Origin: Lysinibacillus louembei
Lineage (GTDB): Bacteria > Bacillota > Bacilli > Bacillales_A > Planococcaceae
NCBI RefSeq assembly: GCF_033880585.1
Contig: NZ_CP137624.1
Location: forward strand, 2,701,501-2,765,500
Reading direction: 5' to 3'
Length of the DNA stretch: 64,000 nt
The notes below the pieces were generated by a model, which saw only the letters and a program-made list of their open reading frames with translations, had not been told where the DNA came from and searched no databases. How positions within the stretch are numbered: position 1 is the stretch's first letter; the number at the start of each line of letters is the position of its first letter. Positions 1-64,000 of the stretch are shown here, one piece after another. The position numbers and the translations under genes are program-made.

Positions 1-2
1 TA

Positions 3-3000
3 AATGTTGCTACAAATGTAGAAAGTATTCAGGTTACACCAACAGTAGCTGATAGTACTGCAACAGTAACAGTGGATGGTGTAACTGTAACAAGTGGTCA
101 AGCGAGTGGGAGCATTCCTTTAAATGTTGGATCCAATCCCATCACAATACTTGTAACAGCACAAAATAACACAACAAAAACGTATACGATTACAGTGAAT
201 AGAGCAGCACCAACGTACACGATTGAAGCCATAGGAAATCAAACCTTTACGGCACTGACAGCAGGTTATCCAAACAACACACAGGAAACAAAGACATTAA
301 CAATTACGAATACAGGAACAGGCAGCTTGACGGATGTAGCAGTAGCATTAAGTGGTGCCAATGCGAATGCGTTTGAAATAACACAACCATCATTGGCAAG
401 TTTACCAAGTACAGGTAGCACCACATTTGAAGTGAAGGCAAAGGACGGCTTAGCGACAGGTACCTATACAGCAACAGTGACGGTCAATGCAGCAAGCCTA
501 ACATCGGTAACATTTACTGTGACACAGGTTGTCAACCCAGCCCCAACGTATACAATTGATGAGATTAGCAATCAAACGTTCACGGCACTGACAGCGGGTT
601 ATACAAGTGGTTCACAAGAAACAAAAACAGTGCCAATTACGAATACAGGAACAGGCAGCTTGTCGGGTATAACAGTAGGGTTAAGTGGCACCAATGCGAG
701 TGATTTTGAAATTACACAGCCAACGTTGACAAGCTTACCAAGTACAGATAGTACCGCCTTTACAGTGAAGGCAAAGGATGGATTAGCGGAAGGTACGTAT
801 ACGGCAACAGTAACAGTTAATGCGACAAACCTGACAACACCAGTGACGTTTACTGTGACGCAGGTTGTCAATCCAGTGCCAACGTATACAATTGATGCCA
901 TTAGTAATCAAACATTCACTGGCTTAACAGAAGGTTATCCAAATGATACACAAGAAATCAAGTCAATGACGATTACCAATACAGGAACAGGCAATTTGGC
1001 GAATCTAGGTGTAACATTAAGCGGTCCTAATGCAAGTGATTTTGAGATTACGCAACCACTAGTGACAAACTTAGCAAGTGCGAGCAATACAGCATTTACA
1101 GTGAAAGCAAAGAATGGATTAGCGGAAGGCACCTATACAGCAACGGTAACAGTCAATGCGACAAACCTAACGACGCCAGTGACATTTACCGTGACGCAGA
1201 TAGTCGATCCAGCTCCAACGCATACAATTGATACGATTAATGACCAAACGTTCCCTGTCTTAACAGAAGGTTATACAAGTGGCACACAAGAAACAAAAGC
1301 AGTGCCAATTACAAATACAGGAACAGGCAGTTTGTTGAATCTAGATGTAGCATTAAGCGGTCCTAATGCAAGTGATTTTGAAATTACACAGCCATTAGTG
1401 ACAAACTTAGCTAGTGCAGGCAACACAACGTTTACCGTGAAAGCGAAGGATGACTTAACAGCAGGAACCTATACAGCAACGGTAACAGTCAATGCAACAA
1501 ATTTAACACCTGTCACATTTACTGTGACACAGGTGGTCAACCCAGCCTCAACATATACAATCGATACGATTAGTGACCAAACGTTTTCCGTATTGACAGA
1601 AGGTTATGCAAGTAACACACAAGAAATGAAGTCAATATCAATCACGAATACGGGAACAGGTATCTTGTCGAATGTAGATGTAGCGTTAAGTGGTAGTAAT
1701 GCAAGTGATTTTGAAATAACACAACCGTTAATAACAAACTTACTAAGTGCAGACAGTACAACATTTACGGTGAAAGCGAAGGATGATTTAGCGGCAGGCA
1801 CCTATACAGCTACAGTAACCGTAACAGCAACAAATCTAGCACCAGTGACATTTACAGTAACACAGGTGGTCAGCCCAGCGTCAATGTACACGATTGATCC
1901 AATTGGCAATCAAAGCTTCACCGCATTGATAGCAGGTTACCCAAGCAACACACAGGAAACAAAGCTATTAACAATTACCAACACAGCAACAGGTGATTTA
2001 GCCAATATAGAGGTAGCATTAAGTGGCAGTAACGCGAATGATTTTACAATTACCCAACCGTTAGTGACAAACTTAACAAGTGCAGATAGTACGACATTTA
2101 CGGTGAAAGCGAAGGATGGATTAGCAGCAGGCACCTATACAGCCACAGTAACAGTAAGTGCGACGAACCTAACACCCATGACATTTACAGTAACGCAGGT
2201 GATTAACCCCATTTCTGTAACTACTCCTGGCGTGCCAACGAATGTGCGAGCAACAGCAGGGAATGGTTTCGTAACTGTAAGCTTTGATGCTCCAACAAGT
2301 AATGGGGGCGATCCGATTACTGGATATACAGTTAAAGTGTATATAAATGGAGTAGAGCAGCCGATGTTAGCAAAAACAGGAACATCAAGTCCTATCGTAG
2401 TAAATGGTTTAGCGAACGGAACGGCATATACATTTAAAGTAGTCGCAACGAATGGGGTAGGAAGTAGCGGGGAATCCTTGGTATCAAATATAGTGACGCC
2501 AGTAGCTGCTATAGCTCCATATCCGCTACCAGGTCCAATCCAAACGCCATCAATAGTTAACCCAAGCACGACAATAACGAAAATCAAAGTGGCATTAGAA
2601 GTTGATGGTGTTAACCCACTGGAAACAGTAATGGTAGAAATTGAACGCACAAAACATGCCAACGGTGAAATCACCGACTATGTAGCACTATCAGAAGCTG
2701 ATACGAAGCAAGCGATAGAAAAAGCGAAACAAAGTGGTAATAACATTGTTCGTATTATTATTCCAGATGTCCATGATGAAGTAACTAAAGTAACGGTAGA
2801 AATTCCAAAGCAATCTCTACAATTATTACGTGAAAATAGATTATCATTGGAAATTACTACAGAGAACGGGCGTATCATGACACCTTATAGCTCAATGGAT
2901 GGTATTAATGATAATTTCTATTTCAATTTAGTACCAGTGAAAAAAGAAAGTGAACGCCAAATTATTGAGGAGCGTGCACGTACAGAGCGTGTAGTACGTG

Positions 3001-3911
3001 ATGCACTTCAAAGTAATGATGTACATGTAATAGGACGTCCGATGGTAATTGAGACGAATATGCCAAGTCGACCTGTACAGCTAACATTGCCATTAAAAGG
3101 CGTGGAAATCCCAACAGATACAATTACGCGTGAGGCATTTCTGAAACAACTAGCTATCTTTATTGAACATTCCGATGGGGAGAAAAAAGTGGTCATCCCT
3201 GAGGTCGTAACAGTGGCAAAGGGTACGCTAGGGTTACGCTTTACAGTGGAGAAATTCAGTACATTTACAATTATTCAAGTAGAAACTAAAGAAGAGCAGA
3301 ATATGTATCATCATGAAGCCTACATTAAAGGTTTCCCAGATGGCACATTTGGGCCAGATAAAAATGTGACACGTGTTCAAGTAGCAACAATGATTGCGCG
3401 TATTTTAGGCTATACAGGTGAGACGGTAGACACAGCACCATTCAAGGATATTCCAAGCGATCATTATGCAGCAGGCGCTATTGCCTTTGTGAAAGAGCGT
3501 GGCATAATGAATGGAGATAATGGGTACTTCCGTGTAGGTGAAAATATGACACGTGCTCAAATGGCAGCTGTCGTTGCGAAGTTTAAGCAACTGCCTATCG
3601 CAGAAAATGTTGCACTTACATTTAATGATACGAAAGGTCATTGGGCACAATGGATTATCGAAGCGAATCGCACGGCGGGCATTATCAATGGACGAGAGGA
3701 TGGTAGTTTCGCACCCAATGAGCCTTTAACACGTGCGCAAGCTGTAGCAATGTTAAACCGTATGTTTGAGCGCGGACCATTACAAGGTATTACAATGCCA
3801 AGCTTCCCAGATGTAAAAGCAACACACTGGGCATTTGGTGAAATTGAAGAGGCAGCGAGATCTCACACATATTTTATTGATGAAAATCGTCAGGAGATTT
3901 TTACAAAATAA
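3..3911 (+). CDS. S-layer protein, repeat-rich, SLH-anchored (5' partial)
   Basis: The frame is open from the left edge, so the N-terminus and signal peptide lie outside the window; 1302 residues are visible. In order: the end of a cadherin-like beta-sandwich domain (first ~65 residues), six near-identical ~111-residue immunoglobulin-like repeats (about residues 70-737, each starting near YTID..I..QTF and containing TITNTGTG and FEITQP), a fibronectin type III domain (about 742-837, ending NGVGSSGES), a ~260-residue linker, and SLH motifs (about 1100-1302). Two SLH motifs are complete, with GFPDGTFGPDKNVTR-type signatures, and the last is cut short. SLH domains bind pyruvylated secondary cell-wall polymer, so this is a surface protein. 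The extreme Thr/Val/Asn richness fits an extracellular beta-stack. The GTG at 72 is only an internal codon. Confidence 0.93.
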   Translation, partial: NVATNVESIQVTPTVADSTATVTVDGVTVTSGQASGSIPLNVGSNPITILVTAQNNTTKTYTITVNRAAPTYTIEAIGNQTFTALTAGYPNNTQETKTLTITNTGTGSLTDVAVALSGANANAFEITQPSLASLPSTGSTTFEVKAKDGLATGTYTATVTVNAASLTSVTFTVTQVVNPAPTYTIDEISNQTFTALTAGYTSGSQETKTVPITNTGTGSLSGITVGLSGTNASDFEITQPTLTSLPSTDSTAFTVKAKDGLAEGTYTATVTVNATNLTTPVTFTVTQVVNPVPTYTIDAISNQTFTGLTEGYPNDTQEIKSMTITNTGTGNLANLGVTLSGPNASDFEITQPLVTNLASASNTAFTVKAKNGLAEGTYTATVTVNATNLTTPVTFTVTQIVDPAPTHTIDTINDQTFPVLTEGYTSGTQETKAVPITNTGTGSLLNLDVALSGPNASDFEITQPLVTNLASAGNTTFTVKAKDDLTAGTYTATVTVNATNLTPVTFTVTQVVNPASTYTIDTISDQTFSVLTEGYASNTQEMKSISITNTGTGILSNVDVALSGSNASDFEITQPLITNLLSADSTTFTVKAKDDLAAGTYTATVTVTATNLAPVTFTVTQVVSPASMYTIDPIGNQSFTALIAGYPSNTQETKLLTITNTATGDLANIEVALSGSNANDFTITQPLVTNLTSADSTTFTVKAKDGLAAGTYTATVTVSATNLTPMTFTVTQVINPISVTTPGVPTNVRATAGNGFVTVSFDAPTSNGGDPITGYTVKVYINGVEQPMLAKTGTSSPIVVNGLANGTAYTFKVVATNGVGSSGESLVSNIVTPVAAIAPYPLPGPIQTPSIVNPSTTITKIKVALEVDGVNPLETVMVEIERTKHANGEITDYVALSEADTKQAIEKAKQSGNNIVRIIIPDVHDEVTKVTVEIPKQSLQLLRENRLSLEITTENGRIMTPYSSMDGINDNFYFNLVPVKKESERQIIEERARTERVVRDALQSNDVHVIGRPMVIETNMPSRPVQLTLPLKGVEIPTDTITREAFLKQLAIFIEHSDGEKKVVIPEVVTVAKGTLGLRFTVEKFSTFTIIQVETKEEQNMYHHEAYIKGFPDGTFGPDKNVTRVQVATMIARILGYTGETVDTAPFKDIPSDHYAAGAIAFVKERGIMNGDNGYFRVGENMTRAQMAAVVAKFKQLPIAENVALTFNDTKGHWAQWIIEANRTAGIINGREDGSFAPNEPLTRAQAVAMLNRMFERGPLQGITMPSFPDVKATHWAFGEIEEAARSHTYFIDENRQEIFTK
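210..2213 (+). repeat. Six tandem ~333-bp coding repeats
   Basis: Units begin at about 210, 543, 879, 1215, 1548 and 1881, each 333-336 bp and in frame. Each encodes one ~111-residue beta-sandwich module. Units differ by scattered substitutions and one-codon length changes, which indicates expansion by duplication with later divergence. Confidence 0.9.
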
Positions 3912-3924
3912 TCAATAAGTAAAG

Positions 3925-3956
3925 CAGGCTAGAGATTCAGCGCTTAGCCTGTTTTT
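3925..3956 (+). terminator. Terminator of S-layer gene
   Basis: The inverted repeat CAGGCTA (3925-3931) / TAGCCTG (3945-3951) is followed by a T run (3952-3956), 13 bp after the stop codon. Confidence 0.8.
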
Positions 3957-4073
3957 ACTATGTAATAAAACATATCGTTTCATCTAATCATTTATTAATT
4001 CCCCTGACTTGATAAAAGGTTGTTTGGAAACCTACCTTTCCAAACAACCCTTGTCTCTCTATGTTAGTTACAA

Positions 4074-4826
4074 TTAAATAGCTGTCCAGCCACCATCAAT
4101 GACTAGCTCTGAGCCTGTCATAAAGCGAGATTCATCAGATGCTAGGAAAACAACACCATAGGCAACATCCTCAGGCTCACCGAAGTATGGCAATTGCGTA
4201 TATGCTTGATAATAAGGCAATGCGCCACCTTCCTCCATCGTCGGTGCAGTCATTGGTGTGACAATAATGCCTGGATGAACCGAATTCACACGAATTTTAT
4301 CTTTACCGTACTCAATAGCAGCCGATTTAGATAGTACACGAAGTGCTCCTTTTGCCGCTGTATATGGACTGGTACCAGCCATGCCGACAATCCCACCGAT
4401 AGAAGAAATATTGATGATAGAGCCACCACCAGCTTTTTGCATTTCAGGAATGACATATTTCATCCCAATAACACAGCCATTGAGGTTAATATCCATCACT
4501 TTATTCCATTCATCCATTTCCATATTGGCAATCGTTTTTGGTGAGGAAACCCCAGCATTGTTCACAAGGATATCTACTTTGCCATACGCTTTCACAGCTT
4601 CCGCAATGACTGCTTTCCACTCGTCTTCAGAGGTTACATTATGTTGCAGCCCGATAATATCTCCGCCATTGTCTTTAATTTCTTGCACTAAGTTTGTTAA
4701 TGGCTCAATTTGTACATCTGTGGCGATAACCTTTGCACCTTCTTGAGCAAATAATTTTGCCTCAGATGCGCCCATCCCCATTGCTGCCCCAGTAATAATT
4801 GCTACTTTTCCATTTAAACGACCCAT
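4074..4826 (-). CDS. SDR-family NAD(P)-dependent oxidoreductase
   Basis: A 250-residue classical short-chain dehydrogenase/reductase. The Rossmann motif TGAAMGMG is at about residues 12-19, NNAG at 89-92, and the catalytic Ser142, Tyr155 and Lys159 (YTAAK) are all present. The C-terminus ELVIDGGW is typical of enzymes that interconvert hydroxyl and keto groups. The substrate cannot be read from the sequence. The start at MGRLNGK is chosen because AAAGGGAG lies just upstream; the longer in-frame extension has no ribosome site. A divergent TetR gene begins 199 bp away, so TetR control in response to a small molecule is likely. Confidence 0.88.
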   Translation of the reverse strand: MGRLNGKVAIITGAAMGMGASEAKLFAQEGAKVIATDVQIEPLTNLVQEIKDNGGDIIGLQHNVTSEDEWKAVIAEAVKAYGKVDILVNNAGVSSPKTIANMEMDEWNKVMDINLNGCVIGMKYVIPEMQKAGGGSIINISSIGGIVGMAGTSPYTAAKGALRVLSKSAAIEYGKDKIRVNSVHPGIIVTPMTAPTMEEGGALPYYQAYTQLPYFGEPEDVAYGVVFLASDESRFMTGSELVIDGGWTAI

Positions 4827-4872
4827 GCTAAAACTCCCTTTCATTATCAATGAATAAATTACGAACATATTA

Positions 4873-4907
4873 ACAACTAGTTGTATTATCGACACCATGT
4901 CGTTAAT
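4873..4907. promoter_or_regulatory. Adjacent palindromes upstream of SDR gene (putative TetR operator)
   Basis: A perfect 12-bp palindrome ACAACTAGTTGT (4873-4884) directly abuts a near-perfect inverted repeat with 10-bp arms, ATTATCGACA / TGTCGTTAAT, separated by 3 bp (4885-4907). They lie about 47 bp upstream of the SDR start and in the intergenic region shared with the TetR gene. Assignment to the TetR protein is inference. Confidence 0.5.
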
Positions 4908-4964
4908 ATAATTATAACCGTCTCTTTAAAAAGAGCAAACGACAGTACGATTGATTACGCTGTA

Positions 4965-4995
4965 TTAGCAACATCTTTTGTTATTATGTTGTTAA
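4965..4995. promoter_or_regulatory. Inverted repeat in tetR promoter region
   Basis: TTAGCAACA (4965-4973) and TGTTGTTAA (4987-4995) form an 8-of-9 inverted repeat about 30 bp before the tetR start. It is a candidate autoregulatory site. Its half-site (TTAACAAC-like) also occurs at 4870-4877 near the SDR promoter. Confidence 0.35.
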
Positions 4996-5025
4996 AGTGA
5001 GAAATTTAATACAAGGAGCTTAGAA

Positions 5026-5634
5026 ATGTCGAAAAAATTGGACCCTCGCGTCATCAGAACGCGCCAACTATTGAGAGATGCACTGGTGGAATTAATTGAT
5101 GAACAAGGCTATGAGAAGATTACTGTACAGGATATTACACGACGAGCAACCTTGAACCGTGCGACTTTTTATTTACATTATCGCGATAAGCTAGATTTAC
5201 TTTATCAAAGCTCAGAGGAGATTTTACAGGAGCTAGTAGGCAGTATTCGGCCACCATTTGAAGATAGGGCGAGTTTTGATTTATTGCGAAATTATAATCA
5301 GCCACATGAGACATTTATGCATTTGTTTGAGCAGATTGCTATCAATAGTAAGCTCTATAAGGTCTATCTTACAGAAAAGAATATTCCTTATTTTGCAGCA
5401 GGCTTAAAAGAAATTATTATAGATTTTGTTTCAAGTGGGATTCATTTTATGGAGCCGGATGATCAAAAGCTAACAGTGCCACGTGATATGGCTATACGCT
5501 TTTATGCAGCAGCCTTTCTAGAAGTAGTTATCTGGTGGTTGGAAAATGATATGCCTTATACCCCTAAATTTATGGCAACCCAATTAATGCGTATTACAAT
5601 CAAAGGACCTTATATCGAGAACCCATTTCTCTAA
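5026..5634 (+). CDS. TetR/AcrR-family transcriptional regulator
   Basis: A 202-residue protein with an N-terminal TetR helix-turn-helix at about residues 10-55 (ITVQDITRRATLNRATFYLHY) followed by a helical C-terminal domain of the type common in Firmicutes TetR proteins. AAGGAG lies 7 nt before the ATG. It is transcribed divergently from the SDR gene, which it probably represses. The ligand is unknown. Confidence 0.88.
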   Translation: MSKKLDPRVIRTRQLLRDALVELIDEQGYEKITVQDITRRATLNRATFYLHYRDKLDLLYQSSEEILQELVGSIRPPFEDRASFDLLRNYNQPHETFMHLFEQIAINSKLYKVYLTEKNIPYFAAGLKEIIIDFVSSGIHFMEPDDQKLTVPRDMAIRFYAAAFLEVVIWWLENDMPYTPKFMATQLMRITIKGPYIENPFL

Positions 5635-5766
5635 TAAGGTACAAGCATGATGTTAAAGAATGCTTTCTTTATTGGGTAAATGCAGTTATAGGGTTTGTTG
5701 ACCAGCTTCTTTTTCATTTGTTATCATCAATCTATAAATAAGAGAAGAGAAATGATGTGATAAAAC

Positions 5767-7008
5767 ATGTCTTATGAAAATAAAATACTACAAATGAAAA
5801 AAATGCTAGGGAAAAAGACAACAGCTGAAACGGAGGAGAAGCCTAAATTTATCAAACCTGCACCACCGATTTACAAAGCAGCATGGCAGCAGGCTGGCTT
5901 AACAGTTATCGACAATGATTTTGGTGTTTTGTTTAAGCGTGAAGTGCGCTATCCATTTGATTATAAGCATGGGCATTATACGCTTGGGGAATTAACGATG
6001 GCACTTGAAGCATGGGAAAATGCCAATGTAGAGCACCCATATGCGTTACATACAGACGAACAAATCATTTTTTGGGACACGGAAACAACAGGCTTGAAAG
6101 GCACTGGCACACATATTTTTTTGCTAGGCTTTTTAGAGCAGGATGAGGATGAATTTGTGCTGACTCAATATGTGCTAGCCGATCCAGCGAACGAGGTAGC
6201 GATGCTGTTTGAATCAAAGCTTTGGCAGCGAAGTGTAACGCTCGTTTCTTATAATGGTAAAAGCTTTGATTGGCCGCAGCTTGAAACGCGCTGGACATTG
6301 AATCGTCAAACCTTACCGTCATTGAAAGAGCAAAAACATATCGATTTATTGCATAGCTCTAAGCGTTTGTGGAAAAATGATTTAGAAAAGATGAAGCTTG
6401 TACAGGTTGAGGAGGATAAGCTTGGCTTTAAAAGACAAGGAGATATTCCAGGGCATTTAGCGCCAATTATTTATTTCGATGCAGTGAAGAGCGGGCAAGC
6501 TGACACGTTAATGAAAGTGCTCCAGCATAATGAATGGGATTTGTTATCGCTCATCACTCTGTATATTCATCAAACGAAGCTGCTATTTACAAGTGAGCAA
6601 GAATCAGCTGTTACCTATACAAATATCGGGAAATGGTATGGCGATTTAAAGCAGCAAGTTGCAAGCGAATATGTATTAACGAATGTAACGGAAAACTACC
6701 AACAGAGTGAGACGGCATTAGCTCACTTTTATTTAGCCTTCCAGCATAAGCGTCTCGGTCGCTATACCGATGCTGTTAAAAGCTTTGAGGCGTCAGTAGT
6801 AGGCATCTCGCAGCGCCAAAAAATACAAGCCTATGAGCAGCTATCCATGCTACATGAGCATCAAATAAAAAAATATGAAGCGGCACTTTTTTATGTGGAA
6901 AAGGGGCTTCAGCTTATTGAACAAAGCGACTTTTCGACAGAGCAAAAAGAAAAGCACTTAATAAAATGGCAGAAACGTTATGAACGTATTCAAAATAAAA
7001 AACAATAG
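5767..7008 (+). CDS. yprB: YprB-like RNase H-fold 3'-5' exonuclease with TPR-like tail
   Basis: A 413-residue protein. About residues 100-270 form an RNase H-like exonuclease fold, with the DxE motif in FWDTETTGLKGTGTH and later acidic positions (SYNGKSFDWPQLETRW and the NEWDLLSL region). About residues 310-400 are helical and TPR-like (LAFQHKRLGRYTDAVKSFEAS). This matches B. subtilis YprB in layout. YprB is usually encoded beside the helicase YprA, which is not seen here. The ribosome site is weak (GAGAAATGATG region). gpsB follows after 174 bp with its own promoter. Confidence 0.82.
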   Translation: MSYENKILQMKKMLGKKTTAETEEKPKFIKPAPPIYKAAWQQAGLTVIDNDFGVLFKREVRYPFDYKHGHYTLGELTMALEAWENANVEHPYALHTDEQIIFWDTETTGLKGTGTHIFLLGFLEQDEDEFVLTQYVLADPANEVAMLFESKLWQRSVTLVSYNGKSFDWPQLETRWTLNRQTLPSLKEQKHIDLLHSSKRLWKNDLEKMKLVQVEEDKLGFKRQGDIPGHLAPIIYFDAVKSGQADTLMKVLQHNEWDLLSLITLYIHQTKLLFTSEQESAVTYTNIGKWYGDLKQQVASEYVLTNVTENYQQSETALAHFYLAFQHKRLGRYTDAVKSFEASVVGISQRQKIQAYEQLSMLHEHQIKKYEAALFYVEKGLQLIEQSDFSTEQKEKHLIKWQKRYERIQNKKQ

Positions 7009-7039
7009 CCGATGATATTCGTATACAACACACTTCATA

Positions 7040-7048
7040 TGCTATAAT
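7040..7048 (+). promoter_or_regulatory. Extended -10 promoter for gpsB
   Basis: TG-C-TATAAT (7040-7048) is a perfect extended -10 element. No convincing -35 is seen, as is usual for extended -10 promoters. It implies a 5' leader of about 130 nt before gpsB. Confidence 0.6.
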
Positions 7049-7133
7049 ATAGCTCTAAGGATTGTATAGAAGGGGCGTCCATCAATTGTACGCATGACTT
7101 CGCAATAAAAATAGATAATAGAAGCAATATAGT

Positions 7134-7186
7134 AGGAAGGAGAACGCTATATAGATGAGATGAAGAAGCTTATCTATAGCGAATGA
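7134..7186 (+). promoter_or_regulatory. gpsB translation start: Shine-Dalgarno and AUG separated by a hairpin
   Basis: The strong Shine-Dalgarno AGGAAGGAGAA (7134-7144) is about 40 nt from the gpsB ATG (7183). An in-frame TAG at 7177-7179 rules out any upstream start. Between them, GCTATA (7146-7151) pairs with TATAGC (7175-7180) and GATGAG (7154-7159) with CTTATC (7169-7174), leaving a 9-nt loop. Folding would bring the Shine-Dalgarno close to the ATG. Alternatively, an 8-codon mini-ORF (7160-7186, MKKLIYSE) ends in ATGA overlapping the gpsB start and could couple translation. Confidence 0.55.
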
Positions 7187-7485
7187 TACGAATGATAAAA
7201 TTAAACTCAAAAATTATTTTAGAAAAAGAATTTAAAAAGAGCATGAAAGGCTACAGCATCGAGCAAGTTGATCAATTTTTAGACCAAATTATGGAGGACT
7301 ACGATGCGTTTGAAAAGCAGCTAAATGAGCTACGTGCTGAAAATGAGCGCTTAAAGGCAGACTTAGAAAATAGTACACGCAGACAAGCGACTGTCCAAAC
7401 ACCAACGCCAAATACAAATTTCGATATTTTAAAGCGCTTATCCAATTTAGAAAAGCATGTTTTTGGTAGCAAGCTTTCTGAATAA
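7183..7485 (+). CDS. gpsB: Cell-division/peptidoglycan-synthesis adaptor GpsB
   Basis: A 100-residue DivIVA-like protein. The N-terminal membrane-binding part contains [20 protein letters not shown], followed by a coiled coil (about 40-70, [16 protein letters not shown]) and the conserved C-terminal trimerisation segment [18 protein letters not shown]. GpsB shuttles penicillin-binding proteins between septum and side wall. Length and both ends match B. subtilis GpsB (formerly YpsB). It sits directly upstream of rnpB, as in other Bacillales. The start may be 7183 or the second ATG at 7192; see the separate entry on its unusual ribosome site. Confidence 0.95.
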
Positions 7486-7494
7486 ACGATACAG

Positions 7495-7523
7495 TTGCTT
7501 TTCTGACATGTGTCAAGTATAAT
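7495..7523 (+). promoter_or_regulatory. Sigma-A promoter of rnpB
   Basis: TTGCTT (7495-7500) and TATAAT (7518-7523) are separated by exactly 17 bp. The predicted start is near 7530, which matches the 5' end of the RNase P RNA. Confidence 0.85.
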
Positions 7524-7530
7524 ATAGTTC

Positions 7531-7930
7531 GACATCAAGAAATTCGAGTAATCGCTGCATCTTATAAGATGTAGAGGAAAGTCCATGCTCACACGGCTCT
7601 GAGATGACCGTAGTGTTCGTGCTTACCGAAAAAATAAGGTAAGGCAAGCAGATGCTTGACGGCGAAAGGAATACCTAAGTCTTATGATATGGTAGAAACT
7701 TTCTGAAGGTGCCACAGTGACGGAGCTTGCTTGGAAACAAGCAAGGTGGAACGAGGTAAACCCCGCGAGTGAGAAACCCAAATTATGGTAGGGGCACTCT
7801 CCAAAAGGAATTGAACGGCTGGAGGGACAGGCAAACGCCTGTAGATAGATGATTACTACCTGAGCGTACGAGGCGATTCGCTGTTTGAGTACACAGGAAC
7901 AAAACATGGCTTACTGAAGACTATTGATGC
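7531..7930 (+). ncRNA. rnpB: RNase P RNA, Bacillus (B) type
   Basis: The ~400-nt catalytic RNA of ribonuclease P matures tRNA 5' ends. Conserved elements appear in order: GTAATCGCTGCA, GAGGAAAGTCCATGCTC, GTAGTGTTCGTGC, GTGCCACAGTGACG, GAGAAACCCAAATT, GGTAGGGGCA, GTAGATAGATGATT and ACAAAACATGGCTTAC. The terminal P1 helix pairs CATCAA near 7533 with TTGATG near 7924. Ends are set by that helix and by the promoter. A T run (7932-7938) follows P1 directly and may serve in 3'-end formation. Confidence 0.97.
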
Positions 7931-8017
7931 ATTTTTTTAGTTTTAGCAATAACAGATTGCTATAGCACAACATTTCAAATATTCTACATCATAAGGCATG
8001 TACCTTGCGATGCAGAT

Positions 8018-8054
8018 GGAGCTGTCACAATTTTCTTTTGGACGGCTCCTTTTC
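8018..8054 (+). terminator. Terminator-like hairpin just ahead of the GGDEF-EAL gene
   Basis: GGAGCTGTC (8018-8026) pairs with GACGGCTCC (8041-8049), one G-U pair, and is followed by TTTTCTTT. It lies only ~32 nt before the next start codon, so no ordinary promoter fits between. Either it terminates rnpB transcription with partial read-through, or it is an attenuator. Confidence 0.6.
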
Positions 8055-8085
8055 TTTGACATTAACAATTAAGGGTGAAATAAAA

Positions 8086-9819
8086 ATGGGTAGTGAAAAT
8101 TTTACTCAAAACATTATTAATATAGAACCCTCTGCCTACGATACGAGCATAGTAAAAGTCATTTTTGAAAATGTAGAGGAAGGGATTATGATTACAAACG
8201 ACAAAAGGCGAATTGTTGTTGTAAATCCTGCTTTTGAGTTTGTAACAGGTTATTCAAGTAAAGAAGTCATAGGGCATACACCAGGTATTTTACAATCGGG
8301 TATGCACGATAGCTTGTTTTATGAAAAAATGTGGGCAAAAATTGAGAAAGATGGCATGTGGCAAGGTGAAATTTGGAATCGCCGAAAAACTGGCGATATT
8401 TACCCAGAATGGTTAACGATTATAGCCGTTCAAGGTGCCAATCAGCATATTACGCATTACTGTGGTATATTTACAGATTTATCTGAGCGCAGAAGTGTTG
8501 AAAGTGAGCTGAAAAAGCGGACGCTGACGGATTTATTAACAAAAATAAATAATCGCTTTGCTTATTTAGAGCGAATGAAAGCATTGCTTTTTACAAGCTC
8601 TACAACAACTACAAAGATGCGACATGCAGTCTATTTTTTAGATATCGACCGATTCAAGCAAGTGAATGATGTATTTGGACAGGCGATTGGTGATAAACTA
8701 CTGATTGCGGTAGCAAGACGTATCCAAAAGCTATTAAAAAATAAAGATATTTTAGCGCGCTATGGCGATGATGAGTTTGCCATTACATTAACAAACATTG
8801 TACATCCACGTGAAGCTGCAAAATTTGCGCAGCAAGTGCTGCATGAGCTGGAGCGTCCTTTTTTAATTGATGGACAGGAAATTTTCATTTCAGCGAGCAT
8901 AGGCATTAGCTTATATCCATTAGATGGTGTGTCGACGGAAGAATTAATACAGCGTGCAGACAAGGCAATGTATTTTTCAAGGCAAACAGGTCCAGGCCAT
9001 TTCGCCTTTTTTATAGAGGATTTAGAAATTGATGCAAAGCGTGTGCTCCTGTTAGATACAGAGCTCCGCAAAGCGATTGACAATCAGGATTTCCAACTAT
9101 ATTTCCAACCGAAAATTTCTTTGAATACGAAGCAAGTAATCGGTGTAGAAGCATTAGTACGCTGGACAAATGATAAACTAGGTTTTATCTCACCAGCGGA
9201 GTTTATTCCTTATGCTGAAGAAACAGGTTTAATTATTCCTCTGAGTGAAATGATTATAGAGATGGCATGTAATGCGTTTCATGTATTACGCGCAAATGGT
9301 CATGCCAGTGTGCCAATTGCAATCAATATATCAAGCATCCATTTTCAACAGCACAATTTCCTAGAAGCTGTTCAAAAAATATTAGAAAAAAATAACGCTT
9401 CAGCACATAATTTTGAAATTGAAGTGACAGAACGAACGGTTTTGGAAAACTCTTCAGAGGCTGTAAGCAAGTTTGATCGCTTGAAGCAATTAGGCTTTAC
9501 GCTGTCAATTGATGATTTTGGCACAGGCTATTCGTCATTAAGCTATTTAATACGTTTTCCATTCGATGTGCTGAAAATCGATCGCAGCTTTGTGCAGCAT
9601 ATATGCTCATCAGAGGAGAAGCAAGGAATAGTAGATGCTATTATTCAAATGGCACATCGCCTTAACATGAAAGTAGTGGCAGAGGGCGTTGAAAGTGCAC
9701 AACAAGCACAATTATTACAAGAAATCGACTGTGATTTCGCACAAGGCTTCCATTATGGCAAGCCGATGCCATTAGGCGAATTGCTACAATTTTTAGCCTA
9801 TTGGGAGCATATACAGTGA
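8086..9819 (+). CDS. PAS-GGDEF-EAL protein, likely c-di-GMP phosphodiesterase
   Basis: A 577-residue signalling protein without membrane segments. The PAS domain spans about 20-140 (IMITNDKRRIVVVNPAFEFVTGY). The GGDEF-type domain spans about 150-315, but its active-site loop reads GDDEF (227-231) instead of GGDEF, which should abolish cyclase activity. The EAL domain spans about 330-570 with EAL at 355-357, EVTE, DDFGTGYSS at about 476 and AEGVES, so all main catalytic motifs are present. It therefore probably degrades c-di-GMP, with the GGDEF-like domain as a GTP sensor or scaffold. The start is set by AAGGGTG 8 nt upstream; the longer in-frame extension runs through the preceding hairpin. 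Confidence 0.9.
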   Translation: MGSENFTQNIINIEPSAYDTSIVKVIFENVEEGIMITNDKRRIVVVNPAFEFVTGYSSKEVIGHTPGILQSGMHDSLFYEKMWAKIEKDGMWQGEIWNRRKTGDIYPEWLTIIAVQGANQHITHYCGIFTDLSERRSVESELKKRTLTDLLTKINNRFAYLERMKALLFTSSTTTTKMRHAVYFLDIDRFKQVNDVFGQAIGDKLLIAVARRIQKLLKNKDILARYGDDEFAITLTNIVHPREAAKFAQQVLHELERPFLIDGQEIFISASIGISLYPLDGVSTEELIQRADKAMYFSRQTGPGHFAFFIEDLEIDAKRVLLLDTELRKAIDNQDFQLYFQPKISLNTKQVIGVEALVRWTNDKLGFISPAEFIPYAEETGLIIPLSEMIIEMACNAFHVLRANGHASVPIAINISSIHFQQHNFLEAVQKILEKNNASAHNFEIEVTERTVLENSSEAVSKFDRLKQLGFTLSIDDFGTGYSSLSYLIRFPFDVLKIDRSFVQHICSSEEKQGIVDAIIQMAHRLNMKVVAEGVESAQQAQLLQEIDCDFAQGFHYGKPMPLGELLQFLAYWEHIQ

Positions 9820-9832
9820 GGAAGGGTAACAT

Positions 9833-10969
9833 ATGACAAAATTTCAATTAGTCGCAACAGCAGCTATGGGCTTAGAGGCAATCGTTGCACAGGAAGTACA
9901 AGATTTAGGCTACGAAACGCGCGTTGATAACGGCAAAGTGTATTTTGAAGGGGACGAAACGGCCATTGCACGCTGTAATTTATGGCTGCGTGTAGCAGAC
10001 CGTGTCAAAATCGTCGTAGGACAATTTCCAGCACATACATTTGACCAATTGTTTGAATCGACAAAGGCATTAGATTGGGGCCGCTATTTATCTGTCGACG
10101 CGGCATTCCCTGTATCAGGGAAATCGGTAAAATCAAAGTTATTTAGCGTACCAGATTGCCAAGCAATTGTGAAAAAGGCCATTGTGGAGAAAATGAAATC
10201 ACATTATAAGCGTTTAGGCTTTTTAGATGAATCGGGTGCAACCTTTAAAATTGAAGTATCGATTTTAAAGGATGTTGCAACATTGACGATTGACACATCA
10301 GGTGCAGGCTTGCACAAGCGTGGCTATCGTCAAGTGCAAGGGGAAGCGCCTTTAAAGGAAACGCTCGCTGCAGCATTAGTGAAAATTTCAAAATGGAATC
10401 CGAATCGTCCGTTCGTTGATTTATTTTGCGGCTCAGGTACGATTCCATTAGAAGCGGCAATGATTGGACAAAATATTGCACCAGGCTATAATCGTGAGTT
10501 TATTTCAGAGGAATGGGCTTGGATGAAAGCGAAAATTTGGGATGAAGTGCGCGATGAAGCAGATTCTCTTGCAAATTACGACCAACCATTACAAATTATC
10601 GGCTCAGACATCGACCATCGCATGATTAGCATCGCCCAAGAAAATGCGTTAGAGGCAGGCTTTGGTGAGCTATTAACATTTAAACAGATGCAGGCAACGG
10701 ATTTTACAACACGCCTAACAGATGGTGTTATTATTTCCAACCCGCCATATGGTGAGCGTATCGGTGATATCGAAGCGATTGAAGGTGTCATTAAAACAAT
10801 TGGGCAAGTGATGAAAAATTATCCAACTTGGTCTGTTTATATGCTTTCTTCAATGGAGAACTTTGAACAATGCTACGGTCGTCAAGCAACGAAAAAGCGT
10901 AAGCTATTTAACGGCTTTATTCGCACAGACCTTTATCAATACTGGGGTCAAAAATCAAAGCGTGATTAA
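9833..10969 (+). CDS. ypsC: THUMP-domain class I RNA methyltransferase (YpsC/RlmL-like)
   Basis: A 378-residue protein with an N-terminal ferredoxin-like/THUMP region (about 1-155, ATAAMGLEAIVAQEV at the start) and a C-terminal SAM-dependent methyltransferase domain (about 160-370). DLFCGSGTIPLEAA is the SAM-binding loop and SNPPYGERIG is the catalytic NPPY motif of N2-guanine or N6-adenine methylases. The family modifies 23S rRNA guanines, but the exact position cannot be read here. It lies 13 bp after the GGDEF-EAL gene and next to a DinG-like helicase gene, as in B. subtilis. Confidence 0.9.
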   Translation: MTKFQLVATAAMGLEAIVAQEVQDLGYETRVDNGKVYFEGDETAIARCNLWLRVADRVKIVVGQFPAHTFDQLFESTKALDWGRYLSVDAAFPVSGKSVKSKLFSVPDCQAIVKKAIVEKMKSHYKRLGFLDESGATFKIEVSILKDVATLTIDTSGAGLHKRGYRQVQGEAPLKETLAAALVKISKWNPNRPFVDLFCGSGTIPLEAAMIGQNIAPGYNREFISEEWAWMKAKIWDEVRDEADSLANYDQPLQIIGSDIDHRMISIAQENALEAGFGELLTFKQMQATDFTTRLTDGVIISNPPYGERIGDIEAIEGVIKTIGQVMKNYPTWSVYMLSSMENFEQCYGRQATKKRKLFNGFIRTDLYQYWGQKSKRD

Positions 10970-11042
10970 CATGCAGGGCTGCCAAATGTTTTGGACAGCC
11001 CGTTCGTTGTCTACATACTGATATATAGAGGAGAAAATAAAG

Positions 11043-12950
11043 ATGAGACAATCATTACCGTTTGAATTATCAAAAGAGAAATCCTTCTTTGATTCACTTG
11101 GCGATTGGATGGGGGACGTTCTCTACGACGAGCTACCTGAAAAGGGCTTTGAATGTCGAGATGAACAAATTTTTATGGCATATCAAATTGAACAGGCATT
11201 AAAGGAGAAAAATGTGCTGTTTGCGGAAGCTGGCGTTGGTACAGGAAAAACGATTGCCTACCTGCTACCTGCTGTTTCCTATGCGCGCTATACAGGAAAG
11301 CCTGCCTTAATTGCATGTGCTGATGAGACATTAATTGATCAGCTTGTTAAAGAGGGCGGCGATGTGCATAAGCTGCGTGATCATTTAGGCTTAAACATTG
11401 ATGTGCGCCTTGCAAAATCGCGTGACCAATATTTATGTATTAAACGCTTTGAGGAGGCAGACCGTCAGCTAGAGGCAGATTGGATTGAGGATATTGCCGA
11501 TTCGATGCCGGATGGCGTTTATGCACATGGCTCGATGATTGCGCTACAGCCATATGGTGAGCGCAGCGATTATCCAATGATTAGCGACGATGAGTGGCAA
11601 ATGGTCAACTATAATGCATTAATGCAGTGTGCGGTATGTGATGTGCGCAACCGCTGTGGTCAAACATTGCATCGTGCCTATTACCGTAAGTCAACCGATT
11701 TAATTATTTGCTCGCAGGATTTTTTAATGGAGCATTTAGCAACAAAGGAATCGCGTGAGCGCGAAGGGCAGCTACCACTTTTACCAGAAGTATCGATGAT
11801 TGTACTAGATGAAGGGCATTTATTAGAATATGCGGCACAAAAGGCGATGACCTATAAAGTACAGGCACATACAATTGTCAATTTATTAGAACGTTTAATG
11901 GTCGATGGTGTGCGTGAGCGTACATTATATGCGATGGAGCGCTTACAGGATGACCATGAGCTCTTTTTTGACCAGCTGCGTGAAGATTTAGTAGCTTCAG
12001 AGGCAGACCGTAAACGTATTGAAAAATCAGCGCGCTTATTAGCACTTGGCAAGCGCTTAATTGCTGATGTAGAGCAGTTATTAGAGGAGTTTGTTTTTGA
12101 ATCGGAGCTTTATATGATTCCAGAATACGAGCTCAATATGGCAGAGGAATTTTTAGAGCATTATGTAGCGTCTTTGCGTATTTTTGTTGCACAAGGTGAT
12201 GCGGTTGATTGGCTGGAGGAGGCAGATGGTGAGGAAACACTTGTGATTATGCCTCGCTTAATTACAGAAGTATTAGAGGAAACACTGTTTGCTAAAAAAA
12301 CACCTATCGTCTTTTCATCTGCTACACTATCAGTGAAAAAGGACTTTTCTTATATTGCTTCAAGCCTAGGTATTGATCAATATCAATCCTTCAGTGTGCC
12401 ATCACCATTCGATTATGAGGATGTCATGAAAATTTATGTGCATGAGCTCACGCAGCAAAATAAGGCTGCAAAAGTAGAGGAATTGCTACGCGATGGTGAA
12501 AAAACGTTAATTTTATTTAAATCGAAACAGGCAATGAATGCATTTAAATCACAGCTGAGCATGATGGCACGTTTAACAGTAGCATTTGAAGGGGACCGTG
12601 AGCTATCAGCAATCGTCCGAGATTTCCAAGATGGCACAGTACAAACATTTTGCTCCTATCATTTATGGGAAGGGCTTGATTTACCAGAGGAAGCATTGAC
12701 ACGCGTCATTATTTTTGATTTACCATTCCCACCGCATGATCCTTTATTTGATGCGAAACGCTCATTTGCACAAGATGCCTTTAAGGAGGTAGAGCTACCA
12801 TTTATGCTACTGCGCTTACAGCAGGGCATGGGGCGCTTAATTCGTACATCAAATGACTATGGCGATATTCATATCCTTGTTAACGAAGAAGAAAGACCAA
12901 TGCGCCAATATTTTGAGGATATTTTAGCGGTTGAGCCGATTATTAAGTAA
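11043..12950 (+). CDS. ypvA: DinG/XPD-like superfamily 2 ATP-dependent helicase (YpvA-like)
   Basis: A 635-residue protein. The Walker A motif is EAGVGTGKT (about 61-69) and Walker B is the DEGH variant in VLDEGH (about 257-260). Four cysteines (YLCIKR, then QCAVC and NRCG) lie between them, as in the 4Fe-4S cluster of XPD/DinG helicases. Motif VI is QGMGRLIR near the C-terminus. These enzymes unwind DNA 5'-3' at R-loops or damaged structures. It has no N-terminal exonuclease domain, unlike long Firmicutes DinG. The ribosome site is GAGGAGAA. A 21-bp-periodic array begins directly after the stop codon. Confidence 0.9.
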   Translation: MRQSLPFELSKEKSFFDSLGDWMGDVLYDELPEKGFECRDEQIFMAYQIEQALKEKNVLFAEAGVGTGKTIAYLLPAVSYARYTGKPALIACADETLIDQLVKEGGDVHKLRDHLGLNIDVRLAKSRDQYLCIKRFEEADRQLEADWIEDIADSMPDGVYAHGSMIALQPYGERSDYPMISDDEWQMVNYNALMQCAVCDVRNRCGQTLHRAYYRKSTDLIICSQDFLMEHLATKESREREGQLPLLPEVSMIVLDEGHLLEYAAQKAMTYKVQAHTIVNLLERLMVDGVRERTLYAMERLQDDHELFFDQLREDLVASEADRKRIEKSARLLALGKRLIADVEQLLEEFVFESELYMIPEYELNMAEEFLEHYVASLRIFVAQGDAVDWLEEADGEETLVIMPRLITEVLEETLFAKKTPIVFSSATLSVKKDFSYIASSLGIDQYQSFSVPSPFDYEDVMKIYVHELTQQNKAAKVEELLRDGEKTLILFKSKQAMNAFKSQLSMMARLTVAFEGDRELSAIVRDFQDGTVQTFCSYHLWEGLDLPEEALTRVIIFDLPFPPHDPLFDAKRSFAQDAFKEVELPFMLLRLQQGMGRLIRTSNDYGDIHILVNEEERPMRQYFEDILAVEPIIK

Positions 12951-13036
12951 TTCGCAGATAACTTCGCAAAAATCGCAGATATATAAGTGGAATTCGCAGA
13001 TATATCTCGTAAAAACGCAGATAAATTAGTAGTTTT
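12951..13036 (+). repeat. Four-unit tandem array with exact 21-bp period
   Basis: The core CGCAGATA starts at 12953, 12974, 12995 and 13016, exactly 21 bp apart, with a looser AT-rich 13-bp spacer (often CGTAAAAA- or CGCAAAAA-like). The array begins right after the helicase stop codon and ends just before that gene's terminator, so it would be transcribed as 3' UTR. Its function is unknown. Confidence 0.85.
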
Positions 13037-13044
13037 TTAGAAAA

Positions 13045-13087
13045 TGGCTGTCATATTGTTCTGACAGTCATTTTGCTATTTTTTTGG
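13045..13087 (+). terminator. Terminator of helicase gene
   Basis: TGGCTGTCA (13045-13053) pairs with TGACAGTCA (13062-13070) and is followed by a T-rich tract including T7 near 13080. Confidence 0.8.
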
Positions 13088-13118
13088 TCATTCGTTACAA
13101 TAAAATAGAGGTGAAGTC

Positions 13119-13841
13119 ATGTATTTACAGACGGTACGTTATTTGCAGGAGCAAGTGTCCGCTAAGGAACAATATCCATTTAATATTTCAGCATTCGAGC
13201 ATTTTGAGGAGCTACATTTGCCAACGAATGTGACATTTTTTGTCGGGGAAAATGGCTCAGGTAAATCGACATTGCTTGAGGCAATCGCTTATGAATGTGG
13301 ATTTCATACAGCAGGTGGCAGTCGCAATCATTTATATGATGTACATGAGTCACATTCTGCTCTCGGGGAATATATACGCTTAATTTGGTCGCGTAAAGTG
13401 ACACGCGGCTTTTTCTTGCGTGCTGAAACATTTTATCAATTTGCGAGCCATCTTGATTTAATGTTTGACCCATCTGGCAAGAAATATGATGCCTATGGCG
13501 GAAAATCATTGCATGAGCAATCGCACGGTGAATCCTTTTTATCCTTGTTTCAAAATGCCTTTGGCCACAGAGCAATCTACTTATTAGATGAGCCAGAAGC
13601 AGCACTTTCTCCGACGCGGCAGCTGAGCTTAATGCGTATTATTAAGGAGCTAGAGCATGACGCCCAATTTATTATTGCGACACATTCACCGATTTTGCTC
13701 GGCTACCCAAATGCAACGATTTATGATTTTGACGAGCAAATAAGTAAAGTTCGTTATGAGGATACATTGCATTATATTTTAACGAAGCGCTTTTTAGATG
13801 CAAAAGATAAAGTGTTAAATGAACTATTTTTAGATTTGTAA
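13119..13841 (+). CDS. Small AAA/ABC-type ATPase (predicted ATPase, COG3910-like)
   Basis: A 240-residue ATPase with Walker A GENGSGKST (about 44-52), Walker B YLLDEPEAAL (about 154-163) and an H-loop in IIATHSPILLGYP. A signature-like stretch, HEQSHGESFLSL, precedes Walker B. This layout is that of stand-alone ABC-fold ATPases related to the RecF/SMC and OLD groups, not of transporter subunits, and no permease is adjacent. The target is unknown. GAGGTGAA precedes the ATG. The next small gene starts 13 bp downstream. Confidence 0.82.
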   Translation: MYLQTVRYLQEQVSAKEQYPFNISAFEHFEELHLPTNVTFFVGENGSGKSTLLEAIAYECGFHTAGGSRNHLYDVHESHSALGEYIRLIWSRKVTRGFFLRAETFYQFASHLDLMFDPSGKKYDAYGGKSLHEQSHGESFLSLFQNAFGHRAIYLLDEPEAALSPTRQLSLMRIIKELEHDAQFIIATHSPILLGYPNATIYDFDEQISKVRYEDTLHYILTKRFLDAKDKVLNELFLDL

Positions 13842-13854
13842 AAGAGGTGACAAA

Positions 13855-14241
13855 ATGACAGGATATTTATATGAAATTCGAATTCATGAGCAACAAAAAG
13901 GAGCTAACATGAGTTATAGTATAACCTTCCATGGTGAAAAAAGATTGCTGCAAAAAATGATTGAGCTGGCGGAAAAGGATCTTGCTTTTTTAGTTTATAA
14001 AGAGGCAACCAAATGGGCGCAGCTCCTCTTCCGTCGAGAGTATGTATTTTCAATACAGGATGTGCCAGCAGCAAATAGCTCAATGCCACATTGGAGTCTA
14101 GCAAATATATTAAAAGGGCAGGAAGTTGTCGAATTGCCTGATTGCTTACATACAGAGCATACAGCAAAGGCTTTACAGGAGGAGCTAATGGGCTTTGCTG
14201 CCAAAACAGCCTCAAGGCAGGGCAATTTATTTAGAGAATAG
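13855..14241 (+). CDS. Hypothetical protein
   Basis: A protein of 128 residues, or 110 if translation begins at the internal ATG at 13909. Both starts have a good ribosome site: GAGGTGA for 13855, and AAAGGAG 6 nt before 13909. I recognise no family. It is soluble and mixed alpha/beta, with a helical start (KRLLQKMIELAEKDLAFLVYKEATKW) and a C-terminal helix (AKALQEELMGFAAKTA). It lies 13 bp after the small ATPase gene and 9 bp before the LysE-type exporter gene, so co-transcription is likely. Confidence 0.7.
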   Translation: MTGYLYEIRIHEQQKGANMSYSITFHGEKRLLQKMIELAEKDLAFLVYKEATKWAQLLFRREYVFSIQDVPAANSSMPHWSLANILKGQEVVELPDCLHTEHTAKALQEELMGFAAKTASRQGNLFRE

Positions 14242-14250
14242 GGGAATAGG

Positions 14251-14853
14251 ATGCAAGCGATTATTCATGGAATCATTTTAGCTTTTGGACTGATTTTACC
14301 ATTAGGCGTGCAAAATGTTTTTGTTTTTTCCCAAGGAGCGATGCAGCCATCAAGATTGCGCGCTTTGCCAGCAGTGTTGACAGCAGCATTATGTGATACG
14401 CTACTCATTTTACTGGCTGTGCTTGGTTTGTCAGTGATTGTTACTCAATTTGAATGGCTACGACTGGCTTTAATTATTGGCGGCATTTTATTTTTAATTT
14501 ATATGGGTAAGGTGTTGTGGACAGCGAAGGTAGAAAGAGCACAGCAAGGGGAAGCACTGCCCGCAAAAAAACAAATACTATTCGCTTTATCTGTGTCGCT
14601 CTTAAATCCACATGCAATTTTAGATACAGTTGGTGTCATTGGCACGAGCGCATTAAATTATATTGGCACAGATAAAACGCTATTTACGATTACATGTATA
14701 ATCGTGTCATGGCTATGGTTTGTTAGCTTAATGTTTGCTGGCTCAATGCTGAAAAAAATAGATAGCTCAGGCAAGGTGATGTACATATTTAATAAATGCT
14801 CGGCTGTTTTTATTTGGGGAACAGCGTTATACTTATTAATAGGTTTATTTTGA
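14251..14853 (+). CDS. LysE/ArgO-family amino acid exporter
   Basis: A 200-residue membrane protein with about six hydrophobic segments. The LysE signature lies in the first segment (LILPLGVQNVFVFSQGA), and the conserved NPHAILDTVG stretch is near residue 112-121. The family exports basic amino acids such as lysine or arginine; the substrate here is inferred from family only. It follows the hypothetical gene by 9 bp. An ArsR-type operator lies directly after its stop codon. Confidence 0.85.
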   Translation: MQAIIHGIILAFGLILPLGVQNVFVFSQGAMQPSRLRALPAVLTAALCDTLLILLAVLGLSVIVTQFEWLRLALIIGGILFLIYMGKVLWTAKVERAQQGEALPAKKQILFALSVSLLNPHAILDTVGVIGTSALNYIGTDKTLFTITCIIVSWLWFVSLMFAGSMLKKIDSSGKVMYIFNKCSAVFIWGTALYLLIGLF

Positions 14854-14855
14854 TG

Positions 14856-14871
14856 TTAGATATTTATCTTA
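14856..14871. promoter_or_regulatory. ArsR-type operator half-match upstream of arsR-like gene
   Basis: TTAGATATTTATCTTA (14856-14871) matches the perfect palindrome at 15966-15983 in all but two positions of the shared 16 bp. It overlaps the leader of the regulator gene, directly before AAGGAGAGG. It is a candidate autoregulatory site. Confidence 0.55.
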
Positions 14872-14886
14872 TAAGGAGAGGGATAT

Positions 14887-15906
14887 ATGGGACGCGAATT
14901 AGAGCTATATGAACAGCCATTAGAGCAAGTGATTTATACATCTTCGCCAGTTGTAGAAGGATTAGCTATTGTGTGTGCTATGACAACAGGAAAAGAAAAC
15001 TATTTGACAGCAGAGCTCCCTTATTTTCAACAGCTCTTTCCCAATCACTATGTCATCAAGCAGTTTCAGCAATTTCAAAATGAGATGGTCTACGATCTAT
15101 TTAATCTGTTAATTCCGATACCACATTTAGCCTCAGTAGAGCAATTTGTTGAAAAGCTTCTACATATGAAGAACGATTCTTTTCTATATTATTTGTGGGG
15201 TGAAGAAGTAGAAATTGAGACCATTCAGCAATTACTACAAGAGCCTGCTAGCATTTTTAATGTAGAGGATATTTATTATTGGCAAACAGCAGAAGAGCGA
15301 CAATTATATGTTGAATGGTTGTCACAGCTATCCACTTTTAAAGAAGCATTTGCAGAGCTTTTACTGGATATTGCACAAGCTCCTGAATTTCAAACGTTGT
15401 TGACAAACAAGGCACCACTTGTGCAAGCGTCGATTAAATCGCTACAGCAGCTATCTTTAGAGCCACTTGCGCTAGCACAGTATGTTATGGGGAAAACATT
15501 TCGACGTGTAAGCTTATATAAAATCTATTATTTTATTCCAAGCTATAGCCTATCACCTGTGAGAATGCGCATTTTTAATGATTCAGTATGCTATATACTT
15601 TATGGCTGTGCCAATCCACTATCAGATGAGCGTGAAAAAAGTGAACAATTAGCCCAACAGCTTAAGGCAATTGCAGACCCAAACCGTCTTTTAATACTGC
15701 GCATGCTGACAACGAAAAAGGAATATGGAGCTAAGCTAGCAGAGTATTTAGGTATAACAACAGCGACAGTATCGCACCATTTAGATATTTTGAAAAAAGC
15801 AAAGCTTGTCACAGAAGAAAAGATTGGTACAAGTAAATATTTCGCAGTTAACACAACTGAGGTAACGAATATGTTGATGTCCTTACAGCGCTTTGCAAAA
15901 GCTTAA
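14887..15906 (+). CDS. ArsR-family regulator with large N-terminal domain
   Basis: A 339-residue protein. The C-terminal ~90 residues are an ArsR winged helix (LKAIADPNRLLILRMLTT followed by LAEYLGITTATVSHHLDILKKAKLV). The preceding ~240 residues are an alpha-helical domain with no motif I recognise, presumably for sensing. No CxC metal site typical of ArsR/SmtB sensors is seen in the winged helix. Two near-identical palindromes, before this gene and before the downstream ABC operon, suggest it represses itself and the exporter. Confidence 0.85.
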   Translation: MGRELELYEQPLEQVIYTSSPVVEGLAIVCAMTTGKENYLTAELPYFQQLFPNHYVIKQFQQFQNEMVYDLFNLLIPIPHLASVEQFVEKLLHMKNDSFLYYLWGEEVEIETIQQLLQEPASIFNVEDIYYWQTAEERQLYVEWLSQLSTFKEAFAELLLDIAQAPEFQTLLTNKAPLVQASIKSLQQLSLEPLALAQYVMGKTFRRVSLYKIYYFIPSYSLSPVRMRIFNDSVCYILYGCANPLSDEREKSEQLAQQLKAIADPNRLLILRMLTTKKEYGAKLAEYLGITTATVSHHLDILKKAKLVTEEKIGTSKYFAVNTTEVTNMLMSLQRFAKA

Positions 15907-15929
15907 TCCATTGTGATTAAGCTTTTTTT
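15901..15929 (+). terminator. Terminator overlapping the arsR-like stop codon
   Basis: GCTTAATC (15901-15908) pairs with GATTAAGC (15915-15922) and is followed by T7. The stop codon TAA lies inside the 5' arm. Confidence 0.85.
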
Positions 15930-15931
15930 AG

Positions 15932-15983
15932 TTGCTTATTTTGTATTTTGTAATATAATCATATTATTAGATATATATCTAAT
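15932..15983 (+). promoter_or_regulatory. Promoter and perfect 18-bp operator of ABC exporter operon
   Basis: TTGCTT (15932-15937), a 16-bp spacer and TATAAT (15954-15959) are followed at once by the perfect palindrome ATTAGATATATATCTAAT (15966-15983). The operator would cover the transcription start, a standard repressor position. Confidence 0.7.
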
Positions 15984-16000
15984 GATAAAAAGGCGGTGTA

Positions 16001-16975
16001 ATGATGACGAATTATTTAATTGATGTCCAACATGTAAAACGTACATATGAGGTGCAGAGTAGGCGATGGAAAAGGCAGCGACAGAAAGTGGATGCTGTAA
16101 AGGATGTATCCTTTTGCGTAAAAGAAGGGGAAATATTTGGCTTGCTTGGACCAAACGGCGCGGGCAAAACAACAATGATTAAAATGCTTACGACGATGCT
16201 AATTCCAACAAGTGGAACCATTTCTATTCTTGGGCTTGATCCAGTAAAACAGTATAGGGAGCTGCGTCCGCAAATTAACTTTATTCTAGGAGGTGAACGC
16301 AATTTATATTGGCGCTTATCCGCCTATGATAATTTAGCGTATTTTGCAGATTTATATAAAATTCCTCGTGCTGTTCAACAAAAGCGAATTCCTCAATTAC
16401 TACAGCTTGTTGGTTTAGAGGATGCAGCACAGCGTCGGGTTGAAACCTTTTCAAAGGGGATGAAGCAGCGTTTACAAATTGCCAGAGGGTTAATTAATCA
16501 ACCGAAAATTTTATTTTTAGATGAGCCTTCCATTGGTCTTGATCCTGTAAGTGCAAGAAAGTTACGTGACATTTTACGTGAGCTAAATAAACAGGGCACG
16601 ACAATTATTTTAACGACACACTATATGTATGAGGCGGATGAGCTATGTGACCGAATTGCCTTCATTAATAAAGGGCAACTAGTAACGATTGACACACCGC
16701 AGCAGCTAAAGCAAAAAATGAGTGATATCACAGTTATTACTTGTACGGTGAAAAATTGTACAGAGCAACAGCTAAATGATTACTTACCATGTGAGTATTT
16801 GCAGCATATAGCTATTGATGTAAAAGATCAGGGGCTAGTTGTTCATATGCATACTAATAAGCCACAGCAGCTTGTACCAAATCTTTATCGAATACCACAA
16901 ATTCATATACAGGATATGACAATGGCACAGCCATCACTAGAGGATGTTTATGTAGCAATGATTGGGGGGCTATAA
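16001..16975 (+). CDS. ABC exporter ATP-binding subunit (DrrA/CcmA-like)
   Basis: A 324-residue ATPase with Walker A GPNGAGKTT (about 51-59), a degenerate signature FSKGMKQRLQIA, Walker B ILFLDEPSIGLD, an H-loop TTHYM and a C-terminal extension of ~90 residues typical of drug-exporter ATPases. It pairs with two downstream ABC-2 permeases, which it abuts or overlaps. The ATG at 16001 or 16004 follows AAGGCGGTG. Transcription starts from a promoter covered by an ArsR-type operator. The substrate is unknown. Confidence 0.9.
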   Translation: MMTNYLIDVQHVKRTYEVQSRRWKRQRQKVDAVKDVSFCVKEGEIFGLLGPNGAGKTTMIKMLTTMLIPTSGTISILGLDPVKQYRELRPQINFILGGERNLYWRLSAYDNLAYFADLYKIPRAVQQKRIPQLLQLVGLEDAAQRRVETFSKGMKQRLQIARGLINQPKILFLDEPSIGLDPVSARKLRDILRELNKQGTTIILTTHYMYEADELCDRIAFINKGQLVTIDTPQQLKQKMSDITVITCTVKNCTEQQLNDYLPCEYLQHIAIDVKDQGLVVHMHTNKPQQLVPNLYRIPQIHIQDMTMAQPSLEDVYVAMIGGL

Positions 16976-16976
16976 A

Positions 16977-17750
16977 ATGACAAGTAATTGGCACGCATTT
17001 TGGTCAAGTGTGATACTGCAAATGAAGCTATCGATGGCACGACCAATGTTTCAATTTGTCATTTGGATTTCACCATTGTTTTATGCAACAATTACATACT
17101 TTATTTACGGTGGGCAATCACCAGAGCAAATTCGCCAATATGTGGTGCTTGGCTCGGGCTTTATGGCATTGTGGACGTCCATTGTTTATTCATCAGCTAG
17201 CGATATTCATCGTGAACGAATGTATGGTACGCTGGAAAATATTTTTGTTGCACCAGCAGCCTTTTCTTTAATTTTAGCTGGAAAGATAGCTGGTAATACG
17301 TTATGGGGCTTTTTTTCAATGGTTCTATCCTTTAGCTACTTCACCTTGCTATTTCAAATAAGCATTCCGATAGATCAGCCCTTGCTCTTCATATTGGCAC
17401 TATTTACAGTAGCTGTAGCTATTTTCGTCTTTGCCTTTGTCATGGCATTGCTGTTTACATTATCCCGTCAAGCAGAGGCATTAATGAATTTTATTGAATA
17501 TCCAATCTTTTTGCTATGTGGATTTTTGTTTCCTATTGCGATTTTACCGATATGGCTACAGCCGTTTTCGATGCTCCTGCCCCCCACGTGGGCGATTGAA
17601 TTATTGCGGGCAGTGCTGGTTGGTCAAGGAATGGGGAACACCTTTTTAGCGCTAGGTGTGATAACAGCCATATATAGCATAATCGCTTATATATGCTATC
17701 AAGCAGTACAGCAAAAAGCGCGTAAAGATGGAAAATTGGGGGTGTATTAA
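16977..17750 (+). CDS. ABC-2 type permease, first subunit
   Basis: A 257-residue integral membrane protein with about six hydrophobic segments and the ABC-2 pattern of a conserved SPLFYATITYFIYGG opening and a C-terminal FLLCGFLFPIAILPIWLQP segment. The start ATG lies 1 nt after the ATPase stop codon, with a G-rich ribosome site (TTGGGGGG) inside the end of that gene. It likely forms a heterodimeric exporter with the next gene product. Confidence 0.87.
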   Translation: MTSNWHAFWSSVILQMKLSMARPMFQFVIWISPLFYATITYFIYGGQSPEQIRQYVVLGSGFMALWTSIVYSSASDIHRERMYGTLENIFVAPAAFSLILAGKIAGNTLWGFFSMVLSFSYFTLLFQISIPIDQPLLFILALFTVAVAIFVFAFVMALLFTLSRQAEALMNFIEYPIFLLCGFLFPIAILPIWLQPFSMLLPPTWAIELLRAVLVGQGMGNTFLALGVITAIYSIIAYICYQAVQQKARKDGKLGVY

Positions 17751-18539
17751 TTGGCAGCACTTATAAGATTTATGCGACATGCTAGGCTTTCCTATAAAGC
17801 GATGTTTAGTATGCTACAGCTGAAAGTATATGTTTTAGTAATGGTATTAAGCCCATTAAGTCAGCTATTATTTTTTAGTATGCTTGTTCGTTATATTTAT
17901 CAGGGGGAGGGTTTGAGTGGCTATATTGCAGCAAATGCTTTATTGCTTTGTGTGATGAATTCGGTATTTGGTATGATGACAGTCATTATGTCTGACCGAG
18001 GAATGGGCACATTGCCGCTTGTTATCGTAACACCTGCTAATAAAGGGCTGTTATTTTTAGCACGTTCTGTTCCGCATATTATGAATGGCATTGTGACAGC
18101 GTGCTTAGGTCTATTATTTGGAGTGCTCGTGTTTCAAATTACACTATCCTTCAGCACTTTTTTATTGTTAGTTTGCATATGGCTTGTTTCTATCTTTGCT
18201 GCCTGTGGCCTCGGCTTAATTTTAGCCTCTTGTAGTCTTTGGACACCCTCTATGCATCTGTTAGCAAATTTATTAGCAAGTACCTTACTGCTATTAAGCG
18301 GAGCCAATTATTCATTGCAAGTCATGCCTGACTGGCTACGTTTTATAGCACAAGCCTTGCCACTGACAAGAGGTGTGGAATTGACAAAAGCAATTGTCGG
18401 TGGTAGGGATGTATCACAATTTGCGATATTACTAACAGAGGAATTTCTGTTAGGGTGTGTATTTTTTTTAATTGGCATTGTCGCAATGCGCTATGCTGAA
18501 ATGATTGCACGTCGAAAAGGAACGATGGAGCTAAGTTAA
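17751..18539 (+). CDS. ABC-2 type permease, second subunit
   Basis: A 262-residue permease that starts at TTG directly after the stop codon of its partner (TAATTG), with GGGGGTG as ribosome site. It has about six hydrophobic segments and the conserved LLLLSGANYSLQVMPDWLRF stretch near the fifth, which parallels the partner subunit. Gene order ATPase-permease-permease and tight spacing support one transporter complex. Confidence 0.87.
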   Translation: MAALIRFMRHARLSYKAMFSMLQLKVYVLVMVLSPLSQLLFFSMLVRYIYQGEGLSGYIAANALLLCVMNSVFGMMTVIMSDRGMGTLPLVIVTPANKGLLFLARSVPHIMNGIVTACLGLLFGVLVFQITLSFSTFLLLVCIWLVSIFAACGLGLILASCSLWTPSMHLLANLLASTLLLLSGANYSLQVMPDWLRFIAQALPLTRGVELTKAIVGGRDVSQFAILLTEEFLLGCVFFLIGIVAMRYAEMIARRKGTMELS

Positions 18540-18561
18540 AAGTAGAAAGGGGAGGTTATAA

Positions 18562-19008
18562 ATGGATGAAAAATGCTTTATTTGTGCTAAGCATCAAGGG
18601 GAAATTAAAACATCTGGAATCACGATTTATGAGGATGATTATGTATATGTAGGACATATTGATAGCAATGACCCATTAAAATATATTGGTCATTTAATGA
18701 TTGATTTAAAGCGACATGTCCCAACACTTGGAGATATGACAATGGAGGAGGCAAGCACGTTTGGCATGGTGATGGCAAAGGTGAGTACGGCTTTAATGGC
18801 ATCAGAGAGGATTGAGCATGTTTATGCACTGGTTTCAGGCAATTCAGTGCCGCATTTACATATGCATTTAGTGGCACGCTACATTCATACGCCGAAAAAG
18901 CATTGGGGACCAATGGCAGTGTATGATTGGGCAGAAGCTCCTAGAGGGGATGAAAATGAAGTGATGGAGTTTTGCCATCGTATCAAAAAATATTTGGAGG
19001 CTCACTAG
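18562..19008 (+). CDS. HIT-family nucleotide hydrolase/transferase
   Basis: A 148-residue histidine-triad protein with the active-site motif HLHMHLVARY at about residues 96-105. An N-terminal CFICAKH pair of cysteines may bind zinc. The family cleaves adenosine- or dinucleoside-polyphosphates. AGGGGAGG precedes the ATG. The following gene starts 1 nt after its stop codon. Confidence 0.88.
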   Translation: MDEKCFICAKHQGEIKTSGITIYEDDYVYVGHIDSNDPLKYIGHLMIDLKRHVPTLGDMTMEEASTFGMVMAKVSTALMASERIEHVYALVSGNSVPHLHMHLVARYIHTPKKHWGPMAVYDWAEAPRGDENEVMEFCHRIKKYLEAH

Positions 19009-19009
19009 G

Positions 19010-19816
19010 ATGAGAGATGGCGTAAATGAATTTAGTTGGTGTGGCGACCAGGAGAATTTTGTAGATATAATAAATATCTATCATATTGATTCTATTCGTA
19101 TTGGGCGATTTGGTGGAAATGCTTATGCAGGACAATATAAAAATGAAGATGGCTGTTTAGTATGGGTAGATGAAGAAAATAAGTGGGAGTTTGCAGTGAT
19201 TTTAGATGCACACAATTCAACTGAGAGTATTCATGTCATTTTACAGCACTTTGCAATGAAAAAGGCTGAATGGCAAGCACTATTTTATTTGAGTGTTGAG
19301 CAAGTTTTCGGAAGAATAGAAAAAGCCATGCTCAAGATGTTTCAAGATGAAGCATTCCTCACTGATTGTCAAAGCATCCAAGGGGAAACAGCTTGTTTAA
19401 TTATTTTCAGAAAGGATAAATATATTTGGTGGTTTTCGGTAGGGGATTGCCTTGCATTTTTATTTCATCCAGAGCTAGCGCAACTTGCACAATATCAAAT
19501 CAATCAAAGACAATTTTATGAATGGATTGGTCAGGTAAATACATTTGAGCAAAGCGTGCCGTGCTATAGCAGTGGAATAAGAGAACTAAGGTCAGGTATG
19601 AATCGCATATTTTTGACAACAGATGGACTGCTTGAATGTCCAAATGAACCGTTTGCTGCGAAGGGAATTTATCGCCTCATAATGGATGATACAATAGAGC
19701 AAGGAATTGAGATATTATTGCGAACGATTCAAGAAAATGGGGTAAGGGATAGCACAACTATTATTGCTTGGGATGTCCATGTCACAAAAACGGTGACAAA
19801 ACCAAGCAATGGCTAG
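19010..19816 (+). CDS. PP2C-like serine/threonine phosphatase, divergent
   Basis: A 268-residue protein with the spaced motifs of PP2C phosphatases: FAVILDAHN (about 62-70, in place of DGHGG), GETACLII, FSVGDCLAF, FLTTDGLLE and RDSTTIIAWD at the end. The aspartates that coordinate the metal pair (in DAH, GDC, TDG and DST) are kept, but the usual glycines are not. Activity is therefore plausible but unproven. It lies 1 nt after the HIT gene, with GGAGG inside the end of that gene. Confidence 0.72.
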   Translation: MRDGVNEFSWCGDQENFVDIINIYHIDSIRIGRFGGNAYAGQYKNEDGCLVWVDEENKWEFAVILDAHNSTESIHVILQHFAMKKAEWQALFYLSVEQVFGRIEKAMLKMFQDEAFLTDCQSIQGETACLIIFRKDKYIWWFSVGDCLAFLFHPELAQLAQYQINQRQFYEWIGQVNTFEQSVPCYSSGIRELRSGMNRIFLTTDGLLECPNEPFAAKGIYRLIMDDTIEQGIEILLRTIQENGVRDSTTIIAWDVHVTKTVTKPSNG

Positions 19817-19863
19817 AGCTCTAAAACAAAAAAATCGTAATTTTCTGTTTATACAATAAAGAT

Positions 19864-19901
19864 CGATTTGTACCAAATGCTATGGTATGAATCGTTTTTT
19901 T
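19864..19901 (+). terminator. Terminator after PP2C-like gene
   Basis: CGATTTGTACCA (19864-19875) pairs over 12 positions (two G-U) with TGGTATGAATCG (19883-19894), followed by T7. The rest of the 336-bp gap up to 20152 holds AT-rich DNA; I see no gene or clear promoter in it. Confidence 0.85.
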
Positions 19902-20152
19902 ATGCTGAAAGAGAAGCGAAATAACACTTTCATATCAAAGAAGCAAGATGATTCTAGTCATATAGAACTGATTTGTTCGTTTGGAATCATTATTAATTAA
20001 TTTATATTCCATTCTTTCGTTTTTTATGGGAAAATTATGAGTAGAATTGCAAGAAATTTATACTACGTAATACCTTTGATATAGAGTAAAGACTAGTAAT
20101 AAATAACGAAGAGGGATTTGCAATTTAACAGAGATTATGAGGAGGAATGAAA

Positions 20153-21841
20153 ATGAGTATAGGAAAAAAGATGAATATGTTTTTTCTTTTATTTATTATT
20201 TTACTAACCGTTTCCATTGTCAGTACTTTTACTAACTTATACACGATTGAAAAACGAACGGATGAAGCAATGGATTCACGTTTAGAGCAACTGCTATTAA
20301 TAAAGGAAATTCGCTTAGGGGTGTCTGCACAGGAAAGATATATTAATTCGCTAATTTTAAGCCCAACATTATCAAAAAACAAACAGGAGCTATTGGCGAC
20401 TTCTACAAAGTTAAATGAAGATATCACGACATTACAAGGCTATTTAAACTCTAAACAAATGAAAGATTTATGGGAGCAATTAAGCGTATCAAACCAACAT
20501 TTCAATGAAGAGCTACCTAGCATTATTGAAGCTGCTGAAAGTAAGGATATGGCAAGAGCAACAATGCTATTTAATACAGCTATATCAAAAATCAATGAAG
20601 AAACATTCCGCGTTACAACGGATATGCAAACATATCAAATGCAGCAAATGGATGAAATTCAAGACTCTACATATAGCGCTATTAACGTAGCGAGAATCGT
20701 TTCTATTCTTGTATTAGTCATTAGTATTGTTATTACAATAGGGTTAGTGATTTATGTGCGTCGTACAATTACAAGCCCATTACGCTCAATTATGAGCAGT
20801 GCCACAGTAATTGGTGATGGGGATTTATCAGGTGCAGATATTGCCATTAACACAAAGGATGAGCTAGGGCAATTAGGTGGGATTTTCAATACAATGAAAA
20901 GCAATATTCGCAATTTGATTACGCAAATTCAATCAAATGCGGAGCAGCTTGGTGCATCAGCTCAGCAACTCTCTGCTAGCGCAGAGGAAATGACAGCAAC
21001 GACAGAGGATGTAACAAGACAGGCAGCGGATACAGCAGAGACTTCACAAATTGCAACAGGCGCGGCAAATGAAAGCGCTATTGCAATGGAAGAAACAGCA
21101 CAAGGTATTCAGCGTATTGCAGAAGCTTCCCAAACATTGCATACGTCATCATTAAATGCAAGCGAAGTGGCAACAAATGGTACGCAAATTATTACGAATG
21201 CAAGACAGCAAATGAACGAGATTAATGGAGCAGCCTTAACAGTTAATGAGCTTGTCCAAAAATTAGCGCTACAAACAGAAGAAATCGGTAATATGACACA
21301 AGTGATTACAGCGATAACAGAGCAAACGAACTTGTTAGCGTTGAATGCAGCAATTGAAGCAGCACGTGCAGGTGAGCATGGGAAAGGCTTTGCGGTCGTG
21401 GCTGATGAAGTACGAACATTAGCGGAGGAGTCGAAGGCGTCTGCCAATAGCATTGCTACATTAACAACGGAAATTAGACAGGATACAAAAAATGTGGAGC
21501 AAGCAATGGAAAGCGCACTTGGCTCGGTGCAAGAAGGGGTAGTCGTGATTTCACAAGCAGGAGAATCATTCGATACAATCGTTGAGGCAGTGAATGAGAT
21601 GACTTACCAAATCCAAGATGTTTCAGCAACAGCGGAGCAACTGTCAGCAAGCGCTGAACAAGTATCTGCCTCTGTTAATGAAATCGCCTCAGGTACAAGA
21701 AATATTTCAGAAAATATTGATACAGTAGCTGCTGCGATGGAGGAACAATCTGCTACAATGAACGAGGTCACAAATGTTGCGACAACATTAAGTGAAAATG
21801 CTCAAGAGCTACAAATAGAAATACAGAAATTTAAAGTTTAA
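20153..21841 (+). CDS. Methyl-accepting chemotaxis protein with four-helix-bundle sensor
   Basis: A 562-residue transmembrane receptor. TM1 is at about 8-30, followed by an extracytoplasmic helical domain of about 150 residues (4HB_MCP type), TM2 at about 182-204 ([21 protein letters not shown]), a HAMP domain, and the cytoplasmic signalling hairpin with its tip in [20 protein letters not shown]. The start is the second ATG (20153), 7 nt after GGAGG; the first ATG (20147) is too close. A strong terminator follows, so it is monocistronic. Confidence 0.93.
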
Positions 21842-21852
21842 TCATTTAAATG

Positions 21853-21897
21853 AAGGTGGAACATAGAAAATAATTTTTCTATGTTCCACCTTATTTT
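21853..21897 (+). terminator. Strong terminator after MCP gene
   Basis: AAGGTGGAACATAGAA (21853-21868) pairs perfectly with TTCTATGTTCCACCTT (21877-21892), followed by ATTTTGTT. Confidence 0.9.
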
Positions 21898-21974
21898 GTT
21901 GCTAGATAAGTAATTGTCTGGGAATTGCCCAATAGACCTATAGAAGAATAAAATAGAATGACAAAGCAACTAGT

Positions 21975-22003
21975 TCGACAAATGATTAAATGTGATTTAT
22001 ACT
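21975..22003 (+). promoter_or_regulatory. Promoter upstream of the small unknown gene
   Basis: TCGACA (21975-21980), a 17-bp spacer and TATACT (21998-22003). It implies a ~140-nt leader before the gene at 22152. The remainder of the 310-bp gap (21842-22151) contains only the preceding terminator and AT-rich DNA. Confidence 0.45.
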
Positions 22004-22151
22004 ATGTTAGGTTAAAATACGATAGCGACATATGTTCTAAAAAGGTGAATTTACTAGATGAAATCATATAAGTAAAATATTTCAATATAATAATAATAGA
22101 TTCACAGCATTTTTAGTAGAAACAATATGATGAGCAAAAAGGAGAGCAAGT

Positions 22152-22526
22152 ATGATAGTCGTAGATAAAAAGAAATACAAAATGGCCATTGAGCAAAATA
22201 TGAAAGAAGTGCATGTAAGGGTAAATGGGCTAATTCGTGAAGAAGATGCGGAGGCGTATATGGTCGACTTACAAGAAACAATCAGTACAATACCAAAACA
22301 GCAATATACATTTGTCATTGATGCTATTTATCAAACACCTACCCCTTCCAAAGTTGTACCACAAATGGAGGGCGCCATGCTATTCTATGCCTCATTAGGC
22401 TTTAAAGACATAATTGTTGTAAAGCCCGCATCGAAAATTGCACAAGTCCAAATAAGAAACGTACTTGAGAGAATTGAATTTCCAGGAACGTTTGTCGATA
22501 GTTTAAAACGTACAAGCGTATTTTAA
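22152..22526 (+). CDS. Small soluble protein, STAS-like by appearance
   Basis: A 124-residue protein with alternating beta/alpha pattern (VHVRVNGLIREEDAEAY, then TFVIDAIYQT, then FKDIIVVKPASKIAQVQI) that resembles the fold pattern of STAS/SpoIIAA-type proteins. No diagnostic phospho-serine motif is evident, so the family is not assigned with confidence. AAAAGGAGAGC precedes the ATG. It is followed by a GNAT-like gene and an MCP gene on the same strand, which suggests a role in signalling. Confidence 0.6.
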   Translation: MIVVDKKKYKMAIEQNMKEVHVRVNGLIREEDAEAYMVDLQETISTIPKQQYTFVIDAIYQTPTPSKVVPQMEGAMLFYASLGFKDIIVVKPASKIAQVQIRNVLERIEFPGTFVDSLKRTSVF

Positions 22527-22570
22527 CCTGATTCAGTAACTCAGCAGTAAGGATAAATAAAGCGTCAAAT

Positions 22571-22593
22571 ATAGAAGTTCTAACTTCTATAAT
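22571..22593. promoter_or_regulatory. Inverted repeat overlapping a -10-like box
   Basis: ATAGAAGTT (22571-22579) and AACTTCTAT (22582-22590) form a perfect 9-bp inverted repeat with a 2-bp centre. Its right end overlaps TATAAT (22588-22593). No good -35 is seen. It is a candidate repressor site for the downstream gene pair. Confidence 0.4.
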
Positions 22594-22628
22594 CGGCGTA
22601 ATTGATTAATTTGAAGGGATGTCAACAA

Positions 22629-23339
22629 GTGAGTACAGCATTGAATTTTTACACATATGAAATTATTACAAAAGAGAAGCCAGATTTAATCCAACAAGCG
22701 GCTGAATGTTTAGCACGTACATTTATTGGAATAGATGTTGCAGGCAAATGGATCCAGGAGCCAATTGTAGGGCAATTAAGTCTGGAGTATGAAGATTTTT
22801 GTACATTTACAAGTGAGTATTTACATTCTACAGTAGAGCAAGGCTATTGTGCGGTTGCTTTAAATGAGGACGGGCGTGTGGTAGGTGTACTTGCTGGCGA
22901 TGTGAATGCACCAGAGGTGGCAGAGGAAGATTTATTTGAAGGACCTCTAGCTGATATGAACGTTGTTATGCATGTTCTAAATGATGTAACAGGGCGTTTT
23001 ATTGCTGACTATGAAAAGCGTAAAGGAAAAGAAATTCAAGATGGGCAAATATTACATTTGTTTATGTTAGGCGTAATGGCGGAGCATAACCGACAAGAGA
23101 TTGTGCAGCAATTAGCTGAACAGCTCTTTACAAAGGCTGCACTGCAAGGAGTAGAGCTGGTGATTGGTGAAGCTACAAACCCTAAATCGATGCGTCTTTT
23201 GGAAAAGTTTTTCAATATGACTAAATATGTGGACAAAGAAGGCAATACCATTTGCCATCCATATCAGCAAAACGAGAGATTGCAAGGAATTCCTTCAGAA
23301 ATCGCTGATGGTACATATATTATTGCAAGAGAACTTTAA
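22629..23339 (+). CDS. GNAT-like acetyltransferase
   Basis: A 236-residue protein with an acetyltransferase-like profile: a central strand pair [20 protein letters not shown], then [21 protein letters not shown] in the position of the acetyl-CoA-binding beta4-alpha3, and [21 protein letters not shown] near the end. The canonical R/Q-x-x-G-x-G/A loop is not clearly preserved (AEHNRQ), so catalysis is uncertain. The GTG start has AAGGGA 9 nt upstream. It lies 26 bp before an MCP gene. Confidence 0.65.
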
Positions 23340-23365
23340 TCATTTCAATTAGGGAGATAATTATC

Positions 23366-24493
23366 ATGGTAGTTATATTAATAGGTATTATTGTTATTTT
23401 AGCTGGGATAACTGCATATTTAGCTTATCGCTATGCAGCAATTAGAAGTGTGAATAAAGAACTAGTAAATGGCATGAAGGAATTAGCTACAGGTCATATG
23501 CCTAATAAAGTAGAAGAAAAAAGTGCGGAGCATGCTGTATTCAATCAGTTAATCGACCATTTTAGTCGCGTAAGAGAAAACTTTCTGTCCTTTTCTACTA
23601 ACGTACATCAAATAGGTGGTAGCCTTTCTGAAAATGGTGAAAACGCAGCTGAAAAAGCGGATATCGTGCGAGCGGCTATTGATGAGGTAGGCAGAGGTTT
23701 GGAAAAACAATTGGTTGCAATTGAAGAAAGCACGGTATCGATGGAAGATATGGCACATGCAATTGATGATTTATCACAAAGATCAAATCAAATTTCAGAG
23801 CAATCCACAAGCACGCTCGATTTAACAAAGGAAGGCAATGAAAAGCTACAAAATTCCTTAGCAAAAATGGAGCAATTTGGTCAAACGATTGAAGTAACAT
23901 TAGAGGCAATGAATAAACTTGGTGAAAAGTCAAATGAAATTGGCTCAATTGTTAAGGTGATTACAGGTATTACAGAGCAAATCAATTTATTAGCATTAAA
24001 CGCAGCAATTGAAGCAGCACGTGCAGGTGAGCACGGTAAAGGCTTTGCGGTTGTGGCAGATGAAGTCCGCAATTTGGCAGAGCAATCTCGTCTGTCTTCA
24101 GCCGAGGTAGCAGATATCGTGAAAAACATACAAGAAGAAACAGAAGTTTTGGTAAAATCGATGCGCCAAGGAACGGAAGAGTTCGGCGAAGCGAATGAGA
24201 CAATTATTGGCGCTAGCAGCATGTTTGGACAAATTTTGTCAACGACAGAAGTCATTGCTGAAAATAATTTGAACTCTTCAGCAAGCACAGAGGAGCTATC
24301 TTCTAGCTCACAGCAAATTATGTCAACACTCAACCAGATTGCTTTTATTTCCCGTGAATCTGTCGAAATGTTTGAGGAATTAGTGGAAATAAGTGATGAT
24401 GAATTAATGACGATGCAAAAATTAGTGGACGAAGCACAAAGTCTTGTTACTATTAAAGAAGATGTAGAAAGAATGCTATCGAAATACGCATAA
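23366..24493 (+). CDS. Short membrane-anchored chemoreceptor without sensor domain
   Basis: A 375-residue MCP with one N-terminal membrane segment (about 2-22), no extracytoplasmic domain and no obvious HAMP. The signalling region has its hairpin tip in [20 protein letters not shown] and coiled coils on both sides. Input must therefore come from inside the cell or from partner proteins. The two upstream genes (STAS-like and GNAT-like) are candidates by position. AGGGAG precedes the ATG. Confidence 0.9.
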
Positions 24494-24501
24494 TCAAAAA
24501 G

Positions 24502-24537
24502 AGCCATTTTCGTCAACTAGACGAGAATGGCTTTTTG
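24502..24537. terminator. Strong terminator after short MCP gene
   Basis: AGCCATTTTCGTC (24502-24514) pairs with GACGAGAATGGCT (24520-24532), followed by TTTTT. The A run on the other side would allow it to act in both directions. Confidence 0.9.
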
Positions 24538-24680
24538 TCATGATTCAGTAGAAAATGCCCACCTCTATAGGTGCTGCGATGAATAGTGAGTGTTTAACAT
24601 CCTGTTGCCCTAAGGATGTTAGGGATTTTGCATTCATTAAAATAGTGTTATATCTGAACTTTTTCGTATATCTTAGCCTA

Positions 24681-25445
24681 TTAAAACCCAAGCTGTACAA
24701 GCCAACGATTTAACTGCTGCTCTCGTTTAAATAAATCGCTATTTATAGGATCGTATTTTCCTAGAGTTGTCTCAGCAATGATTTCACCATCAAGCATAAA
24801 TAACACACGCTCGGTTTTGGCAGCCACTTTCGCATCATGAGTTGCGAGTAAAATCGTTGTTCCTTCTTGATTAATTGTTGTTAATACGTCCATTACCTCA
24901 GAGGTAGCAGCTGTATTTAAAGCTCCTGTTGGTTCATCTCCAAATAAAATTGCTGGATTGTTGATTAATGCGCGACAAATGGCAACTCTTTGTAATTGAC
25001 CACCAGATGCTTGAGTAATATCATTTTTAGCTAATTGTGCGATACCTAGCTTAGCCATTAGCTGTGTAGCCTGTGTATTAATTTTTTGACGGCTATGTTT
25101 TTTAGCTAAATAAGCAGATAGAACGATATTGTCAAATAAATTTAAATTTTTCAGTAGATGATGCTGCTGAAAAATAAAGCCCATTGCTTCAAGTCGCAAT
25201 TTAGCTAATTGTGGCTCAGCCATCGTGCTAATATTGTGCTGTAGAAAGGTAATCTGACCTGATGTTGCTTGATCCATGCCGCTGACTGTGTAAAGTAAAG
25301 TAGATTTACCACAGCCTGAAGGTCCCATAATAGAAACGAATTCTCCTTTTTGAATGGTCAGCTGAATATTTTTCAACACTTGATGTTCCGTGTTACCGAC
25401 AACGTATGTTTTTTGTAACTGCTGTACTTTTAAAATTGTCATCAT
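24681..25445 (-). CDS. ABC transporter ATP-binding protein (LolD/MacB-like)
   Basis: A 254-residue ATPase with Walker A GPSGCGKST (about 41-49), signature ASGGQLQRVAICRA, Walker B ILFGDEPTGAL and an H-loop in LLATHDAKVA. It is the last gene of a tetR-MFS-FtsX-ATPase operon and overlaps the permease gene by 4 nt. Pairs of this type export peptides or remove antimicrobials from the membrane. The signature serine follows Ala rather than Leu, a minor variant. Confidence 0.9.
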   Translation of the reverse strand: MMTILKVQQLQKTYVVGNTEHQVLKNIQLTIQKGEFVSIMGPSGCGKSTLLYTVSGMDQATSGQITFLQHNISTMAEPQLAKLRLEAMGFIFQQHHLLKNLNLFDNIVLSAYLAKKHSRQKINTQATQLMAKLGIAQLAKNDITQASGGQLQRVAICRALINNPAILFGDEPTGALNTAATSEVMDVLTTINQEGTTILLATHDAKVAAKTERVLFMLDGEIIAETTLGKYDPINSDLFKREQQLNRWLVQLGF

Positions 25446-27781
25446 TCATTCCCTCCTAAAATTGTTATCGCAGAATGTCGCTGAAGCTTTGTGGTTGCTA
25501 ATAAAACAGTCCATGTAACGGCGCAAATAAATAGTAATGGATAGAAGAAATAAGCCTGCAATGGATAGGTAATCAACGTAATATGTGATGCGCCAATAAG
25601 CGTCGCAAGCTTGTTAATTAAATATTGTCCAACAGTGTTAGATAAAATTGTTCCTATTATAATTGAAATAATTAAAAGCGTTATTGCACGTGTCATATAT
25701 TGTGCACGAATCGCTTGCTTTGAAAAGCCTAAGCTTTGTAAAATGGCGATTTGTCTCGCATCCTTCGCAAGCAGCAGATTGATAAACATCGCTGTAATAC
25801 ATATGGCAATAGATAATGATACGATGATAGCAAGCACTGTGATTTGCTTGAGCTGTGCAATGTTTGCACCAAGTGTTTGGCTAATATAATGTGTCATATC
25901 AGTCACTTTTGCTGTTTTAAATAGAGCACGATATGCCTCTATTTTTTCCTCAGTCGCAACGCCATCTGTAACATTGATGTTAATGACATACCAAAGAATA
26001 GGTGTAGCTGCGTTGAGCGGTAGCTGTGCCTTAGCTGTTTTTCCACCATTGGTAATATCCTGATAAATACCTGAAACCGTTACTTGCTTTGGCACTCTAT
26101 CAACGATAATTGTGAATGAATCGCCTACATCCACAGCAAGTTCACGTGCCTGTAAAACTGAAAGGGCAATTGAACCCTTTTGCGTTGGTGCAGCCCCTTC
26201 CACATAACGTAAAGGAAATGCTGTAAAATCACCAATCTCCACTTGTATACTGTCATATTGTTTATCCGCTGTTTCCACCATAAACTTTGCCGTTGTAAAG
26301 GTCGCGTGTTTTTCCACCTCTACATCCTGTGCAAGGGTAGCTTGAATAGATTCAAATTGTCTGCGAGTAGCGTCATTGTAGGGCAGGTCGATGCGTATAT
26401 CGCTTTTACTCGCACCCATATACGTAATAAAGTCTGGTGACTTCACTGTTTGCAATAAATTTAGTGGCACGAGCATCATAAAGCAAGCAATCATAAAAAC
26501 TGCAGCAATTAAGCGATACATTGGAAAGCGTACAACAATATCTTTTATACCAAGCAATAGATTAATAGACGGAAGCTTGCTGTTAGCAAGGGCAATTGTT
26601 TTCTCTGTTGCAGCTCCTTGGCGAAAAGCTTCCACAACAGAAATACGTTCACATTTTTTTAAAACGAAATAGCAATATAGTATGGCGATTAAACAAATGA
26701 ATGCAACACTGCTAAATGACAAGAAATAGTGGGGTATAGTCATATGGAATTGTCCTAAATAGCGTGCCATATTCGCCGTGAAGTGCTGTATGATAAACAA
26801 TGACAGCAGGTAACCACTAATGCCAGCCAGCACAGTAATCGCAATATACTTTCCTAAATAAAGCAGGCGAATTTGCTTATTCGCAATGCCGATACCCTTC
26901 ATAACAGCAATTTCACGTATATCCTCCTCCAATGTTGTCATAACGGTTAAACGAATGCAGAGCATAGCGACAATCATTAACAGGATGCTTAGAAAGAGCA
27001 CAATTACCACATTCAAACCATCCGTTAGCATATTTAGCATTTTAAAAAGCGGGTACGTAACGGTTGGTCCTTGCTTTGGTAAATTAGATGCTTGATATAG
27101 TTGCTCTAGCTGCTGTATTTGTGCCTGCTCCGTCACTAAAAATTCAATTAAATACTCATGCTGTGTGATGGATTGGGCTAAAGTATGCCAATCCTCCTGA
27201 TGAATAACAAAGCGCTTGGAGCTAACGATGGATGGGTTCATTTGTACATCACGCGTAAAGCTCGAAATAGTAAATTCCTTTTCAACTTGCTCATTGGCAA
27301 ACCATATTTTATCGCCAAGCTGTAAATGATACTTTTCCATGTAATAAATCGGTACAGCAATCTCTCCTTGTGCAACTTGCAGTGGTTGGTTTGCTTCATC
27401 CAATAGAAAATCAAATAACTGGTTTTGAGTAACGAAGCTACTATCCATTACACTGCTATTCATTGCCTCACTTTGTGTGCGATTTTCAATAAAAAGCTGT
27501 GTTTGTTCAATTGTCAGCATATCAACGGTTTGCTGTGCTTCAACAAAGGGGTGCTCCATAACAAATGCCTCAATTTGCTGCTGATTGATGGGACCTGCAT
27601 GCATTTGTACAAAGTGTGGTGCCTTTGCCTGCTGAAAAAATTGCTCTATAGATGTAAATAAATGAACTACCATCGTTGTGGCACTTGCCATTAAAAAAGA
27701 AGAGAGCGATATAAAGGCGATTAAAGTTAATGTTAATATGCGATTTCGTACAATATCTCGTTGTGCCATGCGAAAAATCAT
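25442..27781 (-). CDS. FtsX-domain ABC permease
   Basis: A 779-residue membrane protein with an N-terminal membrane helix, a large extracytoplasmic region (about 50-250), three membrane helices at about 255-380, a further helix near 425, a second extracytoplasmic region, and three C-terminal helices (about 640-765). This is the duplicated FtsX layout of antimicrobial-peptide and macrolide-type ABC permeases. Start and stop codons overlap the neighbours as ATGA, so translation is coupled. Confidence 0.9.
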   Translation of the reverse strand: MIFRMAQRDIVRNRILTLTLIAFISLSSFLMASATTMVVHLFTSIEQFFQQAKAPHFVQMHAGPINQQQIEAFVMEHPFVEAQQTVDMLTIEQTQLFIENRTQSEAMNSSVMDSSFVTQNQLFDFLLDEANQPLQVAQGEIAVPIYYMEKYHLQLGDKIWFANEQVEKEFTISSFTRDVQMNPSIVSSKRFVIHQEDWHTLAQSITQHEYLIEFLVTEQAQIQQLEQLYQASNLPKQGPTVTYPLFKMLNMLTDGLNVVIVLFLSILLMIVAMLCIRLTVMTTLEEDIREIAVMKGIGIANKQIRLLYLGKYIAITVLAGISGYLLSLFIIQHFTANMARYLGQFHMTIPHYFLSFSSVAFICLIAILYCYFVLKKCERISVVEAFRQGAATEKTIALANSKLPSINLLLGIKDIVVRFPMYRLIAAVFMIACFMMLVPLNLLQTVKSPDFITYMGASKSDIRIDLPYNDATRRQFESIQATLAQDVEVEKHATFTTAKFMVETADKQYDSIQVEIGDFTAFPLRYVEGAAPTQKGSIALSVLQARELAVDVGDSFTIIVDRVPKQVTVSGIYQDITNGGKTAKAQLPLNAATPILWYVININVTDGVATEEKIEAYRALFKTAKVTDMTHYISQTLGANIAQLKQITVLAIIVSLSIAICITAMFINLLLAKDARQIAILQSLGFSKQAIRAQYMTRAITLLIISIIIGTILSNTVGQYLINKLATLIGASHITLITYPLQAYFFYPLLFICAVTWTVLLATTKLQRHSAITILGGNE

Positions 27782-29025
27782 AGCGTTTCCTCACTTTCTG
27801 TATGCGACCACATTTTTTTAGCTAGAAGGGCTAATAGTAATACAGCACAGCTCATTAGTAATATGGACCAATACATAGTCTGCTGTGTCACCTCAAAGAT
27901 AATGCCATATAAAATTTGACCGAGGGGAGCAGTGCATTGGGCACTCGCTGTAATAATAGCCATCACTTTACCGAGATGCGCATTAGGTGTTTGTTTTTGC
28001 ACAGCCGTTATTACGAAAATAGAAAGTATTGTAATTAGCATTGCAATCGCGATGCTACAGCCTATAAAAATTAAAATGGATAAAATAAAGCTGTGCTGTA
28101 AGACGGAAGGTGTTACGGTCAAAGCAATCGGCATTGTCAATAATGCAATAACAAAAAGCCATCGATAAAGGCGATTCATACGTAAATGCTTGGCAAATAA
28201 ACCGATAGACAATGCGCCGATAATTGTAGCAAAATCAATAACTCCCATTGCTATACCATAGAGCATATCGCTTGCCTGCATGGCTATTCGTAAAATAATC
28301 GGAACAGCAACGATAAAGAAGGGCGTTAATAACAAATTTAAGCTTGCTGCAAGTACAATGCACTTTACAATAAAGGTATGCTGCCCAACATAGAGAAAGC
28401 CTAGCTGCAAGTCTTTTAAAATGGAGGGTGGCTGAGCCTGCTTGACAAAAGGAATGCTAATAAACATTTCCAATAGGGCAGAGCAAAAAAACAAAATAGC
28501 ACTAACGATAACAAGCGTTTTGAATGGGAGCATTGCGTAAAGCACGCCACCTAAAACAGGCGCGGCTACTTGTGACAAGGCTTGTATAGCTTGAACGATG
28601 CCGTTTGCCTGCTCTAGCTTATTGTCCGCTACAAGAAGTGGAATACTAGCAATCACAGCAGGCGAATACATAGCACTAATCAATGCCAATAAAGTCATAA
28701 CAATGCCAATCGCAACAATAGATGGCTGCTGCATCAATAAGGATAAAAATAAGCAACAAATAATAATGCCACTGATTAAATCAAATACAACCATTAAATT
28801 ACGGCGATTAAAGCGGTCGGCTAGTGCTCCACCGATGGGTGACAAAAGAAGTGGAACGCTAGATAATGCAAGCAGTCCTGCAAATATATCGGCTCGACCT
28901 GTTATATCTAATACATAAAGCGATAAAGCAAAGCGCAATAAAGCAGCTCCTAAAATGGAAATAATCTGCCCCAAAACAACAAGTGCAAAATCCTTTGAAA
29001 AAGCAGGTTCACGAATAGATAGCAT
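27778..29025 (-). CDS. MFS efflux transporter (MefA-like)
   Basis: A 415-residue major facilitator protein with about 12 hydrophobic segments and the loop 2-3 motif GGALADRFNRRNLM (about 65-78). This subgroup contains macrolide and other drug exporters. It is the first structural gene after its TetR regulator. A perfect operator palindrome lies about 20 bp upstream of its start. It overlaps the FtsX permease gene by 4 nt. Confidence 0.88.
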   Translation of the reverse strand: MLSIREPAFSKDFALVVLGQIISILGAALLRFALSLYVLDITGRADIFAGLLALSSVPLLLSPIGGALADRFNRRNLMVVFDLISGIIICCLFLSLLMQQPSIVAIGIVMTLLALISAMYSPAVIASIPLLVADNKLEQANGIVQAIQALSQVAAPVLGGVLYAMLPFKTLVIVSAILFFCSALLEMFISIPFVKQAQPPSILKDLQLGFLYVGQHTFIVKCIVLAASLNLLLTPFFIVAVPIILRIAMQASDMLYGIAMGVIDFATIIGALSIGLFAKHLRMNRLYRWLFVIALLTMPIALTVTPSVLQHSFILSILIFIGCSIAIAMLITILSIFVITAVQKQTPNAHLGKVMAIITASAQCTAPLGQILYGIIFEVTQQTMYWSILLMSCAVLLLALLAKKMWSHTESEETL

Positions 29026-29043
29026 AAAATCCTCCTTATTTTT

Positions 29044-29060
29044 AGACCGACTGTCGGTCT
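29044..29060. promoter_or_regulatory. TetR operator upstream of MFS gene
   Basis: AGACCGACTGTCGGTCT is a perfect 17-bp palindrome around a central T. The same 15-bp core occurs at 29751-29765 before the tetR gene itself. Confidence 0.85.
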
Positions 29061-29101
29061 GTTTTGTTGGAAATAGAAAGCGAATCTTTATTCGACTCGC
29101 T

Positions 29102-29731
29102 TTACTTTAATAAGATATCTAGCATCTTTTGGAAGCTACCTTCTTTAGCCCCTAAAGCACGCTCGATTAGCTGCACAAAGGCTGTTGCTCTTTGTAGCAT
29201 TTCCTCTGGCTGCCATTGAAAGAAGCCATCATCAAAAATAACTTGTGCAGAAACAAGCAAAAACTCAACGGTTTCCTGCGGATAGTTTGTATGAAAAATG
29301 TTCTCTTCGATACCTTGCTCAATCACCTCTGTTAAAATGGGTGACAAATGAACAATAGCCTGCACTAAGCTTTTTTGATGCATCTCTGCATTATCTGGCT
29401 GGTGAAAATGCTCAATCAATTGCTCCTTATAAGGATCTTGTTGAGGTGCTTGTGCCAGTAAAATCGCAAATATTTTCTCCATTGCTGATAGGGTAGAGTC
29501 TGAGGCAATATGCTGCGCCTTTGCTACATCTGCTTGAATGATGCGTTCAATAATCGCATCAAGCACCTCCTCTTTCGATTTGAAATAATGATAGAAAGTG
29601 CCTTTCGCAATGCCGATTGCCTGTAAAATGTCATTGATCGTTGTTTTTGTATAGCCTTTTGTAGCAAAAAGCGTTTGTGCAGTATTTAATATTTCAGTGC
29701 GTCGTTCTTCATGCTCTTTCACGATTCTCAT
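29102..29731 (-). CDS. TetR/AcrR-family regulator of the efflux operon
   Basis: A 209-residue TetR protein with a clear N-terminal HTH (about 12-55; TTINDILQAIGIAKGTFYHYFKSKEEV). AGGAGG lies 8 nt before the ATG. Identical palindromes flank the gene: one in its own promoter region, one before the MFS gene. It thus probably represses both itself and the efflux genes until a toxic ligand binds. Confidence 0.92.
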   Translation of the reverse strand: MRIVKEHEERRTEILNTAQTLFATKGYTKTTINDILQAIGIAKGTFYHYFKSKEEVLDAIIERIIQADVAKAQHIASDSTLSAMEKIFAILLAQAPQQDPYKEQLIEHFHQPDNAEMHQKSLVQAIVHLSPILTEVIEQGIEENIFHTNYPQETVEFLLVSAQVIFDDGFFQWQPEEMLQRATAFVQLIERALGAKEGSFQKMLDILLK

Positions 29732-29750
29732 AACAGATGCCTCCTGATAT

Positions 29751-29765
29751 GACCGACTGTCGGTC
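29751..29765. promoter_or_regulatory. TetR operator upstream of tetR
   Basis: GACCGACTGTCGGTC (29751-29765) lies 20 bp upstream of the tetR ATG and is identical to the core of the second operator at 29045-29059. Confidence 0.85.
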
Positions 29766-29877
29766 TATTTTTATTATATGCATAGCTTATTGAAAAATGC
29801 AAATAAAATTTTTTGTTGAGAAGCAAGCAGATCATACATTGCTACTTTGTCATAGAAGGTTGTTTGGAAATAACTTT

Positions 29878-30606
29878 TTATTTTTTTCGATATGCTAAGT
29901 AGTGCAAAAAGCTTTTTGCTGCAATGGATAAGGATTGTTGATTTCTCATGGCAAGACCGATATTGCGAAAGGCAGGGACTTCTAGCTCCTTCGCAATAAG
30001 GTTATATGGAATGCGCTGCAAAATAAGCTCAGGCAGTATACTAATTCCTAAACCGTTTTCAATCATCGACATAATGGCATAGTCATCCCATGTCGTAAAA
30101 TGAATAATAGGTGAGGTTTGGTGCTGCCCAAAAATTTCGGAGATTTCTGCCTTTGCGCCTTTTTCTAATAGCATAAATGGATTTTTGCATAGTTCACTAA
30201 TAGGGAACCGCTCACAATGAGCAAAGGCATGGTCTTCTGGTAGGACTACTAATAAGCGATCTTGCACTAAAAAAATCGTTTCTAGCTCTGTAGCAGTTGA
30301 TAGTCGTAAAAAGCCAAAATCTACTCGCCCTTCAGTAATCCAGCCTTCAATTTCTGTATAATCGCCTAACAGCAATTCAAAATCAATATGTGGATAATCT
30401 TTTTTAAATATTTTGATGATATTTGGTAGCCAATGTGTTGCGACACTTGAAAAGGTGCCAATGCGAATAGTGCCAGACTGCATCCCCTGTAATTCTTTAA
30501 TTTGTGTGAGTAAAATTTCATGCTCATTACAAATATTTTTCTTCCATCGGTCATTTACCTGTTCAATCGGTCTCCATCCTCGGTTATTTAGAGCCACTCT
30601 CCGCAT
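29878..30606 (-). pseudogene. LysR-family regulator lacking its DNA-binding domain
   Basis: The 242 visible residues correspond to the linker helix (ICNEHEILLTQIKELQG) and the full effector-binding domain of a LysR regulator (GTIRIGTFSSVATHWLPN onward, ending in LAYRKK). The ~50-residue winged HTH that should come first is absent. Homology to LysR begins at about MRRVALNNRGW (matching the R..V.LT..G end of the HTH domain), exactly where an EamA-transporter tail begins on the opposite strand. No ribosome site precedes the ATG. It is read as a 5'-deleted gene. If it is translated, the product could not bind DNA in the usual way. Confidence 0.8.
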
Positions 30607-30728
30607 TAATTTTTTCAGTGATGATTTTAGCAGAACGATTAAGCCCTCTACAAATCATCGGGGCTGTGCTAATTTTAGGTGGGGCGGCATATGGAGAGCT
30701 ATTTCGACCAAGGCGACTAGAGCATTAA
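30603..30728 (+). pseudogene. C-terminal remnant of an EamA/DMT-family transporter
   Basis: The plus strand from 30603 encodes about 41 codons ending in TAA (30726-30728). Key stretches are MILAERLSPLQIIGAVLILG and GGAAYGELFRPRRLEH, the standard last helix and tail of EamA drug/metabolite transporters. There is no start codon, ribosome site or upstream part. It was once divergent from the LysR gene. Its stop overlaps the end of the convergent AbrB-type gene by 4 nt. Confidence 0.82.
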
Positions 30729-31756
30729 CGCTCCAGTCGAGTGCTGTACTTTTTCAATAACGGGATGATAATAAATGACAAAAATAGCATGCGTGCTAGC
30801 TGGAAAACGGTGACAATGTCAGCATCTGCATGAATCGCTGTTGCAATCAAGGCCATTTGATCCATGCCACCAGGCGCAGTGCTTAAAAAGCTAGACGCAA
30901 AGGTATAATCTAGCATTGCCATGACGAGTCTGGCACATAAAAAGCTCACCAACATCAGCAACACGACATTCATTAAGCCGAATAGTAGTATGCGTTTAGG
31001 TAAGCGTAAGGCGCCCGGTGTTAATAGTAAGCCGATATGAGCACCAACAGCAATTTGTGCGAGGTGTAATACATCTAAAGAAATAACAGGAATGTCGAAC
31101 TGCATCACATTTAGTACTATACCTAAAAGGACTGGACCTAAAAAGAAAGGTGTCGGTATATGCAGCTTGCCAACAACGATAGCGAAAAGAAAGCTCACGC
31201 CAATTAAAATGGCAATAGCCCATAGTGGAGAGGCGGTCATATCAATATTTTGTTGTACAACATGCCCTGAAACTAAAAAGGGAACTACACTCACGACAGC
31301 TAACACACGGATTAAATGAAAATAAGTGACAGCGGCAAGATCAACCCCTTTTTCCTCTGAGGCGAAGACGATAATTTGTCCAAGTGCACCAGGAACGCTT
31401 GCTAATACAGCTGTATGTAGCGACATTGATGTATATTTAGCTGTAATAAATGCGAGCAACAAACAAAGCAGCACGAAAACAATATTAATTGCTAGCATAT
31501 ACCAAAACATCGTGCCCATCGTTTGTAAAATGCTTAAAGAAAAGTTTTCACCGATTGTAATACCGATAATGACGAGCCCAATATTGCGCAACTGTGCTGG
31601 CCATTTCAACGGTGTACGAATAAAAAATTGAGCAAGCAATACAGAAAAAAGTGGACCAATCATCCATGGGATTGGTAATGATAGCAGTGAAAAAAGCCAG
31701 CCACCTAAAAAGGCAATAATCGCTACATAGATGATTGGCAGTGCATGGTTCCTCAT
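30725..31756 (-). CDS. AbrB-family putative transporter (ammonia monooxygenase-like, DUF)
   Basis: A 343-residue integral membrane protein with about ten hydrophobic segments in two repeated halves. The AbrB-family marks are SLPIPWMIGPLF near the start, SVPGALGQII (about 124-133), HIPTPFFLGPVLLG and TAPGGMDQMALIA (about 292-304). The family (PF05145) is a predicted transporter of unknown substrate; the ammonia monooxygenase label is historical. It may have been part of the same locus as the broken lysR/eamA pair. Confidence 0.85.
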   Translation of the reverse strand: MRNHALPIIYVAIIAFLGGWLFSLLSLPIPWMIGPLFSVLLAQFFIRTPLKWPAQLRNIGLVIIGITIGENFSLSILQTMGTMFWYMLAINIVFVLLCLLLAFITAKYTSMSLHTAVLASVPGALGQIIVFASEEKGVDLAAVTYFHLIRVLAVVSVVPFLVSGHVVQQNIDMTASPLWAIAILIGVSFLFAIVVGKLHIPTPFFLGPVLLGIVLNVMQFDIPVISLDVLHLAQIAVGAHIGLLLTPGALRLPKRILLFGLMNVVLLMLVSFLCARLVMAMLDYTFASSFLSTAPGGMDQMALIATAIHADADIVTVFQLARMLFLSFIIIPLLKKYSTRLER

Positions 31757-31891
31757 AAAAAAACCTTCTTTCTATCTTTCCAATATATCTATCGTAACAA
31801 AAAAATGTTGTTTTGTTGATATTTCTGTCTTAATATTCAGATTGCGTTTCTGTATAATAAAATGAAACTTTAATCTAATGGGGGAATTCCA

Positions 31892-32464
31892 ATGGTGATA
31901 TTACATAATGAGGTTGTGCGTTTAGAGCCGATTGAGCGAGCGCATATAAAGGGTATTTATGAGGCGGCGCATGATGAGCGAATTTGGGCACATACAACAA
32001 TGAATTTGATGACGAAGGAGGCGGTGGAAAATTATGTGGATGCTACAATCGAAAAACGTCTAGCAGGTACGGCATTTACTTTTACTATCATAGATGAAGC
32101 AACAAAAAAAGTAATTGGTACAACGACTCTTTTTGATATTGACAATACACATAAGCGATTAGAAATCGGCTTTACATGGCTAACACTGGCATACTGGGGT
32201 ACGGCGATTAACACCAATTGCAAATATCTGCTGTTAGCCTATTGCTTTGAACAGCTTGCGATGAATCGCGTACAGCTCAAAACAGATAATGAAAATATAC
32301 GCTCCCAGCAAGCAATCGAACGCATCGGTGCCAAAAAAGAGGGCATTTTGCGCAATCATATGGTGCGTAAAAACGGCACGCTACGCCACTCGCATTTATA
32401 CAGCATTACGATAGAGGAATGGTCACAAGTGAAGGACAACTTCCAACAAAAATTATTAAAATGA
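31892..32464 (+). CDS. GNAT N-acetyltransferase (RimJ/RimL type)
   Basis: A 190-residue acetyltransferase. The RimJ/RimL pattern is visible: VVRLEPIERAHIKGIYEA at the start, LEIGFTWLTLAYWGTAINT in the catalytic strand region, MNRVQLKTDNENIRSQQAIERIGAKKEG and HLYSITIEEW at the end. Related proteins acetylate ribosomal protein N-termini or small amines. GGGGGAA precedes the ATG. The Nudix gene follows by 21 bp. Confidence 0.88.
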   Translation: MVILHNEVVRLEPIERAHIKGIYEAAHDERIWAHTTMNLMTKEAVENYVDATIEKRLAGTAFTFTIIDEATKKVIGTTTLFDIDNTHKRLEIGFTWLTLAYWGTAINTNCKYLLLAYCFEQLAMNRVQLKTDNENIRSQQAIERIGAKKEGILRNHMVRKNGTLRHSHLYSITIEEWSQVKDNFQQKLLK

Positions 32465-32485
32465 GCGAATAGAGGGATTGAAAAA

Positions 32486-32950
32486 ATGGTTCGTTATAAA
32501 ATGTGGACATTATGTATGATACAGCGCGGGGACGAGGTGCTATTGCTAGATCGGCAGCACGATCATTTTAAAGGCTTTATTCCACCAGGTGGCAAGGTGG
32601 AATTTCCTGAAAGCATCGCTGCTAGTGCCATTCGAGAAGTGAGGGAAGAAACTGGCTTGCTAATACATAGACTCATTTATAAAGGCTTGTATGAGTATGT
32701 GAATCCCACAAAAAATGATAGATATATGATTTTCAATTATTTAGCAACAGATTTTAGCGGTACATTAATTGAAGATTCGCCAGAAGGAAAGGCAATGTGG
32801 GTGAAAATCGCCGATGTAGATAAGCTGCCAATGCAAGCCTCTATTCGCAGGAGATTTCCACTGTTTTTCGAGGAAGGGACATTTGAAATTCAAGTGGAAT
32901 GGAACGAGCAAGAAAATTGCGAAGGCGCTGTTCATATTCGACATACATAA
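32486..32950 (+). CDS. Nudix hydrolase (8-oxo-dGTP diphosphatase-like)
   Basis: A 154-residue protein with a full Nudix box, from GGKVEFPES to REVREETGLL at about residues 31-54 (GX5EX7REUXEEXGU). The layout LCMIQRGDEVLLLDRQ... resembles MutT-like 8-oxo-dGTP or nucleotide-sugar pyrophosphatases of Bacillales. AGGGATTG is the weak ribosome site. It is probably co-transcribed with the GNAT gene and ends at a bidirectional terminator. Confidence 0.9.
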   Translation: MVRYKMWTLCMIQRGDEVLLLDRQHDHFKGFIPPGGKVEFPESIAASAIREVREETGLLIHRLIYKGLYEYVNPTKNDRYMIFNYLATDFSGTLIEDSPEGKAMWVKIADVDKLPMQASIRRRFPLFFEEGTFEIQVEWNEQENCEGAVHIRHT

Positions 32951-32960
32951 TAATGAAAAA

Positions 32961-32992
32961 ACACGAGTGTAATTGAATTTCACTCGTGTCTT
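32961..32992. terminator. Bidirectional terminator
   Basis: ACACGAGTG (32961-32969) pairs with CACTCGTGT (32981-32989), with A6 before and CTTT after. It separates the Nudix gene from the convergent ABC permease. Confidence 0.8.
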
Positions 32993-33053
32993 TGGATGGA
33001 TAAGATAGATTTATAATAGAAGACTTTTGAAAAATATCCTACTTGCATCAAAA

Positions 33054-34688
33054 TTAGATATTCGCTTTTTTCTCTCTAAATAATACTTTCCAAAGTGCAG
33101 CATTACTTACAATTAACATGATTAAATAAACGTACATCCATAAGTCATCTACTTTCAGGAGAATAGAATGAACAAAGACAAATGGGATGAGCGGTAGCAA
33201 TAGCGCAAGGGCTTTCCAACCTTGTGCTTCGTTCGTTTGTGCAGCTGGCTCCGAAAACGGAAGTGCTAGCCTTGAGGCAATATAGCAAATAGCACTATAT
33301 AGACAGCTTACGGCAAATACGATAAGTAAATCAGGCAAGACGCGCACGCCGTAAATCAAGCAAAAAATGATGCTAATCATTAAATAAAGTGGCGTATATA
33401 ATTGCACAAGAAAGGCTTTCAATGCAGCTTTCTTATATATTGTAAAGTTTGTAATAGGTACAGCTTTGAACAGCCAAGCACCTTTATAGTTTGTTGAATA
33501 TTGTAGCATCAACAAAGCGGTTGGAATAATGAGCATTGAAAAATAAATCGTTAAATAGCTACTGCTTGTCGCAAAATTTGCTGTTTCGTCACGCATTGTA
33601 TTAAAAATAAAAATAAATGGAATCACAATTGAAAAGCCGAGAGAAGGGTAAACCTTCAGTTTAAAATCGCGCTCCTTTTTCATCATTAAAGTAGCGAAGC
33701 GGTAAAAGGCTCGTTCCTCATGTGTTCGGCAAAGCAGGCTGAGCAGGAAAGCTTTGAAACGATTTGTTGTCGTTTTTTTCGACTTACTTGTTGCTAACAG
33801 CTTTTGCAAATTGCGTTCAAATGTCGGAATGAGCTGAATATATAACCATAAGGCGGCAAAAGGTATGATAATTGCCAGTAGGCTCATCGTCACAGTGAAA
33901 AAGTTCACTGTCCCATTGAGCAGCAATTCATATGGTGCTGCAAACCACATTGGGACAAGGAAAAAATGCCACCAAGCGGGCTCTATTGTCATGCTTAAAT
34001 CGACAAACTCAAAGGAGCGTATGACAACTTGATAGCCAATCATCATCGCAAGCGTTAAGCCAATTTGTACATAATTAATCATATCCTTTAATTTCTCGCC
34101 ATCAAAAAAACGTAAAACGGCTATATATAACATCGCTGTGAATACGACAATTAAAATATTGCTCAGTACAAGCTCTGCCAATGTGATAAGGAAAAACAGC
34201 ACACCTTGTTTAAATAGGGCAACGATGAGTGGAATCGTCATAAGAGCAATCGTTAAATAACTTAAATAGATAGTAATATGAATGATTTTCGCTGCATTGA
34301 TTGTGCGTGAGGAAATTGGCTTTGTACCAAGAATATGACGGTCACGCAAATCAAGCAAAACAGAAGAAAAATCCGAAATCATCGATGTCATAATAACGAA
34401 AAGAATGATGGCATAGCTAATACTCATTTGAAATAAAAATTGCGTTCCAAAAGCAAGAAATGGAATAAGCATTAGTCCGATCAATGTGTAAATCCACAAT
34501 GATTTAATATAGCCATATTTAGCATCTGGCTTTTTCTTGGAGGATTGATTAAACAAAGTTGGTACTTTGCGCTCATCCATTGTCAGTTTAATCTGCAAAA
34601 TTTGACGCATGACCGCATAATCAATACCGATTTTATGAAATAGAAAGCGCATTTTATCGAGCAATCTTAAAATTTTAAAGTCTGTCAT
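33054..34688 (-). CDS. ABC-2 type permease (YthQ-like)
   Basis: A 544-residue membrane protein with about 12-14 hydrophobic segments. The N-terminal cytoplasmic stretch (LKLTMDERKVPTLF region) and the segment SSVLLDLRDRHILGTKPIS are typical of Bacillales YthQ-type permeases. GGAGGT lies 5 nt before the ATG. It overlaps the upstream ATPase gene by 4 nt, so the two are translationally coupled subunits. The substrate is unknown. Confidence 0.85.
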   Translation of the reverse strand: MTDFKILRLLDKMRFLFHKIGIDYAVMRQILQIKLTMDERKVPTLFNQSSKKKPDAKYGYIKSLWIYTLIGLMLIPFLAFGTQFLFQMSISYAIILFVIMTSMISDFSSVLLDLRDRHILGTKPISSRTINAAKIIHITIYLSYLTIALMTIPLIVALFKQGVLFFLITLAELVLSNILIVVFTAMLYIAVLRFFDGEKLKDMINYVQIGLTLAMMIGYQVVIRSFEFVDLSMTIEPAWWHFFLVPMWFAAPYELLLNGTVNFFTVTMSLLAIIIPFAALWLYIQLIPTFERNLQKLLATSKSKKTTTNRFKAFLLSLLCRTHEERAFYRFATLMMKKERDFKLKVYPSLGFSIVIPFIFIFNTMRDETANFATSSSYLTIYFSMLIIPTALLMLQYSTNYKGAWLFKAVPITNFTIYKKAALKAFLVQLYTPLYLMISIIFCLIYGVRVLPDLLIVFAVSCLYSAICYIASRLALPFSEPAAQTNEAQGWKALALLLPLIPFVFVHSILLKVDDLWMYVYLIMLIVSNAALWKVLFREKKANI

Positions 34689-35473
34689 TGTGTACCTCCG
34701 CCAACAACGGCTACGAATTGCTCACCGATTTCTTGATGGCGGTCAAAGCCTGTTAATTGGTTGAAAATGCGCTCCAATGTACCTTCTGTATTTGTCGCCT
34801 GCAGTTCTTCAAATGTCCCATCTGCTGCTACTTTGCCATCATGCAATAAAATGATGCGGCTACTAATTTTTTCGACAACGTCCATAATGTGTGACGAGTA
34901 GAAAATCGTTTTCCCTTGCGCAGCTAACTGCGTTAAAATTTCCTTGAAAATCATCACACTATTAGCGTCTAGGCCATTAATCGGCTCATCTAAAAATAAA
35001 ATATCTGGATTATGTAAAACGCTTGAAATAATTAACAGCTTTTGGCGCATCCCCTTTGAGTAGGAGGAAATACGTGAATGATAAGCTTCACCAACACCGA
35101 ACAATTGCATTAAAGCTTCCGATTTATGTGCAGCGTCCTCTAAAGACAAGCCATAAAGCTGCCCAACAAATGTTAAATACTCATAGCCTGTTAAGTTGTC
35201 ATAAACATCAGCGATTTCAGGCACATAGCCAATTTTCCGCTTGTAGTCAATCGGGTTATTTTTAATATTTTCCCCAAATAAGTGAATGTCACCATCATAA
35301 TTTTCCTCAATGCCTAAAATCAGCTTGACTGTTGTACTTTTACCAGCTCCATTCGGTCCGATATAGCCAATAATTTCTCCTTGATATACACGTAAGTCAA
35401 CACCTTTTAGCACTTCTTTATTGCCATAGCTTTTCGTTAAATTGTTCATTGTTAACACTTCTTGTCGTTCCAT
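34685..35473 (-). CDS. ABC transporter ATP-binding protein (YthP-like)
   Basis: A 262-residue ATPase with Walker A GPNGAGKSTT, signature YSKGMRQKLLI, Walker B ILFLDEPINGLD and an H-loop in YSSHIMDVV. The start is the ATG at 35473 with AAAGGAG 8 nt upstream; the in-frame GTG 9 nt earlier overlaps that ribosome site. It energises the permease encoded next. Confidence 0.9.
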   Translation of the reverse strand: MERQEVLTMNNLTKSYGNKEVLKGVDLRVYQGEIIGYIGPNGAGKSTTVKLILGIEENYDGDIHLFGENIKNNPIDYKRKIGYVPEIADVYDNLTGYEYLTFVGQLYGLSLEDAAHKSEALMQLFGVGEAYHSRISSYSKGMRQKLLIISSVLHNPDILFLDEPINGLDANSVMIFKEILTQLAAQGKTIFYSSHIMDVVEKISSRIILLHDGKVAADGTFEELQATNTEGTLERIFNQLTGFDRHQEIGEQFVAVVGGGTQ

Positions 35474-35679
35474 TTTTGTCACTCCTTTCCTATTTGTATA
35501 CGAAAGAAGATAGGAAAAGTTTCATACTGCTTCACAACTAATTTACTTTTCCATGTCCATAGCTATGATTGTGGCATTTATAGAGTAAAAAATTTATATA
35601 TAATCAGTTATTTCATTCTTCGTTCATATTTTTCTTTTATACTAGTCTAATATCACCGTTTTAAAAGGAGTGTCAGTGA

Positions 35680-37032
35680 ATGCGTAATAAAAATAGTAAA
35701 CAATCAAGAGGTGTGTTTTATAAAACAATATGGAGATGGCATTTTTATGCGGGCTTAATCATTGCCCCATTTTTAGTGATATTAGCAATTACAGGTGGCA
35801 TCTATCTATTTCAACCACAGATAGATCAATATTTGTATCAAGAATACTATGAAGTAAAACCAATTGGTGAAAGAATTTCTGCTGATCAGCAAATTGCCAC
35901 AGTGAAAGAGCTTTATCCAGAAGCAAGAGTGATGAGCTATCGACCAGGGGAGGACGAGTCACGTTCCAGCGAAATAGGAATTAATTTAGATGGTAAGTCA
36001 TTTACAATTTTTATCGATCCGTATACAGGAAATGAGCTTGGTCAATTAGATAATAATACCCGAATAATGGATAAGATTGAGAAAATACATGGCGAATTAA
36101 TGATGGGGACAATCGGTGATCGTATTGTAGAATTAGTGACTTGTTGGGCGATTGTATTAATTATGACGGGTTTATATTTGTGGCTGCCTCGAAAAAGTCA
36201 AGGTATGGCAGGCGTTTTATATCCCCGTCTTAAAATGGGGCAGAAAATTTTCCGAAGAGATTTGCATGCGGTACCTGCATTTTGGCTGACTGCTGGGATA
36301 CTATTTTTAATTATGACAGGTTTGCCGTGGTCAGGATTTTGGGGTACTAATTTCCAAAATATCGTGACGAATACAGGTATAGGCTACCCACCATCTATTT
36401 GGACAGGGAGTGCTCCAGCATCTATTACCAAAACAAAGGAAATCGCAGAGGTTCCGTGGGCTGCTGAAAATTTAGATGTACCCACATCGACCATACTAGA
36501 CTATAAAGTAGTGTCAATTGATCATTTGATAGAAATTGCAGAGAGTAAAAGCATTGATCCTAGTTATACAATTTATATTCCTCAAACAAAAGAAGGTGTG
36601 TATACATTTTCTGCTTTTCCAGCCAAGGTGCAAAATGAAGTAACCATGCATATTGACCAATATTCTGGTGCAGTATTAGCGGATTATCGCTATGATCATT
36701 ACCGATTTATGGGGAAAATCATTGCATGGGGAATTACATTGCATAAAGGAACTCAATTTGGAATTGTGAATCAAATAATAGGGTTATTGGTGTGTATAGG
36801 AATTGTACTAACTGCAATAAGCGGGTTTTATTTATGGTTAAAACGAAAGCCTAGTAAAAAATTAGGTGCACCAATCGCTCCAAGTGCTAGTAAGATGAAG
36901 GGCTTTTTATGGATGCTAATTTTTATTGGAGTTGTTTTCCCTCTTGTGGGCATATCTCTAATCATTGTATGGGTAGTAGATTGGCTCATTATTCAACGTA
37001 TCCCTGCTATGAAGCAATTTTTTAACGCCTAA
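35680..37032 (+). CDS. PepSY-associated transmembrane protein
   Basis: A 450-residue membrane protein of the PepSY_TM family. The first helix region is WRWHFYAGLIIAPFLVILAITGG (about 18-40), with further helices near 145-165, 200-215, 360-380 and 405-430. Conserved histidines (HFYAG, EKIHGELMMG, DLHAV, ITLHKG) match the haem-like ligands of this family. PepSY_TM proteins often work in iron or copper uptake or reduction. AAAAGGAG precedes the ATG. The lipoprotein gene follows by 18 bp. Confidence 0.87.
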   Translation: MRNKNSKQSRGVFYKTIWRWHFYAGLIIAPFLVILAITGGIYLFQPQIDQYLYQEYYEVKPIGERISADQQIATVKELYPEARVMSYRPGEDESRSSEIGINLDGKSFTIFIDPYTGNELGQLDNNTRIMDKIEKIHGELMMGTIGDRIVELVTCWAIVLIMTGLYLWLPRKSQGMAGVLYPRLKMGQKIFRRDLHAVPAFWLTAGILFLIMTGLPWSGFWGTNFQNIVTNTGIGYPPSIWTGSAPASITKTKEIAEVPWAAENLDVPTSTILDYKVVSIDHLIEIAESKSIDPSYTIYIPQTKEGVYTFSAFPAKVQNEVTMHIDQYSGAVLADYRYDHYRFMGKIIAWGITLHKGTQFGIVNQIIGLLVCIGIVLTAISGFYLWLKRKPSKKLGAPIAPSASKMKGFLWMLIFIGVVFPLVGISLIIVWVVDWLIIQRIPAMKQFFNA

Positions 37033-37050
37033 ATAAAAGGAGATTATTCA

Positions 37051-37521
37051 ATGAATAAAATACAATTTTTGCTTATCATTTTATTAACGTGCTATATGAT
37101 AAGTGCATGCTCAGCCAATCCTAATGCAAGTCAATTGTATAAGCAAGAAACCCCACTTGAAGCTGAAATCATCTTACCAGACCTCCTTGAACCAACAAAA
37201 GCTGTCACAATTAAGGTTAACCTTACACAAAATGGAGATGCGGTAGAGAATCCACAATATGTTCATTTAAAAATGTGGAAACAGGATGGAACCGTTACAT
37301 ATGGAATGACTGAAGCTTCAAATGATGGGAATGGTCAATTTAGTTTAAATATGGATTTTGAAAGTGAGGGGCTTTACTATATTCAAGTACATGCAAGTAA
37401 TAACGATTCAATCATCACACCAACAAAGTTATTAATTGTAGGTGAGCTATCAGAAAGTGATAAACAAGCGTTAAAATCTAATGCTCCAATCATTGGAGGG
37501 GAATCAGGAGCACATCATTAA
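37051..37521 (+). CDS. YtkA/FixH-like lipoprotein
   Basis: A 156-residue secreted protein. The signal peptide ends in a lipobox (YMISAC, Cys at about residue 20), followed by a short linker and a beta-sandwich of YtkA-like type (VTIKVNLTQNGDAVENPQYVHLKMW through GLYYIQVHAS). The C-terminus ends in GESGAHH, a possible metal-binding tail. It is co-transcribed with the PepSY protein, consistent with metal handling at the cell surface. Confidence 0.82.
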   Translation: MNKIQFLLIILLTCYMISACSANPNASQLYKQETPLEAEIILPDLLEPTKAVTIKVNLTQNGDAVENPQYVHLKMWKQDGTVTYGMTEASNDGNGQFSLNMDFESEGLYYIQVHASNNDSIITPTKLLIVGELSESDKQALKSNAPIIGGESGAHH

Positions 37522-37570
37522 TCCTCAAGCTTGACTACAGAAGAAAGCGATTTTGATATTTAAGAGAAAA

Positions 37571-37599
37571 AGCTGTCGGACATTGAACCGACAGCTTTT
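37571..37599. terminator. Bidirectional terminator
   Basis: AGCTGTCGG (37571-37579) pairs with CCGACAGCT (37588-37596), flanked by A4 before and T3-4 after. It serves the lipoprotein gene and the convergent zinc-ribbon gene. Confidence 0.8.
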
Positions 37600-37604
37600 A
37601 TGTA

Positions 37605-37730
37605 TTAATGATTATTGCAATGCTCGCAGCTATGACTGTAGCACTCGCTTTGCTCTTCCATCTTTTTGCCACACTGTACACAAGTTTTCTCAGGTAAGTT
37701 TTTGAAAAATTCGACTACGTTTTCTAACAT
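37605..37730 (-). CDS. Small YhfH-like zinc-ribbon protein
   Basis: A 41-residue reading frame starting MLENVVEFFKNLPEKTC and continuing VQCGKKMEEQSECYSHSCEH, ending CNNH. Two cysteine pairs (C-V-Q-C and C-E-H-C) plus a single Cys suggest a zinc knuckle. Length and pattern match the Bacillales YhfH family of unknown function. GAGGAGG lies 8 nt before the ATG, an excellent ribosome site, and an earlier ATG at 37736 is too close to it. The gene faces the terminator at 37571-37599. Confidence 0.8.
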   Translation of the reverse strand: MLENVVEFFKNLPEKTCVQCGKKMEEQSECYSHSCEHCNNH

Positions 37731-37745
37731 TTTCATTTCCTCCTC

Positions 37746-38288
37746 AACAGTAACTGTTATATATTTTTTATTTTATATTCGTATTGTATTATAACAGAGT
37801 ATACGAGTCAACAGAATAATTAGAAAATTCGGTTATTTTATGTGTCAATTTTGTGACAAAGGAAAAGCCTGTCATTTGATGAGCTTTTGTGCACATATTA
37901 TATTTTGGGAATTTTAATCTCCTTTATTTGTTATATGGTTCAACTTATTAGTTGATTCCATCTGATTAAGGGGATGTTTCATCTAGCAGCATGTGCCGCT
38001 ATTACCAATTTCCTTCGATTGTTTAATGAGAACTACTACGAAGAAAATACGGTTGTTTTGTTGTCCGTATAAATGCTCCTTTTTATTAATGGTCATACTT
38101 CTTAGTCAATTTATTGTGACTGTGCAATATACAACTTAACTAGAATAATTTCTTTGAAGTAATATGGTTAGTGATGTTCATAATATGAAAATAGATTCTA
38201 TTGAGAAAAGTGCAAGAGTTTTTTTGTTTGTCAAATGGCTAGATTTTTATTATTATTGCTGTATAATTAGATGCAATTATAAATATTA
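37746..38288. other. 540-bp intergenic region upstream of rib operon
   Basis: I find no convincing gene. It holds the promoter region of the small zinc-ribbon gene at its left end, a 5-bp inverted repeat TGTCA/TGACA (37843-37858), and TATAAT (38262-38267) about 21 bp before the first FMN aptamer. No good -35 stands 17 bp from that box; TTGTCA at 38228 is 28 bp away. The rib transcript probably starts near 38274. Confidence 0.5.
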
Positions 38289-38475
38289 CCTTCGGGGTCG
38301 GGTGTAAGTCCCAATCGGCGGTAAAGCCCGCGAGCTTTTTTAAAGCAGGATTCGGTGAAATTCCGAAGCCGACAGTAATAGTCTGGATGAGAGAAGGTAG
38401 GCAAAAAACTAGCCAAAACGCTAGTTTATTTGATGACGCCTTTTTTCAGACCTCACAAAAAATGTGGGGTTTTTT
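38289..38475 (+). ncRNA. FMN riboswitch 1 of 4, with terminator
   Basis: The aptamer spans 38289-38398. RFN-element landmarks are present in order: CCTTCGGGGTCGGGTG, CCCAATCGGCGGTAAAGCCC, GGATTCGGTGAAATTCCG, AAGCCGACAGTAATAGTC and GGATGAGAGAAGG, closed by the P1 pairing CCTTC/GAAGG. Downstream are a hairpin AAACTAG/CTAGTTT (38407-38427) followed by GCC and T6, and then a second hairpin CCTCACA/TGTGGGG (38451-38469) with T6. FMN binding should favour termination. Confidence 0.95.
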
Positions 38476-38489
38476 AATTGAATAACATG

Positions 38490-38677
38490 CCTTCGGGGTC
38501 GGGTGCAAGTCCCAATCGGCGGTAAAGCCCGCGAGCTTTTTTAAAGCAGGATTCGGTGAAATTCCGAAGCCGACAGTAATAGTCTGGATGAGAGAAGGTA
38601 GGCAAAAAACTAGCCCAAACGCTAGTTTATTTGATGATGCCTTTTTTCAGACCCCACAAAAAAATGTGGGGTTTTTT
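38490..38677 (+). ncRNA. FMN riboswitch 2 of 4, with terminator
   Basis: The aptamer (38490-38599) is nearly identical to copy 1; it shares the same GCTTTTTTAAAGC side hairpin. The expression platform is the same, with CCCCACA/TGTGGGG as the second hairpin (about 38652-38671) and T6 after it. The start lies 201 bp after the start of copy 1. Confidence 0.95.
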
Positions 38678-38691
38678 AATTGAATAACATG

Positions 38692-38877
38692 CCTTCGGGG
38701 TCGGGTGCAAGTCCCAATCGGCGGTAAAGCCCGCGAGCTTTTTAAGCAGGATTCGGTGAAATTCCGAAGCCGACAGTAATAGTCTGGATGAGAGAAGGTA
38801 GGCAAAAAACTAGCCCAAACGCTAGTTTATTTGATGATGCCTTTTTTCAGACCCCACAAAAAAATGTGGGGTTTTTT
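38692..38877 (+). ncRNA. FMN riboswitch 3 of 4, with terminator
   Basis: The aptamer (38692-38799) has a shortened side hairpin (GCTTTTTAAGC, two bases fewer than copies 1 and 2). The platform is identical to that of copy 2 (CCCCACA/TGTGGGG, then T6). It starts 202 bp after copy 2. Confidence 0.95.
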
Positions 38878-38891
38878 AATTGAATAGCATT

Positions 38892-39085
38892 CCTTCGGGG
38901 TCGGGTGTAAGTCCCAATCGGCGGTAAAGCCCGCGAGCTTTTTAAGCAGGATTCGGTGAAATTCCGAAGCCGACAGTAATAGTCTGGATGAGAGAAGGAT
39001 TAGGCAAAAAACTAGCAAAAGTGCTGGTTTATTTAGCGATGCCTTCTCCGTAAAAGCCCCTTTTTTAGGAGGCTTTTTTAATTTA
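38892..39085 (+). ncRNA. FMN riboswitch 4 of 4, ribD-proximal, with distinct platform
   Basis: The aptamer (38892-38999) has the same short side hairpin as copy 3. Its platform is different: GAGAAGG at the 3' end of P1 can pair with CCTTCTC (39042-39048) as an antiterminator. The terminator AAAAGCCCC...GGAGGCTTTTTT lies at about 39052-39080. The ribD ribosome site AAAAGGAGGTGG follows at 39086-39097. It starts 200 bp after copy 3. Confidence 0.95.
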
Positions 39086-39100
39086 AAAGGAGGTGGCTGT

Positions 39101-40126
39101 ATGAATGACGAGCAAGCAATGCAATTCGCTTTGAATTTAGCGAAATCAGGAAGTAATCAAACTTCTCCCAATCCGCTAGTTGGGTGTGTCATTACAAATA
39201 ATCAGGAGGTTGTAGGCTTTGGCGCTCACCTTAAATCAGGTGAGGCACATGCGGAGATTAATGCATTAAAAATCGCGGGTGAGAAAGCTAAAGGGGCGAA
39301 TGTTTATGTGACGCTGGAGCCCTGTAGCCATGTTGGACGAACTGGTCCCTGTGTTGAGGCGCTTATAAAAGCACAGGTAGCCCATGTATTTATTGCAACG
39401 CTTGACCCAAATCCACTTATAGCTGGAAGTGGTGCTCGAAGGCTAGAGGAGGCAGGCATTACAGTAAGTATTGGATTATGTGAAGATGGGGCAAAAGCGA
39501 TTAATGAAGCATTTTTCTACTACATTGTACATCGTTTACCTTATGTTACGTTGAAGCAAGCCATTTCGATAGACGGTAAAATTAACGCCGAGAAAGGGCA
39601 GCGAACGGCAATTACAGGTAAGGAGGTTCAGAAGGATGTTCATTATGCTCGCTCCATACATGATGCTATTTTGGTTGGTTCAAACACTGTTTGTATTGAC
39701 AACCCAAGCTTAACAAATCGGCTTAGCTCTTCAAATAAACAACCAATTCGAGTTGTTATGGACCGAGATGGAAAGGTTCCGAGTGCAGCAAAAGTCTTTA
39801 ACGATAAAATGGCTCAAACTTGGCTTTTTACATCAAAGGCTCGGAACTTGTCAGGCGTTCGTACCTTTGTAATAGAGGATTGTTCCTTGCGAAATATTTT
39901 AAGGACGCTAGCGGATGAAGGCATTATGACATTATACGTTGAGGCAGGCAGCCAAATGGCGGATGTCTTTTTACAACAACGATTTGTACAAAAAATGATT
40001 ATATATATTGCGCCGAAGCTATTAGGTTCTGGGGCACTTTCGATGGCAACATTGCAGGAGGAATTTATTTTTACTGACGTTGAAAAAATAGGTGAGGCCA
40101 TTAAATTAACAATGACAATGAAATGA
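39101..40126 (+). CDS. ribD: Bifunctional riboflavin deaminase/reductase RibD
   Basis: A 341-residue cytosolic enzyme catalysing the second and third steps of riboflavin synthesis. The N-terminal cytidine-deaminase domain carries HAE (about 50-52) and the zinc-binding EPCSHVGRTGPC (about 74-85). The C-terminal pyrimidine reductase domain (about 145-341) begins VTLKQAISIDGKI and contains VVMDRDGKVP. First gene of the rib operon, with a strong ribosome site and behind four FMN riboswitches. Called ribG in B. subtilis. Confidence 0.96.
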   Translation: MNDEQAMQFALNLAKSGSNQTSPNPLVGCVITNNQEVVGFGAHLKSGEAHAEINALKIAGEKAKGANVYVTLEPCSHVGRTGPCVEALIKAQVAHVFIATLDPNPLIAGSGARRLEEAGITVSIGLCEDGAKAINEAFFYYIVHRLPYVTLKQAISIDGKINAEKGQRTAITGKEVQKDVHYARSIHDAILVGSNTVCIDNPSLTNRLSSSNKQPIRVVMDRDGKVPSAAKVFNDKMAQTWLFTSKARNLSGVRTFVIEDCSLRNILRTLADEGIMTLYVEAGSQMADVFLQQRFVQKMIIYIAPKLLGSGALSMATLQEEFIFTDVEKIGEAIKLTMTMK

Positions 40127-40135
40127 GGTGAGCAT

Positions 40136-40768
40136 TTGTTTACAGGGATTATTGAGGAGCTAGGCACGATTAAGCAAATGACAAAAGGGCAAGAATCAAT
40201 TGTTTTTACGATTGGTGCTCGAAAAATAATGCAAGATTTGAAGGTCGGCGATAGCATCGCAGTGAATGGTGTATGTTTAACTGTCACAAGCTTCACTAGC
40301 ACGAACTTCACAGCTGATGTTATGCCTGAGACGATACGTGCAACATCACTTGCACAATTACAAGTAGGAGCCTCTGTAAATTTAGAGCGTGCTATGATTG
40401 CCAATGGTCGATTTGGAGGTCATTTTGTATCAGGGCATATTGATGAAGTAGGGGTTATTTTACGTAAACGTTCATTTGCAAATGCGGTTTATTTTGATAT
40501 AAAAGTTTCTCATGAAGCAAGTGCTTTATGTATACCGCGTGGGTCAATCGCTATTGATGGAATTAGCTTAACAATTTTTGATTTACAAAAAGAGATTGTT
40601 ACGGTTTCAATTATTCCGCATACATTTGGGGAGACAACGCTTGGCTTTAAACGTGAAGGTGATACTGTCAATATCGAAACAGATTTGCTAGGCAAGTATA
40701 TTGCTAAACAATTAAAAGTAAGATCAAATACATTAACAGAAGACTTTTTACGACAACATGGATTTTAA
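40136..40768 (+). CDS. ribE: Riboflavin synthase alpha subunit
   Basis: A 210-residue enzyme starting at TTG with GAGGTGAG upstream. It has two homologous lumazine-binding barrels: [13 protein letters not shown] at residue 1 and the second beginning near residue 98 ([12 protein letters not shown]). GVCLTVTSF and GISLTIFDL are the paired substrate-site motifs. It dismutates two 6,7-dimethyl-8-ribityllumazine molecules to riboflavin. It lies 9 bp after ribD. Bacillus literature also calls it ribB. Confidence 0.96.
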
Positions 40769-40780
40769 AGGTGGGCTAAA

Positions 40781-41968
40781 ATGTTTAACACAATAGAAGA
40801 AGCGATTGCTGACTTAAAACAAGGGAAAATAGTTATCGTTGTTGATGATGAAAATCGTGAAAATGAAGGTGATTTTGTTGTATTAGCTGAATATGTAACG
40901 CCTGAAGTCATTAATTTTATGGCGACATATGGGAAAGGGCTGATTTGTACTCCAATTAGCTCACAAATTGCACATTCACTTAGCTTAGAGCCAATGGTTC
41001 AATTTAATACAGACAATCATCAAACAGCATTTACAGTAAGTATTGATTATATGGATACTACTACGGGAATTAGTGCATTTCAAAGAGCATTGACGATTGA
41101 AAAAATGCTAGATGATAATGTGCAGCCACAGCATTTTCGCCGACCAGGTCATGTTTTTCCGTTAATTGCAAAGGAAAATGGCGTTCTTGTAAGACCTGGG
41201 CATACAGAGGCTACAGTTGATTTAGCGATGCTTTGTGGAAGCAAGCAAGCAGGGGTTATTTGTGAAATTATGAATGAGGATGGTACGATGGCTCGATTAC
41301 CTCAATTGAAAGAAATAGCTGAAAAATTTAATATGAAGCTCATTACAATCGAAAGCTTAATCCGATACCGTCTTGAAAAAGAGAAGGTCGTCTCTCGTGA
41401 AGCGAAAATTCAGCTACCAACACATTATGGTGAATTTATAATGATTGGTTATACGAATTTCATCGACTCTAAAGAGCATGTTGCAATTGTTAAAGGAAAT
41501 CTACAACAAGCAGAAGCACCACTAATTCGCATTCACTCTGAGTGTTTAACAGGTGATATTTTTAGCTCGAAACGCTGTGATTGTGGAGCACAGTTACAAG
41601 CGGCACTTGCTAAAATTGAGCAGGAAGGAGAAGGGGCAATTCTTTATATGCGGCAGGAAGGACGAGGAATTGGCTTATTAAATAAGTTAAAAGCATATGA
41701 ATTGCAGGAGCAAGGCTACGATACAGTAGAGGCGAATGAAATGCTTGGCTTTCCTAGCGAGCTACGCGACTACAGTTTATGCGCACAGATGCTGCGAGAT
41801 TTAGGAGTTACACATATCCGTTTAATGACGAATAACCCAGATAAGGTAGCCCAGCTTGAACGGTACGATATAACTGTTGTGGAACGTGTACCTCTTGTTG
41901 CTGGTTTAGTAGAAGAAAATACTCATTATATGAATACAAAAAAAGAAAAAATGGCTCATTTATTATAG
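40781..41968 (+). CDS. ribBA: Bifunctional DHBP synthase / GTP cyclohydrolase II
   Basis: A 395-residue protein that supplies both precursors of the pathway. The N-terminal half has [11 protein letters not shown] (about 22-32) and RPGHVFPL of 3,4-dihydroxybutanone 4-phosphate synthase. The C-terminal half has HSECLTGD, the zinc cysteines in [12 protein letters not shown] (about 262-273) and [13 protein letters not shown] of GTP cyclohydrolase II. It lies 12 bp after ribE. Confidence 0.97.
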
Positions 41969-41979
41969 AGGAGGAATTA

Positions 41980-42447
41980 ATGATGGTAAAAACATTTGAA
42001 GCGCAGCTAGTAGGTACAGGATTAAAAATAGGTATTGTTGTTGGACGTTTTAACGAGTTTATTAATGATAAATTATTAGCAGGTGCGATTGACGGTTTAA
42101 AGCGTCATGGCGTAGAGGAAAATGCCATTGACATTGCTTGGGTGCCAGGAGCTTTTGAAGTACCTTTTATAGCAAAAAAGATGGCAGAATCACAAAAATA
42201 TGATGCTGTTATTGGACTTGGTACAGTTATTCGTGGCGCAACAACGCACTATGATTACGTATGTAACGAATCAGCAAAAGGAATTGCCAATGTAGGCTTA
42301 CAAACAGGAGTGCCAACCATTTTTGGAATCGTTACAACTGAAACAATTGAACAAGCAATTGAACGAGCAGGAACGAAAGCAGGGAATAAAGGTTACGATG
42401 CTGCTGTAGCTGCAATAGAAATGGCAAATTTAACAAAAATGTTTTAA
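41980..42447 (+). CDS. ribH: 6,7-dimethyl-8-ribityllumazine synthase
   Basis: A 155-residue enzyme with VVGRFNEFI (about 20-28), [22 protein letters not shown] (about 83-96) and [16 protein letters not shown]. It joins the products of RibD and RibBA and usually assembles into icosahedral capsids. GAGGAGG precedes the paired ATGATG start. It is the last gene of the operon. Confidence 0.97.
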
Positions 42448-42499
42448 GATATTTTAATTTTCTATTGGAATTTAACTGTTAGAGGTAAATGTGTGAAGA

Positions 42500-42529
42500 G
42501 GAGTGATAACAAATCAATATTATCACTCC
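42500..42529 (+). terminator. Hairpin after ribH, possible terminator
   Basis: GGAGTGATAA (42500-42509) pairs perfectly with TTATCACTCC (42520-42529). No T run follows, so termination is uncertain. Confidence 0.4.
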
Positions 42530-42619
42530 CTACTCTATTAAAAAATAAAAGTGTCAAATGAAAACGAACTGTTTTCCCTCGATTGCTTTCAAAATTATCC
42601 TATCAGATTTGGTAGAAAG

Positions 42620-42904
42620 CTATGGAGAAGTTTCTAAACGCTCTCCTATTTGCTGTAAATACAATGTATATTTAACGAGCACAATTGGAATTGCCGTGAA
42701 AATGCATGTGATGAGAAGGATAGGTATTGTGAAGTAGGCTGCGTCATAAAGTCGTGTGTAGCCAAAGCTAATTGCTACGAAGAATAGTAGAAAAATAATC
42801 GTTGGAACACGTGGCAGTAGGAAGCTTAATAATCCTCCAGTTATCATTAAAACCATCACTAAAATAAAAAATGCCCAGTGGTTAATTAAAAAAAGCAATA
42901 ACAT
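42620..42904 (-). CDS. Small membrane protein, unknown
   Basis: A 94-residue protein with three hydrophobic segments (about 8-28, 30-48 and 55-80) and a short charged tail (LYLQQIGERLETSP). No family is recognised. The ATG at 42904 lies 9 nt after AGGAGGA; the longer TTG start overlaps that site. It follows a 21-bp-periodic intergenic array and another membrane-protein gene on the same strand. Confidence 0.7.
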   Translation of the reverse strand: MLLLFLINHWAFFILVMVLMITGGLLSFLLPRVPTIIFLLFFVAISFGYTRLYDAAYFTIPILLITCIFTAIPIVLVKYTLYLQQIGERLETSP

Positions 42905-43033
42905 AAATGACAATCCTCCTTTACCTATTAATTAGTATATTCACAGTAAGGACAGGCCATACGTAGAAAAAAACCACTTGTTTTGTCATTTCATTGTCTT
43001 ATTTAGTAGAAAGATGATGGGTGTGGGTCACGA

Positions 43034-43117
43034 TGAGCGAAAACTTCAATTTGATGAGCGAATTTGGGCGGTGGTTGAGCGAAAATGTAACTCCGTTGAG
43101 CGAATCGGGATTTTAGA
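43034..43117. repeat. Second four-unit tandem array with exact 21-bp period
   Basis: The core TGAGCGAA starts at 43034, 43055, 43076 and 43097, exactly 21 bp apart, with unrelated 13-bp spacers. On the minus strand the core reads TTCGCTCA, close to the TTCGCAGATA core of the array at 12951. It lies in the intergenic region between two minus-strand genes, beyond the terminator of the upstream one. Confidence 0.85.
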
Positions 43118-43121
43118 ATTA

Positions 43122-43167
43122 TAAAAAAAGATTTGAAAAAGTGGATCATATCACTTTTCCAAATCTT
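43122..43167 (-). terminator. Terminator of TPR-like membrane protein gene
   Basis: On the minus strand AAGATTTGGAAAAGTG (43167-43152) pairs with CACTTTTTCAAATCTT (43143-43128), followed by a T run (43129-43123). The 5' arm lies within the last codons of the gene. Confidence 0.85.
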
Positions 43168-43759
43168 TAAAGAAATGCACATTCACATAACGTTGAACAC
43201 CACGTGCTAAATCAATGGCTTGCTGCTTTTTCTCCTCATAATGTGGTGATTGTTCATTGAACGCAATGATTGCTTCTACAACAGCCTGTTGCCATGCTGG
43301 TTTGAGAGGGATTTGTCTTGCTTGCTGGTGGTCGCCTTGCAATGCGTAAAGTGTTGCAATACAGTATTGCCCTAAAGGCTTGTTGGCAATTGTCTGAATT
43401 TCCTGCATTGCTAGTATGTAATTCTTTGACAAAAGTGCGCGATGCATTTTATATGTCGCTTGCATGACAGGTGATTTGTACTTTTTTAAAATAGCGTCGA
43501 TTGCTTCAAGCTGTGATTCAGCGGAACCGTTACCAACTTCAAATGCATAGCGATAAACAGGCTGCTTTTGATTTTTTTCTAAAAATTTGTGGATTCTATC
43601 CATGTTTTTAGAGAATTGTATTGTATACAAAATATAGCCGAGGCTCATAAATGCTAGTATGAAAAGCACTATAATCATGAGGTGAGTGGATAAACCGAAT
43701 ATACCACTAACGATGCCTATTATAATAGCAGCTGTGAACATAAAAATCATATAAGACAT
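43151..43759 (-). CDS. Membrane-anchored protein with TPR-like C-terminal region
   Basis: A 202-residue protein with two N-terminal membrane segments (about 5-23 and 29-47), followed by a soluble helical region. That region has TPR-like helix pairs (ALLSKNYILAMQEIQTIA, then CIATLYALQGDHQQARQIP). I assign no family. The start at MSYMIFM is favoured because AAAGGAG lies 8 nt upstream; an in-frame ATG 21 nt earlier lacks a site. Confidence 0.68.
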   Translation of the reverse strand: MSYMIFMFTAAIIIGIVSGIFGLSTHLMIIVLFILAFMSLGYILYTIQFSKNMDRIHKFLEKNQKQPVYRYAFEVGNGSAESQLEAIDAILKKYKSPVMQATYKMHRALLSKNYILAMQEIQTIANKPLGQYCIATLYALQGDHQQARQIPLKPAWQQAVVEAIIAFNEQSPHYEEKKQQAIDLARGVQRYVNVHFFKDLEK

Positions 43760-43879
43760 AAGATGGCTCCTTTCAGTCATCCTATTTTAGCAAAGAAATC
43801 CAAACTTTAGCAACAAGAAAAATAAAAGCGTTTTCAAATTTTAAAATTTGCAACAAGCTGTGCTACGACAGGGAAATTA

Positions 43880-43931
43880 TGCTATGATAAGACGTGATAT
43901 TATCTTGAATAAATGTATTCAACTAAGATAA
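43880..43931 (+). promoter_or_regulatory. Extended -10 promoter and leader hairpin of nusB
   Basis: TG-C-TATGAT (43880-43888) forms an extended -10. About 12 nt downstream, TTATCTT (43900-43906) can pair with AAGATAA (43925-43931), with GAAT/ATTC inside. This gives a leader hairpin before the nusB ribosome site. Confidence 0.45.
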
Positions 43932-43968
43932 AGCCGCTATATATTGAATAATGAAGGAGTTTTTTATC

Positions 43969-44352
43969 ATGAAGCGACATGATGCACGTCAAAAAGCTGT
44001 GCAAGTGCTATTTCAACTAGATAGTACCGACTTACCACTTGAAGAGGCGATGGAGCACGTTTTAGAGGATCAGTCATCAGATGCTTTCTTTGAGCAATTA
44101 GTGCGAGGAACAATTGAGCAAAAAGAGCAAATTGATGCGACGCTGAGCGACAAACTAGAAAATTGGACATTAAGCCGTCTACCAAAAATTGAACGAACTG
44201 TATTACGTCTAGCTGTTTATGAATTGTTATTTACACCAGATACGCCGAATCGTGTTGTATTAAACGAAGCGATCGAGCTTTGTAAAGTATTTGGTGATGA
44301 AAAATCAAGCAAATTTGTCAATGGTGTGCTTTCGAAATTTACAGAACAATAA
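43969..44352 (+). CDS. nusB: Transcription antitermination factor NusB
   Basis: A 127-residue all-helical protein starting MKRHDARQKAVQVLFQLD. Conserved stretches are ENWTLSRLPKIERTVLRLAVYEL and NRVVLNEAIELCKVFGDEKSSKFVNGVL. NusB with NusE (S10) supports rRNA antitermination. AAGGAG lies 9 nt before the ATG. In B. subtilis accB-accC-yqhY lie upstream; here they do not, so synteny breaks at this point. Confidence 0.95.
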   Translation: MKRHDARQKAVQVLFQLDSTDLPLEEAMEHVLEDQSSDAFFEQLVRGTIEQKEQIDATLSDKLENWTLSRLPKIERTVLRLAVYELLFTPDTPNRVVLNEAIELCKVFGDEKSSKFVNGVLSKFTEQ

Positions 44353-44411
44353 TTGAGGCGTCATGAGCGTCAATCAGACAATTAATAGAGTGAATTGGGA
44401 GGAATTGTAGT

Positions 44412-45266
44412 ATGTCAAGTGCAATTATTAATGGAAAAGAAATCGGTCAAGAAATTCGAGGCTCTGTAGCGAAACAAGTGGAGGAGCTAAAGGCTAAGGG
44501 CGTTACACCTGGTTTAGCCGTTGTATTAGTAGGAAATAATCCTGCCTCGAAAACATATGTGACGAATAAGCAAAAATCGTGTGAAGCAATCGGCATGTAT
44601 TCAGAGTTAATCACTTTGCCAGAAACGATTTCAGAACAACAGCTACTTGAGCATATTCGTGAGTTAAACGAGCGTAACGATATTCATGGTATCCTTGTGC
44701 AGCTACCATTGCCAAAGCATATTAATGAAGATTCAGTTATCGCGACAATTTCTCCAGACAAAGATGTGGATGGTTTTGCGCCAATTAGCGTAGGAAAAAT
44801 GATGCTTGGGCAAGAAACTTATTTACCATGCACACCTTATGGAGTTATGAAATTATTGGAGCATAGCGGTATTGAAGTCGCTGGGAAGCATGCGGTGATC
44901 GTTGGACGTAGTCATATTGTTGGCAAGCCAATGGGACAGCTATTGTTACAAAAAGATGCGACGGTTACATATACGCACTCTAAAACACCTGACTTACCGT
45001 CATTTACAAAGCAAGCAGATATTTTAATTGCAGCTGTTGGTCGTGCAAATTTCATTACAGCTGAACATGTAAAAGAAGGTGCTGTTGTCATTGATGTTGG
45101 CATTAATCGTGATGAGGACAATCATTTATGTGGAGATGTTGATTTTGCAGCAGTAGATGGTATTGCCTCACATATTACACCAGTGCCAGGGGGCGTTGGT
45201 CCAATGACGATTACGATGCTACTAGCAAATACGGTACAAGCAGCAGCGAAAACAGTTCAGCCGTAA
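44412..45266 (+). CDS. folD: Methylene-THF dehydrogenase/cyclohydrolase FolD
   Basis: A 284-residue bifunctional enzyme of one-carbon metabolism. Motifs: catalytic K in YVTNKQKSCEAIG (about 52-64), VQLPLPKHI, PCTPYGVMKLL and the NADP-binding VIVGRSHIVGKPMGQ (about 163-177), with TPVPGGVGPMT near the end. GGAGGAATTG precedes the ATG. It is followed by a terminator, so folD may be partly uncoupled from xseA. Confidence 0.96.
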   Translation: MSSAIINGKEIGQEIRGSVAKQVEELKAKGVTPGLAVVLVGNNPASKTYVTNKQKSCEAIGMYSELITLPETISEQQLLEHIRELNERNDIHGILVQLPLPKHINEDSVIATISPDKDVDGFAPISVGKMMLGQETYLPCTPYGVMKLLEHSGIEVAGKHAVIVGRSHIVGKPMGQLLLQKDATVTYTHSKTPDLPSFTKQADILIAAVGRANFITAEHVKEGAVVIDVGINRDEDNHLCGDVDFAAVDGIASHITPVPGGVGPMTITMLLANTVQAAAKTVQP

Positions 45267-45272
45267 AAGCGC

Positions 45273-45313
45273 AAGGAGCCGTCTCAAAATGACTTTTCAG
45301 ATGGCTCCTTTTT
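45273..45313 (+). terminator. Terminator between folD and xseA
   Basis: AAGGAGCC(G)TCT (45273-45283) pairs with AGATGGCTCCTT (45299-45310), followed by T5. Confidence 0.8.
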
Positions 45314-45363
45314 AGTATGTTTCAAGTTAAACTGAACAAGGTAAAGAAAGGGGAGATGGCGCT

Positions 45364-46713
45364 TTGAGCAACTCTTCTTATTTAACTGTCAAAGCATTGA
45401 CAAAATATATTAAAAGAAAATTTGATGCTGATCCTCATTTACGTGAAGTGTATGTAAAAGGAGAGCTCTCTAACGTAAAAATGCATAGCTCTGGCCACAT
45501 TTATTTTACATTAAAAGATGATGCTGCCCGCATTCAAGCAACGATGTTTCGCACGGCAGCAGCAAAGCTCGCATTTAAGCCAGAGGAAGGCATGATGGTT
45601 TATATTCGTGGGGATGTCAACGTTTACGAAACGGCAGGTATTTATCAGTTGTATGTACAAACAATGGAGCCAGACGGTATTGGGGGCTTATTTATCGCCT
45701 TTCAACAGCTGAAGGAAACTTTACAAAGGGAAGGCTTATTCAATCCGAATTTTAAGCAAGCAATCCCGCCCTTTCCGAAAGCAATTGGCGTGTTGACAGC
45801 GACGACAGGTGCAGCAATTCGGGATATTTGCACAACGATTCAACGTCGCTATCCACAGGCGGAAATATGCATCTATCCAACGCTTGTGCAAGGAGCAGGT
45901 GCAGCCGCAAATATTGCCAAAAACATTCAATTAGCCAATCGACATGCACAATGTGATGTGTTAATCGTAGGACGTGGCGGTGGCTCAATTGAGGATTTAT
46001 GGGCTTTTAATGAAGAAATTGTAGCACGTGCAATTTTCGAAAGTCGCATTCCAATTATTAGTGCAGTTGGGCATGAGACCGATACGACAATTGCCGATTT
46101 TGTTGCTGATTTGCGCGCACCGACACCAACAGCAGCAGCGGAGCTTGCTGTGCCAAACCAGCATGAGCTAAAGGAGCGCATTACGACGAATGTGGCAAGG
46201 TTACAGCAAATTGTAACAGCGCAACTTCGCTTTGAAAGGAATCGTCTACAAAAGTATCAACAATCTTATCCGTTAGCAACGCCCGAAAAATTGTATCGTC
46301 CTTTTATTGAGCGCTTGGCACACACTGATATGAAATTGCAGCAAGCAATGCAAGTATATATGCTGAAAAAACGCAATGAGGCTGAAAAAACATTTGCTAA
46401 AATGCAGTTTTTCTCTCCTCAAAAATCAATCCAAATGGAGCAGCAAAAATTAGCACAATTGCATAATGAGCTAAATCGTGCTGTACAGCATCGTTTAAAC
46501 GAGGGAAAATCACAGTTGCATTCAACAATACGCACACTTGCTGCTTTAAATCCGTTGGCGATGATGGAAAAAGGCTTTAATTTAACATATCGAGAAAACC
46601 AAGTTATCAAAGAGGCTGCACAGTTAGCGCTCGACGATGCAATTGAAATTCATTACCAAGATGGGATTGTTCGTGCGAAGGTGATGGACATTGAGCTACA
46701 GAAGGGGGAATGA
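45364..46713 (+). CDS. xseA: Exonuclease VII large subunit
   Basis: A 449-residue subunit with an N-terminal OB fold (YLTVKALTKYIKRKFD to about residue 100), the catalytic core with GRGGGSIEDLWAFNEE (about 203-218) and SAVGHETDTTIADFVAD, then a long coiled coil. With XseB it degrades single-stranded DNA from both ends. The TTG start has AAAGGGGAG upstream. It lies 3 bp before xseB. Confidence 0.95.
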   Translation: MSNSSYLTVKALTKYIKRKFDADPHLREVYVKGELSNVKMHSSGHIYFTLKDDAARIQATMFRTAAAKLAFKPEEGMMVYIRGDVNVYETAGIYQLYVQTMEPDGIGGLFIAFQQLKETLQREGLFNPNFKQAIPPFPKAIGVLTATTGAAIRDICTTIQRRYPQAEICIYPTLVQGAGAAANIAKNIQLANRHAQCDVLIVGRGGGSIEDLWAFNEEIVARAIFESRIPIISAVGHETDTTIADFVADLRAPTPTAAAELAVPNQHELKERITTNVARLQQIVTAQLRFERNRLQKYQQSYPLATPEKLYRPFIERLAHTDMKLQQAMQVYMLKKRNEAEKTFAKMQFFSPQKSIQMEQQKLAQLHNELNRAVQHRLNEGKSQLHSTIRTLAALNPLAMMEKGFNLTYRENQVIKEAAQLALDDAIEIHYQDGIVRAKVMDIELQKGE

Positions 46714-46716
46714 TGG

Positions 46717-46944
46717 ATGGAAAATTTAACATTTGCACAGGCGATGACCGAATTAGAAGACATTGTCCGCAAGCTAGAGCAAGGCGAAGTGCCTTTAGAG
46801 GAAGCGATTGATTTATATAAAAAAGGAATGGAATATTCCAAGTTTTGCAATGATAAATTGCAGCATGCGGAGCAGCAATTAATTTCAATCGTTGATGAAA
46901 ATGGGAATAAGCAGCCGTTTCAAGCGGGGAATGGAGAGAAGTAA
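46717..46944 (+). CDS. xseB: Exonuclease VII small subunit
   Basis: A 75-residue protein with the family signature LTFAQAMTELEDIVRKLEQG and PLEEAIDLYKKGMEYSKFC. Multiple copies wrap the XseA coiled coil. GGGGGAATG lies upstream, inside the end of xseA. ispA starts 3 nt after it. Confidence 0.95.
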   Translation: MENLTFAQAMTELEDIVRKLEQGEVPLEEAIDLYKKGMEYSKFCNDKLQHAEQQLISIVDENGNKQPFQAGNGEK

Positions 46945-46947
46945 AGC

Positions 46948-47823
46948 ATGCAATTAACAACATTTATCGAAGCGCATACACCAGCTATTGAAAAGGAAAT
47001 GGTGCATTTAGTTGAAAACATCGTAGCACCTACTATATTAAAGGATTCGATGCTATATTCATTAAATGCTGGCGGCAAAAGAATTCGTCCATTATTTGTT
47101 GCGGCTGTTTGTGATTATTTTCAAGTCGACATGGCACCGGCATATACAGTTGGGGCTTGCGTTGAAATGATTCACACGTATTCATTAATCCATGACGATT
47201 TACCATGTATGGATGATGATGCTTTGCGTCGAGGAAAGCCAACGAATCATGTCGTTTATGGCGAAGCGTTAGCAACGCTAGCAGGAGATGCGCTGAACAC
47301 GTTGAGCTTCGGCATTTTAGCACGCATGCCGATTGCAGCTGATACAAAAATTGAATTAATTAATTTATTAAGCATTGCAGCAGGAGCAGAAGGCATGGTT
47401 GGTGGTCAGGTCTTGGATATGGACGGCGAAAAGCGCCAATTAAATTTACAGGAGCTTGAGCAGGTGCATGTCAATAAAACGGGTGCATTGCTGCGTTATA
47501 GCATTGAGTCAGGTGCCATTTTAGCGCGTGCGACAGCTGAAGAAAGAGTGGCACTAGTGGACTATGCACATCATATTGGCTTAGCATTCCAAATTCAAGA
47601 TGATATTTTAGATATTGAAGGAACGTCTGAGCAGCTAGGGAAAACGGCGGGAAAAGATATTGCAAGCGAGAAAAGCACGTATCCTGCATTGTTAACATTA
47701 GATGGGGCAAAGGAAAAATTAAATGAGCATTTCGAATTAGCAATTGCTGCATTACAGCGCTTATCGAAAGATACGACACTACTCCACGAATTTGCAAACT
47801 ATATTGTCAAACGCAATAAATAA
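46948..47823 (+). CDS. ispA: Farnesyl diphosphate synthase (polyprenyl synthetase)
   Basis: A 291-residue isoprenoid chain elongation enzyme. The first aspartate-rich motif is in SLIHDDLPCMDDDALRRG (about 79-96) and the second in QIQDDILDIEGT (about 212-223). GGKRIRP near residue 45 binds IPP. Length and position between xseB and dxs match the farnesyl diphosphate synthase of Bacillales. Confidence 0.95.
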   Translation: MQLTTFIEAHTPAIEKEMVHLVENIVAPTILKDSMLYSLNAGGKRIRPLFVAAVCDYFQVDMAPAYTVGACVEMIHTYSLIHDDLPCMDDDALRRGKPTNHVVYGEALATLAGDALNTLSFGILARMPIAADTKIELINLLSIAAGAEGMVGGQVLDMDGEKRQLNLQELEQVHVNKTGALLRYSIESGAILARATAEERVALVDYAHHIGLAFQIQDDILDIEGTSEQLGKTAGKDIASEKSTYPALLTLDGAKEKLNEHFELAIAALQRLSKDTTLLHEFANYIVKRNK

Positions 47824-47970
47824 ATGGTACGATGTTTTGCGGGCTTTGAAGAAAGCAAATTGTCTGTCATTGTAGAAAAACAGCGTTTTTTATGACATGG
47901 GCAAAGGACACTGTTATAATAGAGAAATCACAATACGGTGAATATTTAAATGTAAAGGTGTGTGGATGAG

Positions 47971-49872
47971 GTGGATTTAACTAAAATAACTAATCCATCC
48001 TTTTTGAAAAATTTGAATCAGCAGCAGCTGGAAGCATTAGCTTCTGACATTCGCTCATTTCTAATAGAAAAGTGCTCTGTCACAGGAGGACATATTGGGC
48101 CGAATTTAGGTGTTGTAGAGCTAACAATTGCGTTGCATAAAACGTTTAATAGCCCAAAGGATAAATTTTTATGGGATGTAGGACATCAAGCATACGTTCA
48201 TAAAATTTTAACAGGACGTGCTGGAGAGTTTGATACATTACGTCAATTTAAAGGTTTATGCGGTTTCCCAAAGCGTGTTGAAAGTGAGCATGATGAATGG
48301 GAAACAGGGCACAGCTCAACATCTTTATCAGCCGCGATGGGAATGGCTGCTGCTCGAGATATTAAAAAGGATAAAAATTATGTCATTCCAATTATCGGTG
48401 ATGGTGCATTAACAGGTGGTATGGCATTAGAGGCATTAAATCATATCGGTCATGAAAAAACGAATATGATTGTCATTTTAAATGATAATGAAATGTCCAT
48501 TGCACCAAATGTTGGTGCATTGCACAATGTGTTAGGTCGCCTGCGTACAGCAAAGGAATATTCAAAAGCGAAGGAAGAGCTTGAATCGTTAATGAATAAA
48601 ATTCCTGTTGTCGGTGGGAAACTTGCACAAACGGCGGAAAAAGTGAAAGATAGCTTAAAATATTTAGTCGTATCTGGTGTCTTTTTCGAGGAGCTAGGCT
48701 TTAAATATTTAGGACCAATTGACGGTCATGATTTTGAAGCGCTTGAAAAAACATTAGACTATGCGAAAAAAGTAAAAGGTCCTGTGCTTGTACATGTCAT
48801 TACAAAAAAGGGCAAGGGCTATAAGCCTGCCGAAGATGATACAGTTGGTACTTGGCATGGAACGGGCCCATATAAAATGGAGACAGGTGCTTTTGTGAAA
48901 TCTGCTACAGCAGGTCCAGCATGGAGTAGCTTAATTGCTCAATCTGTTCATAAATGTATGGAAACAGATGAGCGCATTGTGGCGATTACGCCTGCTATGC
49001 CTGTCGGTTCGAAGCTAGAAAGCATTCAACGTGATTTCCCTGAACGCTTCTTTGATGTCGGCATTGCAGAGCAACATGCAGCGACGATGGCAGCAGGGTT
49101 AGCGACACAGGAAATGAAGCCATTTTTAGCGATTTACTCAACATTTTTACAGCGTGCATATGACCAAGTGTTACATGATATTGCAAGGCCAAACTTAAAT
49201 GTCTTTATCGGTATTGACCGTGCAGGCTTAGTTGGTGCAGATGGTGAAACACACCAAGGCGTATTTGATATTGCCTTTTTACGTCATATCCCGAACATGG
49301 TGTTAATGATGCCAAAGGATGAGAATGAAGGGCAACATATGGTGAAAACAGCGCTTGAATATAATGATGGACCAATCGCGCTACGTTATCCACGTGGCAA
49401 CGGTATTGGCGTGCCGCTTGATGAAGAAATGGTAGCGATTCCAATCGGTACGTGGGAAGTGTTACGTGAAGGAACAGATGCAGCCATTTTAACATTTGGT
49501 ACAACGATTCCAATGGCGTTTGAAGCGGCAGAGGCATTAGCGCAGCAAGGTATAAGCGTGAAAATTGTTAACGCACGCTTTATTAAACCGTTAGATACAG
49601 CGATGCTACATGAGTTCATGCAAGAAAATATGCCAATTTTAACGATTGAAGAGGCTGTATTACAAGGTGGCTTCGGCAGTGCTGTGTTAGAGTTTGCTGC
49701 GAATCATCGTTATAGTACACTAATTGATCGTATCGGAATTCCAGATGAATTTATTGAGCATGGCAATGTAGACGAATTATTAGCGGAAATCGGTGTAACA
49801 GCTGAAGAGGCAGTACAGCGTATCGAAAAGCTTATCCAATTAAAGCAGCAGGAAAGTTTGAAAACTGTATGA
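47971..49872 (+). CDS. dxs: 1-deoxy-D-xylulose-5-phosphate synthase
   Basis: A 633-residue thiamine-diphosphate enzyme, first step of the MEP pathway. [13 protein letters not shown] and the TPP motif [18 protein letters not shown] through [12 protein letters not shown] are in the first third. The transketolase-like domain has [15 protein letters not shown], followed by the C-terminal domain. The GTG at 47971 ([12 protein letters not shown]) is chosen because it aligns with B. subtilis Dxs and lies 10 nt after AAAGGTG. It overlaps tlyA by 4 nt. Confidence 0.95.
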
Positions 49873-50693
49873 CAAAACAACCGAAAGAACGTGTAGATAT
49901 TTTATTAGTGGAGCGTGGGCTTTGTGAAACGCGTGAAAAGGCGAAGCGCTCCATTATGGCTGGACTCGTTTATACAAACGAGGAGCGCATCGATAAGGCA
50001 GGCGAAAAAATTGCCGTTGATGCACCGCTGCAAGTGAAGGGGTCACAATTAAAATATGTCAGTCGTGGCGGGTTAAAGCTTGAAAAAGCACTTGAAGTAT
50101 TTGAGCTATCGGTCGAAGGCAAATTAATGCTAGATATTGGTTCCTCAACGGGTGGTTTTACAGACTGTGCATTACAGAATGGAGCGCGTCATTGCTATGC
50201 ATTAGACGTAGGCTCCAATCAGTTGGCTTGGAAAATCCGTTCAGATGAGCGTGTAACGGTCATGGAAAAAACAAATTTCCGTTATACAAAGCCTGAAGAT
50301 TTAGTAGAAGGCTTGCCTGATTTTGCAACAATTGATGTATCCTTTATTTCCTTATCTTTAATATTACCTGTATTAAAAACGATTTTGCTACCTGGTGGCG
50401 ATGTGATGGCTTTAGTAAAGCCGCAGTTTGAGGCTGGTAAAGAAAATGTTGGTAAAAAGGGTATTGTGCGTGATGCGAAAATTCATTTAGAGGTGTTGCA
50501 ACAAACGGCACAAATGGCGACAAATGTTGGCTTTGTAGTAAAGGATGCCTCCTATTCACCAATTACCGGAGGAGAAGGGAATATTGAATTTTTATTCCAT
50601 CTTGTTAATCCGCAAGATGGGCAAACAATTGAACCTTTCACTGATTTTGAGCAAATTGTCGCACAAGCTCACCATGAATTAAAGGGCACATAA
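49869..50693 (+). CDS. tlyA: TlyA-family S4-domain rRNA methyltransferase (YqxC)
   Basis: A 274-residue protein with an N-terminal S4 RNA-binding domain (about 8-65; [20 protein letters not shown]) and an FtsJ-like methyltransferase domain with the SAM loop [16 protein letters not shown] (about 85-100). The family 2'-O-methylates ribosomal RNA; older annotations call it haemolysin. The ATGA overlap with dxs shows translational coupling. Confidence 0.93.
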
Positions 50694-50826
50694 TGATGGG
50701 AATAGGTAGAGGCATCAATATGCGGTAGCATTTTGAGTTGTCTATGCCTATTTTTCTTGTACTTTTTTGGATGAAGTGGTAGTGTTATTAATACAAATAC
50801 ATAATTATTCATAAGAGGTGAGGAAA

Positions 50827-51276
50827 TTGAATAAAGGTCAACGCCATATTCGAATTCGTGATATTATTACAAATAATGAAATTGAGACACAGGATGATTT
50901 AGTTATGCATTTAAAAAATGCGGGCTATAATGTAACGCAGGCAACCGTGTCACGCGATATTAAAGAGCTGCATCTTGTAAAAGTGCCAATGCAGGATGGT
51001 CGCTACAAATATAGCTTGCCCGCAGATCAGCGTTTTAATCCAATTCAAAAGCTGCGTCGTGCATTAGCGGATGCCTTTGTTAGTATTGATGGTGCGTCAC
51101 ATTTTTTAGTGGTCAAAGCGTTACCAGGGAATGCCAATGCTATCGCTTCCTTGCTTGATCATTTAGATTGGGACGAGCTATTAGGTACAATTTCTGGGGA
51201 TGATACGATTTTACTTATTTGTCGAACAGAGGCAGATCGAGAAATGATTAAAGAGCGTTTATTAGATATGCTATAA
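50827..51276 (+). CDS. argR: Arginine repressor ArgR/AhrC
   Basis: A 149-residue regulator of arginine synthesis and catabolism. The N-terminal winged HTH spans about 1-70 ([17 protein letters not shown] is the recognition region). The C-terminal hexamerisation and arginine-binding domain contains [34 protein letters not shown]. The TTG start ([14 protein letters not shown]) matches B. subtilis AhrC and lies after AGAGGTGAGG. It lies 12 bp before recN. Confidence 0.96.
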
Positions 51277-51288
51277 GAGGTGGGTTTT

Positions 51289-52980
51289 TTGCTAAGAGAG
51301 ATAAGTATTCGCAATTTTGCGATTATTGATGATTTAACAGTAAGCTTTGCGGATGGTTTAACTGTTTTAACAGGTGAAACGGGTGCTGGTAAGTCCATTA
51401 TTATTGATGCCGTGCATTTACTTGCAGGTGGTCGTGCCTCACAGGAATTTATCCGTCATGGCGCAAGAAAAGCAGAACTTGGTGGTCTCTTTCATATTAT
51501 GGATGATCACCATCCGGTTTTTGCAAAGCTTGATGAAGCTGGGATTGAATTTGAGGATGGCACCATTATTTTACGTCGTGATATTAATGATAACGGCAAA
51601 AGCGTTTGTCGCATTAATGGCAAGCTTGTTCCGACAAATGTTTTGCGTGAAATTGGTGGCAGCTTAATTGATATACATGGTCAGCATGAAAATCAAGAGC
51701 TGATGGATGAAAAGCAGCATATTCATTTATTAGACCATTTTGCGCAGGATGAGCTTGCGCCCGTTTTAACAATCTATAGTGAAAAATATGAAGCTTATCG
51801 CAATTTGAAGCGTGAAGTTGCTGCACTTAGCTTAGATGAGCAACGAATGGCACAGCGCATTGATTTATACCAATTTCAAATGAATGAGCTTGAAGACGCA
51901 GGGCTAAAACTTGGCGAGGAAGAGACACTCACTGAAGAGCGCTTGCGCTTAATGAATTTCCATAAAATTTTTGAGCGTGCAAGCATCGCCTATGAGGCGA
52001 TTTCAGCTGAGCAGCATGGCTTAGATTATATTGGCAATGCGATGTCAGCACTTGATGATATCGCTTCATTAGATGAGCAATTTAAAGAAGCTACAGAGGC
52101 AGTGACAACAAGCTTTTATGCATTGCAGGATGCTAGTTATCAAATAAAAAATGTATTGGATGAATTGGAATTTGATGCAGGTCGCTTAAACGAGGTTGAG
52201 CAACGTTTGGCACAGTATCAAACGATGAAGCGTAAATATGGCACGACTGTTGAAGAAATTTTAGCCTATTATGATAAAATTTCGGAGGAGTTAATGCAGC
52301 TAATGAATCATGACGAAACCATCCAAAAAAATGAGCAACGTTTGCGTCAAATGGAAGTAGAGCTACAGCAGCTAGCAGAGCAATTAACTGCGATTCGTAA
52401 AAAGCATGCGGTGCTTTTAAGTGAAGCGATTATGGAGCAATTGCGTGTGTTACATATGGAAAAGGCAAAATTTATCGTTAAATTTGAATCCTTGGATACA
52501 TTTGATGCATATGGGAAAGATTATGTCGCATTCTACATTTCAACAAATGTAGGCGAGCCACCGAAATCGTTGCCAAAAATTGCTTCAGGCGGTGAGTTGT
52601 CGCGTATGATGCTTGCATTAAAAACAATCTTTTCTTCAACAAACGGCATTACATCGATTATTTTCGATGAGGTCGATACAGGTGTAAGTGGGCGTGTAGC
52701 ACAGGCGATTGCTGAAAAAATTGCGGCAATCTCTATTCATTCACAAGTGCTTTGCATTTCACATTTACCACAGGTGGCTGCGATGGCCGATCAGCATTAT
52801 TTAATTAAAAAGCAAGTTGAGCATGACCGTACATTTACAACAGTGACGGAAATTAAAGAACGTGCCCGTATTGAGGAAGTAAGCCGCATGATGAGTGGTG
52901 CGGAAATTACCGATTTAACATTGCAGCATGCACAGGAACTTGTAGAAATTGCAGATACAAGAAAAAGAGCAATGCTATAA
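51289..52980 (+). CDS. recN: DNA repair protein RecN
   Basis: A 563-residue SMC-like ATPase. Walker A is GETGAGKS (about 29-36), followed by DIHGQHENQELM, coiled-coil arms (about 155-380), signature ASGGELSRMMLALK and Walker B IIFDEVDTGVSG, with an H-loop in ISHLPQVAAMAD. RecN acts early at double-strand breaks. The TTG start (MLREISIRNFAIID) has GAGGTGG upstream and matches family N-termini. Confidence 0.96.
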   Translation: MLREISIRNFAIIDDLTVSFADGLTVLTGETGAGKSIIIDAVHLLAGGRASQEFIRHGARKAELGGLFHIMDDHHPVFAKLDEAGIEFEDGTIILRRDINDNGKSVCRINGKLVPTNVLREIGGSLIDIHGQHENQELMDEKQHIHLLDHFAQDELAPVLTIYSEKYEAYRNLKREVAALSLDEQRMAQRIDLYQFQMNELEDAGLKLGEEETLTEERLRLMNFHKIFERASIAYEAISAEQHGLDYIGNAMSALDDIASLDEQFKEATEAVTTSFYALQDASYQIKNVLDELEFDAGRLNEVEQRLAQYQTMKRKYGTTVEEILAYYDKISEELMQLMNHDETIQKNEQRLRQMEVELQQLAEQLTAIRKKHAVLLSEAIMEQLRVLHMEKAKFIVKFESLDTFDAYGKDYVAFYISTNVGEPPKSLPKIASGGELSRMMLALKTIFSSTNGITSIIFDEVDTGVSGRVAQAIAEKIAAISIHSQVLCISHLPQVAAMADQHYLIKKQVEHDRTFTTVTEIKERARIEEVSRMMSGAEITDLTLQHAQELVEIADTRKRAML

Positions 52981-52988
52981 AATTTTTA

Positions 52989-53017
52989 AGGAGCTGTCTG
53001 ATTTTCAGGCAGCTCCT
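52989..53017. other. Hairpin after recN
   Basis: AGGAGCTGTCTG (52989-53000) pairs with CAGGCAGCTCCT (53006-53017), one G-U. No T run follows. Its arms share the GAGCTGTC motif with the next hairpin, so they may be related or may form an alternative structure. Confidence 0.6.
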
Positions 53018-53094
53018 AATCGTAGTGAGTAAATGCCACTGAATCCAGTATATTCATTTTTCCAATTGGCTTATATTTCAATAAAACCGTTAAG

Positions 53095-53144
53095 AGCTGT
53101 CAGAGACGCCAAGCGTTAGCTTGCTTTTCAGACAGCTTTTGTTT
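53095..53144 (+). terminator. Probable recN terminator
   Basis: AGCTGTC (53095-53101) pairs with GACAGCT (53131-53137), followed by TTTTGTTT, with a small AAGC/GCTT hairpin inside the loop. Confidence 0.6.
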
Positions 53145-53221
53145 CGACAAATATTTACCGTTCATAACTCATGAAAAGTCCGCACATAGTATCGGTAAGA
53201 TGAAAAGGAGGTGACAACGAA

Positions 53222-54148
53222 ATGTGCCATTTGCGTAATCTTTTACTCGTTATTTTCTTTATTTTGATTCCTGTGCAAGTATCTGCAAAGGAACTCATAC
53301 CAATGGGGCAATCAATTGGTATTCAGTTAAAACTACCCTTTATTTACGTATCACATGACATACTTTTACCAAATGGCGAATGGTTAAAGCAAGGTGATAA
53401 AGTGCTCGCAGTTGATGAGCAAGAGATTAATCAAATACAGCAATTTGCTGAAATTAAAGAGCCATCAGCATTGCGCATTGAACGTGCGAACAAAGAGAAA
53501 GTTTTAAACTTAACAAGCGAAGAAATACAAAATGTGTTGCCCTTTTTAAAAGATGAAACAGATGGCATTGGAACTTTGACATTTCTTGACCCTACAACGA
53601 ACGAATATGGAGCGCTTGGCCATCAAATTGTCGACAGTGCATTGACAACGCCACCTCCATTTATTGACGGCGCCATTTTTTTAGCCTCCATTTCACAGGT
53701 GAAAAAAAGTGAACCTGGTCAGCCTGGTTATAAAATTTCGATTGTAAATAAGGATCGGCAGCGACTAGGTAACGTTTTGTTTAACAATGTTTATGGCGTA
53801 TTTGGAGAATGGGAACAAGGTTTATCACAAAGTTTGCGACAGCCAATGGAAATTATGCATGATTCAGAAATAAAGCGCGGAGAAGCGCAAATGCTGACAG
53901 CGATTGAAGGCGAAAAAGTTGAAAAATTTGCAATTACCATTGATAAAGTTGATGGAGCCAATATTGTATTTCGCGTAACTGACCCTAAATTATTAAGTAA
54001 AACAGGCGGCATTTTACAAGGAATGAGCGGTAGCCCAATCATTCAAAATGACCGTTTTGTCGGTGCGGTAACGCATATGTTTGTCGAACATCCTGCAAAA
54101 GGTGCTGCTTTGTCGATAGGAGAAATGCTAAAAAAATCACCAAAATAA
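53222..54148 (+). CDS. spoIVB: SpoIVB-like sporulation serine peptidase (S55), short form
   Basis: A 308-residue secreted peptidase. In sporulation SpoIVB is made in the forespore and triggers pro-sigma-K processing. The signal/anchor helix is at about 5-22. A reduced PDZ-like stretch (WLKQGDKVLAVDEQEINQI) follows, and the S55 domain starts at DGIGTLTF (about 119). The catalytic His is in YGALGHQIVD and the Ser in QGMSGSPII (about 270). It is over 100 residues shorter than the B. subtilis protein, chiefly before and within the PDZ region. AAGGAGGTGA precedes the ATG. CATAGTA at 53175-53181 resembles a sigma-G -10, but no good -35 is seen. Confidence 0.9.
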   Translation: MCHLRNLLLVIFFILIPVQVSAKELIPMGQSIGIQLKLPFIYVSHDILLPNGEWLKQGDKVLAVDEQEINQIQQFAEIKEPSALRIERANKEKVLNLTSEEIQNVLPFLKDETDGIGTLTFLDPTTNEYGALGHQIVDSALTTPPPFIDGAIFLASISQVKKSEPGQPGYKISIVNKDRQRLGNVLFNNVYGVFGEWEQGLSQSLRQPMEIMHDSEIKRGEAQMLTAIEGEKVEKFAITIDKVDGANIVFRVTDPKLLSKTGGILQGMSGSPIIQNDRFVGAVTHMFVEHPAKGAALSIGEMLKKSPK

Positions 54149-54153
54149 GGACT

Positions 54154-54198
54154 AAAAGACTATACCAATTCTTTCGGGTATAGTCTTTTACAAATTTT
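54154..54198 (+). terminator. spoIVB terminator
   Basis: AAAAGACTATACC (54154-54166) pairs with GGTATAGTCTTTT (54177-54189), followed shortly by T5. Confidence 0.85.
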
Positions 54199-54212
54199 TC
54201 TGATAAAATAAC

Positions 54213-54329
54213 AAGGAATGGTTTCGTAATTTGTGGAAAAAAGTAGCTTTTTGTCACTATATAAGGAATTTATATAACTTCATGTTTATTTTTCATACAT
54301 AATAAAGGGTTTTTATTAAATATGTCGAA
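54213..54329 (+). promoter_or_regulatory. spo0A upstream control region with 0A box
   Basis: TGTCGAA (54323-54329) is a perfect Spo0A-binding box. AAGGAATGG (54213-54221) with GTGGAAAAA 11 bp later (54233-54241) resembles a sigma-H promoter. Autostimulation of spo0A by Spo0A~P and sigma-H is known in Bacillus; use of these exact sites here is inference. Confidence 0.45.
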
Positions 54330-54370
54330 AACTCAAAAGCGGTACTCCATAATCAAATTGGGATTATTTA

Positions 54371-54500
54371 TCATGATTCAGCAATTTTTTCTGCGACAAG
54401 TGTCTAAACGTCCGCTGAGTCATGATAAAACTTCTGGCGGATGGCATAGATTTTTTCGAGCTCGAAAAAAATCTAGTCGCAATTACGCCTCGGTGTAACT
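54371..54500. repeat. Imperfect palindromic element between spoIVB and spo0A
   Basis: TCATGATTCAGC (54371-54382) and GCTGAGTCATGA (54413-54424) form a 12-bp inverted repeat with one mismatch. They are followed by a second palindrome AGATTTTTTCGAG / CTCGAAAAAAATCT (54448-54474), then GTCGCAATTACGCCTCGG. The block is unlike ordinary promoter DNA and could be a dispersed non-coding repeat. It lies only ~45-170 bp before spo0A. Confidence 0.55.
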
Positions 54501-54545
54501 GATAGGGGAAACTGTAGAAATTAATTATTTAAGGGGGCTTTATAA

Positions 54546-55343
54546 ATGTCAAAAGTAAAAATTGCAGTTGCGGATGATAATCGAGATTTGTTGAAAGCGA
54601 TGGAAGCATATTTCACAGATCATACGCATATCGAATTAATTGCGACTGCACAAAACGGTAAAATATGCATTAAAATGTTAGAAGAGGTCCAACCTGATGT
54701 TTTGTTGCTTGATATCATTATGCCACATCTCGACGGCTTAGCGGTATTAGAGACTTTATATAACGATAATCGTTTAGAAAATATGCAAGTTATTATGCTA
54801 ACAGCCTTTGGACAAGAGGATGTTATGAAGCAAGCAGTAAACTATGGTGCTTCCTACTTTATGCTGAAGCCTTTTGAATTCGAGCAGCTAGAGCAAAAAA
54901 TTCTACAATGTGCGAAGCATGCACCTGAGCCAACAAAGCAACAGCGTACGAGCGTGCTACAGCCGAAAGGTGCACAAAAGGTTGACCAGCGTCAGCTTGA
55001 TACGACAATTACAGCAATCATTAAAGAAATTGGCGTGCCAGCACACATTAAAGGCTATGTTTATTTACGTGAAGCGATTCAAATGGTTTATTACGATATC
55101 GAGCTACTTAGCTCTGTAACGAAAATTTTATATCCAGATATCGCAGAAAAATTCAATACAACACCATCACGTGTAGAGCGTGCGATTCGTCATGCTATCG
55201 AAGTTGCATGGAATAGAGGGAACTATGAATCGATTTCCGAAATGTTTGGTTATACGGTGCACCACCTAAAATCGAAGCCAACAAATTCAGAATTCATCGC
55301 CATGATTGCGGATAAAATTCGCATTGAGTTAGTGGCGAGCTGA
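54546..55343 (+). CDS. spo0A: Sporulation master regulator Spo0A
   Basis: A 265-residue response regulator. The receiver domain (about 1-125) has acidic pocket D10-D11, phosphoacceptor Asp56 ([12 protein letters not shown]), Thr in MLTAFGQ and Lys in FMLKPFEFE. After a linker, the DNA-binding domain (about 150-265) contains the recognition helix [15 protein letters not shown]. Phosphorylated by a phosphorelay, it commits the cell to sporulation. AAGGGGGC precedes the ATG. Confidence 0.98.
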
Positions 55344-55395
55344 GTGTGAAGATGGCTGTTTGAGAGCTATAAATAATTAAATGTATATATTAAGC

Positions 55396-55435
55396 ACACG
55401 CTCGTTTCTCGCTACGGATAATGAGCGTGTGTTTT
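55396..55435 (+). terminator. spo0A terminator
   Basis: ACACGCTC (55396-55403) pairs with GAGCGTGT (55423-55430), followed by GTTTT. Confidence 0.75.
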
Positions 55436-55650
55436 GTATGTCAAAACCAAATTATTTCATGGTGTATGTATGAACAAGTGCATATAGGCTCTATTCACAA
55501 ATAATGAAATCTTTGATATTTGTAGGCTAAAAGACCTATATCTATTTTCCAATCTATTTAACTTATTTTAAGTAGGATAGATGGCTTATTCCATCTAAAT
55601 GCAATAAAATTAACAATTTTCTAGTTTTTTTGAGAATTTTATAAAACGAC

Positions 55651-55679
55651 TAAACAAATGCTTGTTTATTGTATATACT
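55651..55679. promoter_or_regulatory. Inverted repeat in promoter region of FapA-like gene
   Basis: TAAACAA (55651-55657) and TTGTTTA (55662-55668) form a perfect inverted repeat just upstream of TATACT (55674-55679), where a repressor would block the promoter. In the rest of the 362-bp gap (55344-55705) I see only the spo0A terminator and AT-rich DNA. Confidence 0.4.
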
Positions 55680-55705
55680 AAATAAGAAGGGGAAGGAGGA
55701 ATTAT

Positions 55706-57277
55706 GTGTCTATTTTTACGAATGATTATTTTGAAATGACAGAGCAAAATGGAAAAGTGTTTATTCGCACAATCAAATCGGGTTTTCCTTTAAAGGACTT
55801 TGATACTATTTTGAGATCACATCCACGTGTCAAGTTGACTAATTTTGCTGTATTAAAAAATGTATTAGCAACAGAAAGTGAGACGACAACTGAAATTGGT
55901 ATATGGCTGCCCAATATCGAAATTGAAGTAGCGCGTGATAATATGTCAGCTTCACTTTTTATTTATGAAACTGTAGAGGAATTACAGCAAAATAGTGAGC
56001 GCTTCATCGCTGAAATTGAAAGCCTTTTACAGCAAAAAAAGATTGTTCATGGTATTCAACCAATTCAAATAGAAAAAATTGTTCCAACAAAAGCATATTT
56101 AATTGCACAAGGCACACCACCGATTAAAGGTGAGGATGCAAAAATTACATATTTGGAAATACCTGAACGTAAACCGGTTATTCAAGAGGATGGGAAAGCC
56201 GATTACTATGAAATGAATTTTATTTTTGAAATACATGAGGATAGCTGGCTCGGTGAAAAAATATTGGCACAGCCAGGAGTTGATGGCCAAACCATTTTTG
56301 GAGAAACTATTGTGGCTGCTCACGGCAAGGATATCCCTTTAAAATATGATCGCAAAGCAGCTTATGAAGTAGAAGAGGATGGCAAAATTGTTTTACGTTC
56401 TAAATATGCTGGTGCATTAGGTCAAGTGCAAGGGCAGTTAACAATTAGCCATCATTTATCCATTAATAATGATATCGGTATTGAAACAGGCAACATCGAT
56501 TTTCAAGGCTCTTTAACCGTTCGAGGAACTGTACAAAGCGGTTTTTCCATTATCGCAAAAGGGGATATTTCCATTGAGTCAAATGAAGGAATAACAGGGG
56601 CTAAGCTTATTCGTTCATTAGAGGGCGATATTTACATTCGTGGCGGCGTTTTCGGTTTAGGGGAAACCGAAATCGAGGCTGGAGGAAATATATATATAAA
56701 GCACGTAAATGAAGCAAATTTAAAAGCCAATGGAGAAATTCATATTGGATCTTATTCGTTAGGCTCGCACTTATCAGCAAATTCTATTTTTTTAGATGAG
56801 CGCAAGGGGAAAATTATAGGTGGAACGGCAACAGCGAAGGATATGATTGTATCGGCTATTGCAGGTAATCACTTAGAACGCAGAACAGAGCTTATTATTA
56901 ATACATTCAATAAAAAAGAGCTGCAAGCAATCATTCAAGAAAAAGCGAAGCTATTGAAAAATGAGCAGGATGAAATTGTGAAATATGAGGCGCAATTGGA
57001 AAAAATTTTGTCATCACAGGGCACATTAAATAGTCAGCAAGCAGCTGTTGTCGAGCAAGTGAAGCAAAAAATCAACGCATTAAAAAAATATGTCGCAAGC
57101 TTAGATAACGAAATTAAAGTGAGCATTAATGATTTACACAACGCTGGAAAAGAGGAAATTAAAATTACGAAGGAAGCGTACCCTGGTACGTATATTCAAA
57201 TTGGTAAGAAATCATCTCTTTTAACAAAAATGACAAATGGTACATTTTTATTGGATTCAGGGGAGTTGAATGTATAA
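55706..57277 (+). CDS. FapA-family (DUF342) protein
   Basis: A 523-residue protein. The N-terminal ~130 residues form a mixed domain. The centre (about 170-390) is a DUF342/FapA beta-helix-like region rich in G-N-I and G-D-I repeats (INNDIGIETGNIDFQGSLTV, EAGGNIYIKHVNEANLKANG). A coiled coil follows (about 400-480). The family is linked to cell-surface or flagellar assembly in some bacteria, but its role in Bacillales is not settled. The GTG start has AAGGAGGA upstream. It lies directly before a glycerophosphodiesterase gene. Confidence 0.82.
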   Translation: MSIFTNDYFEMTEQNGKVFIRTIKSGFPLKDFDTILRSHPRVKLTNFAVLKNVLATESETTTEIGIWLPNIEIEVARDNMSASLFIYETVEELQQNSERFIAEIESLLQQKKIVHGIQPIQIEKIVPTKAYLIAQGTPPIKGEDAKITYLEIPERKPVIQEDGKADYYEMNFIFEIHEDSWLGEKILAQPGVDGQTIFGETIVAAHGKDIPLKYDRKAAYEVEEDGKIVLRSKYAGALGQVQGQLTISHHLSINNDIGIETGNIDFQGSLTVRGTVQSGFSIIAKGDISIESNEGITGAKLIRSLEGDIYIRGGVFGLGETEIEAGGNIYIKHVNEANLKANGEIHIGSYSLGSHLSANSIFLDERKGKIIGGTATAKDMIVSAIAGNHLERRTELIINTFNKKELQAIIQEKAKLLKNEQDEIVKYEAQLEKILSSQGTLNSQQAAVVEQVKQKINALKKYVASLDNEIKVSINDLHNAGKEEIKITKEAYPGTYIQIGKKSSLLTKMTNGTFLLDSGELNV

Positions 57278-57988
57278 ATGAGCCTTCCGATATATGCACA
57301 TCGAGGTGCTTCTGCCTACGCTCTTGAAAACACAATGGAGGCATTTCAAAAAGCGCTAAAGCTCGGTGCAAATGGTATCGAATTGGATGTGCAATGCTCA
57401 AAAGATGGACAATTGATAGTTTTTCACGATAATAATATAAAGCGTTTAACAGGTGTGAATCGGCTTGTACAGGACTGTTCGTTAGAAGAGCTGCAAAGCT
57501 ACCGTTTAGGAAAGCGCTTTTCGCGTATTTTCTCAACGAAGCATATGCCCAAACTGCATGATATCATTGAATGGGCGAATAAGGAAAACGTGGCCTTGAA
57601 CATTGAGCTAAAGGAATCACTAATGACAAATCAAGATGCATTAATTCAGCTATTAAAAACGATTCGCCTGCCAGCTCACAGCCATTTTTCATCATTTTAT
57701 GAGCAGTTACTTATTATTGTGAAAAAACATTGTCCACATATAGAAACGGCATTTTTAGTGACGAAAAAATTTGATTGGACAAAATTGGGGAAATTATCAC
57801 ATATCGATACAATCCATGCGCATAAAAAATATTATAAGCGCAACTATTTAAAAGCGTGCGAGTATGCGGGAAAAAACATTCGCTTTTATAGCATCACGGG
57901 CAAGGAGTCTTTTATTGCTCAGCCACATCCAAGTGTTGTAGGGTGGATTACGGATTATCCAGATATTGTAGCGAAAAATAGCATATAG
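57278..57988 (+). CDS. Glycerophosphodiester phosphodiesterase (YqiK-like)
   Basis: A 236-residue GDPD enzyme with AHRGASAYALENTMEAF (about 7-23; active-site His and Glu), GIELDVQCSKDGQLIVFHDN (about 33-52; metal-binding Glu-x-Asp and second His) and NIELKE. No signal peptide is seen, so it acts in the cytosol on deacylated phospholipid or teichoic-acid products. Its ATG directly follows the stop of the FapA-like gene. Confidence 0.92.
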   Translation: MSLPIYAHRGASAYALENTMEAFQKALKLGANGIELDVQCSKDGQLIVFHDNNIKRLTGVNRLVQDCSLEELQSYRLGKRFSRIFSTKHMPKLHDIIEWANKENVALNIELKESLMTNQDALIQLLKTIRLPAHSHFSSFYEQLLIIVKKHCPHIETAFLVTKKFDWTKLGKLSHIDTIHAHKKYYKRNYLKACEYAGKNIRFYSITGKESFIAQPHPSVVGWITDYPDIVAKNSI

Positions 57989-57989
57989 G

Positions 57990-58035
57990 AAAGGTGTAGG
58001 AAGAGAGGTTGTAAACCATTTTCCTACACCTTTTT
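57990..58035. terminator. Bidirectional terminator
   Basis: AAAGGTGTAGGAA (57990-58002) pairs with TTCCTACACCTTT (58021-58033), followed by further Ts. It also serves the convergent DUF2627 gene. Confidence 0.85.
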
Positions 58036-58267
58036 ATTTTTGCCAACGCTCTGCTACTTTTCCTTTTTTACGATCTCTGTGTAGTAAGAAGCCTGCAAAA
58101 AAGCCGAAGCCGATTAAAAATAAAATAATCCCAATGACAAATTGTAACCAAATCCAAGGGATGGGAGAAATCAACACACCGAACAGTGTATCTCGCATCA
58201 ATTTAATTCCAGCAGCTGCCATAAGTCCAGGAATTAGTAGTACAATAAATGCAGCCATTCGAGCCAT
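58034..58267 (-). CDS. DUF2627 membrane protein (YqzF-like)
   Basis: A 77-residue protein with two membrane helices (about 3-24 and 40-62) and a basic tail (HRDRKKGKVAERWQK). It matches the short DUF2627/YqzF family found near the bcd/bkd locus in Bacillales. Function is unknown. AGGAGGTAGG precedes the ATG. Confidence 0.85.
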   Translation of the reverse strand: MARMAAFIVLLIPGLMAAAGIKLMRDTLFGVLISPIPWIWLQFVIGIILFLIGFGFFAGFLLHRDRKKGKVAERWQK

Positions 58268-58371
58268 TTTCCTACCTCCTAACTCTATCTTATTTATTGT
58301 ACAACCCCTTATAATATTGTCAAGAAAACAGGCGTCATTGTGCTGTTTTTGCCATGTTTCAGTAACCTCTG

Positions 58372-58386
58372 AATAGTTAGAAAATT
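58372..58386. promoter_or_regulatory. CodY-box-like site upstream of bcd
   Basis: AATAGTTAGAAAATT matches the CodY consensus AATTTTCWGAAAATT (as its complement) with three mismatches. CodY control of branched-chain amino acid genes is well known in Bacillales; binding here is inference. Confidence 0.3.
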
Positions 58387-58521
58387 CTTAATTATTATGG
58401 ATTGCATAATAATTGTTGATTAAAAACGAATTTAAACGTATTGTAAAAATAAGCAGTGAAAATAAATGGTTTTTTCATGGCGAAATTGTGAACTTTTGAA
58501 AAACACAACAGTAAACAAGAA

Positions 58522-58535
58522 AGTAAACGCTTTCT
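58522..58535. promoter_or_regulatory. cre-like site upstream of bcd
   Basis: The complement AGAAAGCGTTTACT keeps the ARCG core and fits the CcpA consensus WTGNNARCGNWWWCAW with two symmetric end mismatches. It lies 24 bp before the bcd start, where CcpA would repress. Confidence 0.5.
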
Positions 58536-58558
58536 TTTAGTTGAAAGGGGTATATGCA

Positions 58559-59653
58559 ATGGAAATCTTTAAGTACATGGAAAAGTATGATTATGAACAA
58601 CTCGTTTTTTGTCAGGACAAAGAATCGGGCTTAAAGGCAATTATTGCAATCCATGATACGACGTTAGGACCAGCACTCGGTGGTTCACGTATGTGGACAT
58701 ATGCATCAGAGGAAGATGCAATCGAGGATGCATTGCGATTAGCGCGTGGTATGACTTACAAAAATGCGGCAGCAGGCTTAAATTTAGGCGGAGGCAAAAC
58801 GGTTATTATCGGCGATCCATTTAAAGATAAAAACGAAGAAATGTTCCGTGCATTAGGTCGCTTTATTCAAGGCTTAAATGGTCGTTATATTACAGCAGAG
58901 GATGTTGGGACAACAGTAACTGATATGGATTTAATCCATGAGGAAACAAACTATGTGACAGGTATTTCACCAGCGTTTGGTTCATCGGGTAACCCATCTC
59001 CTGTAACGGCATATGGCGTTTATTTAGGTATTAAAGCAGCTGCGAAAGAAGCATTTGGTACAGATATACTTGAAGGACGTACAGTTGCTGTACAAGGGCT
59101 AGGAAACGTTGCATATACACTATGTGAGTATTTACATAAAGACGGTGTAAAATTAGTTGTAACAGATATTAACAAAGCAGCCGTTGATCGTGTTGTTAGC
59201 GCATTTGGCGCGACAGCCGTTGACCCAGCTGACATTTATAAGCAAGATGTAGACATTTTTGCACCATGTGCACTTGGTGCGATTATTAATGATGAGACGA
59301 TTCCACAATTAAAAGCGAAGGTCATTGCTGGCTCAGCGAACAACCAGCTACAGGAATCACGTCATGGTCAAATTTTACATGAAAAAGGCATTATTTATGC
59401 CCCTGACTATGTGATTAATGCAGGCGGGGTAATCAATGTAGCAGATGAGCTATATGGCTATAATCGCGACCGTGCGATGAAGCGAGTAGAAACAATTTAC
59501 GATAGCATCGCAAAAATCTTAACAATTTCAAAAGAGCAAGATGTACCGACATACTTAGCTGCAAACAAGCTTGCAGAGGATCGTATTGCGCGTGTTGCGA
59601 AATCTCGTAGCCAATTTTTACGCAATGAAAAAAATATTTTAAACGGTCGTTAA
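58559..59653 (+). CDS. bcd: Leucine dehydrogenase
   Basis: A 364-residue enzyme that deaminates leucine, isoleucine and valine to 2-oxo acids with NAD. The substrate domain has [11 protein letters not shown] (about 37-47) and catalytic Lys in [15 protein letters not shown] (about 74-88). The Rossmann domain has [17 protein letters not shown]. The ATG at 58559 follows GAAAGGGG. It is first in a branched-chain catabolic cluster. The ptb and buk genes that flank bcd in B. subtilis are absent. Confidence 0.95.
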
Positions 59654-59667
59654 GCATGACAGGCGAA

Positions 59668-59702
59668 AAGGAGGTAAAGATAATCTTTGCTTCCTTTTTT
59701 CT
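59668..59702 (+). terminator. Weak terminator or attenuator between bcd and lpdV
   Basis: AAAGGAGGTAAAGAT pairs imperfectly with ATCTTTGCTTCCTTT, followed by Ts. It may lower expression of the downstream bkd genes relative to bcd. Confidence 0.55.
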
Positions 59703-59722
59703 AAAGAAGGGAGATGTTTTTC

Positions 59723-61144
59723 ATGGCACATGAATATGATGTGGTCATTTTAGGTGGCGGAACAGGCGGTTATGTTGCAGCCATTCGAGCAGCACAGCTC
59801 GGTTTAAAAACAGCGGTTGTTGAAAAGGCGAAGCTAGGAGGCACATGCTTGCATAAAGGCTGTATCCCAAGCAAGGCGCTGTTAAGAAGCGCTGAAGTAT
59901 ATCGCACAGCAAAAGAAAGTGAAACATTTGGAGTAGAAGTAGCAGGCGTCAAATTGCAATTTGAACAAGTGCAAAATCGTAAAAACTCCATTATTAAAAC
60001 ATTACATGCAGGTATCGAAGGTTTAATGAAAAAAGGTAAAATTGATGTTTATTATGGTACAGGTCGTATATTAGGTCCTTCTATATTTTCTCCGATGCCT
60101 GGAACAATTTCAGTGGAGCTAGCGGACGGTGGCGAAAATGAAATGCTCGTACCAACAAATGTCATTATCGCAACTGGTTCAAAGCCAGCAACGCTGGAAG
60201 GGATTCCTGTTGACGGAGAACGTATATTAAATTCTGACCATGCACTAGAGCTGGAATCACTACCTGCTTCTATATTAATTGTAGGTGGTGGCGTAATTGG
60301 AATTGAATGGGCATCAATGCTTTGTGACTTTGGTGTGGATGTAACGGTTTTGGAGTATGGGGATCGCATTTTACCAACGGAGGATGCAGATATTTCCAAG
60401 GAAATGACGAAGGCGTTAACGAAGCGCGGTGTACGCATTGTGACAAATGCTCGCATGCAGACGGAAACGTTAAAAGCAGATGAGGAAGTATCCATTACAG
60501 TTACTGCTGGTGATACAACAGAGACATATAGCGCTGAAAAAATGCTCGTGAGCGTAGGACGTACAGCAAACACTGAAGGTATTGGTCTCGAAAATACCGA
60601 AATCGTAACAGAGCGCTCTTACATTCAAGTAAATGCTAACTATCAAACGAAGGAAAGCCATATTTATGCAATCGGCGATGCGATTGGTGGTATGCAGTTA
60701 GCGCATGTCGCTTCACATGAAGGCATTGTTGCGGTAGAGCATATTGCAGGACATAAAACAGAGGCGATTCATTATCCAAATGTGGCACGCTGTATTTATT
60801 CGTATCCAGAGGCATCAAGCGTTGGCTTGACAGAGGCGCAGGCGAAAGAGCAAGGCTTCGATGTCAAGGTGGCGAAGTTTCCATTTAAAGCAATCGGTAA
60901 AGCATTAGTGCATGGGGATGCGGAAGGCTTTGTCAAAATGATTGCAGATAGTAAAACAAACGACTTGTTAGGCGTTCATATGATTGGTCCACATGTAACA
61001 GATATGATTTCAGAATCAGCGCTTGCGCTATTGCTTGATGCAAGTCCATGGGAGATTGCTCAAACAATTCACCCACACCCATCACTAAGTGAAATTATTG
61101 GGGAAGCTGCACTGGCAATAGAAGGTCGAGCAATTCACTTCTAA
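59723..61144 (+). CDS. lpdV: Dihydrolipoyl dehydrogenase (E3) of branched-chain complex
   Basis: A 473-residue flavoprotein. FAD motif GGGTGGYVAAIRAAQLG (about 12-28), redox disulfide GGTCLHKGCIPSKALL (Cys about 42 and 47), NAD motif VGGGVIGIEWASMLCDFG, second FAD motif YAIGDAIGGMQLAHVA and the catalytic HPHPSLSE near the C-terminus. The ATG at 59723 is chosen because the upstream in-frame ATG abuts AAGGGAG directly. Confidence 0.95.
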   Translation: MAHEYDVVILGGGTGGYVAAIRAAQLGLKTAVVEKAKLGGTCLHKGCIPSKALLRSAEVYRTAKESETFGVEVAGVKLQFEQVQNRKNSIIKTLHAGIEGLMKKGKIDVYYGTGRILGPSIFSPMPGTISVELADGGENEMLVPTNVIIATGSKPATLEGIPVDGERILNSDHALELESLPASILIVGGGVIGIEWASMLCDFGVDVTVLEYGDRILPTEDADISKEMTKALTKRGVRIVTNARMQTETLKADEEVSITVTAGDTTETYSAEKMLVSVGRTANTEGIGLENTEIVTERSYIQVNANYQTKESHIYAIGDAIGGMQLAHVASHEGIVAVEHIAGHKTEAIHYPNVARCIYSYPEASSVGLTEAQAKEQGFDVKVAKFPFKAIGKALVHGDAEGFVKMIADSKTNDLLGVHMIGPHVTDMISESALALLLDASPWEIAQTIHPHPSLSEIIGEAALAIEGRAIHF

Positions 61145-61182
61145 CTTGAAAAAATTGATTCATATAATAAATGAGCACATAG

Positions 61183-61209
61183 CTGTTAGGAAGCTTGTTT
61201 TCCTAGCAG
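61183..61209 (+). other. Intra-operon hairpin between lpdV and bkdAA
   Basis: CTGTTAGGAA (61183-61192) pairs with TTCCTAGCAG (61200-61209), one G-U pair. Without a T run it is more likely a processing or stability element than a terminator. Confidence 0.5.
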
Positions 61210-61243
61210 TCTTAAATAGAAAGCTGTGAAAGGGGATGTTCGT

Positions 61244-62242
61244 ATGTTAAAACACGAAGACCTTGGATTAACAAATGAAGATGTATTAAAAATGTATGAA
61301 ACGATGCTGATGGCAAGACGTATTGATGAGCGTATGTGGCTATTAAATCGCGCGGGGAAAATACCTTTTGTTATTTCTTGTCAAGGACAGGAGGCTGCAC
61401 AGGTTGGCGCAGCATTTGCTTTAGATAATAACAAAGACTATATCGCACCATATTATCGTGATATGGGCGTTGTTCTACATTTTGGTATGACAGCAAAGGA
61501 TTTAATGCTATCAGCTTTTGCAAAGGCCGAGGACCCGAACTCTGGTGGTCGTCAAATGCCAGGGCACTTTGGGCAAAAGAAGAATCGTATTTTAACAGGT
61601 TCTTCACCAGTAACGACACAAGTACCACATGCAGTTGGTGTTGCGCTTGCAGGGAAAATTCAGCAAGAGGATTTTATTACCTTCGTAACATTGGGGGAGG
61701 GCTCGTCTAACCAAGGTGACTTCCATGAAGGAGCAAACTTCGCAGGCGTGCATAAGCTACCTGTTATTATTATGGTAGAAAACAATCAATATGCAATTTC
61801 TGTGCCTGTTGAGCGCCAATTAGGCTGTGCGAAAGTATCCGACCGCGGTATTGGCTATGGTATGCCAGGTGTTACAGTGGATGGCAAAAATCCACTTGAA
61901 GTATATAAAGTAGTAAAAGAAGCAGCAGATCGTGCTAGACGTGGAGAAGGGCCAAGCTTAATTGAAACGGTCACATATCGTTTAACAGCGCACTCATCAG
62001 ACGATGACGATCGCCAATATCGAACAGCGGAAGATATAGCAGAAGGTAAGGCAAATGACCCGTTGCTATTATTTGAAAACTACTTGCTTGAAGCGGGCGT
62101 AGCGACAGCTGAGACGTTTGAGGAGCTAAATGCTAAAATTGCTGCAATTGTTAATGAAGCAACAGATTATGCAGAGGCAGCACCATACGCGAAGCCAGAG
62201 CACGCATTGAAATACGTTTATGCTGAGGAGGGTGACGAATAA
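61244..62242 (+). CDS. bkdAA: Branched-chain 2-oxoacid dehydrogenase E1 alpha
   Basis: A 332-residue thiamine-diphosphate subunit. The TPP motif runs from GEGSSNQGDFHEGANFA to VENNQYAIS (about 151-187). The phosphorylation-loop region has YRLTAHSSDDDD. It decarboxylates the oxo acids made by leucine dehydrogenase, giving precursors for branched fatty acids. The ATG at 61244 follows AAAGGGGATG. Its stop overlaps the next start by 1 nt. Confidence 0.95.
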   Translation: MLKHEDLGLTNEDVLKMYETMLMARRIDERMWLLNRAGKIPFVISCQGQEAAQVGAAFALDNNKDYIAPYYRDMGVVLHFGMTAKDLMLSAFAKAEDPNSGGRQMPGHFGQKKNRILTGSSPVTTQVPHAVGVALAGKIQQEDFITFVTLGEGSSNQGDFHEGANFAGVHKLPVIIMVENNQYAISVPVERQLGCAKVSDRGIGYGMPGVTVDGKNPLEVYKVVKEAADRARRGEGPSLIETVTYRLTAHSSDDDDRQYRTAEDIAEGKANDPLLLFENYLLEAGVATAETFEELNAKIAAIVNEATDYAEAAPYAKPEHALKYVYAEEGDE

Positions 62243-63225
62243 TGGCTGTGATGTCTTATATTGATGCAATTAATTTAGCAATGAAAGAAGAGATGGAACG
62301 CGATGAGCGCGTCTTTATTTTAGGGGAGGACGTTGGACGCAAAGGTGGCGTATTTAAAGCAACATCAGGGCTTTACAACCAATTTGGCGAATATCGCGTC
62401 CTTGATACACCTTTAGCAGAAAGCGCGATTGCAGGTGTTGCGATTGGGGCCGCGATGTATGGCATGCGTCCAATTGCCGAAATGCAATTTGCTGATTTCA
62501 TTATGCCAGCAGTGAACCAAATTGTGTCGGAGGCAGCGAAAATTCGCTACCGCTCGAACAATGATTGGACATGTCCTTTAGTTGTGCGTGCACCATTTGG
62601 TGGAGGAATCCACGGAGCGCTTTACCATTCACAATCAGTAGAGGCGCTATTTGCAGGAACACCAGGCTTAAAAATCGTTATCCCTTCTACACCATATGAT
62701 GCGAAAGGCTTGTTAAAAGCGGCAATTCGTGATGAAGACCCAGTGCTATTTTTCGAGCATAAGCGTGCGTATCGTCTAATTAAAGGGGAAGTGCCAGCAG
62801 ATGATTATACATTACCGATTGGTAAGGCAGACGTGAAACGTGAAGGTGACGATATTACCGTAATCACTTACGGCTTAGCAGTACATTTTGCATTGCAAGC
62901 AGCAGAGCGCTTAGCGGCAGACGGTATTCAAGCACATATTTTAGATTTACGTACAGTTTACCCATTAGATAAAGAAGCGATTATTGAAGCGGCAAGCAAA
63001 ACAGGCAAAGTGTTGCTTGTAACAGAAGATAATAAAGAAGGTAGCATTATGAGTGAAGTGTCAGCAATTATTGCGGAGCATTGCTTATTTGATTTAGATG
63101 CGCCAATTAAGCGTTTAGCTGGTCCAGATGTACCTGCAATGCCTTACGCACCAACAATGGAAAAATTCTTCATGATTAATCCTGATAAAGTTGAGCAAGC
63201 AATGCGTGAGCTTGCTGCATTTTAA
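62242..63225 (+). CDS. bkdAB: Branched-chain 2-oxoacid dehydrogenase E1 beta
   Basis: A 327-residue partner of E1 alpha. Conserved parts: FILGEDVGRKGGVFKAT (about 25-41), RVLDTPLAESAIAGVAIG, MQFADFIMPAVNQIVSEAAK and the C-terminal transketolase domain (about 200-320). The start overlaps the bkdAA stop (TAATG) and GAGGGTG lies upstream, so the subunits are translationally coupled. Confidence 0.95.
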   Translation: MAVMSYIDAINLAMKEEMERDERVFILGEDVGRKGGVFKATSGLYNQFGEYRVLDTPLAESAIAGVAIGAAMYGMRPIAEMQFADFIMPAVNQIVSEAAKIRYRSNNDWTCPLVVRAPFGGGIHGALYHSQSVEALFAGTPGLKIVIPSTPYDAKGLLKAAIRDEDPVLFFEHKRAYRLIKGEVPADDYTLPIGKADVKREGDDITVITYGLAVHFALQAAERLAADGIQAHILDLRTVYPLDKEAIIEAASKTGKVLLVTEDNKEGSIMSEVSAIIAEHCLFDLDAPIKRLAGPDVPAMPYAPTMEKFFMINPDKVEQAMRELAAF

Positions 63226-63237
63226 GGAGGAATAACA

Positions 63238-64000
63238 ATGGCAATTCAAAATATTGTAATGCCCCAGTTAGGCGAGAGTGTAACAGAGGGAACAATTGAG
63301 CGTTGGCTTGTCAAGCCGGGCGATAAAGTAAATAAATATGATCCGTTAGCGGAAGTCAATACAGATAAAGTAAATGCAGAAATCCCTTCTTCCTTTGAAG
63401 GAATTGTCAGTGAGCTTATCGCAAATGAAGGGGAAACGTTACCTGTTGGTGCTATCGTCTGTACGATTGATGTACAAGGAGATGTTAGTGAGCCATCAGC
63501 AGAGAAAACATCGAATGTCAGCTCAGCCATTTTAAATGCAGGTGTTCAACATAAAGAGGAAACACCAGCTCAGCCTGCTGCACAGCAAGCAATGGTCAAG
63601 GTACCACGCGACAAAGCACGCTATTCACCAGCTGTTTTAACATTGGCGGCAGAGCATAACATTGATTTAACATTGGTACAGGGTAGCGGTGTAGGAGGAC
63701 GTATTACACGTAAAGACATTCAAGCGATTATTGCGTCTGGACAAATTCCGACAGCACCTGCACAGCCAGTAGAAGCGCCTGCAATAGCACCGTCTGCTCC
63801 ACAAGCAGCGCAAGAGCCTGTACAAGCGCCATCTGCGCCAGTTATTCCAACAGCAGCAGGTGATGTAGAAATTCCTGTGACAGCTGTGCGTCGTGCGATT
63901 GCGAACAATATGTTGCGTAGCAAGCATGAAGTGCCACACGCATGGATGATGATGGAAGTGGACGTAACGAATTTAGTAGCGTACCGCGACTCTCTTAAAA
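63238..64000 (+). CDS. bkdB: Branched-chain 2-oxoacid dehydrogenase E2 (3' partial)
   Basis: The first 254 codons are visible; the gene runs off the right edge. An N-terminal lipoyl domain (about 1-78, lipoylated Lys in EVNTDKVNAEIPSS) is followed by a linker, a peripheral-subunit-binding domain (about 125-160, YSPAVLTLAAEHNIDL then GVGGRITRKDI), an Ala/Pro-rich flexible linker (about 170-210), and the start of the acyltransferase domain (VTAVRRAIANNMLRSKHEVP). AAGGAGGAA precedes the ATG. Confidence 0.95.
   Translation, partial: MAIQNIVMPQLGESVTEGTIERWLVKPGDKVNKYDPLAEVNTDKVNAEIPSSFEGIVSELIANEGETLPVGAIVCTIDVQGDVSEPSAEKTSNVSSAILNAGVQHKEETPAQPAAQQAMVKVPRDKARYSPAVLTLAAEHNIDLTLVQGSGVGGRITRKDIQAIIASGQIPTAPAQPVEAPAIAPSAPQAAQEPVQAPSAPVIPTAAGDVEIPVTAVRRAIANNMLRSKHEVPHAWMMMEVDVTNLVAYRDSLK

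What the first reader, a model, noticed from the sequence alone, without database searches (positions are those of the whole stretch)
38289..39085. Four tandem FMN riboswitches before the riboflavin operon
Four complete RFN aptamers start at 38289, 38490, 38692 and 38892 (period 200-202 bp). Each is followed by at least one terminator hairpin with a T run. Riboflavin operons normally carry one. Tandem riboswitches are known for other ligands (for example glycine and TPP), but four in-series copies of one FMN element with a terminator each would be very unusual. In series, read-through probabilities multiply, so the array should give a steeper response and far lower leak than a single switch. 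It could also buffer the operon against mutations in any one aptamer.
Basis: partly seen in the sequence, partly recalled or inferred. Interest (0 to 1): 0.95.

Follow-up and report, generated by a model that had tools for sequence, protein, structure and literature searches.

The report
Four vitamin-sensing RNA switches in series
This bacterium appears to control its vitamin B2 genes through four very similar RNA switches placed one after another, each with its own predicted stop signal, and some relatives carry the same kind of switch array with the same genes at other places in their chromosomes.

Summary
Rfam finds four full FMN aptamers (RF00050, 108.0-113.4 bits, cut-off 66.2) at 38284-39003, period 200-202, before ribD-ribE-ribBA-ribH in a one-contig genome; a terminator-like hairpin follows each. 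FMN doublets and triplets are already published (PMC9481103, PMC12452182), so the kind is known; I found no report of four. Relatives bear it out: four copies in G001 and Bacillus ndiopicus (one cut by an N gap), five in G056. Arrays have the form A(n)Z: the ribD-proximal Z platform is conserved across species (79-93%) and differs from the A platforms (54-68%), which are 95-100% alike within G000 and G001 but 66-84% between genera. Z may also hide the ribD ribosome site. Trees indicate that the array-bearing operon crossed genera; it sits elsewhere in G001 and B. ndiopicus and was not found in a same-species assembly. Best reading: FMN-controlled terminators in series, carried as a unit with the operon. 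A simple model gives far lower leak but little extra steepness (Hill 1.3). FMN response is untested.

The parts
38240..38267 (+). promoter-like site (TAGATT, 16 nt, TATAAT) upstream of the first aptamer
   Evidence: 9 of 12 consensus matches; the TAGATT and TGCTGTATAATTA blocks are invariant in 5 of 5 array loci. The scan picked an overlapping site instead (38228-38256) and expects 2.5 sites by chance, so this is a prediction.
38284..38402 (+). FMN aptamer 1 (A-type unit)
   Evidence: RF00050, 113.4 bits
38449..38475 (+). terminator-like hairpin of unit 1 with T run
38485..38603 (+). FMN aptamer 2 (A-type unit)
   Evidence: RF00050, 108.9 bits
38650..38677 (+). terminator-like hairpin of unit 2 with T run
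38687..38803 (+). FMN aptamer 3 (A-type unit)
   Evidence: RF00050, 108.0 bits; its platform is identical to that of unit 2
38850..38877 (+). terminator-like hairpin of unit 3 with T run
38887..39003 (+). FMN aptamer 4 (Z-type, ribD-proximal unit)
   Evidence: RF00050, 110.6 bits
39041..39049 (+). GCCTTCTCC: can pair with the P1 3' strand of aptamer 4 or with the ribD Shine-Dalgarno sequence
   Evidence: folding; inference
39052..39080 (+). terminator-like hairpin of unit 4, of another sequence than those of units 1-3
   Evidence: a hairpin at this place in 5 of 5 Z platforms
39089..39093 (+). GGAGG, Shine-Dalgarno sequence of ribD
   Evidence: read from sequence; predicted unpaired probability 0.52 with the P1 strand free, 0.06 with it locked
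39101..40126 (+). ribD
   Evidence: TIGR00326, 353.1 bits
40136..40768 (+). ribE, riboflavin synthase
   Evidence: TIGR00187, 246.1 bits
40781..41968 (+). ribBA
   Evidence: NF006803, 615.1 bits
41980..42447 (+). ribH, lumazine synthase
   Evidence: TIGR00114, 198.1 bits
37887..42555 (.). segment without a match at this site in same-species genome G002 (where about 217 other bases stand between the two flanks); G003 has a like site

Best explanation
The leader is a chain of four complete FMN riboswitches of the form A-A-A-Z that control one riboflavin operon from one promoter. Each unit senses FMN on its own; with FMN bound the aptamer closes and the hairpin that follows stops transcription, so the operon is made only if the polymerase passes all four units (inferred from anatomy; FMN response not shown). 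The last unit is of another type: besides a terminator-like hairpin it holds a stretch that can pair either with the aptamer's P1 3' strand or with the ribD Shine-Dalgarno site, so it may add translational repression (folding only). Copy number probably changes by gain or loss of A units, while Z is conserved across species. The operon travels with its array: the trees place it across two genera, and within the genus it sits at different sites.
For: Four aptamers far over the Rfam cut-off; operon genes. Terminator-like hairpin after 19 of 19 array units and 68 of 72 units in 26 loci (the G004 copy with the N gap and the second G042 set were not given to the script). Promoter-like block invariant in 5 of 5 array loci, and no site of 9 or more of 12 matches inside the five arrays. 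Z-Z platforms 79-93%; A-Z of one genome 60-65%; A-A 95-100% in G000, G001 and among G056 A2-A4; A-A between genera 66-84%. The first hairpin of A platforms keeps 3 pairs through changes on both sides. SD less accessible with the P1 strand locked in 5 of 5 Z units. Rib-protein tree joins G000, G001, G004, G056, G042 at 100/100 and rejects the four g8 genomes as one clade (AU p 5.9e-8), while Dxs groups both genera and rejects the array clade (AU p 1.8e-5). The site is without the operon in G001-G004; RibD and RibBA gave no match in the assemblies of G002 and G003.
Against: No transcription or binding data. The antiterminator partner is not fixed: aptamer-terminator complementarity beats shuffled arms only weakly (mean z -0.83; 3 of 19 array units and 7 of 49 others in the best 5%). 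The terminator pairs of A units show no two-sided changes in the consensus fold and neither does any pair of the Z platforms (0 of 27). In G001 the SD is predicted hidden in both states (0.09 and 0.01). Homogenisation of A units is not general: the two intact G004 A platforms are 85% alike, and G056 A1 is closer to G042 A1 and A2 (92 and 96%) than to G056 A2-A4 (86%). 8-of-12 promoter-like sites recur inside units, so internal starts are not excluded. G002 and G003 are drafts of 80 and 310 contigs.
Confidence: 0.78

Rival explanations
1. Only the ribD-proximal (Z) unit, or one of them, does the regulation; the A units are passive copies made by replication slippage or unequal crossing-over and not yet lost.
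For: A units are nearly identical within some genomes, as recent duplications would be; copy number differs between genomes.
Against: Every aptamer hit of the array loci is far over the cut-off (98.9-113.4 bits), every array unit examined has a terminator-like hairpin (19 of 19), and four copies occur in each of the 3 genus genomes in which the operon was found.
Confidence: 0.12
2. Each unit has its own start site, so the units act in parallel (several short RNAs) rather than in series.
For: Weak 8-of-12 promoter-like sites recur inside units, for example at one place in each unit of G000.
Against: In G000 they lie in the aptamer core, which is conserved for other reasons, and they are weaker than the site before unit 1, which is invariant over 5 loci; the scan lists no site inside the array.
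Confidence: 0.06
3. The aptamers have diverged in affinity or ligand (FMN, FAD, riboflavin analogues), making a graded or multi-input device.
For: None direct; a few P1 and loop bases differ between copies.
Against: The alignment to the FMN consensus is nearly the same for all four copies and the aptamers of G000 are 93-98% alike.
Confidence: 0.04

Closest known systems
Tandem FMN riboswitches, doublets and triplets (Sherlock et al. 2022, PMC9481103; Morales and Merino 2025, PMC12452182)
   Same: Several complete FMN switches before one operon, in the second paper before rib genes in Bacillota; predicted pseudo-cooperative.
   Different: In the parts I read they give 31 doublets and 4 triplets, and FMN-FMN 87% / FMN-FMN-FMN 13% for ribE, ribB and ribH; here four, and five in G056, with two unit types.
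Triple tandem c-di-GMP riboswitch of Bacillus thuringiensis (PMC4759541, outline with abstract read)
   Same: Several complete same-class switches in series before one operon; the abstract reports more stringent and digital control than double or single.
   Different: Another ligand, three units, experimentally tested.
SAM-II/SAM-V bi-mechanism tandem riboswitch (as described in PMC9481103, section 11)
   Same: Transcription termination upstream followed by translation control next to the gene.
   Different: Here one aptamer class throughout, and the translational step is a folding prediction only.

Membership tests
FMN riboswitch aptamer (RF00050) | Score above the curated cut-off over the whole model | tested here: met
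   4 of 4 copies, 108.0-113.4 bits against 66.2, positions 1-138
FMN riboswitch aptamer (RF00050) | Lies upstream of riboflavin synthesis or transport genes | tested here: met
   ribD, ribE, ribBA, ribH follow
FMN riboswitch aptamer (RF00050) | Binds FMN and changes expression | not testable with these tools
   needs in-line probing or reporter fusions
Tandem (pseudo-cooperative) riboswitches | Two or more units, each aptamer plus expression platform, before one operon | tested here: met
   four aptamers 82-83 nt apart with a terminator-like hairpin in each gap; PMC12452182 section 17 uses a terminator after the first aptamer as its criterion
Tandem (pseudo-cooperative) riboswitches | Units act independently on one transcript | not testable with these tools
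   a promoter-like site before unit 1 is conserved; not an experiment
Riboswitch with adjacent aptamers and one shared platform (glycine type) | Aptamers closer than 20 nt, one platform after the last (PMC12452182 section 17) | tested here: not met
   gaps of 82-83 nt with hairpins
Bi-mechanism tandem riboswitch | Last unit controls translation initiation | tested here: inconclusive
   predicted SD accessibility falls in 5 of 5 Z units when the P1 strand is locked, but no two-sided pair changes support the pairing

The most novel reading that the evidence does not exclude
The riboflavin operon of this clade is a self-contained, horizontally moving cassette that brings its own multi-stage FMN governor, A(n)Z: a tunable run of transcription attenuators (n = 2 to 4 seen), kept alike by recombination within genomes, ended by one conserved unit that combines termination with hiding of the ribosome site. 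The number of A units would be set by unequal recombination and selection and would fix how tightly a newly arrived operon is shut in a new genome.
Probability: 0.4. Interest if true: 0.72.

Novelty: new variant of a known kind. Interest (0 to 1): 0.52.

Why it matters
It is a natural dosage series (three, four and five copies of one switch before one operon) in which the predicted payoff of serial riboswitches, leak against steepness, can be measured. It also shows a regulatory RNA array that appears to be transferred with its operon and whose upstream units are nearly identical within some genomes, which bears on why tandem riboswitches arise and persist.

Tried and rejected
Antiterminator: I looked for complementarity of the terminator 5' arm to the aptamer. 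Two partners came up most, J1-2 CGGGGUC and the P1 3' strand; against shuffled arms the signal is weak, so I name no single antiterminator. My first idea that the hairpin before the main terminator is itself a terminator was dropped, because G056 units 2-4 lack its T run.

Operon duplication in G042 (3 plus 2 aptamers 5 kb apart): rejected as a probable scaffolding artefact, because a run of N of about 2.6 kb lies between the copies and their RibD translations are the same; only its first array was used. G004 looked like three copies in the search; the sequence shows a fourth, cut by Ns.

Plasmid records: 13 of 72,556 have a match and none covers 80% of the array. Viral contigs: one exact tandem pattern, no match. 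The one genome-contig scan, with RibD, gave only three loci. In one search the Shine-Dalgarno position taken for G000 was wrong (it fell in the terminator); one search replaces that value. The order search returned the same 261 genomes as the family search. The literature searches listed no title or abstract on four or more FMN switches; only the held library was searched, most listed papers were not opened, and supplementary tables were not read.

Family genomes with two or three hits were placed only in part. Whether the operon in G000 was newly acquired or moved within the genome was not decided.

Full report
Observation. The window lies in a one-contig genome of 3,960,254 bases. Rfam's FMN model gives four full-length hits at 38284-38402, 38485-38603, 38687-38803 and 38887-39003 with 113.4, 108.9, 108.0 and 110.6 bits, against a cut-off of 66.2. 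Copies repeat every 200-202 bases and differ from one another. They stand before ribD (39101-40126), ribE, ribBA and ribH, all named by curated models above their cut-offs. The only other FMN hit of the genome stands alone before a membrane protein with weak, sub-cut-off likeness to ECF transporter S components; that it is RibU is inference.

Unit anatomy. Each aptamer is followed by a hairpin and then by a terminator-like hairpin with a T run. The strict scan lists the latter for units 1-3 and a looser search for all four. Over 26 loci, 68 of 72 units have one, including 19 of 19 array units of G000, G001, G004, G056 and G042; the four without are G065 units 1 and 2, G150 unit 1 and G026 unit 1. 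Left out before that count: the G004 copy cut by Ns and the second G042 set. In the consensus of 14 A-type platforms 3 of 11 pairs, all in the first hairpin, are kept through changes on both sides; the terminator shows none. A TATAAT with TAGATT 16 nt upstream stands before unit 1, and these blocks are invariant in 5 of 5 array loci. Weaker 8-of-12 sites also occur inside units.

Copy number. In the genus, G001 has four copies, G004 has four (one cut by an N gap), and G002 and G003 have only one FMN hit each, of the lone kind. In the family, 260 of 261 genomes have an FMN hit; five or more hits occur in 4 of 261 (G000, G001, G042, G056) and exactly four in 14 of 261. Placing the hits in 18 genomes, among them all 14 four-hit genomes, shows five in tandem in G056 and three in tandem in 11 genomes (G022, G029, G030, G065, G066, G129, G136, G138, G258, G259, G260) and in the first array of G042. 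Outside the family, none of the 359 genomes in the class sample of 398 has more than three hits. In the phylum sample, 3 of 288 genomes outside the class have four hits, arrangement not resolved. Runs over 40 genomes score only the best 7 to 11 candidates per genome.

Two unit types. In the five array genomes the ribD-proximal platform (Z) is 79-93% alike across species, 60-65% like the A platforms of its own genome and 54-68% like A platforms in general. A platforms are 95-100% alike in G000 and G001, 93% in G042, 85% in G004; in G056 A2-A4 are identical but A1 is 86% like them and 92-96% like the G042 A platforms. Between the two genera A platforms are 66-84% alike (all). So arrays are A3Z (G000, G001; G004 by inspection), A4Z (G056) and A2Z (G042).

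Z unit. GCCTTCTCC (39041-39049) can pair with GAGAAGG of the aptamer's P1 3' strand or with the ribD Shine-Dalgarno stretch. Locking the P1 strand, as FMN would, lowers the predicted unpaired probability of GGAGG from 0.52 to 0.06 in G000, 0.09 to 0.01 in G001, 0.45 to 0.00 in G004, 0.63 to 0.28 in G056 and 0.64 to 0.20 in G042. No shuffled control was run for this. No pair of the five Z platforms shows two-sided changes (0 of 27).

Mechanism. Shown: four aptamers, hairpins, conserved upstream promoter-like block, operon. Inferred: FMN binding stops transcription at each unit and read-through multiplies; Z adds translation control. The antiterminator is not settled: complementarity of terminator arms to the aptamer is only slightly better than shuffled (mean z -0.83; 3 of 19 and 7 of 49 in the best 5%). 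In an independent-switch model with read-through from 0.9 to 0.1, four units give 6,560-fold control against 9-fold for one, with effective Hill 1.27 and half-repression at 0.22 K, at the price of a lower maximum (0.66 against 0.90). The benefit would be mainly a tight shut-off.

Movement of the operon. A tree of RibE, part of RibBA and RibH (18 of 26 loci; 8 were left out for missing or short pieces) puts G000, G001, G004 (g1) with G056, G042 (g8) at 100/100 and rejects one g8 clade (AU p 5.9e-8); it does not reject g1 as one clade (p 0.30). Dxs of 27 genomes keeps g1 (100/100) and g8 (100/99) apart and rejects the array clade (AU p 1.8e-5). Rib and Dxs lie on the same contig in G056 and in G042, which speaks against contamination. 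The groups were named after I had seen identities, so the p-values are not blind, and one marker gene stands for the species tree. Within g1, the DNA that flanks the operon in G000 lies close together in G001-G004 without the operon; G001 and G004 carry it elsewhere, beside a large GTPase gene that looks dynamin-like (the name is by eye, one search gives only weak GTPase matches). At that second site G000, G002 and G003 show no rib sequence in the stretches taken. G002, of the same species, gave no match to RibD or RibBA, nor did G003; both are draft assemblies.

Known work. PMC9481103 (abstract and outline, section 11, first part of section 20, passages) counts 31 doublet and 4 triplet FMN switches and explains pseudo-cooperative control; its quadruplets are glycine aptamers. 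PMC12452182 (abstract and outline, section 17, passages) reports doublets and triplets of FMN before ribE, ribB and ribH in Bacillota. PMC4759541 (outline with abstract) tested a triple c-di-GMP switch. The searches listed no report of four or more FMN switches; most listed papers were not opened and no supplementary table was read, so such cases may be recorded there.

Verdict. A real, conserved, longer form of a known arrangement: new variant of a known kind, with added interest in its A(n)Z build and in the likely transfer of the operon with its array.

Noticed in passing
window 37887-42555; L066, L067: RibD and RibBA gave no match in the draft genomes G002 (same species) and G003, which keep one lone FMN switch; they may be riboflavin auxotrophs.
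   Followed up: partly
L071 10840-13575: Apparent duplicated rib operon in G042 spans a run of N of about 2.6 kb and is probably a scaffolding artefact.
   Followed up: yes
L072-L082 and others: In most other family loci examined, no RibD was found just after the FMN leader and ribE comes first; the array operons start with ribD.
   Followed up: partly
L070 5756-6837: Two ORFs that look like a split IS630-type transposase lie upstream of the five-copy array operon of G056 (by eye).
   Followed up: no
L008 1203-1377, L074 2830-2896: Bacillaceae-1 RNA (RF01690) matches, two of them on opposite strands near the lone FMN switch of G004.
   Followed up: no
window 7540-7918: RNase P RNA, bacterial class B, 341.3 bits.
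   Followed up: no
G627, G673, G711, G797 (phylum sample): One genus outside the class has three or four FMN matches per genome whose best E-values are weak (about 4e-15 to 2e-14); arrangement and ligand unknown.
   Followed up: no
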